Shown here piece by piece: positions 1-64,000 of a stretch of 64,000 bases of DNA. Under the pieces are notes generated by a model. The model saw only the letters and a list, made by a program, of their open reading frames with translations. It did no database searches and was not told the DNA's origin. Position numbers and translations under genes: made by a program. Position 1 is the first letter of the stretch. Each line of letters starts with the position of its first letter. Source of the stretch: Arthrobacter endolithicus (GTDB lineage: Bacteria > Actinomycetota > Actinomycetes > Actinomycetales > Micrococcaceae); NCBI RefSeq assembly GCF_026627425.1, contig NZ_JAPNLH010000012.1, forward strand, positions 1 through 64,000. The letters are read 5' to 3'.

Positions 1-137
1 GAGGGTAACGGTACGAGGGTAGAGATCCCGGCCGCGATGGGGACCGAGACGCCAGAGGGTGCGAGGACAGCAGGCCTAGCGGGCGAAGCGTCGGTCGTTT
101 CGCTGGTTCCGGTACCCGTCCTCCCGTTGTCGAACAT
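1..137 (-). CDS. 5' part of an unidentified protein, runs off the window edge
   Basis: An open frame starts at an ATG at 135-137 on the minus strand and stays open for 45 codons to base 1. The N-terminus begins MFDNGRTGTG and is Ser/Thr/Pro/Ala-rich with no recognisable domain in the visible part. The AT-rich block upstream (138-185) is what would be expected of a promoter. I suspect one of the DUF222/HNH-endonuclease proteins common in Micrococcaceae, which often have such low-complexity starts, but nothing visible proves it. Confidence 0.45.
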   Translation of the reverse strand, partial: MFDNGRTGTGTSETTDASPARPAVLAPSGVSVPIAAGISTLVPLP

Positions 138-344
138 ATATTCATTCTAGACCTATCAAGTAGAACAAACAATAGAATACGGGTCTGTGGACAAGGAATT
201 TCGGGGAGTTCTGGGCGCTTTGCGAGGCATGTTTGCGGGCTGGGTTCCCCAGGCCCCAACCCGGCCGTGACCAGCGTTGGGCGGCCACCGAAAAATTGGG
301 CGACCACGAAGTTGATGTGGTGGATAGCATTGGGCCGCCGGCTT
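138..344. other. intergenic stretch with AT-rich block
   Basis: No convincing gene. Bases 138-185 are markedly AT-richer than the surroundings and probably carry the promoter of the leftward edge gene. The 62-codon frame here has no start context or protein signature and is treated as chance. Confidence 0.5.
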
Positions 345-653
345 TCAGCCCTTTGCCCGGTGTGCGGCCCTTCGGCTGAGTTCGCAGCCTGCGACTATCC
401 GCATGGCCAGCGCGGGCCCCACGCCGTCGATCGCCAGTAGCTGCTCCACGTTGGCTTCCGCGAGGCCCGCAGTACCGGATGTCCTGCGCAGGATGCGTGC
501 GGCTAATTCGATGCTGCTGCAGCCGGGTATCCCCGATCCGATGATGACCGCCAGCACTTCTGCATCTTTGAGCCGGCGGACCCCCACGGAGAGTAATCTC
601 TCCCGAGGGCGATCAGCGATACTCATTTGGGCTATGGCTGTGTGCTCTTTCAT
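345..653 (-). CDS. stand-alone RadC N-terminal (UPF0758) domain protein
   Basis: About 102 residues starting MKEHTAIAQM. The core matches the RadC N-terminal helical domain: RPRERLL, then DAEVLAVIIGSG, then a helix-hairpin-helix-like segment with IDGVGPALAMRI. Full RadC proteins are about 220 residues and carry a C-terminal JAB/MPN metalloprotease-like domain with HxHPSG; that domain is absent and the gene ends cleanly at TGA. A GAGGG lies just before the chosen ATG; a second ATG at 624-626 has no ribosome site. The domain assignment is firm; the cellular role is unknown. Confidence 0.75.
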   Translation of the reverse strand: MKEHTAIAQMSIADRPRERLLSVGVRRLKDAEVLAVIIGSGIPGCSSIELAARILRRTSGTAGLAEANVEQLLAIDGVGPALAMRIVAGCELSRRAAHRAKG

Positions 654-733
654 GTCCCTCAGGTTAGGTGCGTCCGCCGCCCTCGGCCCGGCAAATTGTG
701 CTGCTGTGGATAAGCCCGGTGTCCGCAATGCCA

Positions 734-802
734 GTGCAGGGAGCGCTTGTGGACCGATCGCCAGTGCAGGGAGCACCAGTGCACCGACTACCCGTGCAGG
801 GA
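734..802. repeat. 30-bp-period degenerate tandem repeat
   Basis: The core GTGCAGGGA occurs at 734, 764 and 794, exactly 30 bp apart. The first two units share CCAGTGCAGGGAGC and similar downstream bases. The third unit overlaps the 3' end of trmB. No function is evident; replication slippage is a sufficient explanation. Confidence 0.7.
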
Positions 803-1666
803 CTGGCGGCGCCGCAGGGTCAGGTCAAAAATCGTCCGCCCCGCCAGATGTGCCTTATTTTCAAACCCAGTCAAAATTCTCCCCGGGAACCGCGGTGCCC
901 AGCCGCCCTCCGTATCCGTTTCATCGGAGGGATCACAATCAACTCCGGAAAGCCGCGCCTCGGTGAGCGGACTCTCTGCGCCGGCGCGTTCGCCGTCGTG
1001 CACGTTGTCAAAGTCTTCGGATGCACGCGCAACATCACGTATTTGCCGCGCGTAATCCGACCAGTCCGTGGCCAGCCGCCATAGGCCGCCGGGCTGGAGC
1101 ACGCGCGCGACCAGCGGCGCGAAGGAATCCTTGACCATCCGGCGCTTGTTGTGTTTTGTCTTGTGCCACGGGTCCGGAAAAAAGACCCATACCTCGCTCA
1201 CTGAAGCTGGCTGAAGCATGGTGCTGAGGACCTCAGGCGCGTTCGCCTGGACGACCCGGACGTTGGTCAGATCACGCGAGGCAACCTTGAGCAGGGTCTG
1301 CGCCAGGCCCGGGAGGTAGACCTCCACCGCCAGGAAGTCCTTTTCCGGGTTTTGTTCGGCGGCATGGACGACGGCATCGCCAAGTCCGGAGCCGATTTCC
1401 ACGATCAGCGGCGCCCGGCGTCCGAAAACCTTAACCGCGTCAAAGATGAAGTCCGGGTGCACGGAGGTGTCGGCAACGTGCCGCGGCACGTCGACGGCGT
1501 AAGCCTTCTGGTGCTCCAGCCAAGCCCGCTCGCGTCGGCCCTGCAGGCGGGTGCCGCGGCGGACAAACGAAACGGGCTGCCCCTGATAGGTTCCGTGCGC
1601 GGCCTGGCTGCCGGGGGTCACGGCACGGGGAAGGAAGGCAGTTGGATCTTCGGAGTCACTCATCAT
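788..1666 (-). CDS. trmB: tRNA (guanine-N7-)-methyltransferase
   Basis: Transfers a methyl group from SAM to the N7 of G46 in the tRNA variable loop. The SAM-binding motif EIGSGLGD is near residues 90-97 and the family-specific FFPDPWHKTKHNKRR block near 162-176. The C-terminal FDL follows. The length of 292 residues is slightly above the usual 220-250 because of an N-terminal extension with the YQGQPVSFVRRG block typical of actinobacterial TrmB. I chose the ATG at 1664-1666, with AAGG about 10 bp upstream, over the longer open frame to 1723. It is divergent from the DEAD-box helicase gene. Confidence 0.93.
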   Translation of the reverse strand: MMSDSEDPTAFLPRAVTPGSQAAHGTYQGQPVSFVRRGTRLQGRRERAWLEHQKAYAVDVPRHVADTSVHPDFIFDAVKVFGRRAPLIVEIGSGLGDAVVHAAEQNPEKDFLAVEVYLPGLAQTLLKVASRDLTNVRVVQANAPEVLSTMLQPASVSEVWVFFPDPWHKTKHNKRRMVKDSFAPLVARVLQPGGLWRLATDWSDYARQIRDVARASEDFDNVHDGERAGAESPLTEARLSGVDCDPSDETDTEGGWAPRFPGRILTGFENKAHLAGRTIFDLTLRRRQSLHG

Positions 1667-1943
1667 CACCAGCGTACCTTTCGGACGGCGTCGGGGTTCG
1701 ACGACGGTAGAAGGTCCGGCCACCGTGGAGGCCCGCCGTCAAAACCTGTTAGACTGAAGGAACTTGAAGCGCGTTTTCTCGCCCTTCATGCGTCGATGAA
1801 CGCGTTGATCCAGTCCCGCAAGTTCTCTTCCATTGCAACAGTTGAGCCCGTACGCCGGGCCCAGTGCATGGTCTGCGGTAGACATTTTCTGACATTTCTT
1901 CGGCGAATCCCTGCGTGCCGACCGGCTCCGGGGCATCGTATTT
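1667..1943. promoter_or_regulatory. divergent promoter region and long leader of the DEAD-box helicase
   Basis: This 277-bp gap separates trmB (leftward) and the helicase (rightward). A possible -10, TAGACT, lies at 1750-1755, which would give the helicase an untranslated leader of about 180 nt. No small protein in the leader looks real. Long structured leaders are known for cold-shock RNA helicase genes; here the promoter assignment is tentative. Confidence 0.35.
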
Positions 1944-3686
1944 ATGCCGAACCGAAAGCAACCATTTTTTATGACTACTTTCTCCAGCCTTGGTGTGCCC
2001 AAGGTCCTCGCCGCTTCCCTCGCCGCCAAAGGCATTGAAGAGCCATTTCCCATACAGGTCAAGACGCTGCCCGATACGCTGGCAGGTCGGGATGTGCTGG
2101 GCCGCGGCCGTACGGGCTCCGGAAAGACCATTGCCTTTGCCCTTCCGCTGGTCGCTCGTCTGGCCGAGGCCGAGGCAGCCTACCGCCGCAAGCCCGGCCG
2201 CCCCTTGGGCCTGGTGCTGGCGCCAACCCGGGAGTTGGCTACCCAGCTGAACAACACGATTGAACCGCTGGCCAAGGAAATGGGCCTCACCACCACCGTG
2301 ATCTACGGGGGCGTTTCGCAGCAGCGTCAGGAGCGCGCGCTCAAGGCCGGCGTGGACATCGTCATTGCTTGCCCGGGGAGGCTGGAAGACCTGATGAAGC
2401 AGCGTCTGGTCACCCTCGAATCCGTCGAAATCACCGTGCTGGATGAGGCAGATCATATGGCTGACCTCGGCTTCCTGCCGGTGGTCAAGCGGCTCCTGGA
2501 CACCACGCCCAAGGACGGTCAGCGCCTGCTGTTCTCCGCCACATTGGATAACGGGGTGGACAAGATTGTCCAGCGTTACCTCAGCAACCCTTTGACCCAC
2601 TCGGTCGATGATCCCAAGGCGTCCGTGAGCACCATGGAACACCACGTCCTGGTGGTCAACGATCAGACGGTGAAGAAGCAGATCATCACCGAGCTGGCGT
2701 CCGGCTCCGGCCGCCGCCTGCTGTTCATGCGCACCAAGCACCATGCCCGCAAGCTGGCCAAAACTCTGACCGACGCCGGTATTCCCGCCGTGGACCTGCA
2801 TGGAAACCTGTCGCAGAACGCCCGGGACCGTAACCTGGCCGAGTTCTCCTCTGGCGACGTGCGCGTCCTGGTGGCCACGGATGTTGCCGCGCGCGGAGTG
2901 CACGTCGACGACGTCGAACTGGTCATCCATGTTGATCCGCCGACGGAGCACAAGGCATACCTGCACCGTTCCGGCCGGACGGCTCGAGCCGGATCTGATG
3001 GAACGGTTGTCACCATCACGTTGCCGGAGCAGCAGTCGGACGTGAAGAAGCTGATGAAGGCCGCCGGCGTCGACGTCTCCTTTGAACGCGTCACGGCCAG
3101 CCATCCGTTGATCGCCAAGTTGGTGGGCGAGGTCGCCGGCAAGGTTGACCCGCGCACCCGTGCGGCATTGCAGGCGGCAAAGAACGGCCAGCAAGGCGGC
3201 GGCGAGTCCACTGGCGCGAATGCCGAGCGCAAGCGCGCCCGCCGTTCGGGCCAGGCCGCGCCGACCGCCGGAGGTCGCGGGGGACGCGGCGGACGTGGCC
3301 GGGTTTCCGCCGGCACAACCGAAGCGGGTAACCGCGAGGACCGCCGCAAGGACCAAACGCAGGCCCCCCGTTTCGGCAGTGAGAACCGTCGTCCGGCCCG
3401 TGCCGAGGGCGGCGCCGATGTAGCGCGCGGCCCCAAGCGCGCCCCCCACGCAGCATCACACCACAACGATGCATCCCGAGGCGCAGGCCGCTCCGGTGCC
3501 GGGCAGAACGCCGCAAGTCAGCGCGGCACTGCCCCCCGCACGCAGGGCTCCGCCCAGGTCTGGTCCTCAAACACCGGGGGAACGTCCACCGGCAGCTACA
3601 ACGGTGGGGGTTCCGGCGGCGCAGGCCGCTCCGGCGGTCCCCGCCGCGCCTCGGCACCAGCGTCGAATCAGCGCCGCGGCCGTTAG
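1944..3686 (+). CDS. DEAD-box ATP-dependent RNA helicase
   Basis: An RNA helicase of 580 residues for RNA remodelling or ribosome assembly. All core motifs are visible: Q-motif PFPIQ (34-38), Walker A RTGSGKT (56-62), PTRELA (94-99), DEAD (167-170), SAT (198-200) and HRSGRTARAG (340-349). From about residue 430 the protein becomes a basic Gly/Arg/Ala-rich tail with RGG-like stretches, typical of actinobacterial RhlE/CsdA-type helicases that bind RNA non-specifically. Two starts are possible, ATG 1944 and ATG 1971; neither has a strong ribosome site, and 1971 gives the more family-like MTTFSSLGVPK. Confidence 0.93.
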   Translation: MPNRKQPFFMTTFSSLGVPKVLAASLAAKGIEEPFPIQVKTLPDTLAGRDVLGRGRTGSGKTIAFALPLVARLAEAEAAYRRKPGRPLGLVLAPTRELATQLNNTIEPLAKEMGLTTTVIYGGVSQQRQERALKAGVDIVIACPGRLEDLMKQRLVTLESVEITVLDEADHMADLGFLPVVKRLLDTTPKDGQRLLFSATLDNGVDKIVQRYLSNPLTHSVDDPKASVSTMEHHVLVVNDQTVKKQIITELASGSGRRLLFMRTKHHARKLAKTLTDAGIPAVDLHGNLSQNARDRNLAEFSSGDVRVLVATDVAARGVHVDDVELVIHVDPPTEHKAYLHRSGRTARAGSDGTVVTITLPEQQSDVKKLMKAAGVDVSFERVTASHPLIAKLVGEVAGKVDPRTRAALQAAKNGQQGGGESTGANAERKRARRSGQAAPTAGGRGGRGGRGRVSAGTTEAGNREDRRKDQTQAPRFGSENRRPARAEGGADVARGPKRAPHAASHHNDASRGAGRSGAGQNAASQRGTAPRTQGSAQVWSSNTGGTSTGSYNGGGSGGAGRSGGPRRASAPASNQRRGR

Positions 3687-3785
3687 GCGCGCAGGTTTCA
3701 TCCGGCCGGGTGGTCGGCGAGGGCAGACTTTCTAGCCTTCGCCGGCTGCCCGGTTCGGCATAGACCGCAGGTAACCCAAGGCGGG

Positions 3786-3811
3786 GCAGGGCACTGCAGG
3801 GAACTGCAGGG
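3786..3811. repeat. three GCAGGG boxes at 10-bp period
   Basis: GCAGGG occurs at 3786, 3796 and 3806, one helical turn apart, in the 240-bp gap before the methyltransferase gene. Face-of-helix spacing suits a regulator site, but simple slippage could also produce it. Confidence 0.35.
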
Positions 3812-3877
3812 CAGGATACTTCAGGCCGCTAACGAAGGACGGGCGTGGAAACCTTGCGCAGTTGTTAGGGTGAACGC

Positions 3878-3931
3878 ATGTCGAACCATACCGTTGACGG
3901 GCGCGCTCGGGGATCAGCACGGTTGCCGTGA
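3878..3931 (+). CDS. possible 17-codon leader ORF overlapping the next start
   Basis: ATG at 3878 opens a 17-residue frame (MSNHTVDGRARGSARLP) whose TGA overlaps the GTG start of the methyltransferase in a GTGA tetranucleotide. GGG lies about 8 bp before the ATG. The arrangement would allow translational coupling. It may equally be chance or the relic of a longer N-terminus lost by frameshift. Confidence 0.3.
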   Translation: MSNHTVDGRARGSARLP

Positions 3932-4719
3932 CAGGTCCCCCGCGGTTTCCGCCTCGCGCTGACGTCGTCCGGGCGCTGAGGGCCGCGGGATGTGTTTTTG
4001 CCGAGGCAGAAGCGGATTTGCTCCTAGACTGCGCACAAACGCCGGCCGACCTCGCTGCCATGCTGGAGAGCCGGCTGTCGGGTCTGCCGCTGGAACAGAT
4101 TCTGGGCTGGGCGGAATTCTGCGGCCTCCGGATGGTCGTGGCGCCGGGCGTTTTCGTGCCTCGGCGCCGCACCGAATTCCTGGTCCTTCAGGCCGCAGCG
4201 CTGGCGGCCCCGGCTGCGGTCCTCGTGGACCTGTGCTGCGGCTCGGGCGCCGTGGGTGCGGCACTGCTCGCCACCATCCCTCACGGGCAGCTGTATTCGG
4301 TCGACATCGATCCGGCCGCGGTTCGGTGTGCCGTAACCAACGTTGCTGCCGTCAGCGGCCGGGTGTTCAAGGGCGACCTCTTTGCCCCGTTGCCTGCCGA
4401 GCTGCGCGGACGCGTGGACATCCTGGTGGCCAATGCTCCTTATGTGCCGACCGAGGCCATCGCGATGATGCCACCGGAGGCGCGCCTATATGAGGCCCGA
4501 ACGGCGTTGGATGGCGGGGGGGACGGGCTTGACGTGCAGCGCCGGGTTGTAGCGGGGGCGCTTGTTTGGTTGGCGCCGGGCGGACATCTGCTGATCGAGA
4601 CGAGTGAGCGCCAGGCCGCGGAGTCGGCCGCCATTTTCAGCCGCAATGGGCTGACCCCACAAGTTATCCACTGCCCGGATTTGAACGCAACCGTCGTGAT
4701 CGGCAGCGTCGCGGATTGA
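3928..4719 (+). CDS. HemK/PrmC-like N5-glutamine methyltransferase family protein
   Basis: A SAM-dependent methyltransferase of 263 residues. Visible landmarks are the N-terminal helical part, VFVPRRRTE near 76-83, the SAM motif DLCCGSGAVG (101-110), the acidic strand VDID (125-128) and the catalytic-type motif NAPYVPT (169-175). PrmC proper has NPPY and methylates the GGQ glutamine of release factors; the second residue here is Ala, as in a subgroup of actinobacterial putative protein N5-glutamine methyltransferases. The substrate is therefore uncertain. The start is GTG with no close ribosome site. Confidence 0.8.
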   Translation: MTGPPRFPPRADVVRALRAAGCVFAEAEADLLLDCAQTPADLAAMLESRLSGLPLEQILGWAEFCGLRMVVAPGVFVPRRRTEFLVLQAAALAAPAAVLVDLCCGSGAVGAALLATIPHGQLYSVDIDPAAVRCAVTNVAAVSGRVFKGDLFAPLPAELRGRVDILVANAPYVPTEAIAMMPPEARLYEARTALDGGGDGLDVQRRVVAGALVWLAPGGHLLIETSERQAAESAAIFSRNGLTPQVIHCPDLNATVVIGSVAD

Positions 4720-4777
4720 GCCGCGACTGCCGGTAATTCGGGGGGTGTTCGGGGACGCTGTTACTGTAGGGCTGCCG

Positions 4778-5404
4778 TCACTGCGCGGCGCCGATGCTGA
4801 CAATAGCGACAAAGCCCCGCCCGGTGAGTTCGGGGGCGGCATCGGAACCGGCGACGGCGTCAAAACGGGAGAGCGCGACGGTGCCGACATCCTGGCCCGA
4901 CGCCACCTCGGCTGCCCCCACGCCGCCTGCCGCCGCGGCGGTCACCCCAGGCACTGCTCCTTCGCTCACCGTTGCCTGACCCTGCAGGAGAACCGCGAAT
5001 TGGTCGGCAAAAACGGGATGCGGCCGCTTTTTGGAGAGCTCAACAACAGTGGTGTACGCCTTGATATTCCGTCTTCGGGCCAGTACGCCAAGGTCCATGA
5101 CATTGCCCGTGGGCAGCGATGCACTCGTGCTGCTGTCCCCGGAGAAACGGAAGGGGCGGTATTTCTCCAGGAGATGCTCGCTGCCGTCGACCTCCAACAA
5201 AAGCAGCTCACCGTCGATCACGGTGACGATGCGGTCGATGCCCGGCATCGCCGAGAACGGACCCGCCGTACTCACTTCCGCGATGCTGATCCGCCAAAGG
5301 CAGCCATCGCCGTCGGCTGCCTTCTGCGCGGCCAGCGTGCGGGTGACACCGTCGCCGTTGGCCCAGCGCTCGGGGCTGAGCTGGCTGTAGCGGATGACCT
5401 GCAC
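4778..5404 (-). CDS. hutD: HutD/Ves family protein
   Basis: A cupin-fold protein of 208 residues. The N-terminus has the family pattern RWANGDGVTRTLA (13-25), followed by WRISIAEV, PFSAMPGIDRIVTVIDG and FRFSGD. HutD occurs with histidine-utilisation genes in other bacteria and is thought to limit formylglutamate accumulation, but no hut genes are visible here. GTG start. The upstream small membrane gene ends 3 bp before it, so the two are probably cotranscribed. Confidence 0.83.
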   Translation of the reverse strand: MQVIRYSQLSPERWANGDGVTRTLAAQKAADGDGCLWRISIAEVSTAGPFSAMPGIDRIVTVIDGELLLLEVDGSEHLLEKYRPFRFSGDSSTSASLPTGNVMDLGVLARRRNIKAYTTVVELSKKRPHPVFADQFAVLLQGQATVSEGAVPGVTAAAAGGVGAAEVASGQDVGTVALSRFDAVAGSDAAPELTGRGFVAIVSIGAAQ

Positions 5405-5407
5405 GGG

Positions 5408-5638
5408 CTAGTCCTCCACGCTTTTAACGCTGATGACGCGCATCCGTTTAGGCTCCATCTTCCGGCGCTGTGCGTTCCGCCGGGCCCGCGTGTACACCGC
5501 GGACAGCAGCAGGGACAGCGCGAAAGCGGCTGCCACCTTGAGCAGGAACGGCCAGGGAAGCACCGACAGGACCAGGCAGACCAGAGCAAAGCTGACGAAT
5601 TGGAAGACCAGATCCGCCCGACCCGATTTTTTACGCAT
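5408..5638 (-). CDS. small two-helix membrane protein
   Basis: A 76-residue protein with a short basic N-terminus (MRKKSGRADL), two hydrophobic helices at about 10-30 and 32-50, and a basic C-terminus. The GGGGAC just before the ATG is a plausible ribosome site. Family unknown to me. It sits between the permease gene and hutD on the same strand. Confidence 0.6.
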   Translation of the reverse strand: MRKKSGRADLVFQFVSFALVCLVLSVLPWPFLLKVAAAFALSLLLSAVYTRARRNAQRRKMEPKRMRVISVKSVED

Positions 5639-5669
5639 GTCCCCAGACTACTCGGCGGATGTGCCGGTA

Positions 5670-7127
5670 TCAGTCACTGACGGGAGCGGACAAAGCAGCG
5701 TGGCGCGGACTGTCCGGATTCATCAATGAGTGCTGGCGGCCGTAGAAGAAATAAACGATCAGGCCGATGATCAGCCAGATCGCGAACCTTAGCCAGGTCT
5801 CCCAATGCAGCTGTGTGATCAGGAACAAGGAGGCGAGCACACCGAACGCGGGCACAACGGGCATGAAGGGAAGCCGGAAGGTCCGGGGCTCATCGGGCTT
5901 GGTGCGCCGCAGCACGATGACGGCAATGCATACCACCACGAAGGCCGCGAGGATGCCGATATTGGTCAAATCGGCCACGAGCCGGATGGGAAGCACCCCG
6001 GCCAGCACCGCGGAGGCCCCGCCGGCAATCCAGGTGACGCGCTGCGGAACGCGTTTCTTATCCGTTTGGGAGAACCACTTCGGGAGTAGGCCGTCGCGGC
6101 TCATGGCGTACCAGACGCGGGTGACGCCGAGCAGGAACGTCAGCATCACCGTCAGGATGGAAATCACGGCAAACCCCGCAATGATGGTAGCAATCGTCGG
6201 CAGCCCTACGGAATCGAAGGCTGAAGCGAACGCGCTGTTCGGGTTGAGGTCGGTGTATTTCTGCATGCCCGTGAGCACCAGGGTCGCCATCACGTAGAGG
6301 ACCATCGCGATAATCAGCGAGAGAATAATCGCCTTGGGCATGTGTTTTTTCGCGTCCGTGGCTTCTTCGGCGGCGGTGCTCATTGCGTCATAACCAAAGA
6401 CGGCGAAGAAAACTGTGGCGGCGCCTCCCAGGACCGGCCCAAAACTGGTGGGCATAAACGGAACAAAGTTGGAGCCGTTGATATGGAACATGCCGATCCC
6501 GATAATTCCGAGGATGAGCAGTACCTTCACCGCCACGGCCACCAGTTCAAACCGGCCGAAACTCTTCGAACCCCGGCTAAGGATCCACGTCACCAGCAGG
6601 CAGACGACGACGGCGGGCAGGTTGATGATGCCGTGCGGCGTATCGGGGGTCCAGGCACTGGAAATCCAGTCGGGCACGGTGACGCCGATGCCGCCCATAA
6701 AGGCACTGAAATATCCGGAAATCCCAATCGCCACCACGGCCACTATCGCGATATATTCCAGCAGCAGGTCCCAGCCGATGAACCAGCCCACCAGCTCGCC
6801 CAGTGCCACGTAACCATACGTATAGGCGGAGCCGGCGCGGGGAATCATCCCGGCGAACTCCGCATAGGAGAGAGCGGCCGCGCCACTGGCCAGCCCTGCG
6901 ACGAGAAAGGAGATGACGACGGCTGGTCCGACGCCCGGGTTGCCACTGTCCCCGTGGGCTACGACCCCGGCGAGCGTGAAGATCCCAACGCCGATAATGC
7001 CGCCGACGCCGATGGCTGTCAGTTGCCATAGACCAAGGCTGCGCAGCAGCCCGCCGCCTTTTTCCTCATCGACATCCTGGACGGGTTTGCGCCGCCAGAT
7101 TGAGTAGGGGTTTGCCAGCTGACTCAT
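5670..7127 (-). CDS. APC-family amino-acid permease
   Basis: A cytoplasmic-membrane transporter of 485 residues with about 12-14 hydrophobic segments. The first helix carries GVGGIIGVGIFTLAG (about 40-55), the substrate-binding glycine motif of APC permeases, followed by GPAVVISFLVAGLASGAAALSYAEFA. It resembles the YfnA/cationic amino-acid transporter subgroup. GGAGG is placed 5 bp before the ATG. Substrate cannot be read from sequence. Confidence 0.9.
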   Translation of the reverse strand: MSQLANPYSIWRRKPVQDVDEEKGGGLLRSLGLWQLTAIGVGGIIGVGIFTLAGVVAHGDSGNPGVGPAVVISFLVAGLASGAAALSYAEFAGMIPRAGSAYTYGYVALGELVGWFIGWDLLLEYIAIVAVVAIGISGYFSAFMGGIGVTVPDWISSAWTPDTPHGIINLPAVVVCLLVTWILSRGSKSFGRFELVAVAVKVLLILGIIGIGMFHINGSNFVPFMPTSFGPVLGGAATVFFAVFGYDAMSTAAEEATDAKKHMPKAIILSLIIAMVLYVMATLVLTGMQKYTDLNPNSAFASAFDSVGLPTIATIIAGFAVISILTVMLTFLLGVTRVWYAMSRDGLLPKWFSQTDKKRVPQRVTWIAGGASAVLAGVLPIRLVADLTNIGILAAFVVVCIAVIVLRRTKPDEPRTFRLPFMPVVPAFGVLASLFLITQLHWETWLRFAIWLIIGLIVYFFYGRQHSLMNPDSPRHAALSAPVSD

Positions 7128-7252
7128 CAGTGCCTCCGGAAGATCGTGCCACCGCTCGGATCGGCTCAGTTTACTCCCGTGTCAAGACCCACTGCGCGAC
7201 ACCCCGCGGTTCTCCGTGGCCGGCGAGGGCCCGCGGCGTGATGGAATGGTGC

Positions 7253-8293
7253 ATGCCAACATCGCGTTTGAGTCCCGCCCGCTTGCCTACCGCCGAGCTG
7301 CACCTGCATATCGAGGGGACGCTGGAGCCGGAGCTCATCTTCGCGCTGGCCGTGCGCAACGGCATCGCGCTGCCGTATCGGGACGTTTCCGCGTTGCGGG
7401 CCCAGTACGAGTTCACCGATCTGCAGTCGTTCCTGACCTTGTACTACAGCAATATGGCCGTCCTGCTGACTGAGCAGGACTTCGAGGATATGACGCGGGC
7501 GTACCTGGTGCGGGCCGGTGCCGCGGGTGTGCGGCATGCAGAGATTTTCCTCGATCCACAGGCGCATCTGCTCCGCGGTGTGGCGCTGGAGACCTGCATC
7601 AACGGCGTCACCCGGGGGCTGGCGGACAGCGAGGCTCGATACGGCCTGAGCACGTCACTGATCGCAGCATTCCTGCGGGACAGGACCGCGGAGGAGGCCC
7701 TCGATGTCCTCGAGCAGCTGATTGCCATGGACGCGCCGATCATCGGCATCGGCCTGGATTCAGCGGAGGTGGGCCATCCGCCGTCGAAATTTACTGCTGT
7801 GTTCAGGCGCGCCCATGCCGCCGGACTCCGATGCGTAGCGCACGCCGGCGAGGAAGGCGGACCCGACTACATCTGGGAAGCTCTGGATCTGCTGGGCGTG
7901 GCCCGAATCGACCACGGAATCCGGGCCGTTGAGGACGAACAACTGGTCAACCGCCTGGTTGCGGAGCAGATCCCACTCACCGTCTGCCCGTTGTCCAACG
8001 TGCGGCTGAGGGCGGTGGATACGCTGGCGGACCACCCCCTGCCCGACATGCTGGCCCGTGGATTGAATATCTCCGTACATTCGGATGATCCGTCCTACTT
8101 CGGCGGTTACCTCGATGACAATATGGCGCAGCTGGTTAGCACGTTTGCTCTGGACAGCACGCAGTTGGCCAAACTGGCCGCCAACTCGGTCCGCTCGGCG
8201 TTCCTGACGCCGGAGCGGTGCGAGGAACTGCTGGCCGAGGTCGAAAACTGGCGCACCGCGCAACCGGGGGCTAAGCAGGTGCCGGGGGGCTAA
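7253..8293 (+). CDS. adenine deaminase, adenosine-deaminase-like (type 2)
   Basis: Converts adenine to hypoxanthine and ammonia for purine salvage. Metal ligands and catalytic residues are visible: HLHIEG (17-22), HAGE (197-200), DHG (220-222) and SDDP (277-280). The signature LDSAEVGHPPSKF and the ending SYFGGY match the ADE branch rather than true adenosine deaminases, which have HVHLDG at the N-terminus. I chose ATG 7253 (346 aa) because the longer frame back to 7100 has no homology. A 19-bp tandem duplication covers the stop region. Confidence 0.88.
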   Translation: MPTSRLSPARLPTAELHLHIEGTLEPELIFALAVRNGIALPYRDVSALRAQYEFTDLQSFLTLYYSNMAVLLTEQDFEDMTRAYLVRAGAAGVRHAEIFLDPQAHLLRGVALETCINGVTRGLADSEARYGLSTSLIAAFLRDRTAEEALDVLEQLIAMDAPIIGIGLDSAEVGHPPSKFTAVFRRAHAAGLRCVAHAGEEGGPDYIWEALDLLGVARIDHGIRAVEDEQLVNRLVAEQIPLTVCPLSNVRLRAVDTLADHPLPDMLARGLNISVHSDDPSYFGGYLDDNMAQLVSTFALDSTQLAKLAANSVRSAFLTPERCEELLAEVENWRTAQPGAKQVPGG

Positions 8294-8303
8294 GCAGGTG
8301 CCG
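8264..8303. repeat. 19-bp tandem duplication at the stop codon
   Basis: The block GCTAAGCAGGTGCCGG is present twice, 19 bp apart, across the 3' end of the adenine deaminase gene. Because 19 is not a multiple of three, the duplication changed the C-terminal reading frame and the place where translation stops. Confidence 0.75.
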
Positions 8304-8401
8304 GCCCTCTAAGTTACCTGTGCTGCGTGCTAGGCTACTGCGCATAGGCCGCAGTGCCGAACACGATTGCGGCCTGACGATTGTGTGGAGGCAACGGGAA
8401 A

Positions 8402-8974
8402 ATGGATGCCGGAAGCGTTCTGCTGATTCTGCTGCTGATCCTCGTGGTGGTTGTCGGCGCAGGAGTGACTATTGCCGGTGTACTGCTGTATCGCGGCGGC
8501 CGAAATGTCGCGCGGCGGGTCGCTCCCGTGAGCAGAGCGCGCCGGGGTGCCCTCATCTACCGGACCAAGAGCCCGGATCCGCAGCGTCGTGGCCTGGCCG
8601 TGACGCGGCTGAAATTGCAGGATAGTCTGGCGGCCACCAACAGGAGCCTGGCCGTCGCCGTGGATTCGCGCCAGCACGTGGGGAACCTTGGCTACATTGT
8701 GCAGACCTTGAATCATGCCGCCGGCGTGCTTGACCGCCAGCTGGCGGTCGCGGAAAAGGAGCCGGATCCCGCCATCGCGCGGGTCTACGCACAGACCCTT
8801 GGAACCCAGAGCGAACAGGTACTGCACACCTGCGCCGGCGTGCGGGAGGCGCTGGCTAGGACCTCGCAGCCGATGACCGCCGTCGACATTTCCGCTCTCA
8901 CACGGCGTTTGGACGTTGAAGCTAAGATGCTGGACAACTGGGCTGCCACCTATACCCGTCTGGGGCACCCTTAG
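8402..8974 (+). CDS. membrane-anchored protein of unknown function next to pspA
   Basis: A 190-residue protein with one strongly hydrophobic N-terminal helix (about 3-30, rich in LLILLLILVVVV), a basic stretch RRVAPVSRARR, then a soluble helical domain. GGAGG lies 10 bp before the ATG. It precedes the PspA-type gene by 40 bp on the same strand, so it is probably a partner in the membrane-stress response; that is inferred from context only. Confidence 0.65.
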   Translation: MDAGSVLLILLLILVVVVGAGVTIAGVLLYRGGRNVARRVAPVSRARRGALIYRTKSPDPQRRGLAVTRLKLQDSLAATNRSLAVAVDSRQHVGNLGYIVQTLNHAAGVLDRQLAVAEKEPDPAIARVYAQTLGTQSEQVLHTCAGVREALARTSQPMTAVDISALTRRLDVEAKMLDNWAATYTRLGHP

Positions 8975-9014
8975 CCGGCCCCCCGCCGACATCAGCAACG
9001 ACAGGAGCATGGCC

Positions 9015-9725
9015 ATGAAGCTGACTGAGCGCATCATGATGATTTTTCGATCCAAGGCCAACGCCGCGGTGGATCGATATGAGGACCCGCAGCGCAGTTT
9101 GGACTATGCCTACCGGAACCAGCTGGAGGCTCTGCACCAGGTGCGGCGCGGTATTGCAGATGTAGCTACCAGCCGGCACCGGCTGGAGATCCAGGCCAAT
9201 GAGCTGCATTCGGCGATGGGGCGCCTGCAGCAGCAGGCGCAGCAGGCCGTGGACCTGGAGCAGGACGAGCTGGCCCATGTGGCGCTGTCCCGGCGTGCCG
9301 ACCTGTCCGCTCAACTGGACGGGATTAAGCAAGCGCGTGATGGGCTGTATGCGCAGGAAACGGCGCTCACGGCCGGATTCGGCCAATTGCAGATCCGCGT
9401 GGAAGGTTTCCGCATTCGGGCGCAGACCATTAGGGCAACGTACTCGGCCGCGGAAGCCCAGACCCGGATCGGTGAGTCGCTGGGCGGGCTGAATAAAGAG
9501 ATGGCCGAGGTCTCCCTCACGATGGCCCGGGCCGAGGAGCACGCCGCGCAAATGCAGGCCCGGTCGGCCGCACTGGAGGAGATGAACAGGTCCGGCACGC
9601 TGGAGGACCCGACCAAGCCGTTCAACGACCCGGTGGCCCGCGAGCTCGACCGGGTCAGCGCCGAGCACCAGGTGGACGCCGAGCTGTCCTTGATGAAGGC
9701 AAGCCGGCACTCCCGGCTGGTCTAG
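9015..9725 (+). CDS. pspA: PspA/IM30 (ESCRT-III-like) family protein
   Basis: A peripheral membrane protein that forms oligomers to protect stressed membranes. The 236 residues are almost wholly helical coiled coil with Gln/Arg/Glu-rich segments; the start (MKLTERIMMIFRSKANAAVD) and the DPQRSLDYAY block are family hallmarks. AGGAG at 9003-9007 is 7 bp from ATG 9015 but only 1 bp from ATG 9009, which decides the start. It overlaps the convergent sialidase gene by 4 bp. Confidence 0.9.
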   Translation: MKLTERIMMIFRSKANAAVDRYEDPQRSLDYAYRNQLEALHQVRRGIADVATSRHRLEIQANELHSAMGRLQQQAQQAVDLEQDELAHVALSRRADLSAQLDGIKQARDGLYAQETALTAGFGQLQIRVEGFRIRAQTIRATYSAAEAQTRIGESLGGLNKEMAEVSLTMARAEEHAAQMQARSAALEEMNRSGTLEDPTKPFNDPVARELDRVSAEHQVDAELSLMKASRHSRLV

Positions 9726-11380
9726 GAACCGATCCGTACGTCTCCGGTTTCCGTATCGAACCGGAACTCCCTGCCCGGCACCGGGGCGCCATCGGATGCC
9801 CGCATGGCGGCGGCGCTGGAGTGCAGACCGAAGGAGACAGCCGCGGACCCGACGGCAACGTCGGCCGCCGTCACGGTGTAGGTCAGGGAGGGGTAGAGGT
9901 GTTCGCCGCCGGGAGGGAGCTGGACGGGACGCTCGGCCGGGGCTGCGTTGAAGTTCCCGGTCAGGACGACGGCGGCAGGCTGGCTGCCGTGATTGGTGAC
10001 CCTGGCGGAAAACGCCAGAATGTCCCCGCTGGCATAACCGGGGCGGGGCGGCCCGTAGTTCAGCTCCTGCGACTCCCGGTTGGAGAGGATTTGGACGGCG
10101 TCGACGGAGTACCCTTGGCCCATCTCCTTCCAGACGGCCGCGGGGAAGTCCCCCTGCGGGCCGGGCAAAGCCACACTTTCCCCCACCGTCTGCCAGACTT
10201 CGGGCAGACCCGGGGAGATAGAGCGCAGTTCCACCTCGAGAACAACATCCGCTTCGTTTCTGCGCGCCGCGCCGGCCCTGGGCGCGGCCGGTGCGGCACG
10301 CAGGCGGGCCGAATCCACTGAGGTGAAAACGATTTCCCGGTAACCCTGCCGCTCGTAGAGCACCCCGATTCTGCCGTCCGGCAGCCGGGCGGCGGTGGAA
10401 TAGGCGCTGCTGCCCTGACACAGGACCACGGCGTGCGGCCAGGAGGCGCCGTTATCCACGGAGAGCTTGAGCACCGTGTTCCGCCGGAGCGCGGTGTCGT
10501 GATTGTGCGTGGCGATCAGCCAGCTGTCGGTGCCTGGCGAGGACAATCCGGCCAGGACGGGGAGGCCGTCGAACCTGGTCACCGAGCCATTGTCGCTGGG
10601 ATCCGGGAGGTCCTGATGCGGCCGGGGACGCGAGTAGGAGTGCCCGCCGTCGGTGGAGATTGCCGTCAGCCGGTGCGGCGTAGCGCGGGAGTGCAGCAGG
10701 ACCCGTCCATCGGAAAGTCCCACAGTTTTGTTCTCATTTGTATCCGGACCAATGAACTCGCCCAGGGTCCAGGTGTCGCCGTGGTCGTCGCTGTAGGCGG
10801 AGGCGGCCAGGATGTTCCCAGCCGCCTTCCCTGCTGATTTCTCCTCGGTGACCAGGACCACGAACTGCTGGATCAGCCTGCCTCGGTAGGGGCCTGCGTG
10901 CAGCTGGATACCCTGGCCGGCTGCCGCGAAAATGCCGGTGATCCGGTCCCTTTTGAGCTGGTCGGTGATCCGGCGGTGCTGCCAGCTGACGCCGTCGTCG
11001 TCGGAATAACTGTAATCGCAGTGCTGCACCGCATCAGTCGGATCCAGCCCGGCTACCGCTTCGAAGAAGCCTGCCTGCGTGCCGGCCGCGTGGAACATGA
11101 AAATCCGGCCGGTTTCCGCATCCACCAGCAGACTCGGGTCGCCGAAGCCAGCCAGGCCAGTTCCGGTGCGAACTACCTGCTGCCGCCCCCATGTCCGGCC
11201 GGAATCACTGCTCCGGCGCACCAGAAGATCGATCGGATTCGGCAGGTCATCCAGATTTGGCCGGCCGTCATACGCCGCAAGGACCGTGCCGCGGGTACTC
11301 ACCGCCATAGCCGGAATCCGGTATTGCCGGTAGCCGTCGATCCCGCGGGTAGCCAGGACACGGTCAAAGGATGGCGTCAT
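9722..11380 (-). CDS. sialidase/neuraminidase (BNR-repeat glycoside hydrolase)
   Basis: An exo-alpha-sialidase-type enzyme of 552 residues. It begins with the arginine motif YRIP (about 20-24) and DGRPN, and has several Asp boxes: SSDSGRTW, SDDDGVSW, SDDHGDTW, STDGGHSY and SVDNGASW. The candidate nucleophile Tyr lies in LYERQGYREIVF. The C-terminal third is a beta-rich accessory domain. There is no signal peptide, so action on secreted glycans would need another export route. It follows the pentapeptide gene by 9 bp. Confidence 0.87.
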   Translation of the reverse strand: MTPSFDRVLATRGIDGYRQYRIPAMAVSTRGTVLAAYDGRPNLDDLPNPIDLLVRRSSDSGRTWGRQQVVRTGTGLAGFGDPSLLVDAETGRIFMFHAAGTQAGFFEAVAGLDPTDAVQHCDYSYSDDDGVSWQHRRITDQLKRDRITGIFAAAGQGIQLHAGPYRGRLIQQFVVLVTEEKSAGKAAGNILAASAYSDDHGDTWTLGEFIGPDTNENKTVGLSDGRVLLHSRATPHRLTAISTDGGHSYSRPRPHQDLPDPSDNGSVTRFDGLPVLAGLSSPGTDSWLIATHNHDTALRRNTVLKLSVDNGASWPHAVVLCQGSSAYSTAARLPDGRIGVLYERQGYREIVFTSVDSARLRAAPAAPRAGAARRNEADVVLEVELRSISPGLPEVWQTVGESVALPGPQGDFPAAVWKEMGQGYSVDAVQILSNRESQELNYGPPRPGYASGDILAFSARVTNHGSQPAAVVLTGNFNAAPAERPVQLPPGGEHLYPSLTYTVTAADVAVGSAAVSFGLHSSAAAMRASDGAPVPGREFRFDTETGDVRIGS

Positions 11381-11389
11381 GATTGAATT

Positions 11390-12073
11390 TTAGCGTCCGG
11401 CCCAGGCGACGCTGATACCCAGATGCTCGGCGAGCAGCGGAGCCAGCAGGCCCAGCTGGTGTTCGTCGATGACCGCTCCGGCCAAGTTGCCGAGGCCGTG
11501 GATGGCGCTGAAGTCGCTGCCGCGCAGATCCAAACCCGCACATTTTGCCGCGGTGACGTCAAGGGTGCCGATCCGGCAGTTCCTCAGCGCCATCCGGTTC
11601 ACCGTACTGCCGCCAAGATCGAGTTCATTGATGATGCAGTCGCTGATCAGCAGATCGGAAATTTTCGATGCCCGCAGGTTGACGAAATCCAGCTTCCCGC
11701 CGTCGATTCGCACGGACTGCCAGCTGCTGTCGTATAACTCCGCCGAGCCCCAGCGCGGAGCTGTGATGACCACATCCCGCCAGGTGGAGCGGGCTGCGGT
11801 GAAGACCGGGGCAAAACTATCGGCGAGGATGCAATTGCGGAACCTGACGCCGCGCAGTTGAGCCTCGTGGAAGGTGGCGCCCTGGAATTGGCAGTCGATG
11901 AAGTCGCAGGCCGTGAGATCCAGTCCGTCCAGCGTGGGGCGCTCAAAGCGCTCGCTGTCGTAGCTGTCGCCGGAGAGAAGGGACGCATCTGCCGATTCCT
12001 GCAGATCGTGCAGCGTGACGGGGGATAGCCGCGGTGCTTGGAGACGGCCGGTTTGGGAGGACTTGGAAACCAT
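11390..12073 (-). CDS. pentapeptide-repeat family protein
   Basis: A 227-residue protein with degenerate A(D/N)LXX-type repeats forming a right-handed beta-helix: for example LTACDFIDCQFQGATF, LRGVRFRNC, LDVTAAKCAGLDLRGSDF. The last 30 residues (EHQLGLLAPLLAEHLGI) form a helical tail. Such proteins are cytoplasmic; some mimic DNA and inhibit gyrase, but the function here is not known. The ATG at 12071-12073 is chosen because residues further upstream show no repeat pattern. Confidence 0.78.
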   Translation of the reverse strand: MVSKSSQTGRLQAPRLSPVTLHDLQESADASLLSGDSYDSERFERPTLDGLDLTACDFIDCQFQGATFHEAQLRGVRFRNCILADSFAPVFTAARSTWRDVVITAPRWGSAELYDSSWQSVRIDGGKLDFVNLRASKISDLLISDCIINELDLGGSTVNRMALRNCRIGTLDVTAAKCAGLDLRGSDFSAIHGLGNLAGAVIDEHQLGLLAPLLAEHLGISVAWAGR

Positions 12074-12150
12074 GGTTTCCAGCCTACCGACCGACCTACC
12101 GACTGTGGCCGGTGCTGGCCGTTTCACGGCACCGGCCGCACAATGGTCAC

Positions 12151-13329
12151 ATGACTGGCACCCCGGCATTTGGCACTGCTTCATCCTCCACCGGCCCGAC
12201 GGAAAGCCGGCGGCGCGGCGATTGGTACTCCAACCCATCAGCACGGGACTTTCCCAGTGTTTCGGCACCGGGTCACGTGCTGGACTTTCACCTTCGGCTG
12301 CCCGGCTATGCACCCACGCCGTTGCGCGACTGCCCCGAACTCGCCGCGGAACTGGGGGTGGGACGGGTCTTCGTGAAAGAGGAAGCCGAACGGTTTGGCC
12401 TCCCGGCGTTCAAAATGGTGGGGGCGTCGTGGGCCGTGTGCCGGGCCCTGGCAGCCACCACGTCCGAACCCGATCGGCTCTGGACCTTTGATGAGCTGAG
12501 GAAACAGCTGGATGGTGGAGTCCGGCTGGTCTGTGCCACGGACGGCAACCACGGCCGGGCTGTGGCCCACACCGCCGCCCTGCTCGGGTTGAAAGCCCGG
12601 GTGTTTGTCCCCGCGTCCATCGGTCAGCGGGCCAAAGACGGCATTGTCAGTGAGGGGGCGCAACTGACCGAAGTCGATGAACCCTATGACAATGTGGTCC
12701 GCAAGGCCGCACGCGCCGCTGCAGCGGATCCGCAGGCACTGCTGGTGCAGGACACGGCCTGGGCCGGATACGAACAGATTCCCGGCTGGATTGTTCAGGG
12801 ATATTCAACGATCTTCCGCGAAATCGACGCGCAGCTGCGCGATGCCAGGGCCAGCGGTGCGGACGTTGTGGTCACCCCCTGCGGGGTCGGTTCGCTGATC
12901 CAGGCCACCGTGGCCCACTACCGCGGCGAGGGCCGCGGCGCCGGTGTAGCCAGCCCTTCGCTGCTCAGCGTGGAACCGGAGGAATCGGCGTGTCTGCTCG
13001 AGTCCCTCCGGGCGGGCCGTCCCGTGTCGGTGCGGACCGGCCCCACCCGGATGGCGGGGCTCAACTGCGGCACCGTCTCCAGCATCGCCTGGCCCGTACT
13101 GCAGGGCGGTGTCGACGCCGCCGTCACGATCACGGAGGATCAGGACCTCCAGGCCGTGAGGGAGCTGGCGCGGCTGGGACTCGATAGCGGGCCGTGCGGG
13201 GCGGCCTCACTGGCGGGGATAAAAGTGGTGGCGGAGAATGCCGCACTCCGGCAGGCGATGGGGATCTCCGCCGCGTCCGTGGTGGTCTTACTCAGCACGG
13301 AAAGCCTGGCCGCCAATCCAGTGAGCTGA
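12151..13329 (+). CDS. diaminopropionate ammonia-lyase (PLP fold type II)
   Basis: Predicted to split 2,3-diaminopropionate into pyruvate and ammonia. The PLP lysine lies in GLPAFKMVGAS (about residues 83-93), preceded by VFVKEEAERF, and the phosphate/cofactor loop TDGNHGRAVA is at about 129-138. Length 392 fits the YgeX family. Threonine synthase or serine dehydratase relatives are less likely because of the FGLPAFK context. ATG 12151 is the only start that preserves the family N-terminus (DWYSNPSARDF). Divergent from the pentapeptide gene. Confidence 0.85.
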   Translation: MTGTPAFGTASSSTGPTESRRRGDWYSNPSARDFPSVSAPGHVLDFHLRLPGYAPTPLRDCPELAAELGVGRVFVKEEAERFGLPAFKMVGASWAVCRALAATTSEPDRLWTFDELRKQLDGGVRLVCATDGNHGRAVAHTAALLGLKARVFVPASIGQRAKDGIVSEGAQLTEVDEPYDNVVRKAARAAAADPQALLVQDTAWAGYEQIPGWIVQGYSTIFREIDAQLRDARASGADVVVTPCGVGSLIQATVAHYRGEGRGAGVASPSLLSVEPEESACLLESLRAGRPVSVRTGPTRMAGLNCGTVSSIAWPVLQGGVDAAVTITEDQDLQAVRELARLGLDSGPCGAASLAGIKVVAENAALRQAMGISAASVVVLLSTESLAANPVS

Positions 13330-13354
13330 GGTGCTCACCGAGGAGGTGCTGTCC

Positions 13355-14242
13355 TCAGTGTCCTGGTGTCCAAAGATCCCCGCTGAGCTCGTCCTCGAGG
13401 TTCCGTTGCGCGGCCGCCAGCCACCGGTTTTGGGCGGCGCCGGTGTGGAACAGCGGATCCAGTTCAAGAAGCCGGCGGACGACGGCGGCGCGGCCGGCTG
13501 CGAAGTCGGTGTCACCAACGTGCGCGTAATCGGCCCGAACCGCGCTCACATAGCGGCGGTACTGTTCCGGAGTGCCGCCCAGTACGGACAGATCGGCATC
13601 GCACAGCAGCGCGCCGCCGTCGTCCGCCGGCTCCGCCGCATGACTGGCCGTTAGCCGGACCAAGCGCGCCGTTTCACGAACCTGTCCAGCGGGCAGCCCG
13701 GCCCGTGCCAGGAGGGACTGCGCCAGCTGTGCGGACTGCTCCTCATCCGCTCCCGCCACGCCGCGGTAGATGGCGTCATGGAACCAGGCGGCCAGCAAAA
13801 CGGCCCGCTCCGGGCGCGCAGTCAGCAGCGCCAGGGCTTCCAACACCGCCAGCAGGCGGTGGGGCCCGTGGTAATGCCGGTGCGGTTCACTCCAGCGTGC
13901 CAGCAGGTCGTGCCCGATCGCCTGCCGGCCCGGAAGCAACACGCTCCAGCGCTGCAGCAGAACGCCCTGCAAAGCTTCCGGCCGCTCCCGCGCCGGAACC
14001 CGCAGGCCGCTGGCAATCAGCCGCCGAACCAGTTCCTTACCGGAAACCTCGACGGCTCCGTGGCGGACCAGGTCGGCATACCGGCGCTGCGGGACGTCGT
14101 AGTGGTCCCGGTCAAAGGCATGGACGGCAATTCCCGCGGCGTCAGCAAATTCATGCAGCTCGGCCAGTGAGGTGTCCGAGACCAGATGCGAAAACACGGT
14201 GCCGTGCGCCGGCCAGACCGGCGGGTCCAGATAGAGCGTCAC
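13355..14242 (-). CDS. DUF4031-HD domain fusion protein
   Basis: Residues 1 to about 85 match DUF4031 (MTLYLDPPVWPAHGTVFSHL at the start, then SGKELVRRLIASGLR). Residues about 115-290 are an HD-superfamily metal-dependent phosphohydrolase-like domain with HYHGPHRL, WFHDAIY and CDADLS. The GTG start overlaps the TGA of the upstream HAD gene (GTGA), indicating translational coupling. Both neighbours look like small-molecule phosphatases; the substrates are unknown. Confidence 0.8.
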   Translation of the reverse strand: MTLYLDPPVWPAHGTVFSHLVSDTSLAELHEFADAAGIAVHAFDRDHYDVPQRRYADLVRHGAVEVSGKELVRRLIASGLRVPARERPEALQGVLLQRWSVLLPGRQAIGHDLLARWSEPHRHYHGPHRLLAVLEALALLTARPERAVLLAAWFHDAIYRGVAGADEEQSAQLAQSLLARAGLPAGQVRETARLVRLTASHAAEPADDGGALLCDADLSVLGGTPEQYRRYVSAVRADYAHVGDTDFAAGRAAVVRRLLELDPLFHTGAAQNRWLAAAQRNLEDELSGDLWTPGH

Positions 14243-14904
14243 CGGGTTCCGCCGGGCTCGAATTCGCGCAGCAGTTCTTCCATACGTCCGAAGGGAATGG
14301 CTCCGGCGGCGGCCAGCGAGCCCGCCGCGGCGAGCCCGCCGGTGAACCCGTAGGCTGTCATCCCCGCGGTGGCCGCCGCCTGCACGCCGGGAACGCTGTC
14401 CTCCACGACGACGCAGCGCGCCGGATCCACTCCCATCGTCCGTGCGGCATGCACAAAGAGGTCCGGAAAGGGTTTGCCGCGGGCAACCTCCGAGGCACTG
14501 AAAATCCGCCCGTCAAACTCGCCGGCCAGCCCGGTCAGGCCTAGGGTGAGCCGCATTTTTTCATGGGACCCGCTGGAGGCCACGCAATACGGCAGGTTTT
14601 GCGCCCGCAGAGCCGCCAGCACCCGTTCCACTCCTGCGACCGGGGCGAGTTGGCTGCTGAAGGTCCGCCGGATTTCCACCGTTGAGCGGCGGTCGAATTC
14701 CGCTGCCAGCTCCGTCCCCAGAAGCCTCTCCAGCACCAGCTGTCCCGCGGCGGCGGTCCTGCCCATGAAGGCGTCCACCACCTCCTGCTCCGAATGCGGC
14801 GCACCCAGTTCGGTGAGCAGGCGCGCCTCGATCGCCACCGTCAGCCGCTCGCTGTCCACCAGCACGCCGTCGCAGTCAAAGATCACCAGTCCGCAGGAGT
14901 CCAT
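14239..14904 (-). CDS. HAD-superfamily phosphatase (subfamily IA)
   Basis: A 221-residue hydrolase. The nucleophile motif is FDCDGVLVDSE (9-19), motif II is CVASSGSHEKM, and motif III/IV are KPFPDLF and VVEDSVPGVQAA. The helical cap between residues 20 and 85 fits the beta-phosphoglucomutase/phosphoglycolate phosphatase group. AGAGGA directly precedes the ATG. First gene of a two-gene operon with the DUF4031-HD protein. Confidence 0.87.
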   Translation of the reverse strand: MDSCGLVIFDCDGVLVDSERLTVAIEARLLTELGAPHSEQEVVDAFMGRTAAAGQLVLERLLGTELAAEFDRRSTVEIRRTFSSQLAPVAGVERVLAALRAQNLPYCVASSGSHEKMRLTLGLTGLAGEFDGRIFSASEVARGKPFPDLFVHAARTMGVDPARCVVVEDSVPGVQAAATAGMTAYGFTGGLAAAGSLAAAGAIPFGRMEELLREFEPGGTR

Positions 14905-15007
14905 TCCTCTACGCTAGTGGCTATCGGCCCCGGTTTTGCATCCGCTGCTTTCACCGACTCCGGTTTCGCTCCGCGCAATCATGGATACTAATTTCACTCC
15001 TAGATAA

Positions 15008-15028
15008 CTTGAGCGTAGTACACTCAAG
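15008..15028. promoter_or_regulatory. HAIR element, HspR operator upstream of clpB
   Basis: CTTGAGC-N7-ACTCAAG matches the HspR-associated inverted repeat (CTTGAGT-N7-ACTCAAG) with one variant base. A -35-like TTGAGC lies inside the left arm and a -10-like TAGTTT at 15033-15038, so repressor binding would occlude the promoter. HspR itself is not in the window. The 5' leader to the clpB GTG is about 45 nt. Confidence 0.88.
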
Positions 15029-15088
15029 TTAGTAGTTTAGATGTGGCCCCGTGACGGGCCGAAAGAGCGCTGTGAAGGGAGTCTTTTC

Positions 15089-17719
15089 GTGGATACCAAG
15101 TTCACCACCAAGAGCCAGGAGGCGCTTTCCGCCGCGGCCATGAACGCCTCGACGGCGGGCAATCCGCAGGTTGAGCCGGCCCATCTGCTCAAGGCGCTGA
15201 TGGATCAGCGCGAAGGTGTGGCCGTCGCTCTACTCAAGGGCGCCGGCGTCGATCCGGATCAGATCAGCCGCGGTGCCAGCGGAGCCATCCGTTCCCTCCC
15301 CGCCTCCTCCGGCACCAGCGTCGCCCAGGCGCAGTTGAGCCGGAATGCCCTGCTGGCCCTGCAGACCGCCCAAAAGGAGGCGGACCGCTTAGGGGACAGC
15401 TATGTCTCCACCGAGCATCTGCTGCTCGGCGTCGCCGCCGACGCAGGAGAGGCCGGAAAGGTGCTGCGCGATGCCGGGGCCGGGGCCAAAGCACTGGAAG
15501 CGGCGCTTCCGAATGTCCGCGGCGGCGGCAAGGTTTCCACGCCGGACCCGGAGAATACCTTTCAGGCGTTGGAAAAGTACGGCGTCGATCTGACCGCAAT
15601 CGCACGCTCCGGCAAGCTGGATCCTGTGATCGGCAGGGACTCCGAGATCCGCCGCGTGATCCAGGTGCTGAGCCGACGCACCAAGAACAACCCGGTGCTG
15701 ATCGGCGAGCCAGGCGTGGGGAAGACGGCCGTCGTCGAGGGTCTGGCCCAGCGGATGGTGGCCGGAGACGTACCGGAAAGCCTGCGTGGGAAGTCCCTGA
15801 TCAGCCTGGATCTGGCGGCAATGGTCGCCGGGGCAAAGTACCGCGGGGAATTTGAGGAGCGGCTCAAAGCAGTGCTGGAGGAAATCAAGAATTCCGACGG
15901 TCAGGTTGTCACCTTCATCGACGAAATCCATACCGTGGTGGGCGCCGGCGCGTCGGAAGGATCCATGGATGCCGGCAACATGCTCAAGCCGATGCTGGCG
16001 CGTGGCGAACTGCGGCTGATCGGCGCGACCACCTTGGATGAGTACCGCGAACACGTCGAGAAGGATCCGGCGTTGGAGCGGCGCTTCCAGCAGGTCTATG
16101 TTGGTGAGCCCAGTGTGCCGGACACCATCGGCATTCTGCGCGGTTTAAAGGAACGCTACGAGGCCCATCATAAGGTGGCGATCGCCGACTCAGCGCTGGT
16201 GGCCGCAGCGACGCTATCCAATCGGTACATTGCCGGCCGGCAGCTGCCGGACAAGGCGATCGACTTGGTGGACGAGGCCGCGTCCCGGCTGAGGATGGAA
16301 ATCGACTCCGCCCCCGAGGAAATTGACCAGTTGCGGCGTTCAGTGGACCGGCTGACCATGGAGGAGCTGGCCTTGAGCGGAGAAACCGATCCGGCGTCCC
16401 GTGACCGGCTGGATGCTTTGCGCGCCGATATGGCCGATAAAAAGGAGGAACTGAATGCGCTGAACGCCCGGTGGGATGCGGAAAGAGCGGGGCTAAACCG
16501 GGTTGGCGAACTCAAGGCGAAGCTGGACGGACTGCGCTCGGTGGCGGATAAGGCACAGCGCGACGGCGATCTGGAGCAGGCCTCGCGGGTGCTGTACGGC
16601 GAGATTCCCGCACTGCAGCGCGAACTGGACGCGGCCACTGCCGAGGAGGAATTTCCGGACAAGTCCCAGCTGATGGTCGCCGAGGAAGTCACTGCCGACG
16701 ATATCGCCGAAGTGATTTCCGCCTGGACGGGGATTCCTGCCGGCCGGATGCTGCAGGGTGAATCGCAGAAGCTGCTGCAGATGGAGCAGGTGCTCGGGGC
16801 GCGGCTGATCGGCCAATCCAAGGCCGTTGCTGTTGTCTCGGACGCCGTGCGCCGGTCCCGGGCGGGAGTCTCAGACCCGGACCGGCCCACCGGCTCGTTC
16901 CTGTTCCTGGGCCCCACCGGCGTAGGTAAAACGGAACTTGCCAAGGCATTGGCGGATTTCCTCTTCGACGACGAGCGTGCCATGGTGCGGATCGACATGA
17001 GCGAGTACTCCGAAAAGCACACGGTGGCCCGCCTGGTCGGGGCACCTCCGGGGTATGTGGGGTACGAGGAGGGCGGCCAGCTCACAGAAGCCGTCCGCCG
17101 TCGCCCGTATTCGGTGGTGCTGCTGGATGAGGTGGAAAAGGCGCACCCGGAAGTCTTCGACATCTTGCTGCAGGTGTTCGACGACGGTCGGCTCACCGAC
17201 GGTCAGGGGCGCACTGTTGATTTCCGCAACGTCATTCTGGTGCTGACATCGAACCTGGGCAGTCAGTATCTGGTGGACCAGACGCTGGCTCCGGAAGCGA
17301 AGCAGCAGCTGGTGATGGACCTGGTCAATGCGTCCTTCAAACCGGAGTTCCTGAACCGGCTGGACGACATCGTGATGTTTGACGCGTTGAGCGTGGCGGA
17401 GCTGTCCAAGATAGTGGACCTGCAGGTGCAGTCGATGGCGGCCCGGCTGCACGAGCGCCGTCTGAGCCTCGAAGTGACGGAGGGGGCGAAGGCATGGCTG
17501 GCGATGACCGGCTACGACCCGGCGTACGGTGCCCGGCCGCTGCGGCGTTTGGTGCAGCGCGAAATCGGCGACCGGCTGGCCCGGGAGATTCTTGCGGGGA
17601 CGGTAGCCGACGGCGATACGGTGCTGGTGGACACGGCGGCCGATGTGGAGGAGCTGAGTGTGGATGCACTGGCCCGCGGCACAGGGGCGGGCCTTTCGGT
17701 CAGCCGCAAAATAAGCTGA
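15089..17719 (+). CDS. clpB: ATP-dependent disaggregase chaperone ClpB
   Basis: A hexameric AAA+ unfoldase that rescues aggregated proteins with DnaK. The 876 residues hold the Clp N-domain repeats (1-150), NBD1 with GEPGVGKT (206-213) and the [12 protein letters not shown] Walker B region, the coiled-coil middle domain (about 400-520) and NBD2 with GPTGVGKT (about 608-615) and [13 protein letters not shown]. No ClpP-binding IGF/L loop is expected or seen. Start GTG 15089, decided by GAAGGGAG 7 bp upstream; the open frame to 15041 lacks one. Controlled by the HAIR element. Confidence 0.97.
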
Positions 17720-17729
17720 CCGTTCAGCT
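17714..17729. terminator. short hairpin shared by convergent gene ends
   Basis: AGCTGA and TCAGCT arms with a 4-nt loop straddle the stop codons of clpB and the convergent septum-formation family gene, only 4 bp apart. There is no T-tract, so termination strength is doubtful. Confidence 0.4.
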
Positions 17730-18464
17730 CAGCAGCGATTCCCGGATGTTGTCTCCCGAGTCGTCCACAATGATGCAGTCCACCCGGCGGTCGCCCTTGG
17801 CCCAGGTGGTTTGGGACGGATACCCCGACTTTGGTTTGTAGGTGTAATTGTTGGCCGCGCTCGAGAGTTTAACGCTGCTGCAGGTATCGGCGGCCTTGGC
17901 CTTCAGCGCGTCCAGCCCCGGGTAGTTGCCGGCTTCCGGATAGCTATAGGTCGCGACGAGCTGGGCTGCATGCGGGGTTGCGCAGTCGACGATATCCGCG
18001 TTCTGGCTGGCATCCTTGAACGCGCGGAAGCAATCTCCCTTGGCCCACTTGGTTGGCGGGGCATCGGAGGTGATCAGGCCGGTGCCGCCGGGCGACGCGG
18101 TGGAAACGGCCGAAGCCGACGGCGTCGCACTGGGTGTGGGCTGGGGGGTGCCACTCGCAAGGACCGTCTTCGACGCGGCAGCGGAAGCGACCGACGGCGT
18201 ACCCGCGCCCGTACTCGTCTCCTTGCCTCCGCTGATCAGTGCGACGAGCAGCCAGATCAGCGCGATGATCACCAACACGGCGACGACGGCGGCCCCAATA
18301 ATGACATACAGCCGCCGGTTGCTGGTCGACGCAGGTTCTACGGGGGTGAACGCGGGCTTGTTCGGCTCTGTCGGGGAAAGTCGTGCCGCGGTCTGTGCCT
18401 CAACGCTATCCGGGCGGGGTTGTTCCTGACCGGCTCCGGTCTGATCCTTGTCCCGCTCGTTCAT
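17724..18464 (-). CDS. membrane protein with septum-formation family C-terminal domain
   Basis: 246 residues: a cytoplasmic Pro/Thr-rich N-terminus, one transmembrane helix (about 52-78, YVIIGAAVVAVLVIIALIWLLVALI), a Ser/Thr/Pro-rich linker, and an extracellular domain from about 135 with GDCFRAF, VDCATPHAAQLV and further Cys residues. This Cys/His pattern matches the actinobacterial Septum_form family. The ATG at 18464 has AAGG 11 bp upstream; a GTG four codons earlier is the alternative. Confidence 0.72.
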   Translation of the reverse strand: MNERDKDQTGAGQEQPRPDSVEAQTAARLSPTEPNKPAFTPVEPASTSNRRLYVIIGAAVVAVLVIIALIWLLVALISGGKETSTGAGTPSVASAAASKTVLASGTPQPTPSATPSASAVSTASPGGTGLITSDAPPTKWAKGDCFRAFKDASQNADIVDCATPHAAQLVATYSYPEAGNYPGLDALKAKAADTCSSVKLSSAANNYTYKPKSGYPSQTTWAKGDRRVDCIIVDDSGDNIRESLLS

Positions 18465-18720
18465 CGAAGAAAACACCTTTCCTGCCGGTCGCCGCGTTCG
18501 CTGGGATCCTCCCCTGTCCTAAGACTCTACCGAAGTTTCCGGCGTCGGTGCGGAGAGTCCGGGCCCGCAAATGTTACGGTGACAGCCTCCATCCGTGTTC
18601 GGCACACGGACAGTGCCGAAAGCATGTAATCTAGAGGTACGACAAATTGACCGAATATTCCGGGGCCTCGCTCTTAGCCGAGCGACCACCTCCGGTCCGA
18701 GTGTAAAAGGGGGTCACGCC

Positions 18721-18945
18721 ATGGGGCGCGGCCGTCAAAAGGCTAAGGCAACCAAGCAGGCTCGGGATATCAAGTATTATTCCCCGAACACTGATTACAC
18801 GGCACTCCAGCGCGAACTGGGGGCCACCGAGAGGCGTGCCACTTCAGGCCGTTACCCGCAGACCCCCGTAGAGCCGGACTACTCCGCCTACGAGGACAAA
18901 TATGCGCAGGACGATGACGAGGTAGACAGCCGACAGATCGGCTAG
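18721..18945 (+). CDS. DUF3073 domain protein
   Basis: A small soluble protein of 74 residues starting MGRGRQKAKATKQARDIKYY, the invariant DUF3073 opening, followed by SPNTDYTALQRELG. The C-terminus is acidic (DDDEVDS). The family is actinobacteria-specific, usually next to purF-purM as here, and of unknown function. GGGGG sits 7 bp before the ATG. The leader contains a TCGCTC/GAGCGA hairpin (about 18668-18685). Confidence 0.9.
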   Translation: MGRGRQKAKATKQARDIKYYSPNTDYTALQRELGATERRATSGRYPQTPVEPDYSAYEDKYAQDDDEVDSRQIG

Positions 18946-19003
18946 GTTCATCGATCCGATGGTCGCCTGTCACCGGCATCGTCCGGTGCAACAGCAGCTT
19001 CAA

Positions 19004-19054
19004 CCCTGCCATGTTCGGTTATTGAGATAGCCGTAACGTCATGGCGGGGTTTTT
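19004..19054 (+). terminator. rho-independent terminator of the DUF3073 gene
   Basis: CCCTGCCATG (19004-19013) pairs with CATGGCGGGG (19040-19049), 10 bp with one G-T pair, enclosing a smaller CGGTTA/TAGCCG hairpin and followed directly by TTTTT. Confidence 0.85.
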
Positions 19055-19190
19055 GCTGTTACCGTCTCTCTTCCTGCCGGCGGTTATCGCACCGCTGTGT
19101 GGCGTGCCCGGTCTTGGGCCGGGTGGGAGTCTTCAGCGATCCCCAAAAGAGCTTCCTTCGCCATTATGGCCGGGGCGGCATCCTGATTTC

Positions 19191-20345
19191 TCAGGCGTAG
19201 CTGCCGACCAACCGGACGGCACCGCCGTCGACCCCTTTAGCGCCCTGGACGTAGTCCGGGCCGTGCTTATCCATGTCCGCGGAAGCCGTCGAGACGGTAC
19301 CCATCACCCACGAGGGCAGGCCACGACCATTGAGGCGGGCGACGGCGGAGTCTGCGGCTTCGGCCGAAACGATGGCCACCATTCCAACGCCAAGATTCAG
19401 GGTGCGTTCCAAGTCTGGGAGGGGAACGCTGCCCAGTTCGGACACGAGGCTGAAAATGGCCGGCAGGCTCCAGCTGGAACGGTCCACCGTCGCCAGCAGT
19501 CCCTGCGGAAGCACCCGGGCGAGGTTGGCGGCCAGGCCACCGCCGGTGACATGGCTGAATCCGTGCACGCCTGCGGGTTGGCCGACGGGCAGGAAGCGCG
19601 CGAGGTCCAGACAGTCCGCCGCATATACGCGGGTTGGTTCCAAGAGCTCTTCGCCGAGGGTGCGGCCCAACTCCGAGACCTGGCGGTCCAGTGCCCAGCC
19701 GGCGTGATTAACGACACGGCGGACCAACGAATAACCATTGGAGTGCAGACCGGATGAGGCCATCGCAATGACCACGTCACCGGCTCGGACGCGGTCCGGG
19801 CCGAGCAGGTCACTGGCTTCGACGACGCCTGTGGCCGCTCCTGCAACGTCGTACTCGCTTTCGCCGAGCAGACCGGGATGTTCTGCGGTTTCCCCGCCGA
19901 CCAGGGCTGTCCCGGCAACCTCGCAGGCCGCCGCAATACCTCGGACAATATCCGCGATGCGCTCTGGGACCACCTTGCCGCAGGCGATGTAGTCGGTCAT
20001 GAACAGCGGCTCGGCTCCCACCACCACAATGTCGTCGACCACCATCCCGACCAGGTCGAAGCCGATCGTGTCGTGGATGTCCATCGACTGTGCGATGGCA
20101 ACCTTGGTCCCGACGCCGTCCGTGGACGTGGCGAGCAGGGGTTTCGTGTAGGTCAGCAACCGGGAAACGTCGTAGAGGCCGGCGAACCCGCCAACGCCGC
20201 CGAGTACCTGCGGGCCGTGCGTGGCCCTGACTGCGTCCTTCATCAATTCCACGGCTCTGTCACCGGCCTCGACGTCAACACCGGCGCTGGCGTAGGTGAT
20301 GCCCGATGATGCGGCTGATGACGAATGGGGGGCGGCGGAAGTCAT
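19191..20345 (-). CDS. purM: phosphoribosylformylglycinamidine cyclo-ligase (AIR synthase)
   Basis: Fifth step of purine synthesis: ATP-dependent ring closure of FGAM to AIR. 384 residues. Landmarks: ITYASAGVDVEAGDRAVELM, the DGVGTKVAIAQ loop (about 76-86), GEPL-equivalent VVGAEPLFMTDYIACGK, and GGETAEHPG. The ATG overlaps the purF TGA (ATGA), so the two are translationally coupled. C-terminus extends about 20 residues beyond typical homologues. Confidence 0.97.
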   Translation of the reverse strand: MTSAAPHSSSAASSGITYASAGVDVEAGDRAVELMKDAVRATHGPQVLGGVGGFAGLYDVSRLLTYTKPLLATSTDGVGTKVAIAQSMDIHDTIGFDLVGMVVDDIVVVGAEPLFMTDYIACGKVVPERIADIVRGIAAACEVAGTALVGGETAEHPGLLGESEYDVAGAATGVVEASDLLGPDRVRAGDVVIAMASSGLHSNGYSLVRRVVNHAGWALDRQVSELGRTLGEELLEPTRVYAADCLDLARFLPVGQPAGVHGFSHVTGGGLAANLARVLPQGLLATVDRSSWSLPAIFSLVSELGSVPLPDLERTLNLGVGMVAIVSAEAADSAVARLNGRGLPSWVMGTVSTASADMDKHGPDYVQGAKGVDGGAVRLVGSYA

Positions 20346-21931
20346 ACCGTCTCTTTCTTCTCTGTATCCGAGGAACCGGACGATTGCCTGTCGCTGGCCG
20401 TGAGGAGGGGTTCGAATTCGGCATCCGGTCCGGGGTCACAGCCGGTGGACGTGGTGTCATCCGCCGGATCTGTCCGTTCGAGCAGGTTTTTTCCAAGGCG
20501 GTCTGCGGCCGGCAGCTCGATCGGGTAATTTCCGGTGAAACACGCCGTACACAACCGTTCCCGTGGCTGCAAGGTGGCATTGATCATGCCATCCTCGGAG
20601 ATATACGCCAGGGAATCCGCGCCGATCGATTTGCTGATCTCATCGACTGCCGCGCCGTTGGCGATCAGTTCCGCGCGGGACGCAAAATCGATGCCGTAAA
20701 AACAGGGCCAGCGAACCGGCGGGGAGGAAATTTTCACGTGCACCTCGGCAGCACCGGCTTCGCGCAGCATCCTTACCACGGCGCGCTGGGTGTTGCCGCG
20801 AACGATTGAATCATCCACCACCACAATCCGCTTGCCGCGGATGACGGATTCCAGGGCGTTTAGCTTCAGCCGGATCCCGAGTTGGCGCAGCGTCTCGCTG
20901 GGCTGGATAAACGTCCTGCCCACGTACGCGTTTTTGACGAATCCATGAGCAAAGGGAATCCCGGATTCCTCCGCATAACCGACGGCGGCGGGCGTTCCGG
21001 ATTCCGGTACCGGAATCACAATGTCCGCATCGAAGCTGTTTTCCCGGGCCAACTGCCGGCCCATCTCCACCCGGGACTCATAGACGGAGCGTCCGGCGAT
21101 GGTGGCATCCGGGCGGGCGAGATAGACGTATTCAAAAACGCAACCGGCAGCAGTGGCGGGCGCAAACCGCTGGCTGCGCACGCCGTCGTCGCCAATCGCG
21201 ATCAATTCACCCGGCTCGATGTCCCGGATAAAGCTGGCGCCCACAGTGGCGAGAGCGGCTCCCTCGGAAGCTACTACCCAGCCGCGCTGCAGACGGCCCA
21301 AGACCAGCGGGCGGACGCCGTGCGGGTCCCGCGCCGCGTATAAGGTGCCCTCGTCCATGAAAACGAAGCAAAAGGCGCCGTGGATTTTCGGCAGCAGGTC
21401 CATCGCCGTGTCCTCAAGCGACCGTCCGTCGTCGCCCTTGAGCAGCGTGGTGACCAGCGCGGTATCGGAGGTATTACCCTGCGCCATTTCGCCCGATGTG
21501 GGCTTGCCGTGGCGTTCGAGCACCAGGTCATACAGCTCGGCCGTATTGGTCAGGTTGCCGTTATGGGCCAGCGCCACGGTGCCCGTTGCGGTGGCGCCAA
21601 GGGTGGGCTGCGCATTGGCCCAGTTGGACGAGCCGGTGGTGGAATAACGGCAATGGCCGACCGCGATATGCCCGGTGAGCGTGTTCAACGTTGTCTCGTC
21701 AAAGACCTGGGACACCAATCCCATGTCCTTGTAGACACTGATCCGGCTGCCGTCGCTGGCCGCGATGCCGGCCGATTCCTGCCCGCGGTGCTGCAGCGCG
21801 TACAGGCCGTAATAGGTTAGTTTTGCAACCTCTTCACCGGGTGCCCAAACACCAAAGACGCCGCAGGCGTCCTGGGGCCCTTTTTCTCCGGGTAAAAGAT
21901 CATGGGAAAGTTTTCCGTCTCCGCGTGCCAC
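20342..21931 (-). CDS. purF: amidophosphoribosyltransferase
   Basis: Commits PRPP to purine synthesis. A 529-residue class II glutamine amidotransferase: the nucleophile is Cys23 in DACGVFGVW, so the first 22 residues are a propeptide to be removed. The PRPP motif is VVVDDSIVRGNT and the C-terminal LCTACFTGNYP with further Cys residues fits the [4Fe-4S]-bearing Bacillus-type enzyme. A Ser/Asp-rich tail of about 50 residues follows. Start is GTG with GAGA about 11 bp upstream. Heads the purF-purM operon. Confidence 0.97.
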   Translation of the reverse strand: MARGDGKLSHDLLPGEKGPQDACGVFGVWAPGEEVAKLTYYGLYALQHRGQESAGIAASDGSRISVYKDMGLVSQVFDETTLNTLTGHIAVGHCRYSTTGSSNWANAQPTLGATATGTVALAHNGNLTNTAELYDLVLERHGKPTSGEMAQGNTSDTALVTTLLKGDDGRSLEDTAMDLLPKIHGAFCFVFMDEGTLYAARDPHGVRPLVLGRLQRGWVVASEGAALATVGASFIRDIEPGELIAIGDDGVRSQRFAPATAAGCVFEYVYLARPDATIAGRSVYESRVEMGRQLARENSFDADIVIPVPESGTPAAVGYAEESGIPFAHGFVKNAYVGRTFIQPSETLRQLGIRLKLNALESVIRGKRIVVVDDSIVRGNTQRAVVRMLREAGAAEVHVKISSPPVRWPCFYGIDFASRAELIANGAAVDEISKSIGADSLAYISEDGMINATLQPRERLCTACFTGNYPIELPAADRLGKNLLERTDPADDTTSTGCDPGPDAEFEPLLTASDRQSSGSSDTEKKETV

Positions 21932-21962
21932 GGATAAATTATCTCACGTATTGCCCGCGGGA

Positions 21963-22286
21963 TTACGCGGACGTCGCGTCGTCGGCTCGTTCGAGCACAA
22001 TCCGCTCACTGCGGCGGACACTGCCGCGGTCCAGCAGCAGCGCAACGACGGCGCCCAGGGCCACGCCCGGGAGCGCCAGCAGGACGGCGAAGAAGCCGAA
22101 GACGGTAGTGCGGTCAAAGCTGGCACTGCCGGGACCGGCCAGGGCGACGATGGCCGCTGCCAGTATCCCAACCAGGGCACCGGCGATGAGGAAGGGAACG
22201 AACTTCGGCGCTCGTCGGACCGTAGCGCGCCGCAGTTCGGGTGCCTGCTGGCTGTGGGCGGGCTCGCTGGAAGGCAGGGAAGTCAT
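21963..22286 (-). CDS. small membrane protein, two helices
   Basis: 107 residues: a polar N-terminus, helices at about 30-50 and 63-87, and a charged C-terminus (RRSERIVLERADD). It lies 31 bp upstream of purF on the same strand and downstream of the SCP-like gene, the usual gene order near purF in Micrococcaceae as far as I know. Function unknown. Confidence 0.65.
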   Translation of the reverse strand: MTSLPSSEPAHSQQAPELRRATVRRAPKFVPFLIAGALVGILAAAIVALAGPGSASFDRTTVFGFFAVLLALPGVALGAVVALLLDRGSVRRSERIVLERADDATSA

Positions 22287-22334
22287 GGGACTAAGTTTAC
22301 CCGCGCCGGCGGCACCCGCGTTTCGGGCGTGCTG

Positions 22335-22685
22335 TTAGAGCGGGAGAAGGCCGGCCAGATCGGCCCGGAGGCCGGAGGCCGCAACACGTCCGGCGGCTAT
22401 GGCGTCTGCCCACGTCAGCTGGCCGGTTGCCATCTCGAGCCAGGTGGCGGCGTCGCACTCAATCACGTTCGGGGGAGTCCCCCGGGTATGCCGGGGCCCC
22501 TGGACGCACTGGGCCACGCCGAAGGGGGGAACCCGAACCTCGACGGAGTTTCCCGGTGCCCTGGCGGAAACCTCTTCGAGTGTGTAGCGGACGGCCGCGG
22601 CCACCGTGGTGCGGTCCGCTGAGCCGGCGCGCCAGTCCGCCAGCGCCGCCTTGCCTGCCCCGATCTCCACCCGCCGCTTCGCCAC
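22335..22685 (-). CDS. sterol-carrier-protein-like family protein
   Basis: 116 residues beginning MAKRRVEIGAGKAAL. The pattern VEVRVPPFGVAQC, then VIECDAATWLEMATGQLTWADAIAAGRVAASG matches the SCP2-like family found beside purF in actinobacteria. Ligand unknown. Start GTG with AGGG 7 bp upstream. A 20-bp-arm inverted repeat lies immediately upstream. Confidence 0.78.
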   Translation of the reverse strand: MAKRRVEIGAGKAALADWRAGSADRTTVAAAVRYTLEEVSARAPGNSVEVRVPPFGVAQCVQGPRHTRGTPPNVIECDAATWLEMATGQLTWADAIAAGRVAASGLRADLAGLLPL

Positions 22686-22708
22686 CAGGAGGCCCTCTCT
22701 CCATCGTC

Positions 22709-22763
22709 GAGTGGGGAGATCTGCCCCTAAATCACCGGGTTCAAGGGGCAGATCTCCCCACTC
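22709..22763. repeat. perfect 20-bp inverted repeat, 15-nt loop
   Basis: GAGTGGGGAGATCTGCCCCT (22709-22728) is exactly complementary to bases 22744-22763 around the loop AAATCACCGGGTTCA. It lies between the stop of the asparaginase gene and the start of the SCP-like gene. It can act as a terminator hairpin, though it lacks a T-tract; the perfect symmetry also suggests a palindromic repeat family. Confidence 0.95.
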
Positions 22764-22773
22764 ACCTGCAGTG

Positions 22774-23778
22774 TCAGTCCAGCAGGGCGGTGACGGCCGA
22801 GCCCAGCCGCAGGCTGCCTACGGGCCGTCCGCCGCCGGAGATCGGCTTCACCACCCGCTCCAGCACGCCGGCAATTTCGGGCACATCCACGGCCCCCGCC
22901 GCGGCCAGCATAGTCAGCCCCACCAGCGTCGCGGCACGGCCGTTTCCATCGAGCATTTTCAGCGCCACCGCGGCCCCCGAGGGAGTGGCCATGGCCAAGA
23001 CACCTTCGGCGCCGAGCTTGCACAGGATGCCGAGCTCTTCCATCACGACCGTGTTTGACTTACCGCTGCCTTGCACTGCCCACGGGTAGTCCAGCATGGA
23101 AGTGCTGATGGTGGCGGCGCGGGCATTGGCGTTCTTGTCCAGCGGGGCCTTGGCCAGTTGTGAAAAGGCCCGGCCCAGGCCGGTCAGGGACACGGCCATG
23201 ACCGGCGCGCCACAGCCATCCACACCGGTATGTGTCACGCTCTCCTGGGTATATTCCTCAATCACCGAGCGGACACGCTGTTGCAGGGGATGATTCGGCT
23301 CCAGATAAGACTGCAGATCCCAGCCGTTCTCCTTGCATGCCCAGAGGAAAGCGGCATGTTTGCCGGAGCAGTTCATCGCGATTTTGCGTTTGCCGCGCCC
23401 CGCCCGGACAAAATCGTCGCGCGTCTGATCGTCCTCGGGCCAGTCCTCCGGACAGCGTAAATCCTGCTCGGTGACACCCGCGGCCTTAAGCATCCCCTCC
23501 ACCACGTCCATATGCGCCTGTGAACCCACGTGACTGGCGCAGGCGACCGCCGCTTGAACTCCACGCAGCGGAACGCCAGCCTGCATGGAGGCGAGCGCCT
23601 GCAGGGGCTTGAGCGAGGAACGCGGAAACACCGGCGCGCTGATGTCTCCTAAGGCGGTCACCACGGAACCGTCACCGGCCACGACGACGGCGGAACCGAT
23701 ATGTCGGGACTCGACGAATCCACTGCGTTCCAGTATAGCCAGTTCGACGGCGGCATCCGCGGAGAATGTGTTCAGCAT
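22774..23778 (-). CDS. asparaginase (Asparaginase_II, PF06089-like family)
   Basis: 334 residues from the ATG at 23776-23778. Predicted to deamidate L-asparagine; the family is distinct from the E. coli AnsA/AnsB fold. Family blocks visible: ERSGFVESRHIGSAVV (15-30), FPRSSLKPLQAL, CASHVGSQAHM, MNCSGKHAAFL and VDGCGAPV. No signal peptide. Translation upstream of the chosen ATG is unrelated sequence. Terminates just before the 20-bp inverted repeat. Confidence 0.85.
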   Translation of the reverse strand: MLNTFSADAAVELAILERSGFVESRHIGSAVVVAGDGSVVTALGDISAPVFPRSSLKPLQALASMQAGVPLRGVQAAVACASHVGSQAHMDVVEGMLKAAGVTEQDLRCPEDWPEDDQTRDDFVRAGRGKRKIAMNCSGKHAAFLWACKENGWDLQSYLEPNHPLQQRVRSVIEEYTQESVTHTGVDGCGAPVMAVSLTGLGRAFSQLAKAPLDKNANARAATISTSMLDYPWAVQGSGKSNTVVMEELGILCKLGAEGVLAMATPSGAAVALKMLDGNGRAATLVGLTMLAAAGAVDVPEIAGVLERVVKPISGGGRPVGSLRLGSAVTALLD

Positions 23779-23913
23779 GGGGCCAATCCTATTCGGTTGC
23801 GGGAGCAGGCGGCCGCGGCCACACCATCTGGGCCGCAGCACGTGCACTCATATCGCGTTTTGCCTGCGGTTGCTGCGACTGAGTTGACCGCCGCGGCGAA
23901 GTACCCTTGAATC

Positions 23914-25221
23914 GTGAAGGTTCTCGTGATTGGCCCCGGTGGCCGCGAACATGCCATTGTCCGTTCCCTGCTCAGCGACCCGAATGTATCCGAGGTTCAC
24001 TGCGCACCCGGCAATGCGGGCATCGGCAGGCTGGTCCCCACCCATGCCATCGATGCCAATGACCCCGGCGCAGTGACCGCATTGGCCGTCAGGCTGGCGG
24101 TGGACCTGGTCGTCATCGGCCCGGAGGCGCCGCTGGCGGCCGGCGTGGCGGACGCCGTTCGCGCAGCCCGCATTCCCGTCTTTGGTCCAAGTAAGGAAGC
24201 GGCGCGGCTGGAGGCCTCCAAGGCGTTCGCCAAAGCAATCATGGCCGAGGCAGGAGTTCCCACCGCGATGGCCCGCGTGGCCAGCGACGCCGAGCAGGCC
24301 GCGGATGCGCTCGATGCATTCGGTGCCCCGTATGTAGTCAAGGACGACGGACTGGCGGCGGGCAAGGGCGTGGTGGTCACCTCAGACCGGGCGGAGGCTT
24401 TGGCGCATGCGCAAAGCTGCTTTGATGCCGGCGGTGAGGTGGTCATCGAGGAGTTCCTGGACGGCCCGGAGGTGTCGCTTTTTGTGCTCTCCGACGGCCG
24501 CACGGTCGTTCCACTGGCTCCGGCGCAGGATTTCAAGCGCATTTTCGATGGAGACGAAGGCCCCAACACCGGCGGCATGGGCGCCTATTCGCCGCTGGAC
24601 TGGGCACCGGCGGGTCTGGTGGCCGAGGTTATCTCCCGTGTAGCCCAGCCCACGATCGACGAGATGGCCCGTCGGGGCACTCCTTTTGCCGGCGTGCTGT
24701 ATTGCGGTCTGGCGCTGACCGGCCGAGGGATGCGCGTTATCGAATTCAATGCCCGCTTCGGGGACCCCGAGACGCAGGCGGTCCTTGCCCGCCTGCGAAC
24801 GCCGCTGGGCGGTCTGCTGATGGCTGCAGCTAAGGGGCAGCTGGACGACATCGATGACCTTCGCTGGTCGCCGGACGCCGCCGTCGCCGTCGTGCTGGCG
24901 TCCGAAAATTATCCGGACGCGCCGCGCACCGGGGAAAGGATCCGCGGATTGAACAAGGTCAACGCTCTGGAGTCGGTGCATGTGCTGCATGCCGGAACGG
25001 CATTGGACGACGACGGCAAGATAGTCAGCGCGGGCGGCCGGGTCCTCGCCGTGGTCGGCTTAGGAACGGATCTGGAGGAGGCGCGCGAGCGGGCCTATGA
25101 GGGCATTGGCCTGATCAAGGTGGACGGTTCACAGTACCGCCGGGACATTGCCGCAAAGGCGGCGCGGGGCGAAATATCGGTGGCCCCTGCTGGCATTCAC
25201 GAGCAGGCGGATCGGGTATGA
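23914..25221 (+). CDS. purD: phosphoribosylamine-glycine ligase (GAR synthetase)
   Basis: ATP-grasp ligase of 435 residues for the second purine step. It opens with VIGPGGREHAIV (5-16), has the KDDGLAAGKGVVV loop (about 143-155), the ATP-binding VIEEFLDGPEVS, and the PNTGGMGAYSP and EFNARFGDPETQ signatures. GTG start. Translationally coupled to purC by an ATGA overlap. Confidence 0.97.
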   Translation: MKVLVIGPGGREHAIVRSLLSDPNVSEVHCAPGNAGIGRLVPTHAIDANDPGAVTALAVRLAVDLVVIGPEAPLAAGVADAVRAARIPVFGPSKEAARLEASKAFAKAIMAEAGVPTAMARVASDAEQAADALDAFGAPYVVKDDGLAAGKGVVVTSDRAEALAHAQSCFDAGGEVVIEEFLDGPEVSLFVLSDGRTVVPLAPAQDFKRIFDGDEGPNTGGMGAYSPLDWAPAGLVAEVISRVAQPTIDEMARRGTPFAGVLYCGLALTGRGMRVIEFNARFGDPETQAVLARLRTPLGGLLMAAAKGQLDDIDDLRWSPDAAVAVVLASENYPDAPRTGERIRGLNKVNALESVHVLHAGTALDDDGKIVSAGGRVLAVVGLGTDLEEARERAYEGIGLIKVDGSQYRRDIAAKAARGEISVAPAGIHEQADRV

Positions 25222-26117
25222 GCGCCCCGCAGCTCACCGGCTGGAAGCACGTTTACTCTGGCAAGGTACGCGATCTGTACGAGCCCGCGGAGGGCAATGC
25301 AGCTGCCGGAGCAGATGTGGTCCTGGTGGTGGCCAGCGACAGGATAAGCGCCTTCGACCATATTCTGGCAACCGAAATACCGGACAAGGGACGGGTTCTC
25401 ACGCAGCTGAGCCTGTGGTGGTTCGACCAGCTTCAGGTCCCCCATCACGTGCTGGGCAGCACCGTTGCCGACGGCGTGCCGGCAGCGGTGGCGGGGCGGG
25501 CGATGATCTGCCGGAAACTCACCATGTTTCCGATCGAGTGTATTGCCCGCGGGTATCTCACCGGATCCGGGCTGCTCGAATACCGGCAAACGCAGACGGT
25601 GTGCAATCTGCCGCTGCCCGAAGGACTGCTGGACGGGTCCCGGTTGGAGCGCCCCATCTTCACACCGTCCGCGAAAGCGGAGGTCGGCGAACACGATGAA
25701 AACATCACCTTTGCAGCGGTGGTCGAAACCATTGGCGCGGAGAACGCCGCGCAGCTGCAGTCACTGACGTTGGGAATCTATTCCCGGGCGGAGGAAACCG
25801 CGCGGAGCCGCGGCATAATTCTGGCCGACACCAAGGTTGAATTCGGCGTGGACCGCGCCACCGGAACCATCACGCTCGGGGATGAGGTGCTCACCCCCGA
25901 TTCTTCCCGGTTTTGGGACGCAGCGCAGTGGCTGCCGGGAAAAGCGCAGCCGAGCTTTGATAAACAATTTGTGCGGGATTGGCTGACCTCTCCGGCGTCC
26001 GGCTGGGACCGCACCGCGGACGAGCCGCCGCCGGCGCTGCCGGCCGACGTCGTCGAACGCACCCGCGCCCGCTACGTAGAGGCCTTCGAAAAGCTGACCG
26101 GGCGCACTTTCGCCTAG
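25218..26117 (+). CDS. purC: SAICAR synthase
   Basis: Phosphoribosylaminoimidazole-succinocarboxamide synthase, 299 residues, the long form common outside enterobacteria. Motifs: YSGKVRDLYE (14-23), ASDRISAFDHI, PIECIARGYLTGSG and DTKVEFG. The ATG overlaps the purD TGA. Together with purD it forms a two-gene operon; the intervening pur genes lie elsewhere. Confidence 0.97.
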   Translation: MSAPQLTGWKHVYSGKVRDLYEPAEGNAAAGADVVLVVASDRISAFDHILATEIPDKGRVLTQLSLWWFDQLQVPHHVLGSTVADGVPAAVAGRAMICRKLTMFPIECIARGYLTGSGLLEYRQTQTVCNLPLPEGLLDGSRLERPIFTPSAKAEVGEHDENITFAAVVETIGAENAAQLQSLTLGIYSRAEETARSRGIILADTKVEFGVDRATGTITLGDEVLTPDSSRFWDAAQWLPGKAQPSFDKQFVRDWLTSPASGWDRTADEPPPALPADVVERTRARYVEAFEKLTGRTFA

Positions 26118-26139
26118 CGGAGCCGGTGCGGCCGTGCCG

Positions 26140-26358
26140 TTAGTTCTTGCGCCCGCAAAGAAAATAAAGAATGGGGCCGGCGAAATTGATAAACGAAGCG
26201 GCCACCCAGAGGGCTTTGGGACCGTTGACCTGCGCGGGCGTGCGCTTCTTCAGGTCCGCCAGCGCCGCGCCCTGCAGTGCAAGCTGCACGCCGGCCGCGA
26301 GCAGAGTTGTCCGTCGCTTCCCGGCGGACATGTCCTTCCACTTCTTCTTCCGTCCCAT
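26140..26358 (-). CDS. small membrane protein with PLDc_N-like segment
   Basis: 72 residues starting MGRKKKWKDM. It has a basic N-terminus, an amphipathic helix, and a C-terminal hydrophobic segment WVAASFINFAGPILYFLCGRK, which resembles the phospholipase D nuclease N-terminal family. AGGAG lies 6 bp before the ATG. Convergent with purC, 23 bp apart. Confidence 0.7.
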   Translation of the reverse strand: MGRKKKWKDMSAGKRRTTLLAAGVQLALQGAALADLKKRTPAQVNGPKALWVAASFINFAGPILYFLCGRKN

Positions 26359-26413
26359 CACCGTCTCCTGTCTTGTTTCCATTGACTGAGCGTCCACTAA
26401 AAGGCGTGTCCGG

Positions 26414-27658
26414 CTAGCTGACCCGCCCGGCAGCCCGCATTTCCAGTATGTTATCCAGTGCCAGCGCTACGCGGTCCCCGGCCCCGGCATGGGCAAACTG
26501 CTCCTTCGCCTCGGTCAACAACTGGAGCGCCTCCGGGAACTGGCCCATGGCCTTGTGCGTCTTGCCCAACAGCAGTGCCACCTCCCCGGCTGTGTGCTTG
26601 GCCAGATTCTCCCGTTGCCGGTAAATGTCACTGAGAAGGTCAAGCGCGGGATCGAGCGCGCCGGTGAGGTACAGCCAGCGGGCGCGGATCAAGGCCACCT
26701 CGAGCTCGTCGGCAAGGTTTGCGCCCACCACGGACTGCGCAAGTTCCGCCCGTTCGATTGCCTCCAGAGTGGCCGGTTCCACGACGCCTGCAGATAACCG
26801 AACGGACGCCGTGGCCTTGTTGAAGCGGGCCCATAGCGCCAGATCGCTGGCCGGGGAGAGCAGCAGCGAAGCCCTGGCATGGTAGGCCAGGCCCTGGTCA
26901 ACGTCATTGCGCATGAAGGCTACGTTGCCGATCACCCAGCACACTTCCCCTGCCAGCTGCGGCAGCATGGAACCATCATCGAGGTCGGAGAGTGTTTGGC
27001 AATGCACCCACGCATCATCCAGCCTCCCGCTTTCAGCGAGTGCGGCGATCAGGGTCCGAATGGCAGCGATATAGGCGGTTGACTCCTGGGGAAGGGAAGC
27101 ACCGCGGGCTACGGCGACGGAGGCATGCTCCACGGCCTCCGGCAGCTTCCCCAGGCCAAGGCATGCCGAGGCCATCAGCTGCCGGGCGCGGACTTCCAGC
27201 CCCGGTGTCTCCTCGGAGAGGGGATGCTTCAGAATTGCGCTGGTGACCTCTTGACACTGCTCGAAGTCCGCATCCTTTAGCAGCGCGCTGGCGTGCAGAT
27301 GAGCCATGTTCCACCAGGACACCGTGTCCTTGTTCTCCTGCGCCATCGATGCAGCCTTGGCCGCATGCGTGGCCGCTCTGGCATAGTCGCGCATATCCCA
27401 AGATTGCCGGGCGTAGAGAACAGCCAGGAGGTACTCGGTTTCTTCCGCCGAAACGGGAGTGGTCCATTCCTGGACGGCATGCGGCGCCAATTGCAGCTGC
27501 TTGGCGAGCTGGACGATGACTTCCGCTGTCGGTTCACGCCGGGCATTTTCCAGTAACGACACGTAGCTCGCTGAGTAGAGGTCGCCCCCAAGCTCAGCCT
27601 GAGTGAGACTTCTGGACAATCGTTCAGCCCGAAGCCGGTCTCCGAAACTGTTTCCCAT
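26414..27658 (-). CDS. XRE-family regulator with TPR-like C-terminus, candidate peptide receptor
   Basis: 414 residues. Residues about 5-60 are an XRE helix-turn-helix (FGDRLRAERLSRSLTQAELG, then SYVSLLENARREPTAEVIVQLA). The rest is all-helical with repeated W/L/A patterns spaced about 34-40 residues, as in tetratricopeptide repeats. This HTH-plus-TPR layout is that of RRNPP-type regulators (Rgg, PlcR, PrgX), which bind small peptides; it is also found in regulators with no known ligand. AGGAGG sits 5 bp before the ATG. Divergent from the repeat-peptide gene over a 157-bp region with a perfect palindrome. No membrane segment, so any peptide ligand would have to be imported. Confidence 0.87.
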   Translation of the reverse strand: MGNSFGDRLRAERLSRSLTQAELGGDLYSASYVSLLENARREPTAEVIVQLAKQLQLAPHAVQEWTTPVSAEETEYLLAVLYARQSWDMRDYARAATHAAKAASMAQENKDTVSWWNMAHLHASALLKDADFEQCQEVTSAILKHPLSEETPGLEVRARQLMASACLGLGKLPEAVEHASVAVARGASLPQESTAYIAAIRTLIAALAESGRLDDAWVHCQTLSDLDDGSMLPQLAGEVCWVIGNVAFMRNDVDQGLAYHARASLLLSPASDLALWARFNKATASVRLSAGVVEPATLEAIERAELAQSVVGANLADELEVALIRARWLYLTGALDPALDLLSDIYRQRENLAKHTAGEVALLLGKTHKAMGQFPEALQLLTEAKEQFAHAGAGDRVALALDNILEMRAAGRVS

Positions 27659-27720
27659 TCGTTCCTCCTGATACCCGCCCCGCACTGTCCGCACTGTCCG
27701 CACTGCAGGTTGCCGCCGGC

Positions 27721-27740
27721 ACTGTAACTATTGTGACAGT
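27721..27740. promoter_or_regulatory. interrupted inverted repeat ACTGT-N10-ACAGT
   Basis: ACTGT at 27721-27725 and ACAGT at 27736-27740 flank a 10-nt spacer, upstream of the peptide promoter -35. A plausible second regulator site in the shared intergenic region. Confidence 0.45.
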
Positions 27741-27762
27741 TGGTTTACACTCAGTTTACAAT
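27733..27762 (+). promoter_or_regulatory. predicted promoter of the repeat-peptide gene
   Basis: GTGACA (27733-27738, 5/6 to TTGACA), an 18-bp spacer and TACAAT (27757-27762, 5/6 to TATAAT). Transcription would start near 27769, giving a leader of about 47 nt. The -10 overlaps the left arm of the 19-bp palindrome. The spacer holds two GTTTACA direct repeats 11 bp apart (27743, 27754). Confidence 0.6.
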
Positions 27763-27777
27763 TGTTGTCAACAATTG
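27759..27777. promoter_or_regulatory. perfect 19-bp palindrome, candidate operator
   Basis: CAATTGTTG-T-CAACAATTG. On the minus strand it contains a consensus -35 (TTGACA at 27770-27765), with TGTAAA 16 bp further as a possible -10 for the regulator gene. On the plus strand it covers the peptide -10 and start site. One site could therefore control both divergent genes. Confidence 0.7.
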
Positions 27778-27815
27778 GAAATCACTCCTTCTCCACCGAT
27801 CCAAAGGCTGAATTG

Positions 27816-28151
27816 ATGAAAAGGTTTGCGAAGTCCCTCACTATTGCTGCAGTCGTGGCAGTATCCGCGTGCGCCCTGCCGGCCACAGCCAACGCAGCGG
27901 CACTCCAGTCCGTACCGTCCGCATCGGCGGTCCAACCGGCGAAGTTTGTCGGGAACTGGCCGGATGCTGTTGCTCCGCTGAAGTTTGTCGGGAACTGGCC
28001 GGATGCTGTTGCTCCGCTGAAGTTTGTCGGGAACTGGCCGGATGCTGTTGCTCCGCTGAAGTTTGTCGGGAACTGGCCGGATGCTGTTGCTCCGGCGAAG
28101 TTTGTCGGGAACTGGCCGGATGCTGTTGCTCCGGCGGTCGCTGCCAGGTAG
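27816..28151 (+). CDS. exported precursor with five tandem 13-residue repeats
   Basis: 111 residues. An export signal is clear: basic MKRFAK, hydrophobic core LTIAAVVAVSACALPA, then ATANA-AAL with AxA-type cleavage. VSAC at 16-19 also fits a lipobox, so a lipoprotein is possible. Residues 43-107 are five consecutive units KFVGNWPDAVAP(L/A); L ends units 1-3 and A ends units 4-5; the tail is VAAR. Outside signal and repeats almost nothing is left (about residues 29-42), so the repeat is the product. AAAGG lies 8 bp before the ATG. The design resembles a multi-copy peptide pheromone precursor; an exported repeat protein with a structural or toxin role is the alternative. Confidence 0.85.
   Translation: MKRFAKSLTIAAVVAVSACALPATANAAALQSVPSASAVQPAKFVGNWPDAVAPLKFVGNWPDAVAPLKFVGNWPDAVAPLKFVGNWPDAVAPAKFVGNWPDAVAPAVAAR
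27942..28136 (+). repeat. five 39-bp tandem repeats inside the peptide gene
   Basis: Units begin at 27942, 27981, 28020, 28059 and 28098. All five are identical at every base for the first 12 codons; only the 13th codon varies (CTG in units 1-3, GCG in 4-5). Such identity, including silent positions, points to recent expansion or homogenisation. The number of units may vary between strains. Confidence 0.97.
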
Positions 28152-28204
28152 AGACGTCCCACTGGCGTAATATAGGCTGCGGCGTCACTTTGCCGCAATG
28201 AGCT

Positions 28205-28250
28205 GAGAGAGGGTCCGCTTCCGGAATTTCGGAGACGGGCCCTCTTTGCT
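28205..28250 (+). terminator. terminator of the repeat-peptide gene
   Basis: AGAGGGTCCG (28208-28217) pairs with CGGGCCCTCT (28236-28245), 10 bp with one G-T pair, followed by TTGCTTCT. It lies 55 bp after the stop, so the peptide gene is monocistronic. Confidence 0.8.
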
Positions 28251-28277
28251 TCTCTCGTCCAGCGGCCGCTTGTGGGC

Positions 28278-28309
28278 AACAAAAATGACGCCGATTTCTC
28301 GACGCCATT
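28278..28309 (-). terminator. terminator of tRNA-Pro
   Basis: On the minus strand AATGGCG pairs with CGTCATT (one G-T pair) around a 12-nt loop, followed by TTTTGTTG. It lies 15 bp beyond the tRNA 3' end. Confidence 0.65.
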
Positions 28310-28323
28310 TCGGACATTCATTG

Positions 28324-28400
28324 TGGTCGGGGTGACAGGATTTGAACCTGCGGCCTCGTCGTCCCGAACGACGCGCGCTACCAAGCTGCGCCACACCCCG
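28324..28400 (-). tRNA. tRNA-Pro (anticodon CGG)
   Basis: A 77-nt cloverleaf on the minus strand. The acceptor arms CGGGGTG / CACCCCG pair perfectly; the anticodon loop is TTCGGGA (anticodon CGG), the T arm has GGTTCAAATCC, and the discriminator A and CCA end are encoded (28324-28327). Confidence 0.96.
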
Positions 28401-28496
28401 ATCCGTTGTCCCGCCCCAAACATTTTCAAGGTTGGGAAAAGCAACCTCTCAAGAATAGCGGATTTGCGCCCGCATCGCGAAACGGCCCCGCGTCAG

Positions 28497-28569
28497 CCCC
28501 CAACTGGGTCGCACACACGGCACGTATGGGGTACGTATGAGTGCCCCAACTGCGACCTAGTTGGGCGGG
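28497..28569. repeat. nested long inverted repeat after the metallophosphoesterase gene
   Basis: CCCAACTGGGTCGCA (28499-28513) pairs with TGCGACCTAGTTGGG (28551-28565), 15 bp with one wobble, over a 37-nt loop that contains GGCAC/GTGCC. The right arm can instead fold on its own (CCCAACT 28545-28551 with AGTTGGG 28559-28565), so two exclusive structures exist. On the minus strand it begins 15 bp past the stop of the metallophosphoesterase, so termination is one role; a palindromic repeat family is another. Confidence 0.85.
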
Positions 28570-28583
28570 GAGGGGCGACGGCG

Positions 28584-29534
28584 TCAGGGACGGGCGGTGA
28601 GCGTCAGCAGGACGGCTTCTGGTCGGCAGGCGAAGCGGAAGGGCGCGGCGGGGGAGGTGCCGATGCCACCGGAGACGTTGACGGGTGAGGTGCGCCCGCG
28701 GTGCACCCAATCGTTGAGGCCCTTCGCCCGCCAGGACGGAAGATCGCAGTTGGTGACCAGGGCGCCATAGCCGGGGATGCACACCTGGCCGCCATGCGTG
28801 TGTCCGGCCAGGATCAGGTCTGCTCCATCAGCGGTGAATCTGTCCAGCACGCGCTGATAGGGGGCGTGCGCCACTGCGATCTTCACGTGAGGGGAAGTGT
28901 CCTGTCCCACCGCGCCCGCGGGCCAGCCGGCGTAGCGTTCCCGATTCAGGTGCGGATCATCTACTCCGGTGAAATCGAGCCGTAGCCCCCGCAGCCCGAT
29001 GGACTGATTACGGTTGGTCAGGTTGGTCCAGCCGCCTTTCCCAAAACCGGCGTGCAGCGCGGCCGTGTCCAGCCTCGCGGGTTGTCGCACCGCGCGTGCG
29101 CGGTCAGGGAGTCTGGATGGGCCGGTTAGGTAGCGCAACGGATTCTTCAGCATCGGGGCGAAATAGTCGTTGGATCCCGGGACGAAGACGCCGGGGAAGT
29201 CCATCAGCGGGCCCAGCGCCTGAAGCAGTGGCGCAATGGCGCCTACGTGGCTGAGATTATCCCCAGTATTGACCACCAGGTCCGGGCGCAACTGCGCCAG
29301 GGAGCGCAGCCAGCGCATTTTTTTACCCTGTCCCGGGGCAAGGTGAATATCCGAAAGGTGCAGCACCGTCAGGGTCCCGGCACCAGCGGGTAGGCACGGC
29401 ACCGTTTCCCGGCGCAGTTTAAACCAGTTCCGCTCCACGAAGACGCCGTAAGAGACGCAGCCGGCGGCCGCGGCGGCGCTGGCCGCCATACCCGTCAACC
29501 AAGGGTTGGGCCGACGGGTCGATGAGGACACCAT
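28584..29534 (-). CDS. membrane-anchored metallophosphoesterase
   Basis: 316 residues. An N-terminal hydrophobic segment (about 15-30) anchors a calcineurin-like phosphoesterase. Metal-binding blocks are visible: LHLSDIHLAPG, NTGDNLS, PGSNDYF (GNHD equivalent with Ser), and LAGHTHGGQ. The ATG is 4 bp past the PBP stop, so the gene is translated from the same transcript. A role in cell-wall or phospholipid metabolism is inferred from that context; related actinobacterial genes nearly always sit behind ponA. Confidence 0.88.
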   Translation of the reverse strand: MVSSSTRRPNPWLTGMAASAAAAAGCVSYGVFVERNWFKLRRETVPCLPAGAGTLTVLHLSDIHLAPGQGKKMRWLRSLAQLRPDLVVNTGDNLSHVGAIAPLLQALGPLMDFPGVFVPGSNDYFAPMLKNPLRYLTGPSRLPDRARAVRQPARLDTAALHAGFGKGGWTNLTNRNQSIGLRGLRLDFTGVDDPHLNRERYAGWPAGAVGQDTSPHVKIAVAHAPYQRVLDRFTADGADLILAGHTHGGQVCIPGYGALVTNCDLPSWRAKGLNDWVHRGRTSPVNVSGGIGTSPAAPFRFACRPEAVLLTLTARP

Positions 29535-29538
29535 AGGC

Positions 29539-31839
29539 CTAAGGTGTCGCAGCCGCGGTGGCGGGTGCAGACGCAGGGGGCGCAGGAGGTGCGGACGCCG
29601 GGGACGCAGCGGGTGCCGGCGGAGCGGGTGCCGACGGAGCTGGTGCCGACGCAGGGGCTGCCGGGTTGGTGGCAGGACTGCTGGGAGCCGGAGTTTGCTG
29701 TCGCGGCGCCGTCGGAGCACCCAGCATGCTTGGCGGGGGTGCGGTGAAGCTTCCACCCGGATAGAACGTCACGGCTTGCTTCATGTATTTTTGCCACTGC
29801 GGACCGGCGATGTAAGCACCATCGACCTGGGGGTAGAACTTGCCCTTGTAGGTGTAGTCCAAGGCGTAGCGGGTAGCGCCTTCCTTCCAGTAACCCCACC
29901 AGGACGCCGTAGCCAGCTTGGGTGTGTAGCCAATGAACCAGGTCTGCTCCGAGCCGTCGGTGGTACCCGTCTTGGCTCCAACCGGTGTTCCGGGGATGCC
30001 CAGACCGTAGCCCGATCCCTCCTTGACGACGTTCTGCAGGGCATAGTTGACACCGGCCGCAACCTCGGGCTTGATGGTCTGCTTGCAGTCCGATCCAGGA
30101 ACAGGGTAGGTCTTGTTCTGGTAGTCCGTGATGGACACGATGCCGGTCGGGTTGCAGAAGATCCCGCCGCTGGCGAAGGTCGCGAAGCCATTGGCCATGG
30201 TCAACGGGGAAACGTTCTTGCCACCGCCGATCAGGCTCGAGATCTGGCTGGTCCAATCCAGCGGCGTGCCGTCCGTAGCGTCATGCAGGCCCATGGTCTG
30301 GCCGACATTGTTCAGACCGCACAAGTCCAGTTTGGCGGCTGAAGCAAAGGTTGCGGTGTTAATGGACCGGGTGATGCCCTTCAGCACCGTCATCTGCTGG
30401 TAGTCGCCCGGTTCATCGTTGGGAAGCAAAAAGCTGCCCGGTTCAGCGGGATCGTACGCGCCGAAATAGTGCTTGTCCGGCATGCACGTCGCCTTCCAAG
30501 GGAAGTTGCCGGGGTAAAGCCGCTTACTCGCATCAACCACCTCGTTCATGGAATGGCCTTCATTGAGCCATTCCGTAAACGTGACCACCTTCATGGTTGA
30601 GCCGGGCTGGAAGCCGGCGCCACCGCCGTCGCCCTGATCCACGTTGAAGTTTAGGTTGGTATTGCCCAGGGCGTCGACATTGGAGTAGACGGTATTCTGA
30701 GCCATCGCCAGGATCTTGCCGGTGCCGGGCTCCACCGTGACCAGTGAGGTCCCCTTTTGACTAGGGTCATCCGCAGGCTGGGTGTCGTTGACCTGATTCT
30801 GCGCGGCGGTCTGCAGCCGCGGGTCCAGCGTGGTCTTGATGGTCAGACCGCCGCGGTCCAGGAACTTCTGCCGGTCCTCCGGCGTGCTCCCGTAGGCATT
30901 GCTGTTAAGGATGACCTGGCGGACGTAAGCGCAGAAGTATGGTGCGGAGGCAGCCGAGGTGCAGCCCTGCTTGCTGGGTTGCACGTTCAGCGTCACGGGC
31001 GTGGCAACGGCAGCGTCATGATCGGCCTTCGTGATTTTCCCGGACTGCAGCAGCTTGTCCAGCACCATGTTCCGCCGGCCCAGGGCGTTGGCCGGATCGT
31101 GGATGGGATCGTAATGTTCGGGCCAGTTGACGACGCCGGCCAGCAGTGCCGCCTGAGGCAGCGTCAGGTCCTTGGCGGAGACGCCGAAATACAGGTTCGC
31201 GGCGGCCTCAATGCCGTAGGCACCATTGGCGAAGTAGACGATATTGAGGTAACCGCGGAGTATTTCGTCCTTGGAGTACTTCTTCTCCAGCGCAATGGCC
31301 AGCTTCATCTCCCGGACCTTGTCGCCCACGGTCTTCTGGTCACCGAATTTTATCGCAGCCGTGTTTCCCTTGGCTTCCTGAGCCTGGATGATCACGTTAT
31401 TAACGTATTGCTGGGTCAGCGTCGATGCGCCCTGCCGGCCGCCTTGGGCGGTGGCAACCAGCGCCCGCAGGATGCCGGTGCTGTCAATGCCGCCGTGCTC
31501 ATAAAAGCGGGAATCCTCGATCGCGACAATGCCCTCCTTGATGAAGGGTGACATGGCGTCCAATCCCACCTGTTGGCGGTTCTGGTCGTAGAACGTGGCG
31601 AGCACGGAGCCATCATTGGCCAGCACCTTGGTGGACTGTGCCGGCGCGTCGATTTTCAGCTCGCCAGGCAGGTTATCGAAGAAACTGATGGAGTTACTCG
31701 CCGTGGTGCCCGTAACCGCCACGGCCGGGACCATCAGCCCCGCGACCAAGACGCCGCAGATGCCGCTGACAGCAAGGAACCCCAGGATCTTTCCCAGGGT
31801 AGTCGCCGTGTCGAAAATGGGGTTCTTCAGTGCTGCCAT
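29539..31839 (-). CDS. bifunctional penicillin-binding protein, class A (PBP1)
   Basis: Peptidoglycan glycosyltransferase plus transpeptidase, 766 residues. One transmembrane helix (about 20-42). The GT51 domain has VAIEDSRFYEHGG (catalytic Glu108) and GASTLTQQ. The transpeptidase has SxxK STMK (414-417), SxN SIN (492-494) and KTG (623-625). The last 70 residues are Pro/Ala/Ser-rich low complexity. The start lies only 36 bp from the divergent DUF4177 gene. Confidence 0.95.
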   Translation of the reverse strand: MAALKNPIFDTATTLGKILGFLAVSGICGVLVAGLMVPAVAVTGTTASNSISFFDNLPGELKIDAPAQSTKVLANDGSVLATFYDQNRQQVGLDAMSPFIKEGIVAIEDSRFYEHGGIDSTGILRALVATAQGGRQGASTLTQQYVNNVIIQAQEAKGNTAAIKFGDQKTVGDKVREMKLAIALEKKYSKDEILRGYLNIVYFANGAYGIEAAANLYFGVSAKDLTLPQAALLAGVVNWPEHYDPIHDPANALGRRNMVLDKLLQSGKITKADHDAAVATPVTLNVQPSKQGCTSAASAPYFCAYVRQVILNSNAYGSTPEDRQKFLDRGGLTIKTTLDPRLQTAAQNQVNDTQPADDPSQKGTSLVTVEPGTGKILAMAQNTVYSNVDALGNTNLNFNVDQGDGGGAGFQPGSTMKVVTFTEWLNEGHSMNEVVDASKRLYPGNFPWKATCMPDKHYFGAYDPAEPGSFLLPNDEPGDYQQMTVLKGITRSINTATFASAAKLDLCGLNNVGQTMGLHDATDGTPLDWTSQISSLIGGGKNVSPLTMANGFATFASGGIFCNPTGIVSITDYQNKTYPVPGSDCKQTIKPEVAAGVNYALQNVVKEGSGYGLGIPGTPVGAKTGTTDGSEQTWFIGYTPKLATASWWGYWKEGATRYALDYTYKGKFYPQVDGAYIAGPQWQKYMKQAVTFYPGGSFTAPPPSMLGAPTAPRQQTPAPSSPATNPAAPASAPAPSAPAPPAPAASPASAPPAPPASAPATAAATP

Positions 31840-31848
31840 TTTCCCAGT

Positions 31849-31858
31849 TTACCGGTAA
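31849..31858. promoter_or_regulatory. TTACCGGTAA palindrome in a 36-bp divergent gap
   Basis: A perfect 10-bp palindrome lies midway between the PBP1 and DUF4177 start codons. TAAACT read leftward and TACGCT read rightward lie 6-7 bp before the respective ATGs, so both transcripts may be leaderless or nearly so. Confidence 0.45.
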
Positions 31859-31875
31859 GGGCTACGCTTTAGCTC

Positions 31876-32031
31876 ATGACCAAATGGGAGTACGCCACGA
31901 TTCCGCTCATCATCCACGCCACGAAGCAGATCCTGGACCAGTGGGGCGAGGACGGCTGGGAGCTTGTCCAGGTCATTACCGGACCAGACGGCAATGGTCT
32001 GGTTGCCTACCTGAAGAGGGAGAAGCCGTAG
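31876..32031 (+). CDS. DUF4177-like small protein
   Basis: 51 residues: MTKWEYATIPL, then QWGEDGWELVQVI and VAYLKREKP. The WEY...DGWELV pattern is that of the DUF4177 family. No ribosome site is visible; a -10-like TACGCT just upstream suggests a leaderless message. It is followed 2 bp later by the RidA gene, so the two are likely one operon. Confidence 0.8.
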   Translation: MTKWEYATIPLIIHATKQILDQWGEDGWELVQVITGPDGNGLVAYLKREKP

Positions 32032-32033
32032 CC

Positions 32034-32567
32034 GTGACAGTTTCGGAAAATGACAGCGCGGGGAACCAAAACATCCGCCAGCACACCGAAGGCGCTCCGG
32101 CATCGTCCGCCGTTGAGGCCCGTCTGCAGGAGCTGGGACTGACCCTGCCCGCCGTAGCCGCGCCGGTTGCCGCCTACGTCCCAGCCGTTGTGTCCGGCGA
32201 CCACGTTTACACGTCCGGGCAGTTGCCGTTTATTGACGGCAAACTCACAGTTACGGGCAAGGTCGGAACCGCGGGCGTGTCGGCCGAGGATGCGAAGGGG
32301 CTGGCCGCCGTTTGTGCCGTTAATGCCCTCGCCGCCGTCAAGAGCGCCATCGGTGACCTGGACCGTATTACCAGGATTGTGAAGGTGGTCGGTTTTGTCT
32401 CCTCCGACCCGTCCTTCACCGGCCAGCCGGGCGTTGTTAATGGCGCCTCCGAGCTGCTGGGCCAGGTGTTCGGCGATGCCGGCATACACGCCCGCTCCGC
32501 CGTGGGAGTGGCAGTGCTGCCGCTGGATTCGCCCGTCGAGGTTGAGTTGATTGCTCAGTTCCAGTAA
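32034..32567 (+). CDS. RidA family protein
   Basis: 177 residues. Enamine/imine deaminase family that hydrolyses reactive 2-aminoacrylate-type intermediates. The core shows VSGDHVYTSGQLPF, VGTAGVSAEDA, and ARSAVGVAVLPLDSPVEVELIAQF with the conserved Arg. The N-terminus is about 40 residues longer than classic RidA. Start GTG with AGGGAG about 11 bp upstream. Confidence 0.87.
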   Translation: MTVSENDSAGNQNIRQHTEGAPASSAVEARLQELGLTLPAVAAPVAAYVPAVVSGDHVYTSGQLPFIDGKLTVTGKVGTAGVSAEDAKGLAAVCAVNALAAVKSAIGDLDRITRIVKVVGFVSSDPSFTGQPGVVNGASELLGQVFGDAGIHARSAVGVAVLPLDSPVEVELIAQFQ

Positions 32568-33474
32568 GCCTTCGGGGATCCGGACGTTCCGGCTGCTCCC
32601 CGATCAGTTGGACGCGGCGCGGACCTGGGTGGAGTTCGGCGGGCGGACCCCCAGTAAGCCGCGGTACGCCTCGTCGGTAGTTCTGCTCAAGGACAGCCCC
32701 GCTGGTCCGCAGACCTATCTCGGTTACCGCCGCGGCGTCTCACCGCTTGGCATCGTCTCCTTCCCGGGCGGCAGCGTTGAGGCGCACGACGACGACGGCG
32801 TGGATTGGGTCGGCCCCTCTCCGGCCGCGTGGGCCAAAAGTATGGGGATGAGCGACGAGCTGCTGGCGCGCCGGCACGTGGTGGCCGCTATCCGCGAGAC
32901 CTTTGAGGAAACCGGGATTCTGCTCGCCGGCGACAACGCGTCCTCGCTGATCGAGGCAAACCAGGGCCCCGAGTGGATGGCTGCCAGGGAAGCGATTGCC
33001 AACCAGGACAAGACATTCGGGGAAATGCTGGCCAAGCGCGGCCTGGCGCTGCGGACCGACCTGCTCAGGCCGCTGGTCAACTGGCTCAGTCCGGACTTCG
33101 CCCACCGCAGGTTCAATACCCGCTATTTCGCGGCGGCCGCACCCGTGAACCAGACGCCATCACAGCTGGACAGCAAGAGAGTGTGGGGCCGCTGGGCCTG
33201 TGCCGAGGAGCTGGTCGCGGGACGCGACGGCGTCGCCCTGGGCGAGGAGATCGGTCAGCCGAACACGGTGGGGCTCACCCTCTCGGAGCTGACCGTGCCC
33301 GGCTGTGAAATCATCCTGGAAAAGCTGGCCGCCTCGCGCGGCTGCATCGCGTATCTGAACCACAAGCGGGCCACGGTGGTGTACCAGCCGCGGCTGGTGG
33401 AGGAGGACGGCGAGTTCTGGCTCGAGGTGGCCTTGGCCCCGGTCTCCGAGGGGGCCGTCAGCCGCGAACGCTGA
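32551..33474 (+). CDS. NUDIX hydrolase
   Basis: 307 residues. The Nudix box is split by an insertion: GGSVE at about 73-77, then RETFEETGILL at about 114-124, as in the NUDT19-like/CoA-diphosphatase-type group. The only workable start is TTG 32551, inside the ridA 3' end (17-bp overlap), with GAGG 9 bp upstream. The overlap indicates coupling with ridA. Confidence 0.78.
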   Translation: MLSSSKPSGIRTFRLLPDQLDAARTWVEFGGRTPSKPRYASSVVLLKDSPAGPQTYLGYRRGVSPLGIVSFPGGSVEAHDDDGVDWVGPSPAAWAKSMGMSDELLARRHVVAAIRETFEETGILLAGDNASSLIEANQGPEWMAAREAIANQDKTFGEMLAKRGLALRTDLLRPLVNWLSPDFAHRRFNTRYFAAAAPVNQTPSQLDSKRVWGRWACAEELVAGRDGVALGEEIGQPNTVGLTLSELTVPGCEIILEKLAASRGCIAYLNHKRATVVYQPRLVEEDGEFWLEVALAPVSEGAVSRER

Positions 33475-33479
33475 CCCGG

Positions 33480-33504
33480 ACCGGTTCCAACGGCTCCCGG
33501 TTTT
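33480..33504 (+). terminator. weak terminator after the NUDIX gene
   Basis: ACCGG pairs with CCGGT around a 12-nt loop, followed by TTTT. Only 5 bp of stem. Confidence 0.35.
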
Positions 33505-33549
33505 ACGACCAAAGCGCGCTGCTGCGCCCGTCACTGCGGAGTCTTTTGT

Positions 33550-34089
33550 TTAGCCGGCGATCCCGGCAAAGGCCAGTGCCTGCCGCAGGATGTCCCCGCG
33601 GCCGCCGGCGAATTCGCTTTGCACCATGGGGCTGAGTGCTTCCTGCGGGGTCATCCAGCTCAGTTCCAAGGCGTCCTGCCGCGGGCTGCATTCGCCGGTC
33701 ACCGGGATCACGTAGACCAGGGCAACAGCATGCTGGCGCTCGTCGGTGAAGCCGGTCTGGGACGGGGAGGGGAAGTATTCGGCTACAGTGCAGGGGACCG
33801 GGCTGATCGGCAGCTGCGGCAGGGCGAAGTTCCCCAGATCCTTTTCAAGGTGCCGCAGCAGGGCCGCCCGCACCGTTTCCCGGTAGAGCACCCGGCCGGA
33901 CACCAGCGTCCGGACCATTGCGCCGTCGTCGTCCGCCTGCAGCAGCAGACCCACCTCGTTCACATAGCCCAGCGGATCAAGCCGAACCGGCACCGCTTCC
34001 ACGTAAACCATCGGGAGCCGGTTGCGGGCTTCGAAGAGGTCATCCTCGGAAAGCCAGCCTGGGTAGGGATCGGGGGTGCGTACACTCAT
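33550..34089 (-). CDS. DUF4916/NUDIX-like hydrolase family protein
   Basis: 179 residues beginning MSVRTPDPYPGWLSEDDL, the usual opening of the actinobacterial DUF4916 group. YVEAVPVRLDPLGYVNEVGLLLQ and RETVRAALLRHLEKDLG suggest a Nudix fold with a degenerate box lacking the full REXXEE. Catalytic competence is doubtful. Confidence 0.8.
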   Translation of the reverse strand: MSVRTPDPYPGWLSEDDLFEARNRLPMVYVEAVPVRLDPLGYVNEVGLLLQADDDGAMVRTLVSGRVLYRETVRAALLRHLEKDLGNFALPQLPISPVPCTVAEYFPSPSQTGFTDERQHAVALVYVIPVTGECSPRQDALELSWMTPQEALSPMVQSEFAGGRGDILRQALAFAGIAG

Positions 34090-34203
34090 GCTTCTGTTCT
34101 ACCCCATCCGCTGCCCTCGACGCCGCAGGCGGCACCCATGTTCACCGTCGGCACGAGGCGTAGTCGGGTGCCACGGGTGACGGCGATGGGTAAGGTGTGC
34201 AGT

Positions 34204-34797
34204 ATGGGGACGGAACTTGCCGAGCTACTGGTACCGGATGAGCAGGCATGGCGGGGCTGGCTGGCGGAGAACCATGGGAGCAGCCCGGGGGTGCGATTGG
34301 TGCTGCACAAGAAGGGCGGTTCCGTGACGGCTTTGACCTACGCGGCTGCGCTGAAGGAAGCACTGTGCTTCGGCTGGATCGACGGCGTGATCGGGCGCCG
34401 GGACGAGGGCAGCTACCTGACTCGATTTACGCCGCGGCGGCAGGGAAGTGCGTGGTCCAAGAATAATGTCGACAATGTTGCCAGGCTCCGGGAGGAGGGC
34501 CTGATGCAGCCGGCCGGGGAAGCCGCCGTGGCGGCGGCGCAGGCGGACGGGCAGTGGGAAAGGGCCTACGCGGGGCAACGGACGGCTGTTGTTCCGGCTG
34601 ATCTGGCAGCGGCCGTGGCCGCTGACCCGCGTGCCCAGGCGATGTTCGATGTGCTCACGGCAACTAACCGGTATGCACTTATTTATCGAGTGGGAGCGGC
34701 AAAGAATGCCGCTGCCCGGGACGCCAAAATTGCCGGCTTTGTCCGGGCGCTGGCAGCGGGGGAGACACCCTACCCGCAAAAGCGAAGGCCGCAGTAA
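34204..34797 (+). CDS. YdeI/OmpD-associated-like protein
   Basis: 197 residues. The pattern GWLAENHGSSPGVRLVLHKKG, then ALCFGWIDGVIGRRDEGSYLTRFTPRR and WSKNN matches the YdeI family, linked in some bacteria to peptide and bacteriocin resistance. AAGG lies 8 bp before ATG 34204. No transmembrane segment. Confidence 0.83.
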   Translation: MGTELAELLVPDEQAWRGWLAENHGSSPGVRLVLHKKGGSVTALTYAAALKEALCFGWIDGVIGRRDEGSYLTRFTPRRQGSAWSKNNVDNVARLREEGLMQPAGEAAVAAAQADGQWERAYAGQRTAVVPADLAAAVAADPRAQAMFDVLTATNRYALIYRVGAAKNAAARDAKIAGFVRALAAGETPYPQKRRPQ

Positions 34798-34846
34798 ATC
34801 CTGCGGGCTGCTACCTGGTCCCCTTAAACGCCGCTGGTGCAGCGCG

Positions 34847-36004
34847 TTAGGCGAAGGGGAACGCCACGCCCTCGCCCACCACGCGCAGGCTGAGCCGGAC
34901 GCCCGGACGGGCGAGCATGGCATTCCAGTGCCGGATGCTGATGATTTCCCCACCCGTGGGCTGGTGCGGATCCCCGGACAGGGCAAGTGGTTCAAGCTGC
35001 AGCCGGACGGTGGTTTCGGGGCCGAAATAGTCCGTGTCCACCACCGTTCCGTGGATGGGACCGTCCTCGGCAATGCGGATCTGCTCGGGCCGCAGCATCA
35101 GCAGGACGCGCCCCTGGGCGGGTGGGCGGCGAACGGGAATCCCGCCTAGCGAGCAGGTGGCCAAGGAGCCCTCCATCCACGCTTCAAGGATGACGGCGTC
35201 GCCGAGGAATTCAGCCGTGGCGCGGTCGGCAGGGCGGGTGTAGACAACAAAGGGATTGCCGATCTGTGCCAGCGTTCCGTCCCGCATAACGGCCACCTGG
35301 TCCGCAAAGGAGAGCGCCTCGGCCTGGTCATGGGTGACCAGGATGGTGGTCACCCCGGCCTCGGACAGTGTCGCCGCCACTGCCCGGCGGGTGGCCACAC
35401 GCAGGCCGGCATCCAGTGCGGAAAACGGCTCGTCCAGCAACATCAGCGCCGGCTCCCGGGCCAGCGCACGGGCCAGGGCGACGCGTTGCTGCTGGCCGCC
35501 GGAGAGCTGGTGCGGGCGCCGTTTTGCGTAGGAAGGGTCCATGGACACCATTTCGAGCAGTTCTGCCACCCGGCCCGCAGCCGCCTTTCCGCTGCGGCCG
35601 GCCAGACCAAAGGCTACATTCTGCCCCACCGTCAGATGGGGGAACAGTGCGCCGTCCTGGGCCACGTAACCCACCTTGCGCCGGTGCGCCGGGATCCAGT
35701 CCGACGGACCCGCCACTGCCTGACCGTCCAGTGAAATGGTGCCCGCGTCGGGTGCCTCGAAGCCGGCGATGAGGCGCAGCAGCGTCGTCTTGCCCGATCC
35801 GGATGGCCCGACTATCGCCGTCGTCCGTCCTTTGGCGACGGCTAGGTCAACTCCCTTCAGGATTTCGGTCCCGCCGAAACTCTTGCGGGCTCCCTCGATC
35901 AGCAGGTGATTATCCGTCGTGGCGGCGACGGGCGCAGAGGGCCGCCGGACGCGGGCTGTGTGCGGGTGGCGCGGCCGCTGTTGGGTCTGGCGCGATTCGG
36001 TCAC
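34847..36004 (-). CDS. fbpC: iron(III) ABC transporter, ATP-binding protein
   Basis: 385 residues. Walker [10 protein letters not shown]-loop AQDG, signature LSGGQQQR, Walker [13 protein letters not shown] and the His switch LVTHDQAEA are all present; the C-terminus is a TOBE-like regulatory part ([10 protein letters not shown]). A 30-residue basic N-terminal extension precedes the domain. GTG start overlapping the permease TGA. It is the last gene of the operon; the substrate is inferred from the iron box and the FbpA-like binding protein. Confidence 0.9.
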
Positions 36005-37611
36005 TGTCCGGCTGCTTTCTTGGATTGCGAAAATAGGAGGTAGGTCATGGGGGTGGAAAGCAGGATCATCAGCAGCGCATAGGGGGCCGCACCGGCGTAA
36101 TCGATTTCGCTGCTCAGCGTCCAGAACTCCGTGGCCAAAGTTGTGGTGCCATTCGGGGAGAGCAGCAGCGTGGCGGTCAATTCGTTGACAATACCCAGAA
36201 AGACCAAGGCCGCTCCGCCCGCCGCGGCTGGGGCGCTGAGCCGCAGCGTCACCTTCAAAAAGGCGGTGAAAGGTGCCTTACCCAGGGCGCGCGCAGCTTC
36301 ATCCAGCTCACGGGGCGCCTGTGCCAGCCCAGCGCGCAGGTTGACCAGGGACCGTGGCATGAACAGCAGCACATAGGCGGCAACCAGGACGGTGGAGGTC
36401 TGATAGATGGTCGGCAGCCCGTGCACGGTGATGGTGACAAACGCCAGGGCGACGACGATACCCGGCATGGAGCTGCTGATGTAGTTCACTGCCTCCAGGG
36501 TTTTACTGAGCCAGCCCGGGTGCCGGACGGCAAGATACGCCAACGGGAAGGCGAGCGCTGTGGTGACCAGGGCGCCGGCGAGTCCGTAGCCGAGCGTCTG
36601 CAGCAGCGAGGACACCAGCTCCGGACGGGCCCAGATGAGGCCACCGCCGGCGATCAGCCAGCGGCCCACGTGATAGAGCGGAACGCCGAGGGCCAGTGCG
36701 GTCAGTGCCGCCAGCGCCAGCTGGGCGGGGACGGCCTGCAGGCCGAGTGCGAGCCGGCTGGGGGAGGCCTGCGCGCCGGAACCGATCCGGGAGTAGCGGG
36801 CGTTGCCGCGGGTGCGGGATTCAGCCAGCAGCAGCAGGAGGCAGAAAACCACCAGCACGCTGGCGAGCATATTGGCCGCCGCTCCATTAAAAGTGGATTG
36901 ATACTGCTCGTAAATGGCCGTGGTGAAGGTGTCGAAGCGGATCATCGCGAAGGCGCCGTATTCGGCCAGCAAATGCAGCGCCACCAGCAGGGCGCCGCCG
37001 GCCATGGCCAGTCGCAGCTGGGGCAGCACCACGCGGGCGAACACCCGCCAGGACCCCAGGCCCAGGGAGGCGCCGGACTGCTCCAGTGCCGGGTCCATTC
37101 GGCTCAGCGTCGCGGCAACGGGAATATAGACCAGTGGGAAATACGAAAGCGTGGAGATCAGCACGCCGCCGAAGATCCCGCTCAGCGACGGGATAGCGCT
37201 GACCCAGGCATAGCTGTTGACGAAGGCGGGAATGGCCAACGGGGCAGCGAGCAGCAGCGACCAGCCCCTGTGCCCGCGCAGCGAAGTGCGCTCCACCAGC
37301 CACGCCCCGCCCACCCCGAGCACCACGCACAGCGGCACGGTAATGACCACGAGGGCGATGGTGTTCATCAGCAGCTCGGCTACCCGGGGGCGGAAGACCA
37401 GGGCGGAAATGGTCTCCCAACCGGCGCCGACGGTCATGACGGCGACATAACCCAGCGGCAGCAAAGCAAATGCCGCGATCAGCACGGAGATCAGCACGAC
37501 GACCAGCGGGGGGCCGGAGCGATTGCTCTTGCGCCCCGCTGGCCCGGGTGCTGGACCCAAAGCTGTGCCGGCGGGACCGGTTAGCGGCCGTGCCGCCGTC
37601 GTTCTTGCCAC
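36001..37611 (-). CDS. fbpB: iron(III) ABC transporter, fused permease
   Basis: 536 residues with about 12 membrane segments, made of two BPD_transp_1 halves fused in one chain as in FbpB/SfuB. EAA-like loops are [20 protein letters not shown] (first half) and [19 protein letters not shown] (second half). GTG start 5 bp after the fbpA stop; overlaps fbpC by 4 bp. Confidence 0.9.
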
Positions 37612-37616
37612 AGCTT

Positions 37617-38669
37617 CTAGAGTAGCCCTGCGCTGGTCATGAGCTCGCTGACCTTCTGGGAGTTCAGCTTTGCGGGGTCAATCTTCGGGGCGTCCAGATC
37701 CGCCAGCGGCGTGAGCTTGTCATTGGCGGGGACATTGCTGGCCACCGGGTATTCAAAGGAACCACCCGTCTGCACGATGGTCTGCCCCGCCTTGCCGGTG
37801 ACGAACTTCAGGAACTGCTGGGCTTGCGCCTGATGCTTGCTCGAGGCCAAAACGCCGCCGCCGGAGAGTGAAACAAACGCGCCCGGATCCTGGTTCTTGA
37901 AGTATTCCAATGAGATGTTATTGCTGTTCTCCCCGGTCTTGGCCTGGTCGCCGAAGTAGTAGTAGTGGTAGATGATGGCGCCATCTACCTCGCCGGCGTT
38001 GACGGCCTTCATCGCGGTGCTGTTACCCTTGTACGCCTTGGAATTTTCCTTCATGGATTTGAGCCAGCTGAGGGTGGCATCCTGACCCTTGAGTTCCAGC
38101 ATGGCCGAGACAATGGCCTGGAAATCCGCGCCGGAAGGAGATGCGGCCCAGCGGCCCTTCCACGCGGGATCGGCCAGGTCCATGATGGACTTGGGCAGCT
38201 GATCGGCGGAGAGCTTGGTCTTGTTGTAGGCAAAGACCGTGCTGCGGGCGGCAATGCCGGTCCACTTGTTGGTGGAGGGACGGAACTGCTCAGGAACCTG
38301 CGCCACGGTGTCCTTGTCGATGTCCGCGAACAGGCCAGCATTTTCCACCTGCGTCATGGCCGGGGAATTTTCCGTCAGGAAAACGTCAGCCGGGGAATTC
38401 TTGCCCTCTTGGGTCAGCTGGGCAGCGAGCTCGGAATCGTCGCCGCTGCGCAGGGTGACCTTAATGCCGGTTTCCTTGGTGAAGGCGTCCGCCCAGGCTT
38501 TGGTCAGTGATTCATGCTGGGCGTTGTAGACCGTGATGCCGTTACCGGCGGCCCCGCTCCCAGCGCCGGTGGAACCGCCGCCCCCGCACGCAGTGAGCGC
38601 CAGCGTGGCAACGGTGAGCGCCGCGATGCCGGCCGCGGACTTGGATGCAACCTTAAAGGGGAACTTCAC
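37617..38669 (-). CDS. fbpA: iron(III) ABC transporter, substrate-binding lipoprotein
   Basis: 350 residues. Signal peptide with lipobox LTAC, Cys28 being lipidated. The mature protein is a class of Fe(III)-binding proteins: [30 protein letters not shown], and YHYYYFGD, whose Tyr cluster is the usual ferric iron ligand. Start GTG at 38667-38669 gives a normal signal peptide; the longer frame does not. First gene of the fbpABC operon, preceded by an iron box. Confidence 0.92.
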
Positions 38670-38747
38670 GTCTGGGAGGCCTTTCCGTAATTGACCAGAG
38701 GAGGTGTGGAACCGCAAGGGCGGTTTGCCCGGTTTCCTCCACCGACT

Positions 38748-38766
38748 TTAGGTGAGCCAATCCTAA
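38748..38766 (-). promoter_or_regulatory. DtxR/IdeR-type iron box
   Basis: TTAGGTGAGCCAATCCTAA matches 15 of 19 positions of the consensus TTAGGTTAGGCTAACCTAA, with both outer half-sites intact. It lies 79 bp before the fbpA start and should repress the operon when iron is plentiful. Confidence 0.85.
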
Positions 38767-38829
38767 GTTTCCAAGCAAAAATGGCTGTTTGTGAGCAGGA
38801 TCACGTCAATTACAGTACAAAATCCTTAT

Positions 38830-40218
38830 CTAATTACGCTCAGTCTCTCTGCGGGTGATCCGGCTGTGGCGGCTTTGCAGGCGCATTTCGAGGTCGTTCA
38901 TGACGATTGCTGCCAGGTCCTGCAGTATTCGTAGTTGAGCTTCGCCGAAGTGGCGCGGTTTGGTATCGAGCACGCAGAGCGTGCCGAGGTTGTACCCATC
39001 GACCGTCTGCAGGGGGACTCCGGCATAGAATTGGAGCCCAAATTCCCCGGCGACCAGGGGGTTGGTGAGTGTGTGTGGATCGGCAAGGGCATCTGAAACT
39101 ACCCACGTTTTCTGCTGCAGGATGGCTGAGGCGCATAGCCCTGGGTCCCGGCTGATCTGATCGACATCGGTACCGAAATGGGATTTAAACCAGATCCGGT
39201 CGTGGTCAACGATGCTGACGATGGCGACGGGTACGGAAAACAGCCGCGCCGCCAGCGATGTGATCCGGTCGAACGCGCCATCAGCCGGGGTGTCAAGAAT
39301 ACGGTAGCGGCGGACCGCCTGCATCCTCGCCTCTTCATCGGAAGGTAGGAGTGCCGAGGAGTTCCGGTGCCGGCCGGAGCCGGTGATGACTTCCTGGCGC
39401 AGTGTCAGGGAAACCTCCCGGGCGTCCGGCCGCTGGGCCGGATCCCGGGCGAGCATCGCTGTTAGTAGAGCCGCCCAGACGGGCGCTAAACCGGTGGGGA
39501 TCTGCGGGTCTCTGAGCAGCCGTGCCAGGGCCGATTCCAAGGGTGCCCCGGGGTAAGCCATAATGCCAGTAAGACCCTCCAGTAGGACGAGCCCGAGGGA
39601 GTACACGTCGCTGGGTGGCCCAACAATTTCCCCGGCGGCCTGTTCCGGACTGAGGTAGGCCGGGGTACCGGATGTTCCACCTTCGTCGTCAATTCGATGC
39701 GAATCGAGCAGTGTGGCAACACCGAAATCGGTGAGCTTCGCCCGGGGACGGACGTCCGGGCCACTGTAGTCCACCAGTAGGATGTTCGCCGGTTTAATAT
39801 CGCGGTGCACAATACCGCGATGGTGGACGTAGGAGAGCCCATCCGCAAGATCGTGGCCTATGAGAGCCATATGCGCCGCTGAGAAGGGACCTTGGGCGCC
39901 CCTGGCCCGTAGATTAGCTCCACGGATTAGTTCCATCACCAGATAGGTGCGCCGGTTCCCCGGATCGCTAAAGTCCGCTCCGGCGTCCAGCAGCGTTACC
40001 AGCGCATGATGGCTTAGTCCCGCGAGAATTTTCGTTTCCTTTTCGTGCTGGCGGATCTGCTCGACGTCTTCGTATTCGTTATGCGCAACCTTCACGGCAA
40101 CTTCGCGTTCGAGAAGCTCATCCACCGCACGATAGACAATCGACCGGCCGCCACGTCCGATGACGTTGGCTACCCTGTATCGACCGCTCAATAAATAACC
40201 CGGCGTCAAAGCCTGCAT
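38830..40218 (-). CDS. Ser/Thr protein kinase with C-terminal GAF domain
   Basis: 462 residues. Kinase domain 14 to about 275: glycine loop GRGGRS (21-26), Lys43 in VAVKVA, HRD (138-140) followed by IKPAN, DFG (164-166), and APE equivalent SPEQ. From about 305 a GAF-type sensor domain starts with RRYRILDTPADGAFDRIT, a form common in bacterial GAF sensors, and ends IMNDLEMRL. There is no transmembrane helix or PASTA repeat, unlike PknB. It should be a soluble kinase sensing a cytoplasmic signal. AGGA is 8 bp before the ATG. Confidence 0.9.
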   Translation of the reverse strand: MQALTPGYLLSGRYRVANVIGRGGRSIVYRAVDELLEREVAVKVAHNEYEDVEQIRQHEKETKILAGLSHHALVTLLDAGADFSDPGNRRTYLVMELIRGANLRARGAQGPFSAAHMALIGHDLADGLSYVHHRGIVHRDIKPANILLVDYSGPDVRPRAKLTDFGVATLLDSHRIDDEGGTSGTPAYLSPEQAAGEIVGPPSDVYSLGLVLLEGLTGIMAYPGAPLESALARLLRDPQIPTGLAPVWAALLTAMLARDPAQRPDAREVSLTLRQEVITGSGRHRNSSALLPSDEEARMQAVRRYRILDTPADGAFDRITSLAARLFSVPVAIVSIVDHDRIWFKSHFGTDVDQISRDPGLCASAILQQKTWVVSDALADPHTLTNPLVAGEFGLQFYAGVPLQTVDGYNLGTLCVLDTKPRHFGEAQLRILQDLAAIVMNDLEMRLQSRHSRITRRETERN

Positions 40219-40495
40219 TGCCGCTTTCCTGTCCTGGGCGTCGGAATCTCATACCCCAATAGTCTTCTCATGTCCTTATCTTTGGGCTGGGAACGTGGCC
40301 CAGTGCTGGGCACAGACAACGGAACGCCACAACAGAGGAAATGCGCCTGCGTTGGCGTTCCGGTGACTATGGCTCTACTGACTCGATGCACCCAAGACGG
40401 CGTGACGCCGACAGTTCTTCCTCACACTTCGTCAAAGTCCATGACTCCGGCGATAATCAGTGTGATTACTATTCCCCTGCGCTAATCGTACAAGA
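40219..40495. promoter_or_regulatory. kinase upstream region with hairpin and two related palindromes
   Basis: No gene is credible here. A 9-bp-arm hairpin (GGAACGCCA 40321-40329 with TGGCGTTCC 40353-40361) lies in the probable leader. TAATCA-GTG-TGATTA (40454-40468) is a perfect palindrome. CTAATC-N6-GATTAG (40482-40499) shares its TAATC/GATTA core, with centres about 30 bp apart. This suggests paired operator sites. Confidence 0.5.
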
Positions 40496-40819
40496 TTAGT
40501 GCTGTCCGCTGACGCTGCCGCCCGGCAGTCCCGGCGGAAGGACGCCGGTGCCGGCGTCGACGCGTGACTGGTCGGCGTCCTCCGCGGACGGGCGTGCCGG
40601 CAGCGGTGCCTTCGCTGATCGTCCCCCGTAGTCCAGCGACAGATGTATCTGCGTCTGCCCGCCTCCCACATCCTCGAAGGATACGGATCCGGCGTTCGTG
40701 GCTCCCGCAGTCGCGGCACAAGCCACCTTCACCCCACCATGAAGTGGGGGAAGTCCTCGAACCGTCAGTACGCTTACTATACGCGCGTCCCTGTGCCCGG
40801 CCAGCCGTACCGGAATCAA
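40496..40819 (-). pseudogene. remnant of an SRPBCC (polyketide-cyclase-like) gene
   Basis: Read leftward, one frame holds FEDFPHFMVG (40761-40732), the helix typical of small SRPBCC proteins, ending in a TGA. A second frame holds ATNAGSVSFEDVGGGQTQIH and LDY (40702-40628), the family's late beta-strands. About 40-50 residues normally lying between them are missing, and upstream frames contain stops. The gene has decayed by deletion and frameshift. Confidence 0.6.
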
Positions 40820-42009
40820 AAATCGCTGGAGGCGGTGAGCCGGAAGGAGGATTCGAAGGCCATCCAGGCTTGAAGTTGGGTGGAAAATTCCACCGGCTGC
40901 GGCGTCTTATAGGTCGCGGCCGCGGGCGGGCCGATATCGCTGCTGAATATGGGGCGCGGGCCAGGGCTCCGGCCCGCCCACAGTTCCTCGGCGGTATCCA
41001 GGACTAGGTTTTCAGCCAGTCGGCGCGTTCGTTCGGGCAGAGCCGAATGCCGCGCCGCGATAGTCAAATAGCGGATCAGGATTCCGGTGAACAGGCCGCC
41101 GTCGCCCCCGCCGTGCAGCCGCAGCGGGCGGCGAGTGCCGCCGTCGTCTGCGGTCAGTGCAATGGTCAGGTGATGGGCGACGGCGTCAATCAGGTCGGCG
41201 GCGTGCGCCAGGTTGCGCTCGCCGCCGAGCTCCAGCATCGCGCCCAGGACCGGACCCTGGTTGTAGCTGTAGATGGTGCGTTCAATTTCGGGACCGGCCG
41301 GATGCGGGTGAACGCCGTCCATGTACAGGCCCTGCTCCGGATCGAATAGCGTACTGTGGAGCCAATCCAGCAGCTGCTGGGCGCGTAGGGGCCGGCCGCT
41401 GCGGGCAAAATGCAGCGCGGAGGGACCGGTGGCCGGAGTGTTTTTGTAGTCCCGCTTCCGCGACCAGAAAATTCCTCCGCCCAGATCGTTCGTGTGAGCC
41501 CGGATCAGCTGGGTCTCCAACACCGCCCCGGCCCGGCGCGCGCTGCGCAGACCGCGGTTGTTAATCTCCAGGGCCAACGCCTCCAGCCGTCCTGCCGCCA
41601 GCGCCAGCCATGCCATGTCGTCGTAATAGCTGTTGGTCAGACGCAGGAAGTTACGCACCCTGATGGTGCGCAGCAGCCGCCGGGACTGCACGAAAGGGGC
41701 CGGCCCGCCAGCGCCGGTACCCGTGCCGGTGCCGTGTTCCGTCCTCTGCCGCCAGGCCAAATCGACGAGGGTGTCCAGATAGTGCGCCTGCCACCAATAG
41801 TGCCAGTGTGCCCACGGTGTCAGATGGCGTATGGAGGGGCGCCGGAATCGACCCGGTGGGGCAGGGTGGGGGCCAGGGCTGTGGACGGAGGCGAGCCAGG
41901 TGCACGGCAATCCCAGCAGCCGGTGGCCGAAGCCGACGTTCACGGCGTCCGCGGCGGCTTGTGCCCGCAAGGCCCACTGCGCAGCATCGGTTCTCGGTGT
42001 CCCACTCAC
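40816..42009 (-). CDS. glycoside hydrolase family 76-like protein
   Basis: 397 residues with the (alpha/alpha)6 pattern of GH76 alpha-1,6-mannanases. The catalytic Asp pair is in TNSYYDDMAWLALA, followed by GGGIFWSR and YSYNQGPVLGAM. There is no signal peptide, so it may act on intracellular mannooligosaccharides or its start may be misread. GTG start. Divergent from the SDR gene. Confidence 0.82.
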   Translation of the reverse strand: MSGTPRTDAAQWALRAQAAADAVNVGFGHRLLGLPCTWLASVHSPGPHPAPPGRFRRPSIRHLTPWAHWHYWWQAHYLDTLVDLAWRQRTEHGTGTGTGAGGPAPFVQSRRLLRTIRVRNFLRLTNSYYDDMAWLALAAGRLEALALEINNRGLRSARRAGAVLETQLIRAHTNDLGGGIFWSRKRDYKNTPATGPSALHFARSGRPLRAQQLLDWLHSTLFDPEQGLYMDGVHPHPAGPEIERTIYSYNQGPVLGAMLELGGERNLAHAADLIDAVAHHLTIALTADDGGTRRPLRLHGGGDGGLFTGILIRYLTIAARHSALPERTRRLAENLVLDTAEELWAGRSPGPRPIFSSDIGPPAAATYKTPQPVEFSTQLQAWMAFESSFRLTASSDF

Positions 42010-42123
42010 GGTCGCAACGTTACCGTTGGCAGTGATTTCGGCTGGCTCGACTGGCCCAACCTCCCCGTGTTCCAGGCGTCAGACATTTCAGTTAGGCTTC
42101 ATTAACAGTTTCGGTACGGACCC

Positions 42124-42152
42124 TCGCAGCCTCATCCCATCGCAGCCTCATC
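42124..42152. repeat. 16-bp-period duplication in the SDR leader
   Basis: TCGCAGCCTCATC occurs at 42124 and 42140, just before the ribosome site of the SDR gene. Probably a slippage duplication. Confidence 0.6.
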
Positions 42153-42164
42153 GTGGAGGAAATT

Positions 42165-42941
42165 ATGGACATCAACAATGCCGTCGCGCTCATTACCGGG
42201 GGTGCCTCCGGTCTTGGAGCAGCAACCGCCAGACGCCTGCACGCAGCTGGTGCCGCCGTCGTCCTGCTGGATCTGCCGCAGTCCGCGGGCGAGGAGCTGG
42301 CCGCGGAGCTCGGGGATCGGGCTGTCTTCGCGGCCGCGGACGTGACAAACGAAGCGCAGGTGCAGGCCGGCGTCGCCGCCGCGACCAAGCTGGGACCACT
42401 GCGCATCCTGGTCAACTGTGCCGGCATCGCTACCCCCGGCAAGGTGCTGGGCCGCGACGGCGTGCTGCCGCTGGAGAACTTCAGTCAGGTCATCCAGATC
42501 AACCTGATCGGCACGTTCAATGTGCTGCGGCTCGCTGCGCAGGCGATGGCTGCCACCGAGCCTCTGGAGGGGCCCTTCGGGACGTCCGAGCGAGGCGTGA
42601 TCATCAATACAGCCTCCGTCGCGGCCTATGACGGGCAGATCGGCCAGCCGGCATATGCAGCATCCAAGGGCGCGGTGGCCGCGATGACGCTTCCCGTGGC
42701 CCGGGAACTGGCCCGCTCGCTGATTCGGGTAATGACGATCGCGCCGGGGATCTTCCAGACGCCGATGATGGCCGGCCTTCCGCAGGAGGCCCAGGACTCT
42801 TTAGGCGCGGCGGTTCCACATCCGGCCAGGCTGGGGAGGCCGGACGAATATGCGGCACTGGTGGAGCACATTGTGGCTAACGCGATGCTCAACGGGGAGA
42901 CCATCCGGCTCGACGGCGCCATCCGAATGCAGCCCAAATAA
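42165..42941 (+). CDS. short-chain dehydrogenase (3-hydroxyacyl-CoA dehydrogenase type 2-like)
   Basis: 258 residues, NAD-dependent Rossmann oxidoreductase. Cofactor motif TGGASGLG (11-18), DLPQ for NAD preference, NCAGIAT, catalytic Ser in [15 protein letters not shown], and YAASKGA with the Tyr-Lys pair. The long insertion [12 protein letters not shown] is typical of the HSD17B10-like group acting on 3-hydroxyacyl-CoA. GGAGG lies 7 bp before ATG. Its TAA overlaps the ATG of the acyl-CoA dehydrogenase, so the two act in one fatty or branched acyl-CoA oxidation pathway. Confidence 0.88.
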
Positions 42942-44149
42942 TGCCCGGTGACTGCGAAGAGTTGCCGCCGGCGGATTTCTACGACTTTGAGGCCCTGCTC
43001 TCGGTCCCGGAGCGGGCCAAGCTGGCGCAGCTGCGGGAGTTTCTGGCAGCGGAGGTAGCGCCGTTCGCCGCGGATTGGTGGAACGCGGCGGAATTTCCGG
43101 CACATATTTTGCCCGCGCTGGCGTGTCTGGAGCTGAGTTCGCCGGCATTGCAGGGGTACAGCCACCTTTTTGCCGGCTTTGTAGTGGCCGAGATGACGCG
43201 GGTGGACACCTCGCTGGCGACGTTTTTTCTGGTCCACCATGACCTGTTCGTCCAGTCGCTGCAGGAGTTCGGTTCTGCGGAGCAGAAGTCGCGGCTGCTG
43301 GCCGATGCCATGGCGTTGCGGATCACCGGGGCCTTTGCCCTGACCGAACCGGAGCACGGCAGCGACGTGGCGGGCGGGATGACGACGACGGCAACCCGGA
43401 TCCGGGGCACCGGAGGCAGCGCTGACAGCTGGCTCATCAACGGCGCCAAACGCTGGATCGGCAATGGGACGTTCTGCGACTACATGCTGCTCTGGGCGAA
43501 GGACACCGATACGGGGCAGGTGCGCGGGTTCATTCTCGATGCGCAACTGCCGGGCGTGACGCGGACCAAGATTGAGCACAAAATAGCGCTGCGTACGGTG
43601 CAGAATGCCCATATCCTGCTGGACAACGTAACGATTGCGGAAGCGGACCGCTTTGCCGGGGTTGACGGGTTCGCCGACACCAACCAGTTGCTCCTGGGCT
43701 CGCGGGTGATGGTGGCGTGGCAGGCGGTAGGGCAGCAGTTGGCAGCGTTCGACGTCGCCCGCGGGTACGCCGTCGAACGTCAGCAGTTTGGCCGGCCGCT
43801 GGCGCGCTTCCAACTGATCCAGCAGCAGCTGGTGCAGATGCTGGGAAATGCGACCGCGAGTCTGGCCATGATGGTGCGGATCGCTGGGCTTCGTGATGCG
43901 GCCGAAGCCGGCGGTAGTTCAGGAGCCAAGATGGAGCAGGTAGCGCTGGCTAAGGCCTTCACCACTGCCAGAATGCGCGAGACCGTGGCGATGGGCCGCG
44001 CTGTGCTGGGCGGAAACGGGATTATCACGGACTACGGGATGGCGAAAATCTTCGCCGATGCGGAGGCCATCTACACCTATGAGGGCTCGCAGGAGATCAA
44101 CACGCTGATCACGGGCCGGGCCATCACCGGAGTCTCAGCGATCGTGTGA
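42941..44149 (+). CDS. acyl-CoA dehydrogenase
   Basis: 402 residues. FAD-dependent alpha,beta-dehydrogenation of acyl-CoA. Typical blocks: GAFALTEPEHGSDVAGGMTT (flavin and substrate contacts), RWIGNGTFCDY, VAWQAVGQQLAAFDVARGYA, QFGRPLARFQLIQQQL, and YTYEGSQEINTLITGRAITG with the catalytic Glu. The closest subgroup by motif is glutaryl-CoA dehydrogenase-like. Start overlaps the SDR stop by 1 bp. Confidence 0.92.
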   Translation: MPGDCEELPPADFYDFEALLSVPERAKLAQLREFLAAEVAPFAADWWNAAEFPAHILPALACLELSSPALQGYSHLFAGFVVAEMTRVDTSLATFFLVHHDLFVQSLQEFGSAEQKSRLLADAMALRITGAFALTEPEHGSDVAGGMTTTATRIRGTGGSADSWLINGAKRWIGNGTFCDYMLLWAKDTDTGQVRGFILDAQLPGVTRTKIEHKIALRTVQNAHILLDNVTIAEADRFAGVDGFADTNQLLLGSRVMVAWQAVGQQLAAFDVARGYAVERQQFGRPLARFQLIQQQLVQMLGNATASLAMMVRIAGLRDAAEAGGSSGAKMEQVALAKAFTTARMRETVAMGRAVLGGNGIITDYGMAKIFADAEAIYTYEGSQEINTLITGRAITGVSAIV

Positions 44150-45004
44150 GTCCGGAGCCCTTTCACCGGCTTCGATCGGCGCGTCCAAGCGGTTCCCGCG
44201 CACGGGCATGGGGCAGGTGCCGAAGGGGGTGAAAGCGCTGGGGTAGTTCACCGACCGGTTGAAATCCAGCACGACGGCGGCGCCGACCGGGGGCGGGACG
44301 GTCAGCTTGCGCCAACCGGCGGTGCTCCGGCCGTTAGTAGCGTCGTGGAAGGTGACGTCCAAGGACCCGTTCCCGCCGTCCTCCGCCAACAGGCGGTGAT
44401 TGTGGCCGTCCAGCTCGAAGACCAGCTCGCCCACAATGGTCGTGCTTGCCGGCACCGACTCATTCGCGGTAGCACGGGGCACCACCTGCGGCACAGGATA
44501 GGGCTCGAACCTGCCGTGAAGTACCAGATCCGGCCGGAAATCGAAGACGGGTACGCCGCGGAATGCCTGCAGCACCGGCGATTGCGAATTCCTGGTCCGC
44601 ACCAAATAGCGGCCTCCGCGCCGGGCCAGCTCCGCAACTGTGCTGCCATGTTGCACCCAGAGCAGCGACTCCTCGTCCGCCAGGGTTGCGGTTAATTTAC
44701 CGGTGGCGGGGAGCTGGGTGGCCACCAGCTGGAGACCGTCTTCCGGTTCCGTGCGCAAGGTGGCGGCGCCGTCGTCCGCGTTCCGTCCGTTCTCCGCAGG
44801 CCGTCCGTTGTCCGCGCACCATAACCCTGGAAACAGCTGCAGCTCAGCTGCCTGGACGCCGAGCCACTGCAGCGATGTTGGGCTCAGCCAGCCGTGCTCC
44901 GCGGCCAACCCGGCATTGCGGTCCCGGCGGAAACGGTCCCACTCCTGATGGGCGGTACCGGTGTCGGTGGCCGGAAGGACGATGGATGAATTGGTCTTAG
45001 ACAT
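44135..45004 (-). CDS. DUF1684 domain protein
   Basis: 289 residues. The C-terminal half has the DUF1684 signature: TFHDATNGRSTAGWRKL, then VVLDFNRSVNYPSAFTPFGTCPMP. The N-terminal part contains EWDRFRRDRNAGLAAEHGWLS. Function unknown. The 3' end overlaps the convergent acyl-CoA dehydrogenase gene by 15 bp. ATG 45004 is tentative; ATG 45043 is possible. Confidence 0.83.
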   Translation of the reverse strand: MSKTNSSIVLPATDTGTAHQEWDRFRRDRNAGLAAEHGWLSPTSLQWLGVQAAELQLFPGLWCADNGRPAENGRNADDGAATLRTEPEDGLQLVATQLPATGKLTATLADEESLLWVQHGSTVAELARRGGRYLVRTRNSQSPVLQAFRGVPVFDFRPDLVLHGRFEPYPVPQVVPRATANESVPASTTIVGELVFELDGHNHRLLAEDGGNGSLDVTFHDATNGRSTAGWRKLTVPPPVGAAVVLDFNRSVNYPSAFTPFGTCPMPVRGNRLDAPIEAGERAPDSHDR

Positions 45005-45059
45005 GTTATCCACGTTAGCCCCGAGGCCGGATTCTGTAGCCATTCGGTACGCTGGAATC

Positions 45060-45383
45060 ATGCCGTCCTTCCGCGTGATTCTCAGGATTTCCGGCCTGCG
45101 CCCGGGAAACGCGCCGGAGTCCGTGCTTTCAACCGCCGTGGACACGCTCGGGTCCATCCATCTGGTAGAGGCCAACCAGCTGGACGTTGTCCGTGGGGTC
45201 CCGCAGATCAGCCTGCGTTTCACCGTGGAGGCGGGCCAGTTCGACGCTGAAAACCGTCAGGCGAGCAACGCCGGGGCGAGCGTGCGGCACGCCGTGGAGT
45301 CCGTAGCCGTCACCGGGCCGGTCACTGTTGCCCGGCGGATCCGGGGAAAGTGGCTGCCGATCGGTGGAGCCGGCGGGCTCTGA
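45060..45383 (+). CDS. conserved-looking protein of unknown function
   Basis: 107 residues beginning MPSFRVILRISGLRPGNAP. Predicted alpha/beta, soluble, with an Arg-rich end (ARRIRGKWLPIGG). I do not recognise the family. The frame is well supported by codon bias. Convergent with the DedA-type gene, 3 bp apart. Confidence 0.6.
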   Translation: MPSFRVILRISGLRPGNAPESVLSTAVDTLGSIHLVEANQLDVVRGVPQISLRFTVEAGQFDAENRQASNAGASVRHAVESVAVTGPVTVARRIRGKWLPIGGAGGL

Positions 45384-45386
45384 CTG

Positions 45387-46061
45387 CTACGAACCGGGCT
45401 CTGACTGCGACGGACCGGCAACGTCGTCCGGCTCCGCAGCTGAAGTGTCCATCGGTCCCACAGCTCGGCGGTATTTCCACTGGCGGCGCCGCAGAGCGAT
45501 CATGCCGGCCATCAGGACGCCGATGGCCAGGCCAACCCCAACGCCGATCAATGAATTGGCCCAGAACGGCAGGCTGGTATTGCGGCCGGTGAGATAGCCC
45601 AGGCCAACCATCCAGCAGGCCCAGATGACCGAGCCCAGCGCGCTCGCTCTGCACACCCGCAGCGTGGAGACGTTCGCAATCCCCGCGGCCGCCATTGTGG
45701 CGGTGCGTCCGGCAGGGATGAATCTTCCCGCGACCATGGCCGCAGCTGTGGAGGAGCGGCCGCCCTTGGCCGCCGCCTTGCGGATGCCCTTATGGACCAT
45801 GCGGCCCCACTGGAAACGGTCCAGCACGTGCGTGAGCCGGCGCTTGAACAGGCTATAGACCAACAGGTCCCCGAGGATCGAGCCCAAAACTGCCGCAGCC
45901 AAGGCCAGCGGTAGAATCGCGTCGCCGCGGGCCGACAGCGACCCGGCGGCAATCACCATTGCTTCGGAGGGGATAGGCGGAATGGCAGCGTCCAACGCCA
46001 CAGCGGCTGCCATGATCGGGTAGAGCGCGAAGGCCCAGTCGCCTGCACTCAAGAGGTCCAC
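45387..46061 (-). CDS. DedA/VTT-family membrane protein
   Basis: About 224 residues with 5-6 hydrophobic segments. DAAIPPIPSEAMVIAAG and GRFIPAGRTATMAAAGIA are the two re-entrant family motifs (E, and F/RxxP..R), characteristic of DedA proteins, some of which flip undecaprenyl phosphate or phospholipids. The start is unsure: GTG 46061 is used, GTG 46100 is possible. Confidence 0.82.
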   Translation of the reverse strand: MDLLSAGDWAFALYPIMAAAVALDAAIPPIPSEAMVIAAGSLSARGDAILPLALAAAVLGSILGDLLVYSLFKRRLTHVLDRFQWGRMVHKGIRKAAAKGGRSSTAAAMVAGRFIPAGRTATMAAAGIANVSTLRVCRASALGSVIWACWMVGLGYLTGRNTSLPFWANSLIGVGVGLAIGVLMAGMIALRRRQWKYRRAVGPMDTSAAEPDDVAGPSQSEPGS

Positions 46062-46147
46062 TGCTTCAATGTAACCGTTGCACGCCGATCCCGGTAGCAC
46101 GCCGGCTGACGGTGGTGCCGCCGCTTAGCCGGTGCCAAACTGGCGGC

Positions 46148-46747
46148 ATGGACATCAGTATCGTCGAAGGCGACATTACCCTCCGCAGGGTCGATGCAAT
46201 CGTAAATGCGGCGAATTCTTCGCTGCTCGGAGGTGGCGGCGTCGATGGCGCCATTCATCGGGCGGCCGGGCCGCGGCTACTGGCTGCGTGCCGTGAGCTG
46301 CGGCGGACGGTGCTCCCGGATGGCCTGCCCGTGGGGGCGGCCGTGACAACGGAGGCCTTCGATCTGCCCGCACGCTGGGTGATCCATACGGTGGGTCCGA
46401 ACCGGCATGCCGGTCAGCGTGACCCCGCGCTGCTGTCATCGTGCTTTACTGCAAGCCTGCAGGAGGCCGCCCGGCTGGGTGCGCGGTCCGTCGCGTTTCC
46501 TGCTATTGGTGCCGGGGTCTACGGCTGGCCGGCGGCCCAGGTGGCCCAGGTGGCGTTTGACGGGATCGGGCGGTACCAGCATGCGCAGCGCGCGGGCGAT
46601 AGTTCAGCGGGTGCGGCTGCACCGGGTGAGACGGCGCTGATTAGGGCTGCGCTGAGTGAGCCTGAGCTGATTGAATTTGTGCTCTTCACGGGGGACATTG
46701 CATCGGTTTTCCGGGAAACCTATGCGGCTGGCAATGCGCTGAGCTGA
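46148..46747 (+). CDS. macrodomain protein (ADP-ribose-binding)
   Basis: 199 residues. Family blocks: IVEGDITLRRVDAIVNAANSSL, GGGGVDGAIHRAAGP, and FPAIGAGVYGWP. This set matches the MacroD/YmdB subgroup that hydrolyses O-acetyl-ADP-ribose or ADP-ribosyl groups. The 3' end overlaps the convergent pseudouridine synthase gene by 28 bp. Confidence 0.92.
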   Translation: MDISIVEGDITLRRVDAIVNAANSSLLGGGGVDGAIHRAAGPRLLAACRELRRTVLPDGLPVGAAVTTEAFDLPARWVIHTVGPNRHAGQRDPALLSSCFTASLQEAARLGARSVAFPAIGAGVYGWPAAQVAQVAFDGIGRYQHAQRAGDSSAGAAAPGETALIRAALSEPELIEFVLFTGDIASVFRETYAAGNALS

Positions 46748-47640
46748 CGCCGGCTGCGGTATTCAACGTCCCGGCCGGTGAGCGGATCGGTGAAGGCGAT
46801 GCTGCGTGCCAGCAGCTGCAGCGGTTTGCTGTAGTCATCCGCGGTCTCCGGATGCAGCTCGGGGTAGAACAGATCGTTCAGGATGCCGATGCCCAGGCCG
46901 GCCATGTGGACGCGCAGCTGGTGCGTCTTGCCGGTGTGCGGCTCCAGTTTGTACCTGCCCAGTCGGCGGCCCGTGCCGTCGTCGTGCGTATCCAACAGCT
47001 CGACGCGCGTTTGCGTATTAGGGTCTCCCTGAACCTCCCGCGCCAGCAAGTAAGTACGGGATTTAACCATCCGGGAGGTCACAGTGCGCGGCAGTTCCAG
47101 CTCGGGACGGACCTCTGCGACGGCCTCGTACTGTTTCTGCACGGCACGCTTTTCGAAGAGCAGCTGATACTTTCCCCTGGTTGCCGGGTTGGCTGAAAAC
47201 AGCAAAACGCCGGCGGTCATCCGGTCCAGCCGATGGATCGGCACCAATTCCGGCAGCTCCAGCAGGTTGCGGAGCCGGACCAGCGCCGATTCGGCCACAT
47301 ATCTGCCGCCGGGGGTGGTGGGGAGGAAATGCGGCTTGTCCACCACCACCAGATCATGGTCCTGGTGCAGCACCTCCAGCTCTACCGGTATCCGAACCTC
47401 CGGGGGGACCTCACGGTAGTACCAGATGAAGCTGTGCTCGGCCAGCGGTGTGTGCTCGGTGACCACGCTGCCGGTGAGCGCACGGACCTCGCCGCGGGCA
47501 AATCGGTTCACGATGCCGGCGGCGTCCACATGGCCAAAGCGCTCCAGTACATAGTCCATCGCGGTGAGCCATGGCCCCTCCGCGGGCAGGCGCAGCCGAG
47601 TTGCATTGACGCCATTGCGCACCGGAAGGGGGGATTTCAT
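46720..47640 (-). CDS. RluA-family pseudouridine synthase
   Basis: About 306 residues. Isomerises uridine in RNA; catalytic Asp in HRLDRMTAG (about 137-145). N-terminal YVLERFGHVDAAGIVNRFARGEV is S4-like. Later blocks VVVDKPHFLPTTP, KLEPHTGKTHQLRVHMAGLGIGI confirm the family. Start ATG 47640 (or GTG one codon earlier). RNA target unknown. Confidence 0.9.
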   Translation of the reverse strand: MKSPLPVRNGVNATRLRLPAEGPWLTAMDYVLERFGHVDAAGIVNRFARGEVRALTGSVVTEHTPLAEHSFIWYYREVPPEVRIPVELEVLHQDHDLVVVDKPHFLPTTPGGRYVAESALVRLRNLLELPELVPIHRLDRMTAGVLLFSANPATRGKYQLLFEKRAVQKQYEAVAEVRPELELPRTVTSRMVKSRTYLLAREVQGDPNTQTRVELLDTHDDGTGRRLGRYKLEPHTGKTHQLRVHMAGLGIGILNDLFYPELHPETADDYSKPLQLLARSIAFTDPLTGRDVEYRSRRQLSALPAA

Positions 47641-47714
47641 CACGGTTCAATTCTACCGGCCCGTCGAGGCAGCACTTATGAGGCGTTTATGGCCCAGGCG
47701 TCAACGGCCCGGGG

Positions 47715-48545
47715 CTACGCCGGGGGCGGCTGGCAGCGGGGGCAATAGTAGATGTCGCGGGCCCGCTGCGCCGGAAACTGCGGATCCGGCAGAGTGCCAT
47801 GCCGGATCAGGGCGCCGCAGCGCTTGCAGGGTTTAGACTCCCGGCCATAGACCCAGACGGCTGCGTCCCCCCGGGCAGGACCGCCGGTGGTGCTGCGCGA
47901 GGAACGGTTTTTATTAGCCTCGAGCAGCCGCTTGGACTGCTCGATCAGCCTGGGCAGGGCCGCTACGTCGCTGACCGGGAGGGCAGGATGGACGCCGGCT
48001 AAAAAGCACAGCTCGCACCGGAAGACGTTGCCGATTCCGGCCAGATTCCGCTGGTCCAATAGGGCAAGCCCGATGGAGCGGGCCGGGGCAGCGGAAATTC
48101 TGCGCAGCGCAACTTCCGCGTCCCAATCCGGGCCGAGCAGATCCGGGCCCAGATAGCCAACGGCGTCCGCCTCGCGTTCCTGCGCCAGCACCTCCAGCAG
48201 CCCGAGGGAAAATCCGACGGCCGTCGCGTCCTTGGTGCCGAGGATGCAGCGGGCGGTGAAGGCCGGCCGACGCCACTTCACGGTATTTCGTGCAGTGCCC
48301 GTCGCCGGGCCATCCGCCGGGTACACATGCCAGCTGCCCTCCATTTTCAAATGCGAGTGGATCAGCGCACCGGCGACCCGGATGAGCAGGTGCTTCCCGC
48401 GGGACTGAACGCCTTCCACCAGCGAACCGGTGAAGTCCACGGTGGCGAACGTTGGCACGCGGATATCGCAGCGTGTGAGGATCTTGCCCGTGAGCGCCTG
48501 ATCCAGCTGCCGGGCCTGGCGCCAGACAGTATCTCCCTCAGGCAT
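47715..48545 (-). CDS. nei: Fpg/Nei-family DNA glycosylase-lyase
   Basis: 276 residues. Endonuclease VIII type: N-terminal MPEGDTV with Pro2-Glu3 as the active site, RGKHLLIRV with the conserved Lys, and a C-terminal zinc finger (CKRCG ... YYCPRC). Excises oxidised pyrimidines. Start 8 bp after the lhr stop, with GGGGG as ribosome site, so it is coupled to the helicase, as Nei2 and Lhr are in mycobacteria. Confidence 0.93.
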   Translation of the reverse strand: MPEGDTVWRQARQLDQALTGKILTRCDIRVPTFATVDFTGSLVEGVQSRGKHLLIRVAGALIHSHLKMEGSWHVYPADGPATGTARNTVKWRRPAFTARCILGTKDATAVGFSLGLLEVLAQEREADAVGYLGPDLLGPDWDAEVALRRISAAPARSIGLALLDQRNLAGIGNVFRCELCFLAGVHPALPVSDVAALPRLIEQSKRLLEANKNRSSRSTTGGPARGDAAVWVYGRESKPCKRCGALIRHGTLPDPQFPAQRARDIYYCPRCQPPPA

Positions 48546-48553
48546 GATCCCCC

Positions 48554-51500
48554 TCAGGCACGGATCCGCAGCCCGCGGGGCGTGGTGTACGCGCCCGCCT
48601 CTACCAGCGCAGCGGCCAGCACCGTGTCCAGAATCCCCTGGCCATTGACCTTTTCGATGGCGAGCTTGTCCACCGCGCCGCGTTTGACCACGGCGGCCAG
48701 GGCCCGTCCGGCCAGGGTGAGATGAACGGGGTCGGTGGTGAAAGCGAGCACTGTCTTGCCTCCCCGCTCCACATACAGCACCAGCTCGCCGTCCACCATC
48801 ACCACCAGCGCCCCGGCCTTGCGTCCCGGCCGGTGCCCCACCTCCAGCGCCGGCCAGGCAAGGGCGGCGCCGTAGGGGTTGGCGGGATCCGTTGCCGCCA
48901 GGGCCAGGGCCGCCGGCTCGGATTGCCGCGCGGCGTCATCCTGGGTGAAGGAGCGGAGCCGGTCCACCGTTGCCGGAACGGCGAACTGAGCCGCGCCGAG
49001 ATGTTCAATGAAGTACCCGCGCCGGCTGTGCCCGGATTCTTCCAGCCGCGCGAGCACCTTGTACATCAGGGCAAAGCCGCCGGGAATATTTTCATTCATC
49101 ACGGAGCCCCGTGTCACGACGCCGTACCGGTCCATCAGCAACTCGGCCATGGCATGGGCCGCGACAGTGGACTCCGCTTCCTTGGCCGGCAAAACATTCC
49201 AGCGCCCGGCGGCCAGCGCAGGCGCACTCCGCTTTGCCCTGGCGCCGGGTGGTCCACCCCCGGATAAAACAGCGCCGGGTCCACCGGAACCGGAGCCGGA
49301 GCTGCTCCCGGTTCCCGCCGCCGAGGCGCGGCCCAAGCGCCCGTACCGGCCGGCCGAGCGCAGTCGGGGAGTTGCCGGCGGCTGCCGATGCGCCGTATGG
49401 CCCCCTGCCAGCAGGGACCGGACCGGGGCGAAGGTGTCGTTGCTGATTCGGCCGGCCCAGACAAGCTCCCACAGGGCGGTGAGTACTTCGGTATCCCCGG
49501 CGGCGGGTCCGGCCACCTCTTTCAACTGGTGGAAGAAGTAAGCGCCGCCGCCGGAAAGATGATTCAGCAATCTCAGCTGCAGGTCGCTGGGTTCGAACCC
49601 GGCCTGCGGATTAAGGGTCAGCGGCGCCGATTCGGCGACGTGGAGACTGATCCAGCCGTCATTTCCGGGCAGCGAACCCGCACCGGACCAAAGGACTTCG
49701 CCGGCGGCGGTGAGCTCATCGAGCATGGCTGGGACAAAATTCCCGACGCGGCCGGCGAGCACCAGCGGCTCCCAGGCCGATGCCGGAATCGGAACCCCCG
49801 CAAGCTGATCCACCACGGTGAGCACGCCATCGAGCCCCCTTAGCTGCGTGGTCTGGCCCTGCGGCACGGGATTGCCGGTGGTGCGGACATGCTGCCACGC
49901 CGGAAGGAACCGCGCATAGGCGGCAGGATCCACCGGCTCCACCTCTGCACGGAGGGCCGCCAGCGAGCGGCGGCGCAGCTTGCGGAGCACCTCAACATCG
50001 CACCACTCCGAGGGGGCTGCTGCTGACGATGAAATAAGTGTAAGTGTTGCGGCTGTTGGTGCCCCGGTGGGACGGAATTCGCCTTCGGTCACGCGCCCGT
50101 CCGCGGCCAGCCGGGCAAGGCCGCCGCCGACGACGGCGACACCGAGTCCCAGCCGAACGGCAGCTTCCGCTGCGGTAAACGGCCCGTGCGTTCGCGCATA
50201 GCGGCCCAGGAGGTCGCCGAGCGGGTCCGCCACCGGTTCAATAAAGGCCAACGGAACGCCCATGGGCAGCGGAATTCCCAGTGCGTCGCGGAGCCGGGCC
50301 GCGTCCTCGATAGCTGCGAATCGTTCCGTTCCGGCCATTTTGACTTTCAAGGCCCGGTTGGCCGTGACCAAGGCAGCCGCATGCAGGCCAGCCGCGGCGG
50401 CGGTCCCGTCTGCGTAGTCGCCGGCCGGGACGCCGTCGCCATCGGTAAGCCCCGCCGGTTCCAGCCGGGCCTGGATTTCGTCCTCGCTCAGCGGGCCCAG
50501 CAGCCGCAGCAGATCCGCAACACCCTCCATGCCGCGCGCCCTGCGGTCCGGAGCCAGCCGTTGCAGCTGAGCCTCCGTCTGGTCGATGACCTTCGGATCC
50601 AACAGCTCGCGCAGTTCCGCACGGCCCAATAGTTCATTAAGCAGGGTCGGATCCAGGGACAGCGCCGCGGCGCGGCGCTCGGCCAGCGGCGAATCACCCT
50701 CATACAAAAACGACGCCACGTAGCCGAACAGCAGGGATCTGGCGAAGGGTGAAGGCTGCGGGGTCGTAATCTCCACTAAACGCAATTCCCGCCGTTCAAT
50801 ACCGGCCGCGATCTCCTTTAGTGCGGGCAGGTCGTAGACATCCTGCAGGCACTCGCGCACGGTTTCCAGCACGATCGGGAACGTCGGATATTTGCGCGCC
50901 ACGTCCAGAAGTTGGGCGGAGCGCTGGCGCTGCTGCCAGAGCGGGGAGCGCTTACCCGGGTTCTGCCGCGGCAACAGCAGAGCGCGGGCGGCACATTCGC
51001 GGAACCGTGAGGCGAACAGTGCGGAACCGCCGACTTCCGCAGTGACAATGCTGTCCAGTTCGGCAGCTTCGAAGAGGAAAAGGTCGGCCCCCGGCGGGTC
51101 GTCGTCCATCATCGGCACGCGCAGCACTATGCCGTCATCGGAGGCCATAGCGGAGCCGTCCAGGCCATACCTTTGATGCAGACGCGCTCCCACCGCCAGT
51201 GCCCACGGCGCGTGCACAGGCATTCCATACGGGCTGTGCAGGACCACCCGCCAGTCGCCCAGTTCATCGTGGAAGCGCTCGACCAGCAAGGTGGTGTCGT
51301 TGGGGACGACGTCGGTCGCCAGTTTTTGTTCCGTGAGGTAGCCGAGCAGGTTGCCGGCCGCCCAGTCGTCGAGCCCCGTGGCGAGGCATCGTTGCAACGC
51401 GGCGGCGGGGTCCGCTCCGGAGAGCTCGCGCATGAAGGCACCGAGCGCACGGCCCAACTCCACGGGCCTGCCCAGCGAGTCGCCTTTCCAGAACGGCAGC

Positions 51501-53368
51501 TTTCCAGGCTGGCCATACGCCGGGGACACCAGGACACGGTCATGGGTAATATCCTCGATCCGCCAGCTCGTGGCCCCGAGGGCGAAGACATCACCGACAC
51601 GGGATTCGTACACCATTTCCTCGTCCAGCTCACCCACCCGCCGGCCGCCCTTGGCCTTCGCTCCCGGTGCGGCGTCCTGTTCCGAGCCGACAATGTAGAC
51701 GCCGAAGAGGCCGCGGTCCGGGATGGTTCCTCCGGAGGTCACCGCGAGTCGCTGGGCTCCGGGGCGTCCGGTGATCGTGCCGCCGGTCCGGTCCCAGATA
51801 ATCCGCGGGCGCAATTCCGCGAACTCGTCAGAGGGGTAGCGGCCAGCGAGCAAATCCAAGGTGGCGTCGAAGGCGGACCGCGGCAATGTTGCGAACGGGG
51901 CCGAGCGCCGTACCGTATCGAACCATTCCTCCACGTCAATGCTGCCCAGGGCCGTGGCCGCCACCGTCTGTTGCGCCAGAATGTCGAGCGGATTCGACGG
52001 GATGGACAAGGATTCGATCCGGCCCGCCAGCATCCGCTCTACGGTTACAGCGGAATGGACAAGATCCGCGCGGTGCTTCGGGAACAAAATACCGTGCGAA
52101 ATTTCGCCCACCTGGTGCCCCGCGCGGCCCACCCGTTGCAGGCCGCTGGCCACCGACGGTGGAGATTCCACCTGAATCACCAGGTCCACAGCGCCCATGT
52201 CGATGCCCAGTTCCAGGCTGGACGTGGCGACGACGCAGCGCAAGCGGCCGGATTTGAGATCGTCCTCAATCAGGGCGCGCTGGTCCTTGGATACGGAACC
52301 GTGATGGGCCTTGGCGAGGACAGGCTCGGCCCCACTGGTTGCTCCAGCCTGCGCCATCAGTTGCGCCGGAGTGGAGAGGGCTCCCGACGGCGGCCGGTCA
52401 GCATCCGGAAGTACAGCGTCGGCCTCCATCGAGGCGAGCCGTTCGGCGTAGATTTCGTTCAGCCGCGCGGTGAGGCGTTCGGCAAGCCGTCGGGAGTTGG
52501 CAAAGACGATGGTGGATTTGTTGGCCAGCACATGGTCGACAATCTTTTCCTCCACGTGCGGCCAAATCGAGGCGTTCGCTGGCGGCCCGTCCACGCCCGC
52601 GCCACCACGCGTTCCCGCTTGTGCGGGCAGCGCCGTCATGTCCTCCACCGGCACCGTGACGGAGAGGTCCCAGTTCTTCGCCGTGACCGGAGCAACGATC
52701 TCCACCGGCGCCGAGCCGGCCAAAAAACGTGCCACGGTTTCCCGCGGCTCCACCGTGGCGGAGAGGCCAATCCGCTGCGCGGGTTTGTCCAGCAGCGCAT
52801 CGAGGCGTTCCAGCGAAAGTGCCAGGTGCGCGCCCCGCTTTGTCCCGGCCACGGCGTGCACCTCGTCAAGGATCACCGTGTCCACCTGCGCCAGCGTGGC
52901 GCGGGCCTTGGATGTGAGCATCAGGAACAGAGATTCGGGAGTGGTGATGAGGATATCCGGCGGGTGCGCGAGCAGCGATCGCCGCTGCGCCGGGGGCGTG
53001 TCTCCGGACCGCACGCCGACGGAAATGTGCGGGGCTGCCAACTCGAGCCGCTTCGCGGTCTGCGTAATGCCGATCAGCGGAGCGCGCAGGTTCCGCTCCA
53101 CATCCACACCGAGTGCCTTCAGCGGTGAGATATAAAGCACGCGTGTGCCGGCTCCGGCCTGCGGATCCCGCTCATCGGCAATCAGCCTGTCCAGCGCCCA
53201 GAGGAATGCAGCGAGCGTCTTGCCGGAACCTGTAGGGGCGATCACGAGCGAATGGGATCCGCCGGAAATCGCCTTCCACGCACCCGTTTGAGCGGGCGTG
53301 GGCGCCGGAAAGGCACCCAGAAACCACTCCCGGGTTGCCGCCGTGAACTGCTCCATCTGAGGACTCAT
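48554..53368 (-). CDS. lhr: Lhr-like ATP-dependent DNA helicase
   Basis: A very large SF2 helicase of 1604 residues. Walker A APTGSGKT (44-51), DEVH (168-171), SAT, and QRVGRAGH are visible in the N-terminal core, which ends in the winged-helix/Lhr-specific part near residue 850. The second half is the Lhr C-terminal domain. A Gly/Ser/Ala-rich low-complexity insert lies around 1350-1400. A 3'-5' DNA translocase linked to DNA damage repair; upregulated on DNA damage in mycobacteria. ATG has GAGAAG upstream. Confidence 0.95.
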   Translation of the reverse strand: MSPQMEQFTAATREWFLGAFPAPTPAQTGAWKAISGGSHSLVIAPTGSGKTLAAFLWALDRLIADERDPQAGAGTRVLYISPLKALGVDVERNLRAPLIGITQTAKRLELAAPHISVGVRSGDTPPAQRRSLLAHPPDILITTPESLFLMLTSKARATLAQVDTVILDEVHAVAGTKRGAHLALSLERLDALLDKPAQRIGLSATVEPRETVARFLAGSAPVEIVAPVTAKNWDLSVTVPVEDMTALPAQAGTRGGAGVDGPPANASIWPHVEEKIVDHVLANKSTIVFANSRRLAERLTARLNEIYAERLASMEADAVLPDADRPPSGALSTPAQLMAQAGATSGAEPVLAKAHHGSVSKDQRALIEDDLKSGRLRCVVATSSLELGIDMGAVDLVIQVESPPSVASGLQRVGRAGHQVGEISHGILFPKHRADLVHSAVTVERMLAGRIESLSIPSNPLDILAQQTVAATALGSIDVEEWFDTVRRSAPFATLPRSAFDATLDLLAGRYPSDEFAELRPRIIWDRTGGTITGRPGAQRLAVTSGGTIPDRGLFGVYIVGSEQDAAPGAKAKGGRRVGELDEEMVYESRVGDVFALGATSWRIEDITHDRVLVSPAYGQPGKLPFWKGDSLGRPVELGRALGAFMRELSGADPAAALQRCLATGLDDWAAGNLLGYLTEQKLATDVVPNDTTLLVERFHDELGDWRVVLHSPYGMPVHAPWALAVGARLHQRYGLDGSAMASDDGIVLRVPMMDDDPPGADLFLFEAAELDSIVTAEVGGSALFASRFRECAARALLLPRQNPGKRSPLWQQRQRSAQLLDVARKYPTFPIVLETVRECLQDVYDLPALKEIAAGIERRELRLVEITTPQPSPFARSLLFGYVASFLYEGDSPLAERRAAALSLDPTLLNELLGRAELRELLDPKVIDQTEAQLQRLAPDRRARGMEGVADLLRLLGPLSEDEIQARLEPAGLTDGDGVPAGDYADGTAAAAGLHAAALVTANRALKVKMAGTERFAAIEDAARLRDALGIPLPMGVPLAFIEPVADPLGDLLGRYARTHGPFTAAEAAVRLGLGVAVVGGGLARLAADGRVTEGEFRPTGAPTAATLTLISSSAAAPSEWCDVEVLRKLRRRSLAALRAEVEPVDPAAYARFLPAWQHVRTTGNPVPQGQTTQLRGLDGVLTVVDQLAGVPIPASAWEPLVLAGRVGNFVPAMLDELTAAGEVLWSGAGSLPGNDGWISLHVAESAPLTLNPQAGFEPSDLQLRLLNHLSGGGAYFFHQLKEVAGPAAGDTEVLTALWELVWAGRISNDTFAPVRSLLAGGHTAHRQPPATPRLRSAGRYGRLGRASAAGTGSSSGSGSGGPGAVLSGGGPPGARAKRSAPALAAGRWNVLPAKEAESTVAAHAMAELLMDRYGVVTRGSVMNENIPGGFALMYKVLARLEESGHSRRGYFIEHLGAAQFAVPATVDRLRSFTQDDAARQSEPAALALAATDPANPYGAALAWPALEVGHRPGRKAGALVVMVDGELVLYVERGGKTVLAFTTDPVHLTLAGRALAAVVKRGAVDKLAIEKVNGQGILDTVLAAALVEAGAYTTPRGLRIRA

Positions 53369-53486
53369 GAACTTCTCGCCACGGTTCCATCATCTCGCAG
53401 GGCACTGACATTTCCCGCCGTACGCTGTGTCTGCGCGGCAGCGCGTCGATCTGGCTGTACTGTGACGGTATAAACGGCAACGCTGC

Positions 53487-53513
53487 CTCTGCCGTGGGTC
53501 ACTAGCGGCAGAG
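53487..53513. promoter_or_regulatory. 8-bp-arm hairpin upstream of the membrane gene
   Basis: CTCTGCCG (53487-53494) and CGGCAGAG (53506-53513) flank 11 nt, 26 bp before the GTG start. Candidate operator or leader hairpin. Confidence 0.5.
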
Positions 53514-53539
53514 CACCAAACATCGGGGACGGAGGGGCC

Positions 53540-54076
53540 GTGGGTTCGCGGCAGATGGGGAATGCATGGTTCCCCATGGCTTGCATGGGCGCGCTCTTTT
53601 TGGGCGGAGCAGCCATTGCCCTGATGGCCAACTCCAGTAAGGCCGCGGTGCCTTTCTACTACCTCATTGCCTCTTTGCTGTTTACCGGTGCCACCGCCTG
53701 GTGGTCCTACCGGAATCCGCCGGTTCTGCGCGGTGAGCTCCGGCCCTATCTTTATACGGCCGGTGCCGTTGCGCTTGGGCTGCTGCTGGGCGGATTCACC
53801 GGCATACTGCACGGCTGCGTCCCCTGGCTGGCCCTTGGCGGCGGGGTGCTCGCCTACGGCGTGCTGGAGCGCGTTCGCGTGATTGTCACGGCCGGGGCCA
53901 CGGCCTGCGTGACAGCCCTTCTGGGAATGATCATTACCGCCGCAGTGTGGGGCGGCGCGCTTCAAGGCCTGACGGCGGCCGCCTTTGTCATGGCGGCCCT
54001 TCGCCTGCATCTGATGCGGTACGGTCGGCGGCCTCCGGCCCAGACAGTCGATCTGGATTCGCTGATCCACTTCTAG
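53540..54076 (+). CDS. multi-pass membrane protein of unknown function
   Basis: 178 residues with about five hydrophobic helices (for example PFYYLIASLLFTGATAWW and TAGAVALGLLLGG). No family recognised. GTG start with GGAGGGG 2 bp upstream; ATG 53555 is the alternative. Confidence 0.68.
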   Translation: MGSRQMGNAWFPMACMGALFLGGAAIALMANSSKAAVPFYYLIASLLFTGATAWWSYRNPPVLRGELRPYLYTAGAVALGLLLGGFTGILHGCVPWLALGGGVLAYGVLERVRVIVTAGATACVTALLGMIITAAVWGGALQGLTAAAFVMAALRLHLMRYGRRPPAQTVDLDSLIHF

Positions 54077-54104
54077 TCGGCGCTAGGCCCCGGCCACAGT
54101 GCCC

Positions 54105-54818
54105 TTAGGACTTTTGGAATGCACCGATTGTCAGCAGGACAATACTGGTGTCCGTGCAGGCCGTCAGCGGGTGCGGAATATAGAGGGCGTCGGTGGCGCT
54201 TGGCGGGTAGATCCGCAGGCCGTCAGCCGGTGCCTGGGTGCAGCCCTGGTAATTCCCCGCCTGGGTGTACCGCAGGACGGCAACGCCACTGGAACCGGTT
54301 TCCAACGTGATGGGGCCGGAGGAAGGCAGGTCAGGGTTACGGGAGGCCGGAGCGCCCAACTGTGTGCCGTTGCCGTTGCCGACCAGGGAAACTCCCGGAT
54401 AGCCATCCAAGATGCACGCTGCGTTCGAGGTGTTCCGCAGGATTATTTTCATGTAGATACTGCCCGCCGCCCCGCCTCCGGTGTCATCAACGGAGCCAGA
54501 CAGCATGGCGGCCGTGCAGAGAGCGGGCCCGGCAACCGGAGACCCGGTAGTTGAGGGCGCCGTTGACGACGGAGCTGTTGACGACGGAACTGCCGACGAC
54601 GGCGCTGCCGACGGGGACGGCGCTGCCGACGGGGAAGCGCTCGCGGACGGGCCGGCGGAAGAATGACTGGACGTGCTGGACGCAGAGGACGACGGCGTGC
54701 TGCCGCCGGCCAATCCGGTGGCTACCGGCGTCGTCGAACCCCCGCAGCCAGCCAGCCCAATCGCTGCCGCCGTCGCTGTTAGAACGGTCAATATCTTCGC
54801 GTGTCCCCGAGTCATCAT
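54105..54818 (-). CDS. DUF4232 lipoprotein
   Basis: About 237 residues. Signal peptide with lipobox LAGC (near residue 24), a Ser/Pro/Ala-rich linker of about 75 residues, and a DUF4232 domain with CTAAMLSGSVDD, SIYMKIILRNTSNAACILDGYPGVSL and PHPLTACT. Anchored outside the membrane. ATG 54818 and ATG 54815 are both possible. Confidence 0.82.
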   Translation of the reverse strand: MMTRGHAKILTVLTATAAAIGLAGCGGSTTPVATGLAGGSTPSSSASSTSSHSSAGPSASASPSAAPSPSAAPSSAVPSSTAPSSTAPSTTGSPVAGPALCTAAMLSGSVDDTGGGAAGSIYMKIILRNTSNAACILDGYPGVSLVGNGNGTQLGAPASRNPDLPSSGPITLETGSSGVAVLRYTQAGNYQGCTQAPADGLRIYPPSATDALYIPHPLTACTDTSIVLLTIGAFQKS

Positions 54819-54910
54819 TGAACCAGACTTACCCCTCAGGTTGCCCGAGTCAATCTCCGCCACAGCCTGCGGCGCATTCTTCTTAGGATCGTGACCCTGG
54901 CCAACGGCCC

Positions 54911-54962
54911 GGCGCTCCGGACCTGGAGCCCCGGGCGGCGCTCCGGACCTGGAGCGCCGGGC
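54911..54962 (-). terminator. tandem pair of 26-bp hairpin units after ycnI
   Basis: Two copies of a 26-bp unit (54911-54936, 54937-54962). Each contains GGCGCTCC-GGACCT-GGAGCNCC, a stem of 8 bp; the second copy is perfect. They lie 16 bp beyond the YcnI stop and probably end its transcript. Confidence 0.65.
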
Positions 54963-54978
54963 GCCTAGTTCTCCGTAC

Positions 54979-55758
54979 CTACTTTGCGGCCGGTTTGCGC
55001 GTCCGGGCCAGAGCGACCCCGCCCATACCCAGGCCCAAGACGCCGGCGGCCAGTCCGATCCATCCGGGTGCCTGGCTGGCGCTGTCGGAGTTCCCGGTGT
55101 CGGCGCCCGCGACGTTGGCGCCGCCGCCGGACGCTGCCCCTGCGGCCGTCGTCGTGCTCGGAGCCGCCTGCGCCGCGGTGACCGTCACCAGGGGTGCCGG
55201 CGCCTTCAAGGACTCAGGATCCTGCCCTGCGGCGGCAACCTCCACCCAGTTGGTCTCGCCGGTTTCGCAGGTCTGCAGAGTGGGGAAGTACAGCGTCTCC
55301 CCGACCTTGTCCGGCAACTGCAAGGACAGCGCCAGCGCGTCGCGCTGATGGGCGTCAAGCGGGGTTTTCGCAGTGTAAATGATCTGGCTGGTCCGCTCCG
55401 TGACCGAGCTGCCGTTCGCCAGTTTCTGCGGCGTTGCGAGTTTTTCCGTCGTTTTGCTGATGGTCCAGTTCGGGTTCACCGTAGGCGTGGCGTCGCTGAG
55501 TTCCTTCGGCAGATCGATGGTCATCTTGGTGGTGGGGGATCCGTTGCAGCCGTGCCCCACGCTGAACGTCAGCAGCGAGTAGGAACCGGCAGCGGTGCTG
55601 TCCGGGGAAATATCCACGTGCGCCGAGGCCGCGGACAGCCCGGCCGTCATCAGGCCAATAGTGGCCCCGGCAATAAGCGTCGCCTTGAGCGCGCGACGCC
55701 TGGTTTTACCCGAACGGGGCGTGTTGTCACGGGTGGTATTTTTGGTGTGCGAGTCCAT
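54979..55758 (-). CDS. YcnI-family copper-associated exported protein (DUF1775)
   Basis: 259 residues. Sec signal peptide ending SAASA before HVDISPDS, so the mature protein starts with His, a likely copper ligand. The DUF1775 domain spans about 46-190 (TFSVGHGCNGSPTTKMTIDLP, WTISKT, ERTSQIIYTAKTPLDAHQRDALALSLQLP). A Gly/Ala/Thr linker and a C-terminal transmembrane helix with LARTRK follow. Upstream lies a frameshifted membrane gene of the same locus. Confidence 0.9.
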   Translation of the reverse strand: MDSHTKNTTRDNTPRSGKTRRRALKATLIAGATIGLMTAGLSAASAHVDISPDSTAAGSYSLLTFSVGHGCNGSPTTKMTIDLPKELSDATPTVNPNWTISKTTEKLATPQKLANGSSVTERTSQIIYTAKTPLDAHQRDALALSLQLPDKVGETLYFPTLQTCETGETNWVEVAAAGQDPESLKAPAPLVTVTAAQAAPSTTTAAGAASGGGANVAGADTGNSDSASQAPGWIGLAAGVLGLGMGGVALARTRKPAAK

Positions 55759-55846
55759 CGGAAATCCTTGTCATTACAGCCGGCCACTACGGCGTGCCCG
55801 GGAGCGGTGAGGGTGTGGACACCCCCACGGATCTGCCGGAAGGGTG

Positions 55847-56481
55847 CTAAACGTTAGTCGGTGTCGGAGCTGGCGGCCCGCGCCGGCTGTCGGCCCGCAA
55901 ATTTCGCCTCGGCTGCGGACGGAGGGGGCTATTGGCCGCGGTAAGCGACGGGAAGGGAGCGACGGCGGCACTGACGGGCGCGGCCAGCCGCACCAGTGGG
56001 CGCAGCCAGTCGGCGAGTAGCCACAGAGCTTCCTCCCCTTTGGCCAGCACGACGGCGGAGGCCAAGGTAGCGCCGATGTGCGCCAGCGTCATGGCCAGGG
56101 CAGCCGAAGGTCCTAGCTGCATGGGCATGTGCGCCATCGCGGTTGCTTGGGGTGTCAGGGCGGTTGACACACCATGGGATGATGCGCCATGGCCGGCTCG
56201 ACCAACGCGGCCGTGGGAAACATGGGGTTGGACAGCAGGTCGAAGACGTTGTGCAGCAGGAGTTGGCTGGCCCCGAGCAACGCCAGCATCAGGGTCAGCG
56301 GAACGCGGATACTGGTCACCACGGCAGACACCGCTGCAGTCAGTGCAGTCAGGGCGAGCATGAGGACCGGTGGCGGCAGCACGCCGCCGGCCAAGGTATG
56401 CGCACCCGCCGCAAGCGCCAGGATTGTCCCCCCGATAGCCCCGGAGCGCAGCCAGCGGAACGGCGCGGAAACGGCGGTCAC
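55847..56481 (-). pseudogene. His/Met-rich membrane protein gene, interrupted by a frameshift
   Basis: The start is secure: GTG 56481 with AAGGAGG 4 bp upstream. The first frame gives about 105 residues with hydrophobic helices and ends PAMAHHPM then stop at 56155. The overlapping second frame continues with [12 protein letters not shown], more helices ([31 protein letters not shown]) and a basic tail to 55847. The two halves look like one protein joined near 56160-56190 by a one-base shift. The location and His/Met clusters suggest copper handling. Confidence 0.65.
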
Positions 56482-56664
56482 GTGTCCTCCTTCGGTTCCA
56501 GAATGCCCCAACGAATCGCAGCGCGCCGATGCCGCACAACGACGATAGATGGACGGCTCCGCGCTGGCTCCCGTGAAGCTCCGGCGGTGTCCGGAGCCAG
56601 TTTACCTACTATTCGTGACCGGGCCGGTAAGGGATGGCCGGGTAACGCAGGGGACACTGGACGA

Positions 56665-57000
56665 GTGACAATTTTCCGATCAATAGTCCTGTTCGTGCTT
56701 GCTGCGGTCGCCGAGATCGGGGGAGCCTGGCTGATTTGGCAGGCCGTCCGGGAAGGCAAAGCGTGGTGGTGGGCCGGCCTGGGCATCGTGGCGCTGGGGA
56801 TGTACGGCTTCGTGGCCACACTCCAGCCGGATGCAAACTTTGGCCGGATCCTTGCTGCCTATGGTGGAGTTTTTGTTGCCGGGTCGCTGTTGTGGGCGGT
56901 GCTGCTGGATGGTTTCCGTCCCGACCGGTGGGATGTGATCGGTGCGTCCGTGTGTCTGGTCGGCGTGGCCGTCATCATGTTCGCGCCGCGGAACGCATAG
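56665..57000 (+). CDS. YnfA/UPF0060 family membrane protein
   Basis: 111 residues, four transmembrane helices. [42 protein letters not shown] and [15 protein letters not shown] are hallmark UPF0060 segments. Related in fold to small multidrug transporters. Start GTG 56665, matching the family N-terminus. Confidence 0.92.
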
Positions 57001-57102
57001 TCTGCTCGACCGCCAGGCGAAACGGCATCTGCCCGCGCCACCAAACCGTTGCCTGACAACGAGCCCGCAGCATGAGGCGAGCGGTGTTTTCGCCTCGTGC
57101 GG

Positions 57103-57918
57103 CTACTCCTCCACCTCGCCGCGGATCCAGTGGATGTATCGTTGCAAGGAACCGTCCACAATCGGGCCTGCACCGGCCGCGATGAGTCCGAAGGCGCTGT
57201 AAATCCGGTCGAATTCCAGGGGCGTCGCTACGTCGAGAATTCTGCGGACTGCCCGTTCGGGGAGCGGGATGTTGTTCACGAAGCTGCGCATGACGTTGAC
57301 GGACTTTCGGTCCGCACCGATGGCGATGGTATCCCCGGTAAGGAGCGCGCCCTGACCGCCGGCGCCGTCGGGCCAGTTGACAATGCTGCTGCCGGCGAAA
57401 TGACCGCCACATTGCAGCATCGAAAGTCCTGGCAGGAGCTCGCAGCCGGCATCCCACAACCGGATGACGGGATCGGGACGCCTGATCCATTTCTGATCTG
57501 CCGCCGCAATGTACACGGGTGCGCCACCGAAGGCGTGGCTCCATTGAATGGAGGAGCCGGTCAGATGCGGGTGACTTGAGCTAATGACCGCAACGCCGCC
57601 GAGTGCGCGGACGGCCTCGACTCCTGCGTCGTCGATGAAACCCGGCGGCTCCCAGAGCAGGTTGCCGTGCCCGGTGCGGAGCAGTAGGCCGCGCTGGCCG
57701 ATGCCAAGTCTCGGGGCGCACTCCACCGCGTAGAGATCCGGCTCGAGTTCACGCACCGTGATCCTGTGGCCGGCGGTTGCGAGTTCTTCCCGCGTGGTCC
57801 ACCGCTGACCTCCCGCAGGCACAAACTGCCGATCATCGGCGCAGATTTCACAGCTCACCGGGGGCGTCTGGGAGTCGGGATGCTCGATGGCGCAGGTTGC
57901 GCAGGTCCAGATGGTCAT
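57103..57918 (-). CDS. MBL-fold protein with N-terminal zinc-ribbon-like segment
   Basis: 271 residues. N-terminus MTIWTCATCAIEHPD ... CEICADD holds two CxxC pairs (6/9 and 23/26). The remainder is a metallo-beta-lactamase-like fold with ISSSHPHLTGSSIQW, GGHFAGSSIVNWP and LLTGDTIAIG, but the canonical HxHxDH is incomplete, so metal binding is altered. AAGGAG lies 5 bp before the ATG. Confidence 0.8.
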   Translation of the reverse strand: MTIWTCATCAIEHPDSQTPPVSCEICADDRQFVPAGGQRWTTREELATAGHRITVRELEPDLYAVECAPRLGIGQRGLLLRTGHGNLLWEPPGFIDDAGVEAVRALGGVAVISSSHPHLTGSSIQWSHAFGGAPVYIAAADQKWIRRPDPVIRLWDAGCELLPGLSMLQCGGHFAGSSIVNWPDGAGGQGALLTGDTIAIGADRKSVNVMRSFVNNIPLPERAVRRILDVATPLEFDRIYSAFGLIAAGAGPIVDGSLQRYIHWIRGEVEE

Positions 57919-58168
57919 GGTGTCTCCTTGGCTGTCAGCGGCTCCAGGGCCGGGTGCAGTGAGACCCAGTGTATGAGAAAGGCCTCTGATTCCCTTGGCA
58001 TCCAGGGGATTAGGAGCCTTCTCACGTGGCTTTGGGGATTTGCGGCGGTGAGGACAAAGCACGGCCAGTCCTTTAGGCCCGATTCCTCTGTGAGTGTCCG
58101 TGGCAGGTAAGCCGTAATGTTCCCTTAGTCGTTGTATTCTCAATTGTCGAATACTCCCAGGGGGAAAT
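57919..58168. promoter_or_regulatory. 250-bp intergenic region with GTATTC-N9-GAATAC palindrome
   Basis: No gene. GTATTC (58134-58139) and GAATAC (58149-58154) form an inverted repeat 15 bp before the small membrane gene and may be an operator. Confidence 0.45.
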
Positions 58169-58459
58169 ATGCAGTTCAAGCGGTCCGCAGGTCTTTTCGT
58201 CGCAGGCATCACGCTATTTTTTGGGGGACCCTTATTGGGCGCGGCAGCAACCGCCTTGGGGATGTATCTTGCCACCGCCGACGGTAGCTCCGGAATTGCC
58301 GCCGGCTATATCGCAGTGATAGCTTTCGGATCGCTGCTTAGCCTCGTGGGCTTTTGCCTGCTCGTGGTTGCAGCCCACCGCGCCCTTGAGAAAATTGACG
58401 CGCTGCCCGGACGTGTACGGCCACAACAAAGGGAAACCGCATATTCCGAGTACAGCTAA
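58169..58459 (+). CDS. small two-helix membrane protein
   Basis: 96 residues: MQFKRSAGLFVAGITLFFGG, first helix about 7-33, second about 45-70, then a charged C-terminus. AGGGGGAA precedes the ATG by 3 bp. Family not recognised. Confidence 0.68.
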   Translation: MQFKRSAGLFVAGITLFFGGPLLGAAATALGMYLATADGSSGIAAGYIAVIAFGSLLSLVGFCLLVVAAHRALEKIDALPGRVRPQQRETAYSEYS

Positions 58460-58550
58460 ACGCTGGCTACAGACAAATCCATCTGGGAGCAGGGGTCTGC
58501 TCACAATCAGAGGTGCCCCAAATGTGCCCCAGTGGGCTGGCTTCGTGCAA

Positions 58551-58593
58551 GAAACCCCTTCCTCCCTTGTAAACAAAGGGAAGAAGGGGTTTC
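58551..58593 (-). terminator. strong terminator after tRNA-Ser
   Basis: GAAACCCCTTC (58551-58561) pairs with GAAGGGGTTTC (58583-58593), with a further CCCTT/AAGGG pairing inside. On the minus strand it begins 6 bp past the tRNA 3' end and is followed by TTGC. Confidence 0.85.
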
Positions 58594-58598
58594 TCAAT

Positions 58599-58688
58599 TG
58601 GCGGTGACGGTGGGATTTGAACCCACGTCAGGCTCTCACCTGAACAACATTTCGAGTGTTGCACCTTCGGCCGCTCGGACACGTCACC
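58599..58688 (-). tRNA. tRNA-Ser (anticodon CGA)
   Basis: A 90-nt class II tRNA. Acceptor GGTGACG/CGTCACC is perfect; anticodon arm CAACA-CTCGAAA-TGTTG gives CGA; a long variable arm follows; T loop GGGTTCAAATCCC; discriminator G and encoded CCA. Confidence 0.96.
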
Positions 58689-58839
58689 AACGCAGCTACT
58701 TTACCGGACGGACGGCCCGCTTCCCAAAAGCACCGTTCCCCGCCTCGGATACGGCGCCGGGTCCCGCCCCAAATTCGGCGCCGGGTCGCGCGGCCCCGCG
58801 TCCCGGGCGGGGACGGGGAGGGATTGAAGGGTGCAGCAA

Positions 58840-59352
58840 CTACGGAAGGCGCCGGTCGGCGAAAAAGTCCCGCAGCAGGGCGGCGCATTCATCCTCCCGG
58901 ACGCCGGGGAACACCTCCACCCAGTGATTGAGCCTGCGTTCGCGCAGAATGTCGAAGACGGATCCGGCCCCGCCTGCTTTTTCGTCCCACGCTCCGAATA
59001 CCACGCGCGGGAGCCTGGCCAGCACAATGGCTCCGGCGCACATGGCGCACGGTTCCAGCGTGACCGCCAGCGTGCAGCCGTCCAGCCGCCAGCTGCCCAG
59101 TTCGCGCGCGGCGGCGCGGATGGCGATCATCTCGGCGTGCGCCGTCGGGTCTTCCAGGGCCTCGCGCTCGTTGCAGCCTGACCCGAGAACGGCTCCGTCA
59201 GGACCGAGGACGACGGCGCCGATCGGCACGTCCGCGGTGGCCCCGGCCTGCGCTGCCTGGTCCAGTGCCAGAGCCATCCACGCGCGGTACCGGGCACGGT
59301 CTCGACCGCCTTCGGGCGCGGGCGCTGAGGGGGACTTTGCTATTGAGGTCAC
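58840..59352 (-). CDS. tadA: tRNA-specific adenosine deaminase
   Basis: 170 residues. Deaminates A34 to inosine in tRNA-Arg(ACG). Zinc motif HAE (72-74) and PCAMC (101-105), with VPIGAVVLGPDG upstream. The start is 22 bp from the divergent upp start, unusually close; a shorter start near Met26 cannot be excluded. Confidence 0.9.
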   Translation of the reverse strand: MTSIAKSPSAPAPEGGRDRARYRAWMALALDQAAQAGATADVPIGAVVLGPDGAVLGSGCNEREALEDPTAHAEMIAIRAAARELGSWRLDGCTLAVTLEPCAMCAGAIVLARLPRVVFGAWDEKAGGAGSVFDILRERRLNHWVEVFPGVREDECAALLRDFFADRRLP

Positions 59353-59360
59353 GGCTCAAT

Positions 59361-59373
59361 GGTAACTTTTACC
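59361..59373. promoter_or_regulatory. GGTAA-CTT-TTACC palindrome in the tadA/upp gap
   Basis: A perfect 5-3-5 palindrome ends one base before the upp ATG. TAACTT (59363-59368) could be a -10, placing transcription start at the ATG and making upp leaderless. Confidence 0.4.
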
Positions 59374-59374
59374 T

Positions 59375-60010
59375 ATGCGCGTACTTGTTGCGGACCACCC
59401 GCTCATTGCCCACAAACTCACCGTTCTTCGGGACAAAAACACCACGTCGCCGATTTTCCGGCTGCTGACCGAAGAACTGGTCACGCTGCTGGCCTACGAG
59501 GCGACCCGCGACGTGCGCGTGGAGCCGGTTAACATCGAGACGCCGGTGACGACGACGGTCGGCACCGGTCTGTGCAAGCCCACGCCGCTGGTGGTCCCGA
59601 TTCTGCGTGCAGGCCTAGGCATGCTGGAGGGGATGACGCGGCTCCTCCCCACTGCCGAGGTGGGGTTCCTGGGGATGGAGCGGCATGAGCAGACGCTGGA
59701 GGCAATCACCTATGCGGAGCGTCTGCCCGATGATCTGACTGGTCGGCAGGTCTACGTGCTGGATCCGATGCTCGCCACGGGTGGGACCCTGCGGGAGGCC
59801 ATCAAGTTCCTCTTTGCCCGCGGTGCAGCCGATATCACCTGCATATGCCTGCTGGCGGCACCGGAAGGGCTGCAGAAGCTGCGCGATGAGCTGGAAGGCA
59901 AGAACGTCACCATTGTGCTGGCGTCCATCGATGAGAAGCTGGACGAGAATGCCTACATCGTGCCCGGGCTAGGCGATGCCGGCGACCGTCTCTATGGCGT
60001 CGTGCACTAG
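59375..60010 (+). CDS. upp: uracil phosphoribosyltransferase
   Basis: 211 residues. Makes UMP from uracil and PRPP for pyrimidine salvage. The start [15 protein letters not shown], the block [18 protein letters not shown] and the PRPP loop [13 protein letters not shown] are diagnostic. No ribosome site is visible. Confidence 0.96.
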
Positions 60011-60032
60011 CGTCGGGCCCATTAACTGCGGA

Positions 60033-60698
60033 TCAGTACCAGTTCATGGCCGTTTCGTGGTCCCAGGCTCCGCACGGTGAGCCGTAGCGGTCCTTAATAT
60101 AGTTCAGGCCCCATTTGATCTGTGTCTGGTAATTGTTCTTCCAGTCATTGCCGACGGAATCCATTTTCTCGGCCGGGAGCGACTGGACAATTCCGTAGGC
60201 CAGGGTGGACGGGTTTTCCGCGGTCGTGGTCCAATCGGATTCCTGGGTCCACAAAGGCAGTAGGCAGGCCATCTGCTCCGGTCCCCAGCCGAAGGAAGCC
60301 AGCGACGCGGCGGCGTAGGCTTTGGCCCCGGCCGGATCATTGACGGCCCCGCCGTTGGCGCCGAGCACCTGCACGTCGGAGGCAGCGGCGCGGACGTTGG
60401 GTGTCGCCGTGGGAGCGGCGCTGGACTTGACGGCTGTCCGGGTGAACGACAGCGTTGCGCTGCTGGGGGCGGCGACGGCTGCGTCGGCAGGTGCAGCCTG
60501 CGGACCAGGCGTTCCGCCGTTGTTCAGAGCGGCGTTGGAGGCACCGACGCCGACGAGGAGGAAGCCGGCGATGGCGACGGCGGTCATTCGCCTGCCGGCC
60601 GGGCCGGGCTTGGGCGCCGCTTCCCACCAGCGACGGGCGGCAGAGGTGCCGCGCAGCGTTTCGATCCGGCGGCGGCCGTGTTGGGACTTCTGGGACAT
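60033..60698 (-). CDS. lytic transglycosylase-like cell-wall protein under c-di-AMP riboswitch
   Basis: 221 residues. A basic cytoplasmic N-terminus, a transmembrane or signal segment (about 50-66, MTAVAIAGFLLVGVGASNAA), an Ala/Thr/Pro-rich linker, and a lysozyme-like domain from about 130. The domain has WTQESDW (catalytic Glu), AENPSTLAYGIVQSLP, and ends ETAMNWY. GAGAGG is 8 bp before the ATG. Related actinobacterial cell-wall hydrolases (Rpf and SLT types) are commonly controlled by c-di-AMP. Confidence 0.85.
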   Translation of the reverse strand: MSQKSQHGRRRIETLRGTSAARRWWEAAPKPGPAGRRMTAVAIAGFLLVGVGASNAALNNGGTPGPQAAPADAAVAAPSSATLSFTRTAVKSSAAPTATPNVRAAASDVQVLGANGGAVNDPAGAKAYAAASLASFGWGPEQMACLLPLWTQESDWTTTAENPSTLAYGIVQSLPAEKMDSVGNDWKNNYQTQIKWGLNYIKDRYGSPCGAWDHETAMNWY

Positions 60699-60706
60699 GC
60701 TGAAAA

Positions 60707-60890
60707 CCTCTCTAACGCGCCTGCGAGGTGAGCTGTCGGGTTCGGATGAGAGCATCCGGCTCTCCGGTCCCGAGCCGAGTACGGCAGAAGGACGCAGATG
60801 ACTTAACCCCAAGGGCTTCGGGAGGGAAGCCCACAAAGTGGGTCCCCCGTCTCTGCCTCTCCTAGAACGGAACGTGGGCGGCGGCAGAGC
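60707..60890 (-). ncRNA. ydaO/yuaA-type c-di-AMP riboswitch
   Basis: Reading leftward the conserved blocks occur in order: GACGGGGGACCCAC, CCTTGGGGTTAAGTC, CATCCGAACCCGACAGC, CACCTCGCAGGCG, ending at the GAGAGG ribosome site. These match the ydaO motif core (GGGGGACCCA, TTGGGGTGAA, CCGAAnCCGTCAGCTAACCTCG). The element lies between the predicted promoter and the transglycosylase-like gene, fitting control of cell-wall cleavage by c-di-AMP. Ends are approximate. Confidence 0.9.
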
Positions 60891-61049
60891 TCGGCGATCC
60901 GGCCACGGGCACCAGTGGCAGTAGTTGCCGGATTTGACGCCTTGGTAATCGTACCGGACAGTAGCCGAATAGTCACATTTTGATAACGGGCGGGGTTGGA
61001 GGTGTATCTATGTGCGGCCGCCTTGCAAGATGGTCGCGCCTACCTCAAC
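60891..61049. promoter_or_regulatory. intergenic region with predicted riboswitch promoter
   Basis: On the minus strand TGTGAC (60977-60972) and TACGAT (60953-60948), 18 bp apart, form a plausible promoter; transcripts would enter the riboswitch about 50 bp later. No coding sequence seen. Confidence 0.45.
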
Positions 61050-61083
61050 GAATGTACTTAGCAAGGGTAATGACCTAGGCTAA
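61050..61083. promoter_or_regulatory. imperfect palindrome upstream of marR-type gene
   Basis: TTAGCAAGG and CCTAGGCTAA face each other around 7 nt, ending 5 bp before the ATG. MarR proteins usually bind such sites over their own promoter. Confidence 0.45.
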
Positions 61084-61087
61084 CTAT

Positions 61088-61540
61088 ATGACTACAGTAG
61101 AACGCGCGGCGCTGTCGGCTCCGGAGGATGTCGGCGCCCTGGCCGTGGATCTGCGGATCGCCGTGATGCGCACCTCGCGCCGGCTGCGTACCGAGGGCAG
61201 CGGCGAGGCCGTGTCGCCGGGCCAGTATTCTGTGCTCGCGGCCATCCACCCTGATCCGATGACCCTGCGCCAGCTCGCCGACCGGGAACACGTCCAGGCG
61301 CCGTCGATGACCAGGATCGTGAACGCCCTTGAACTGTCCGCGCTGGTGACGCGCAGTGACCACCCCACAGATCGCCGGCAGGTTCTGGTGAATATCACGG
61401 CGGCCGGCCGGGCCGTTCTGGCGGAGGCGCGTACCCACCGGACAGCGTGGCTGGCGGAACGCCTCGCGGGGATGGAACCTGGCGAACGCGCCGTGCTTAC
61501 CGACGCGGCGCGCATTTTGCAGCAAATGAGCGGCAAATGA
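61088..61540 (+). CDS. MarR-family transcriptional regulator
   Basis: 150 residues. Winged helix: SPGQYSVLAAIHPDPMTLRQLADREHVQAPSMTRI, then wing RSDHPTDRRQVLVNITAAGR, the usual MarR D-x-R-D/R hairpin. Probably senses a ligand and controls the MFS exporter that follows with an ATGA overlap. No ribosome site; a -10-like TAGGCT 7 bp before the ATG allows a leaderless message. Confidence 0.92.
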   Translation: MTTVERAALSAPEDVGALAVDLRIAVMRTSRRLRTEGSGEAVSPGQYSVLAAIHPDPMTLRQLADREHVQAPSMTRIVNALELSALVTRSDHPTDRRQVLVNITAAGRAVLAEARTHRTAWLAERLAGMEPGERAVLTDAARILQQMSGK

Positions 61541-62802
61541 AGGAAATGTTCCGGGCCCTGAAGGTCTATAACTACCGGTTATGGGTCGGTGGTGCGCTGG
61601 TATCGAATATCGGGACCTGGATGCAGCGCGTGGCGCAGGACTGGCTGGTGCTGACCATCTTGACCAACCACTCCGGGACGGCCGTGGGCATCACCACGGG
61701 TCTGCAGTTCCTGCCGATCGTTTTCATAGGCCCCTTCGCCGGACTGCTGGGGGACCGCATCTCCAAGCGTAGAATTCTGCTGTGCACCCAGACGGCAATG
61801 GGGCTGTGCGCACTCACGCTTGGACTACTCGTGGTGACCCATACCGTCCAGCTCTGGCAGGTCTTTGCCATCGCGCTGCTGCTGGGCGTCGCCAGTGCCA
61901 TTGACGCGCCGTCCCGGCAGGCGTTTGTCTCCGAGGTCGTGGAGCAGCGCGACGTTCCTAACGCCGTCGCCCTCAACAGCGCGTCGTTCAACCTCGCCCG
62001 TCTCGCCGGCCCCGGCGTTGCCGGATTCCTGATTGCCGGGTTTGGCACCGGAACCGCGTTCCTGCTCAACGCGGCCAGCTTCCTTGCGGTGCTGATCTCA
62101 CTGTTGCGGATGCGCCCCGAGGAGCTGCATCCCTCCGCCCGCGCGCCGCGGGGCAAGGGCCAGATCAGGGAAGGCTTGGTCTATATCCGGCGGCGTCCTG
62201 ATCTGATGATGATTATGGTGCTGGTCGGGGTGGTCGCCACCTTTGGGATGAACTTCCAGATCACCAACGCGCTCATGGCCACGCAGGTCTTCCATCTGGG
62301 AGCAGGCGAATACGGGCTGCTGGGGTCTGTCATGGCGGTGGGCACGCTGGCGGCGGCGCTGCTGGCGGCCCGACGGCAGGGCACCAGAATGCGCTACGTG
62401 ATCGGCGGAGTGCTGGCGTTCGCGGTGTTCGTTGCCGTCGCGGCGCTGATGCCCAGCTACTGGCTCTATGCCCTGGCCCTGATCCCCGTGGGACTGGCAT
62501 CGCTGACCTTTATGAACGCCTGCAATACCAGCGTCCAGCTCTCCACGGATTCGGTGATGCGGGGACGCGTTCTGGCGGTGTACATGGTGGTGCTGCAGGG
62601 CGGGACGCCGATAGGCGCACCGCTGGTCGGTTGGATCGGGACCGTCTTTGGCGCCCGCTGGTCGGTCGGAATCGGCGCTGTGGTAGCCCTGGTGGCCGGT
62701 GTCTGGGCGCTGATCCTGCTCAATCGGCGCAACGACGTCCGGTTGCGCGATCAAATGCACAGCGTGACGCAGTTCAGTTTTCGGCGGCCGCTGCGCGGTT
62801 AG
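61537..62802 (+). CDS. MFS transporter (MFS_3/EntS-like)
   Basis: 421 residues with about 12 transmembrane helices. The start MKEMFRALKVYNYRLW is typical of this group, and GLLGDRISKRRILL is the motif A loop. Long loop before helix 7 (ARAPRGKGQIREGLVYIRRR). A drug or siderophore exporter by family. Translationally coupled to marR. Confidence 0.9.
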   Translation: MKEMFRALKVYNYRLWVGGALVSNIGTWMQRVAQDWLVLTILTNHSGTAVGITTGLQFLPIVFIGPFAGLLGDRISKRRILLCTQTAMGLCALTLGLLVVTHTVQLWQVFAIALLLGVASAIDAPSRQAFVSEVVEQRDVPNAVALNSASFNLARLAGPGVAGFLIAGFGTGTAFLLNAASFLAVLISLLRMRPEELHPSARAPRGKGQIREGLVYIRRRPDLMMIMVLVGVVATFGMNFQITNALMATQVFHLGAGEYGLLGSVMAVGTLAAALLAARRQGTRMRYVIGGVLAFAVFVAVAALMPSYWLYALALIPVGLASLTFMNACNTSVQLSTDSVMRGRVLAVYMVVLQGGTPIGAPLVGWIGTVFGARWSVGIGAVVALVAGVWALILLNRRNDVRLRDQMHSVTQFSFRRPLRG

Positions 62803-62811
62803 GCCGGGTCG

Positions 62812-64000
62812 TCACGGGACGACCAGTCTTTGCGGCAAGTGGACGATGAAAGAGGTGCGCCCTGGCCTGCTGCGCAGCTCGACCCGGCCGCCGTGGGCGT
62901 GGGCAATCGCCTGCACAATGGCCAATCCAAGTCCGGTGCTCCCGGTACTCCCGGCACGGGCAAGATCCGCGCGGGCAAAGCGGTCGAAGACCTTGTCCTG
63001 GAATTCGGCCGGGATGCCTGGCCCATCGTCGGCAACGGTCAGGATCACGGCGCCCACGGCGGATCGTTGCAGGCGGGTACAAATGGTGCTGCCGGCAGCC
63101 GTATGCTTGACGGCATTACTGAGCAGATTGGTGAGCAGCTGGCGAAGCTGTGTCTCATCGGCGCAGATGTTCAGGGGTTCGCTGGGGATGTCCAGCTGCC
63201 ATCGATGGTCGTTGGCCATCACGCGGAGGTCGGATACGCATTCGACGACGACTTCGGTCAGGTCCACTTCGTGACTGGCTAGGGGCAGACCCTCGTCGAG
63301 CCGGGCCAGCAGCAGCAGATCCTCCACCAGGGTGCCCATCCGTCGGGACTGCGACTCCACCCGGTCCAGCGAATTCATCCCTTCAGCACTCAGAGTCTCA
63401 GTGGCCCGCAGCAATTCGGTGTAACCGCGGATGGCCGTCAGGGGCGTGCGGAGTTCGTGGCTGGCGTCGGCAACAAAACGACGGACCTTGGTCTCGCTCC
63501 TCTGCCGGGCCACCAGAGCGCTGAAAACGTTGTCCAGCAGCTTGTTAAGCGCATGGCCCACGTTGCCGACTTCCGTTGCCGGGTTCGCGGCGTCAAGCGG
63601 GACGCGTTCGGTCAGTGCCACCTCGCCGGCCTCCAGCGGCAGCTCGGCGACTCTGCCGGCTACCGCGGAAAGTTCTTCCAGCGGCGCCAAGGTACGGCGA
63701 ATAATCACGGTCCCCACCAGGCCGACGGCGGCAAGGCCGCCGAGCGAAATCAGCACAATCGCGAGGACCAGGGAAGCCAGAATGGCATTATTGGCAGCCA
63801 GTGGCAGGCCGGTGACGACGACATCCCCGTCCGGGACCCGGATTGCCGTCAGGCGGTATTCGCCGCTGGAGAGGGTCCGATCCACCGGCGCGGCCCCGAC
63901 GGCAACTGTGCGCAGGGTCTGCGCATCGTCTGGAGTGATTCCGGTTAGTGTCTGGTCATTTGCGAGCAGGCCTGCACTGGTCACGGTGCCGCCGGAAACA
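62812..64000 (-). CDS. HAMP sensor histidine kinase, 5' end outside the window
   Basis: The frame is open to base 64000. The visible 390-plus residues hold an extracytoplasmic part, a transmembrane helix (NAILASLVLAIVLISLGG...), HAMP (IIRRTLAPLEELSAVAGRV), HisKA with SHELRTPLTAIRGY, and HATPase with LLTNLLSNAVKH, DDGPGIP and STGLGLAI. The response-regulator gene would be expected just beyond the right edge. Confidence 0.93.
   Translation of the reverse strand, partial: VSGGTVTSAGLLANDQTLTGITPDDAQTLRTVAVGAAPVDRTLSSGEYRLTAIRVPDGDVVVTGLPLAANNAILASLVLAIVLISLGGLAAVGLVGTVIIRRTLAPLEELSAVAGRVAELPLEAGEVALTERVPLDAANPATEVGNVGHALNKLLDNVFSALVARQRSETKVRRFVADASHELRTPLTAIRGYTELLRATETLSAEGMNSLDRVESQSRRMGTLVEDLLLLARLDEGLPLASHEVDLTEVVVECVSDLRVMANDHRWQLDIPSEPLNICADETQLRQLLTNLLSNAVKHTAAGSTICTRLQRSAVGAVILTVADDGPGIPAEFQDKVFDRFARADLARAGSTGSTGLGLAIVQAIAHAHGGRVELRSRPGRTSFIVHLPQRLVVP

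Follow-up and report, generated by a model that had tools for sequence, protein, structure and literature searches.

The 64,000-nucleotide stretch of Arthrobacter endolithicus DNA analysed here (the window), from a genome of 3.96 Mb, carries a divergent pair of genes that we consider very likely to form a self-contained peptide autoinducer circuit working like the RRNPP systems of Firmicutes: one gene encodes a secreted-type repeat precursor, the other an XRE/TPR regulator as its putative receptor (Table 1). This reading is backed by the pairing of the two genes, the conservation of that pairing, selection on the core of the repeat in relatives, the RRNPP-like fold of a receptor model and a conserved promoter/operator-like element. 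In the circuit that we infer, the precursor would leave the cell by Sec and extracellular cutting would yield several copies of a 6-8-residue peptide around VGNWPD; the peptide would re-enter, probably through an oligopeptide permease, and dock in the groove of the regulator's TPR domain. This XRE protein would sit on a palindrome over the -10 of the precursor promoter and most likely repress until peptide binds, giving positive feedback and perhaps an output beyond the locus.

Table 1. Features of the receptor/precursor locus; positions are those of the window.
Feature	Position	Strand	Basis
XRE/TPR regulator, 414 aa, putative peptide receptor; ATG at 27658	26414..27658	-	ORF, Pfam, AF2
Promoter-like GTGACA-18-TACAAT of precursor gene	27733..27762	+	Promoter scan
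19-bp palindrome CAATTGTTGTCAACAATTG, candidate operator, overlaps -10	27759..27777	.	Sequence, genome pattern search
Shine-Dalgarno AAAGG	27803..27807	+	Sequence
Peptide precursor gene, 111 aa	27816..28151	+	ORF list and translation
Sec-type signal region, ~residues 1-27, ANA/A	27816..27896	+	Sequence and hydrophobicity
Repeat unit 1 KFVGNWPDAVAPL	27942..27980	+	Translation, TRF, codon comparison
Repeat unit 2 KFVGNWPDAVAPL	27981..28019	+	Translation, TRF, codon comparison
Repeat unit 3 KFVGNWPDAVAPL	28020..28058	+	Translation, TRF, codon comparison
Repeat unit 4 KFVGNWPDAVAPA	28059..28097	+	Translation, TRF, codon comparison
Repeat unit 5 KFVGNWPDAVAPA	28098..28136	+	Translation, TRF, codon comparison
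Terminator-like stem-loop	about 28205..28249	+	Folding energy vs shuffles

A preliminary description of the locus had proposed a 111-residue product made of an export signal and five 13-residue units, and this was borne out. The N-terminus of the window ORF is basic and hydrophobic and ends in ANA-A, and the five units, KFVGNWPDAVAP(L/A), fill positions 27942-28136; residues 1-12 are the same in all of them and residue 13 is L, L, L, A and A in turn (TRF: period 39, 98% matches). Comparison of the DNA of the five units showed that they differ in the last codon only, so the array of the window must have expanded recently, and for the same reason selection on the core can be seen in the relatives and not in the window. 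No dibasic pairs lie between the window's repeat copies. A period of 39 nt leaves several frames open across the array; 27816-28151 is likely to be the coding frame because AAAGG finishes 8 nt ahead of its ATG, its product starts like a signal peptide and other species conserve it. The alternative frames were rejected, as core conservation and synonymous bias both follow the annotated frame.

The regulator and precursor genes are 157 nt apart. A start codon is found at the place equivalent to ATG 27658 in all 87 receptors listed, and an in-frame GTG at 27703 is the less likely start of the regulator. Immediately ahead of the regulator start, the leader contains a nine-base tandem repeat, CCGCACTGT (2.9 copies, 27680-27705), which is open in frame with the upstream GTG. 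The regulator matched the HTH families PF13560 (HTH_31, 35.6 bits) and PF01381 (HTH_3, 30.6 bits), both over the cut-off; its TPR matches in Pfam were mostly sub-threshold, and no RRNPP-specific model was among the 13 Pfam models listed for it. The C-terminus had been described earlier as having the TPR-like layout of RRNPP receptors, and the structural work agrees with this: the window receptor has both a TPR superhelix (~5-9 repeats) and an N-terminal XRE-type HTH (absent in Rap), as expected of an RRNPP receptor, and its AF2 model (pLDDT 90.2) resembles Rap, NprR and AimR among the VIA-align matches listed. MalT and several eukaryotic TPR proteins score like Rap or above against the same model, and it counts against the circuit that TPR superhelices are common. 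PlcR and Rgg/ComR were not among the 50 VIA-align matches listed, which excludes nothing. By profile, the receptor matched PlcR at E 3.5e-9 over positions 3-199, in a search in which designed repeat proteins score above PlcR, though not in any single stretch; ComR aligned to this profile over the HTH only, and a class-wide receptor profile likewise reached PlcR over the HTH only. The window receptor searched as a single sequence against characterised RRNPP receptors gave no match at E 0.01. The genome is a near relative of Arthrobacter terrae, whose receptor is 98% identical.

The neighbours of the pair are housekeeping genes (purD, purC, a PLDc_N protein, tRNA-Pro, a metallophosphoesterase and a penicillin-binding protein). 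The small PLDc_N-type protein (26140-26397, minus strand) starts 16 nt past the regulator stop on the same strand, and its gene is perhaps co-transcribed with the regulator. Seven matches to SBP_bac_5, the Opp-type binding protein, were found in the genome, and import of a peptide is therefore possible. A mobile-element origin was considered and rejected: profile searches found no relative in viral contigs (92 stretches matched a pattern and none was confirmed), and plasmids and phages searched with the window receptor gave no relative.

The precursor gene had also been credited with its own promoter and terminator. The former is supported by GTGACA-18-TACAAT, in a scan that found 2 promoter-like sites in 3.5 kb against 0.5 expected. 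As for the terminator, an automatic scan reported none after the precursor gene, but a stem-loop at about 28205-28249 folds at -32.7 kcal/mol (z -4.16, with 0/200 shuffles as stable). Overlapping the -10 of the precursor promoter is an element, TTTACAAT-N3-TGTCAAC, which is palindromic in the window. Counted across loci as TACAAY, 2-5 bases and TGTCAA, the element was present upstream in 38 of 48 loci with a precursor and in 1 of 21 loci scored without one where receptor identity was at least 50%, in 0 of 55 loci of receptor identity below 50%, and in 1 of 2480 shuffles. Its sole site in the own genome at up to three mismatches is the receptor/precursor intergenic region, with two overlapping palindrome matches; a backward control pattern also matched once. 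Eight relatives yielded nine sites, eight at the receptor/precursor locus and one extra weak site, and this regulon search (own genome and eight relatives) revealed no output gene. As the site lies over the -10, its position suggests that the apo-receptor would repress the precursor promoter, and hence that peptide binding would give positive feedback.

The regulator was found in 4 of 5 genus genomes, its own included (the genus genome without it gave no precursor match), and in 213 of 395 family genomes (E 1e-30); here and below, the family, order, class and phylum names of the compared genomes are those that we take to apply from the relatives of Arthrobacter. A precursor profile built from 15 precursors was run on the same 395 family genomes, and at E 1e-6 both partners were present in 124, the precursor alone in 0, the receptor alone in 89 and neither in 182 (Fisher p 1.7e-44, with no correction for relatedness). 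Genomes lacking a receptor also gave weaker hits to the precursor profile (E 1e-6 to 0.1, e.g. 0.003 in G015), which we attribute to chance.

A receptor search alone recruited 124 distinct loci, and in 81 of these the receptor faces a small ORF with a WP-core peptide, so that a propeptide gene adjacent to the receptor, as expected of RRNPP systems, accompanies most regulator homologues; this is not a random sample, because 60 loci were hand-chosen for diversity from the listed receptor rows. The preliminary description had predicted such a divergent neighbour and held that homologues lacking one as the rule would speak against signalling. They were not the rule, though 43 of the 124 had none as scored here, 21 of them in one clade; the others divided into 60 multi-copy, 12 single-copy with a signal and 9 tiny leaderless forms. 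A single core was accepted when it lay at most 9 residues from the C-terminus (at most 4 if leaderless), and ending in the core is thus partly built in, since the rule demands a C-terminal position. The WP motif and this C-terminal rule were picked after viewing the data, and the controls were scored under the same rule. By the rule L022 counted as having none despite one internal GNWPDPM copy, as did L184, L185 and L187 despite tiny ORFs ending in ..VDWP, ..GEIEWP or CC. Because of short flanks, at most two receptor entries were removed; each set of identical entries contributed one locus, and the named duplicates L034-L038 were left out. Loci found via the precursor search (L099-L148) stand outside the 124-locus count and were used for forms, copies, tandem pairs, HTH-less receptors and codons; L044 and L177 were false detections and were left out of the copy-agreement and codon analyses. 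One receptor filed under an Acidobacteria MAG (L037, JABBNV010000048.1) is 72% identical to the window's; the label is probably wrong, and the counterpart contig (G032) sits in the window's family.

Multi-copy ORFs were seen in 1/124 upstream same-strand controls, 0/123 downstream regions per strand and 6/2480 shuffles; for any match the values were 8/124 upstream same-strand, 4/123 and 2/123 on the downstream strands, and 119/2480. Chance adjacency was rejected on the downstream, same-strand and shuffle controls, because control regions across species rarely score.

As had been predicted of the repeat, the core differs by receptor lineage (GNWPDPM, GNWPDP[FS], GDWPH, GEWPH, GIWPN, GIWPDS, WIWPDS, GWWPN, IDDWPH, GSWPT and others) and remains linked to the receptor that it accompanies. 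One genus has two receptor-precursor pairs in tandem, each of which keeps its own core. The type A receptor is present in six genomes (76-92% identity among five of them, with L146 at 70-72% to those), and its precursor was detected in four, with IDDWPH in three and IDNWPN in one; it is missing from L144, where the contig starts 216 nt upstream, and none was found in L146. The type B receptor of the same six genomes (62-91% identical) always faces [VI]GNWP[DG] in 2-4 copies, and within a genome the A and B receptors are 55-58% identical. Tandem pairs with different, lineage-stable cores (within ~3 kb; L142, L143, L145 and L165) amount to a natural specificity test.

Receptor entries shorter than 380 aa made up 26 of 155, some being the same gene fetched twice. 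An HTH was sought in the 400 nt upstream of these at E 0.05 and was found only in L072, which has a frame break. Nevertheless 21 of the 26 face a precursor, the exceptions being L072, L006, L175, L144 and one L146 entry, of which at least two are broken or cut by the locus end. HTH-less, TPR-only receptors of ~345 aa that are still paired with a core precursor include L133, L140, L142, L165 and L176, and their relation to the HTH-bearing receptors parallels that of Rap to NprR. Since the pairing is kept without the HTH, it is the TPR part of the receptor, rather than its DNA-binding part, that constantly accompanies the peptide. These findings also bear on the idea that the gene under XRE control makes a secreted antibiotic peptide or RiPP, with a core that is bioactive and not a signal for the adjacent receptor. 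A small exported-type precursor with a Trp/Pro-rich conserved core, its own promoter-like site and a terminator-like stem would suit such a product, but we consider it improbable: the core stays with the receptor through duplications, the pairing outlives the DNA-binding domain, a result not expected if the regulator did no more than repress a bacteriocin gene, and no modification enzyme is encoded in the five neighbours scanned (purD, purC, PLDc_N, metallophosphoesterase and penicillin-binding protein).

The autoinducer circuit itself has points against it. Neither a processing protease nor a partnership with an importer nor an output gene was identified, and the 43 of 124 receptors without an adjacent core ORF by our rule include a supported clade of 21. 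In a receptor tree of 123 rows made by a quick method, 30 of the 43 absences fell in two groups: this clade (L029, L039-L042, L044, L045, L050-L062 and L079), which has full support and whose sisters, L010 and L008, still have precursors, and nine paralogues grouped with support 91. The solo clade keeps 92% of the conserved TPR columns and A304 is altered in 21/21; a search of its genomes for a precursor elsewhere gave nothing convincing, with best matches at E 0.01-0.05 or none in the g25 genomes other than G142 and G238. The clade looks like one loss or a switch to listening only, and its receptors are possible eavesdroppers.

The precursors themselves vary widely in form. RRNPP propeptides leave the cell by Sec or PptAB, and here a basic and hydrophobic N-terminus of Sec type, as judged by a hydropathy rule, was found in 72 of the 81. 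Six orphan, signal-less ORFs with 2-4 RIGNWPDPM-like units (L129, L130, L131, L132, L134 and L135) follow closely after the gene of a Pro/Val-rich protein that looks secreted; the 5-6 kb fetched contained no receptor, and these loci have no copy of the promoter element. The precursor linked to the receptor, read in all of these genomes but G352, carries an IGNWPDPM core in each of the five. Leaderless forms could act in the cytosol, and the orphan multi-copy ORFs of some relatives, leaderless and away from any receptor, would agree with a peptide that works inside its producer, either as an anti-repressor or by sensing the status of Sec or of proteases, and not between cells. The Sec-type N-termini of most precursors and the Opp-type binding proteins of the genome argue against this, and we give it little credence compared with exchange between cells.

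Copy number ranges from 1 to 8 in 109 precursors, and the last WP is followed by one residue in 26/109 and by three in 41/109, an ending that in single-copy forms is favoured by the detection rule; tiny leaderless precursors are of 19-21 residues. Precursors L137, L138 and L139 carry a PAVGNWP-type unit five to eight times. When the copies of 78 multi-copy precursors of all types were compared, those of GNWPDPM type agreed fully over [IV]GNWPDPM and those of other types agreed at 0.91-1.00 over six residues; outside the core the agreement was 0.15-0.53, except for 0.61 at +3 in other types. Between-copy codon changes in these 78 precursors, counted over pairs that are not independent, were 682 synonymous and 33 nonsynonymous in the core and 591 synonymous and 1904 nonsynonymous in the flanks; the core changes were synonymous only in 62 precursors, absent in 10 and included some nonsynonymous ones in 6. 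As core changes are nearly all synonymous and flank changes are not, the 6-8 residues of each copy are held by selection and the linkers drift, a pattern that a released short ligand would predict. The ligand is thus probably 6-8 residues long, e.g. [IV]GNWPDPM, and not the 13-mer first envisaged, mature RRNPP ligands being linear peptides of about 5-10 residues; that of the window is probably VGNWPD up to about VGNWPDAV. Regular repeats in up to eight copies might also be expected of a repeat protein that stays uncut, as a multivalent secreted or wall-bound ligand or a surface protein merely controlled by the regulator, but the copy number of 1 to 8, the 67/109 precursors that end one or three residues past the last WP, the leaderless forms of 19-21 residues and the freely varying linkers make this the least probable of the readings considered. 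Taken together, the comparative tests strongly back peptide signalling; release, uptake and sensing of the repeat peptide we infer.

Related receptors were found beyond the family. Another family of the same order has receptors with GGSWPT repeats. A class-level profile was built from ten distant receptors that share homology with the window receptor over the full length (403 columns, E 3.6e-44); it detected a receptor in 95 of 374 sampled genomes (E 1e-25). At 24 of 30 fetched loci the receptor faces, in divergent orientation, a Sec-type propeptide of about 40-64 aa, with CC terminal or nearly so in 21 and a WP core in 3; 8 of these 24 had themselves gone into the search profile, having been chosen for such a peptide, and the frequency was 16/18 in loci not fetched before and 8/12 in loci seen earlier. 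Control regions contained any such ORF in 3/30, 1/26 and 1/26 cases, and one with the ending in 1/30, 0/26 and 0/26; CC endings were seen in 0/276 other control regions. The CC-type propeptides of L210-L239, about 40-51 aa, come from several actinomycete families (e.g. ..IAPDWPVMCC, ..SPGDFCC, ..GGIWCC and ..HPPTCC) and perhaps represent a vicinal-cysteine pheromone class. Forms such as DWPVMCC and NWPTMCC join the WP and CC types. We think it reasonably likely, with less assurance than for the circuit itself, that there is a large unrecognised actinomycete peptide-pheromone family read by XRE/TPR receptors, in which the window's own group has WP-core hexa- to octapeptides, often in 2-8 copies, and other groups have Sec propeptides with one copy and a WP..MCC or ..CC end.

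Several peptide copies per secreted precursor are also encountered in fungal repeat pheromones, such as the repeat-encoded alpha-factor, and in Kex2-processed repeat proteins; this is an analogy only, as the window copies have no dibasic pairs between them and the receptor class is another one. The closer likeness is to Rap-Phr, NprR-NprX, PlcR-PapR and AimR-AimP, in which, as here, a cytosolic HTH plus TPR or TPR-only receptor has an adjacent small propeptide with an export signal (a putative one in our case). The Rgg/SHP and ComR/ComS systems of streptococci resemble L084-L088, where an XRE receptor accompanies a tiny ORF that has no leader and whose C-terminus is the presumed ligand, but most precursors here have Sec-type leaders and the ComR profile match covers the HTH only. 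The preliminary description had taken one signal copy per precursor to be usual in bacterial RRNPP systems; multi-copy precursors are nevertheless on record in bacteria: the parts of PMC9765709 compared describe, for AimR, NprR, PlcR and Rap of Firmicutes, multi-copy propeptides with up to six copies and putative solo 'eavesdroppers', so neither multi-copy precursors nor solo receptors are new. According to the same parts, the share of receptors with an adjacent propeptide runs from 40 to 100% among the Firmicutes subfamilies (PMC9765709, Table 2), Bacillales pheromone genes are placed immediately downstream of the receptor, and Rgg/ComR show no repeated copies (PMC9765709, Table 3). The RRNPPA systems of Firmicutes thus share with those described here a short linear ligand (presumed in our case), Opp-type importers, solo receptors and multi-copy propeptides; they differ from them in that here the hosts are actinomycetes, the precursor is divergent and upstream, there are up to eight copies, the candidate operator is found at its own locus only, and the core is WP or a C-terminal CC, neither of which was met in the parts of PMC9765709 compared.

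RRNPP signalling is described for Bacillus and other Firmicutes in the part of PMC13220807 consulted. The signals of Actinobacteria are typically small molecules in the corresponding part of PMC10075063, whose own detector is illustrated on Firmicutes and viruses, and γ-butyrolactones and cyclic or modified peptides in that of PMC4748050; linear peptides read by TPR receptors are absent from both of these accounts. γ-Butyrolactone signalling shares with the present system the phylum and a role between cells (presumed here). Among the literature matches listed, from incomplete coverage, no paper was identified by title or abstract as reporting an RRNPP-type peptide in Actinobacteria, and the letters of the core occurred, again under incomplete coverage, only in a paper on influenza neuraminidase. 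What is new here are the family, the actinomycete hosts, the core and the divergent layout, and we regard the finding as a probable case of peptides read inside the cell by TPR receptors in a phylum new to this known kind of signalling, with a core and layout of its own. The recurring pairing and the conserved core point to an unrecognised family of bacterial peptide signals. If this is true, communication in Arthrobacter and other actinomycetes would become directly testable with synthetic 6-8-mers; the limits of the ligand could be read from the repeat copies kept by selection, with no biochemistry needed, and tandem as well as HTH-less receptors would serve as natural tests of specificity and mechanism.
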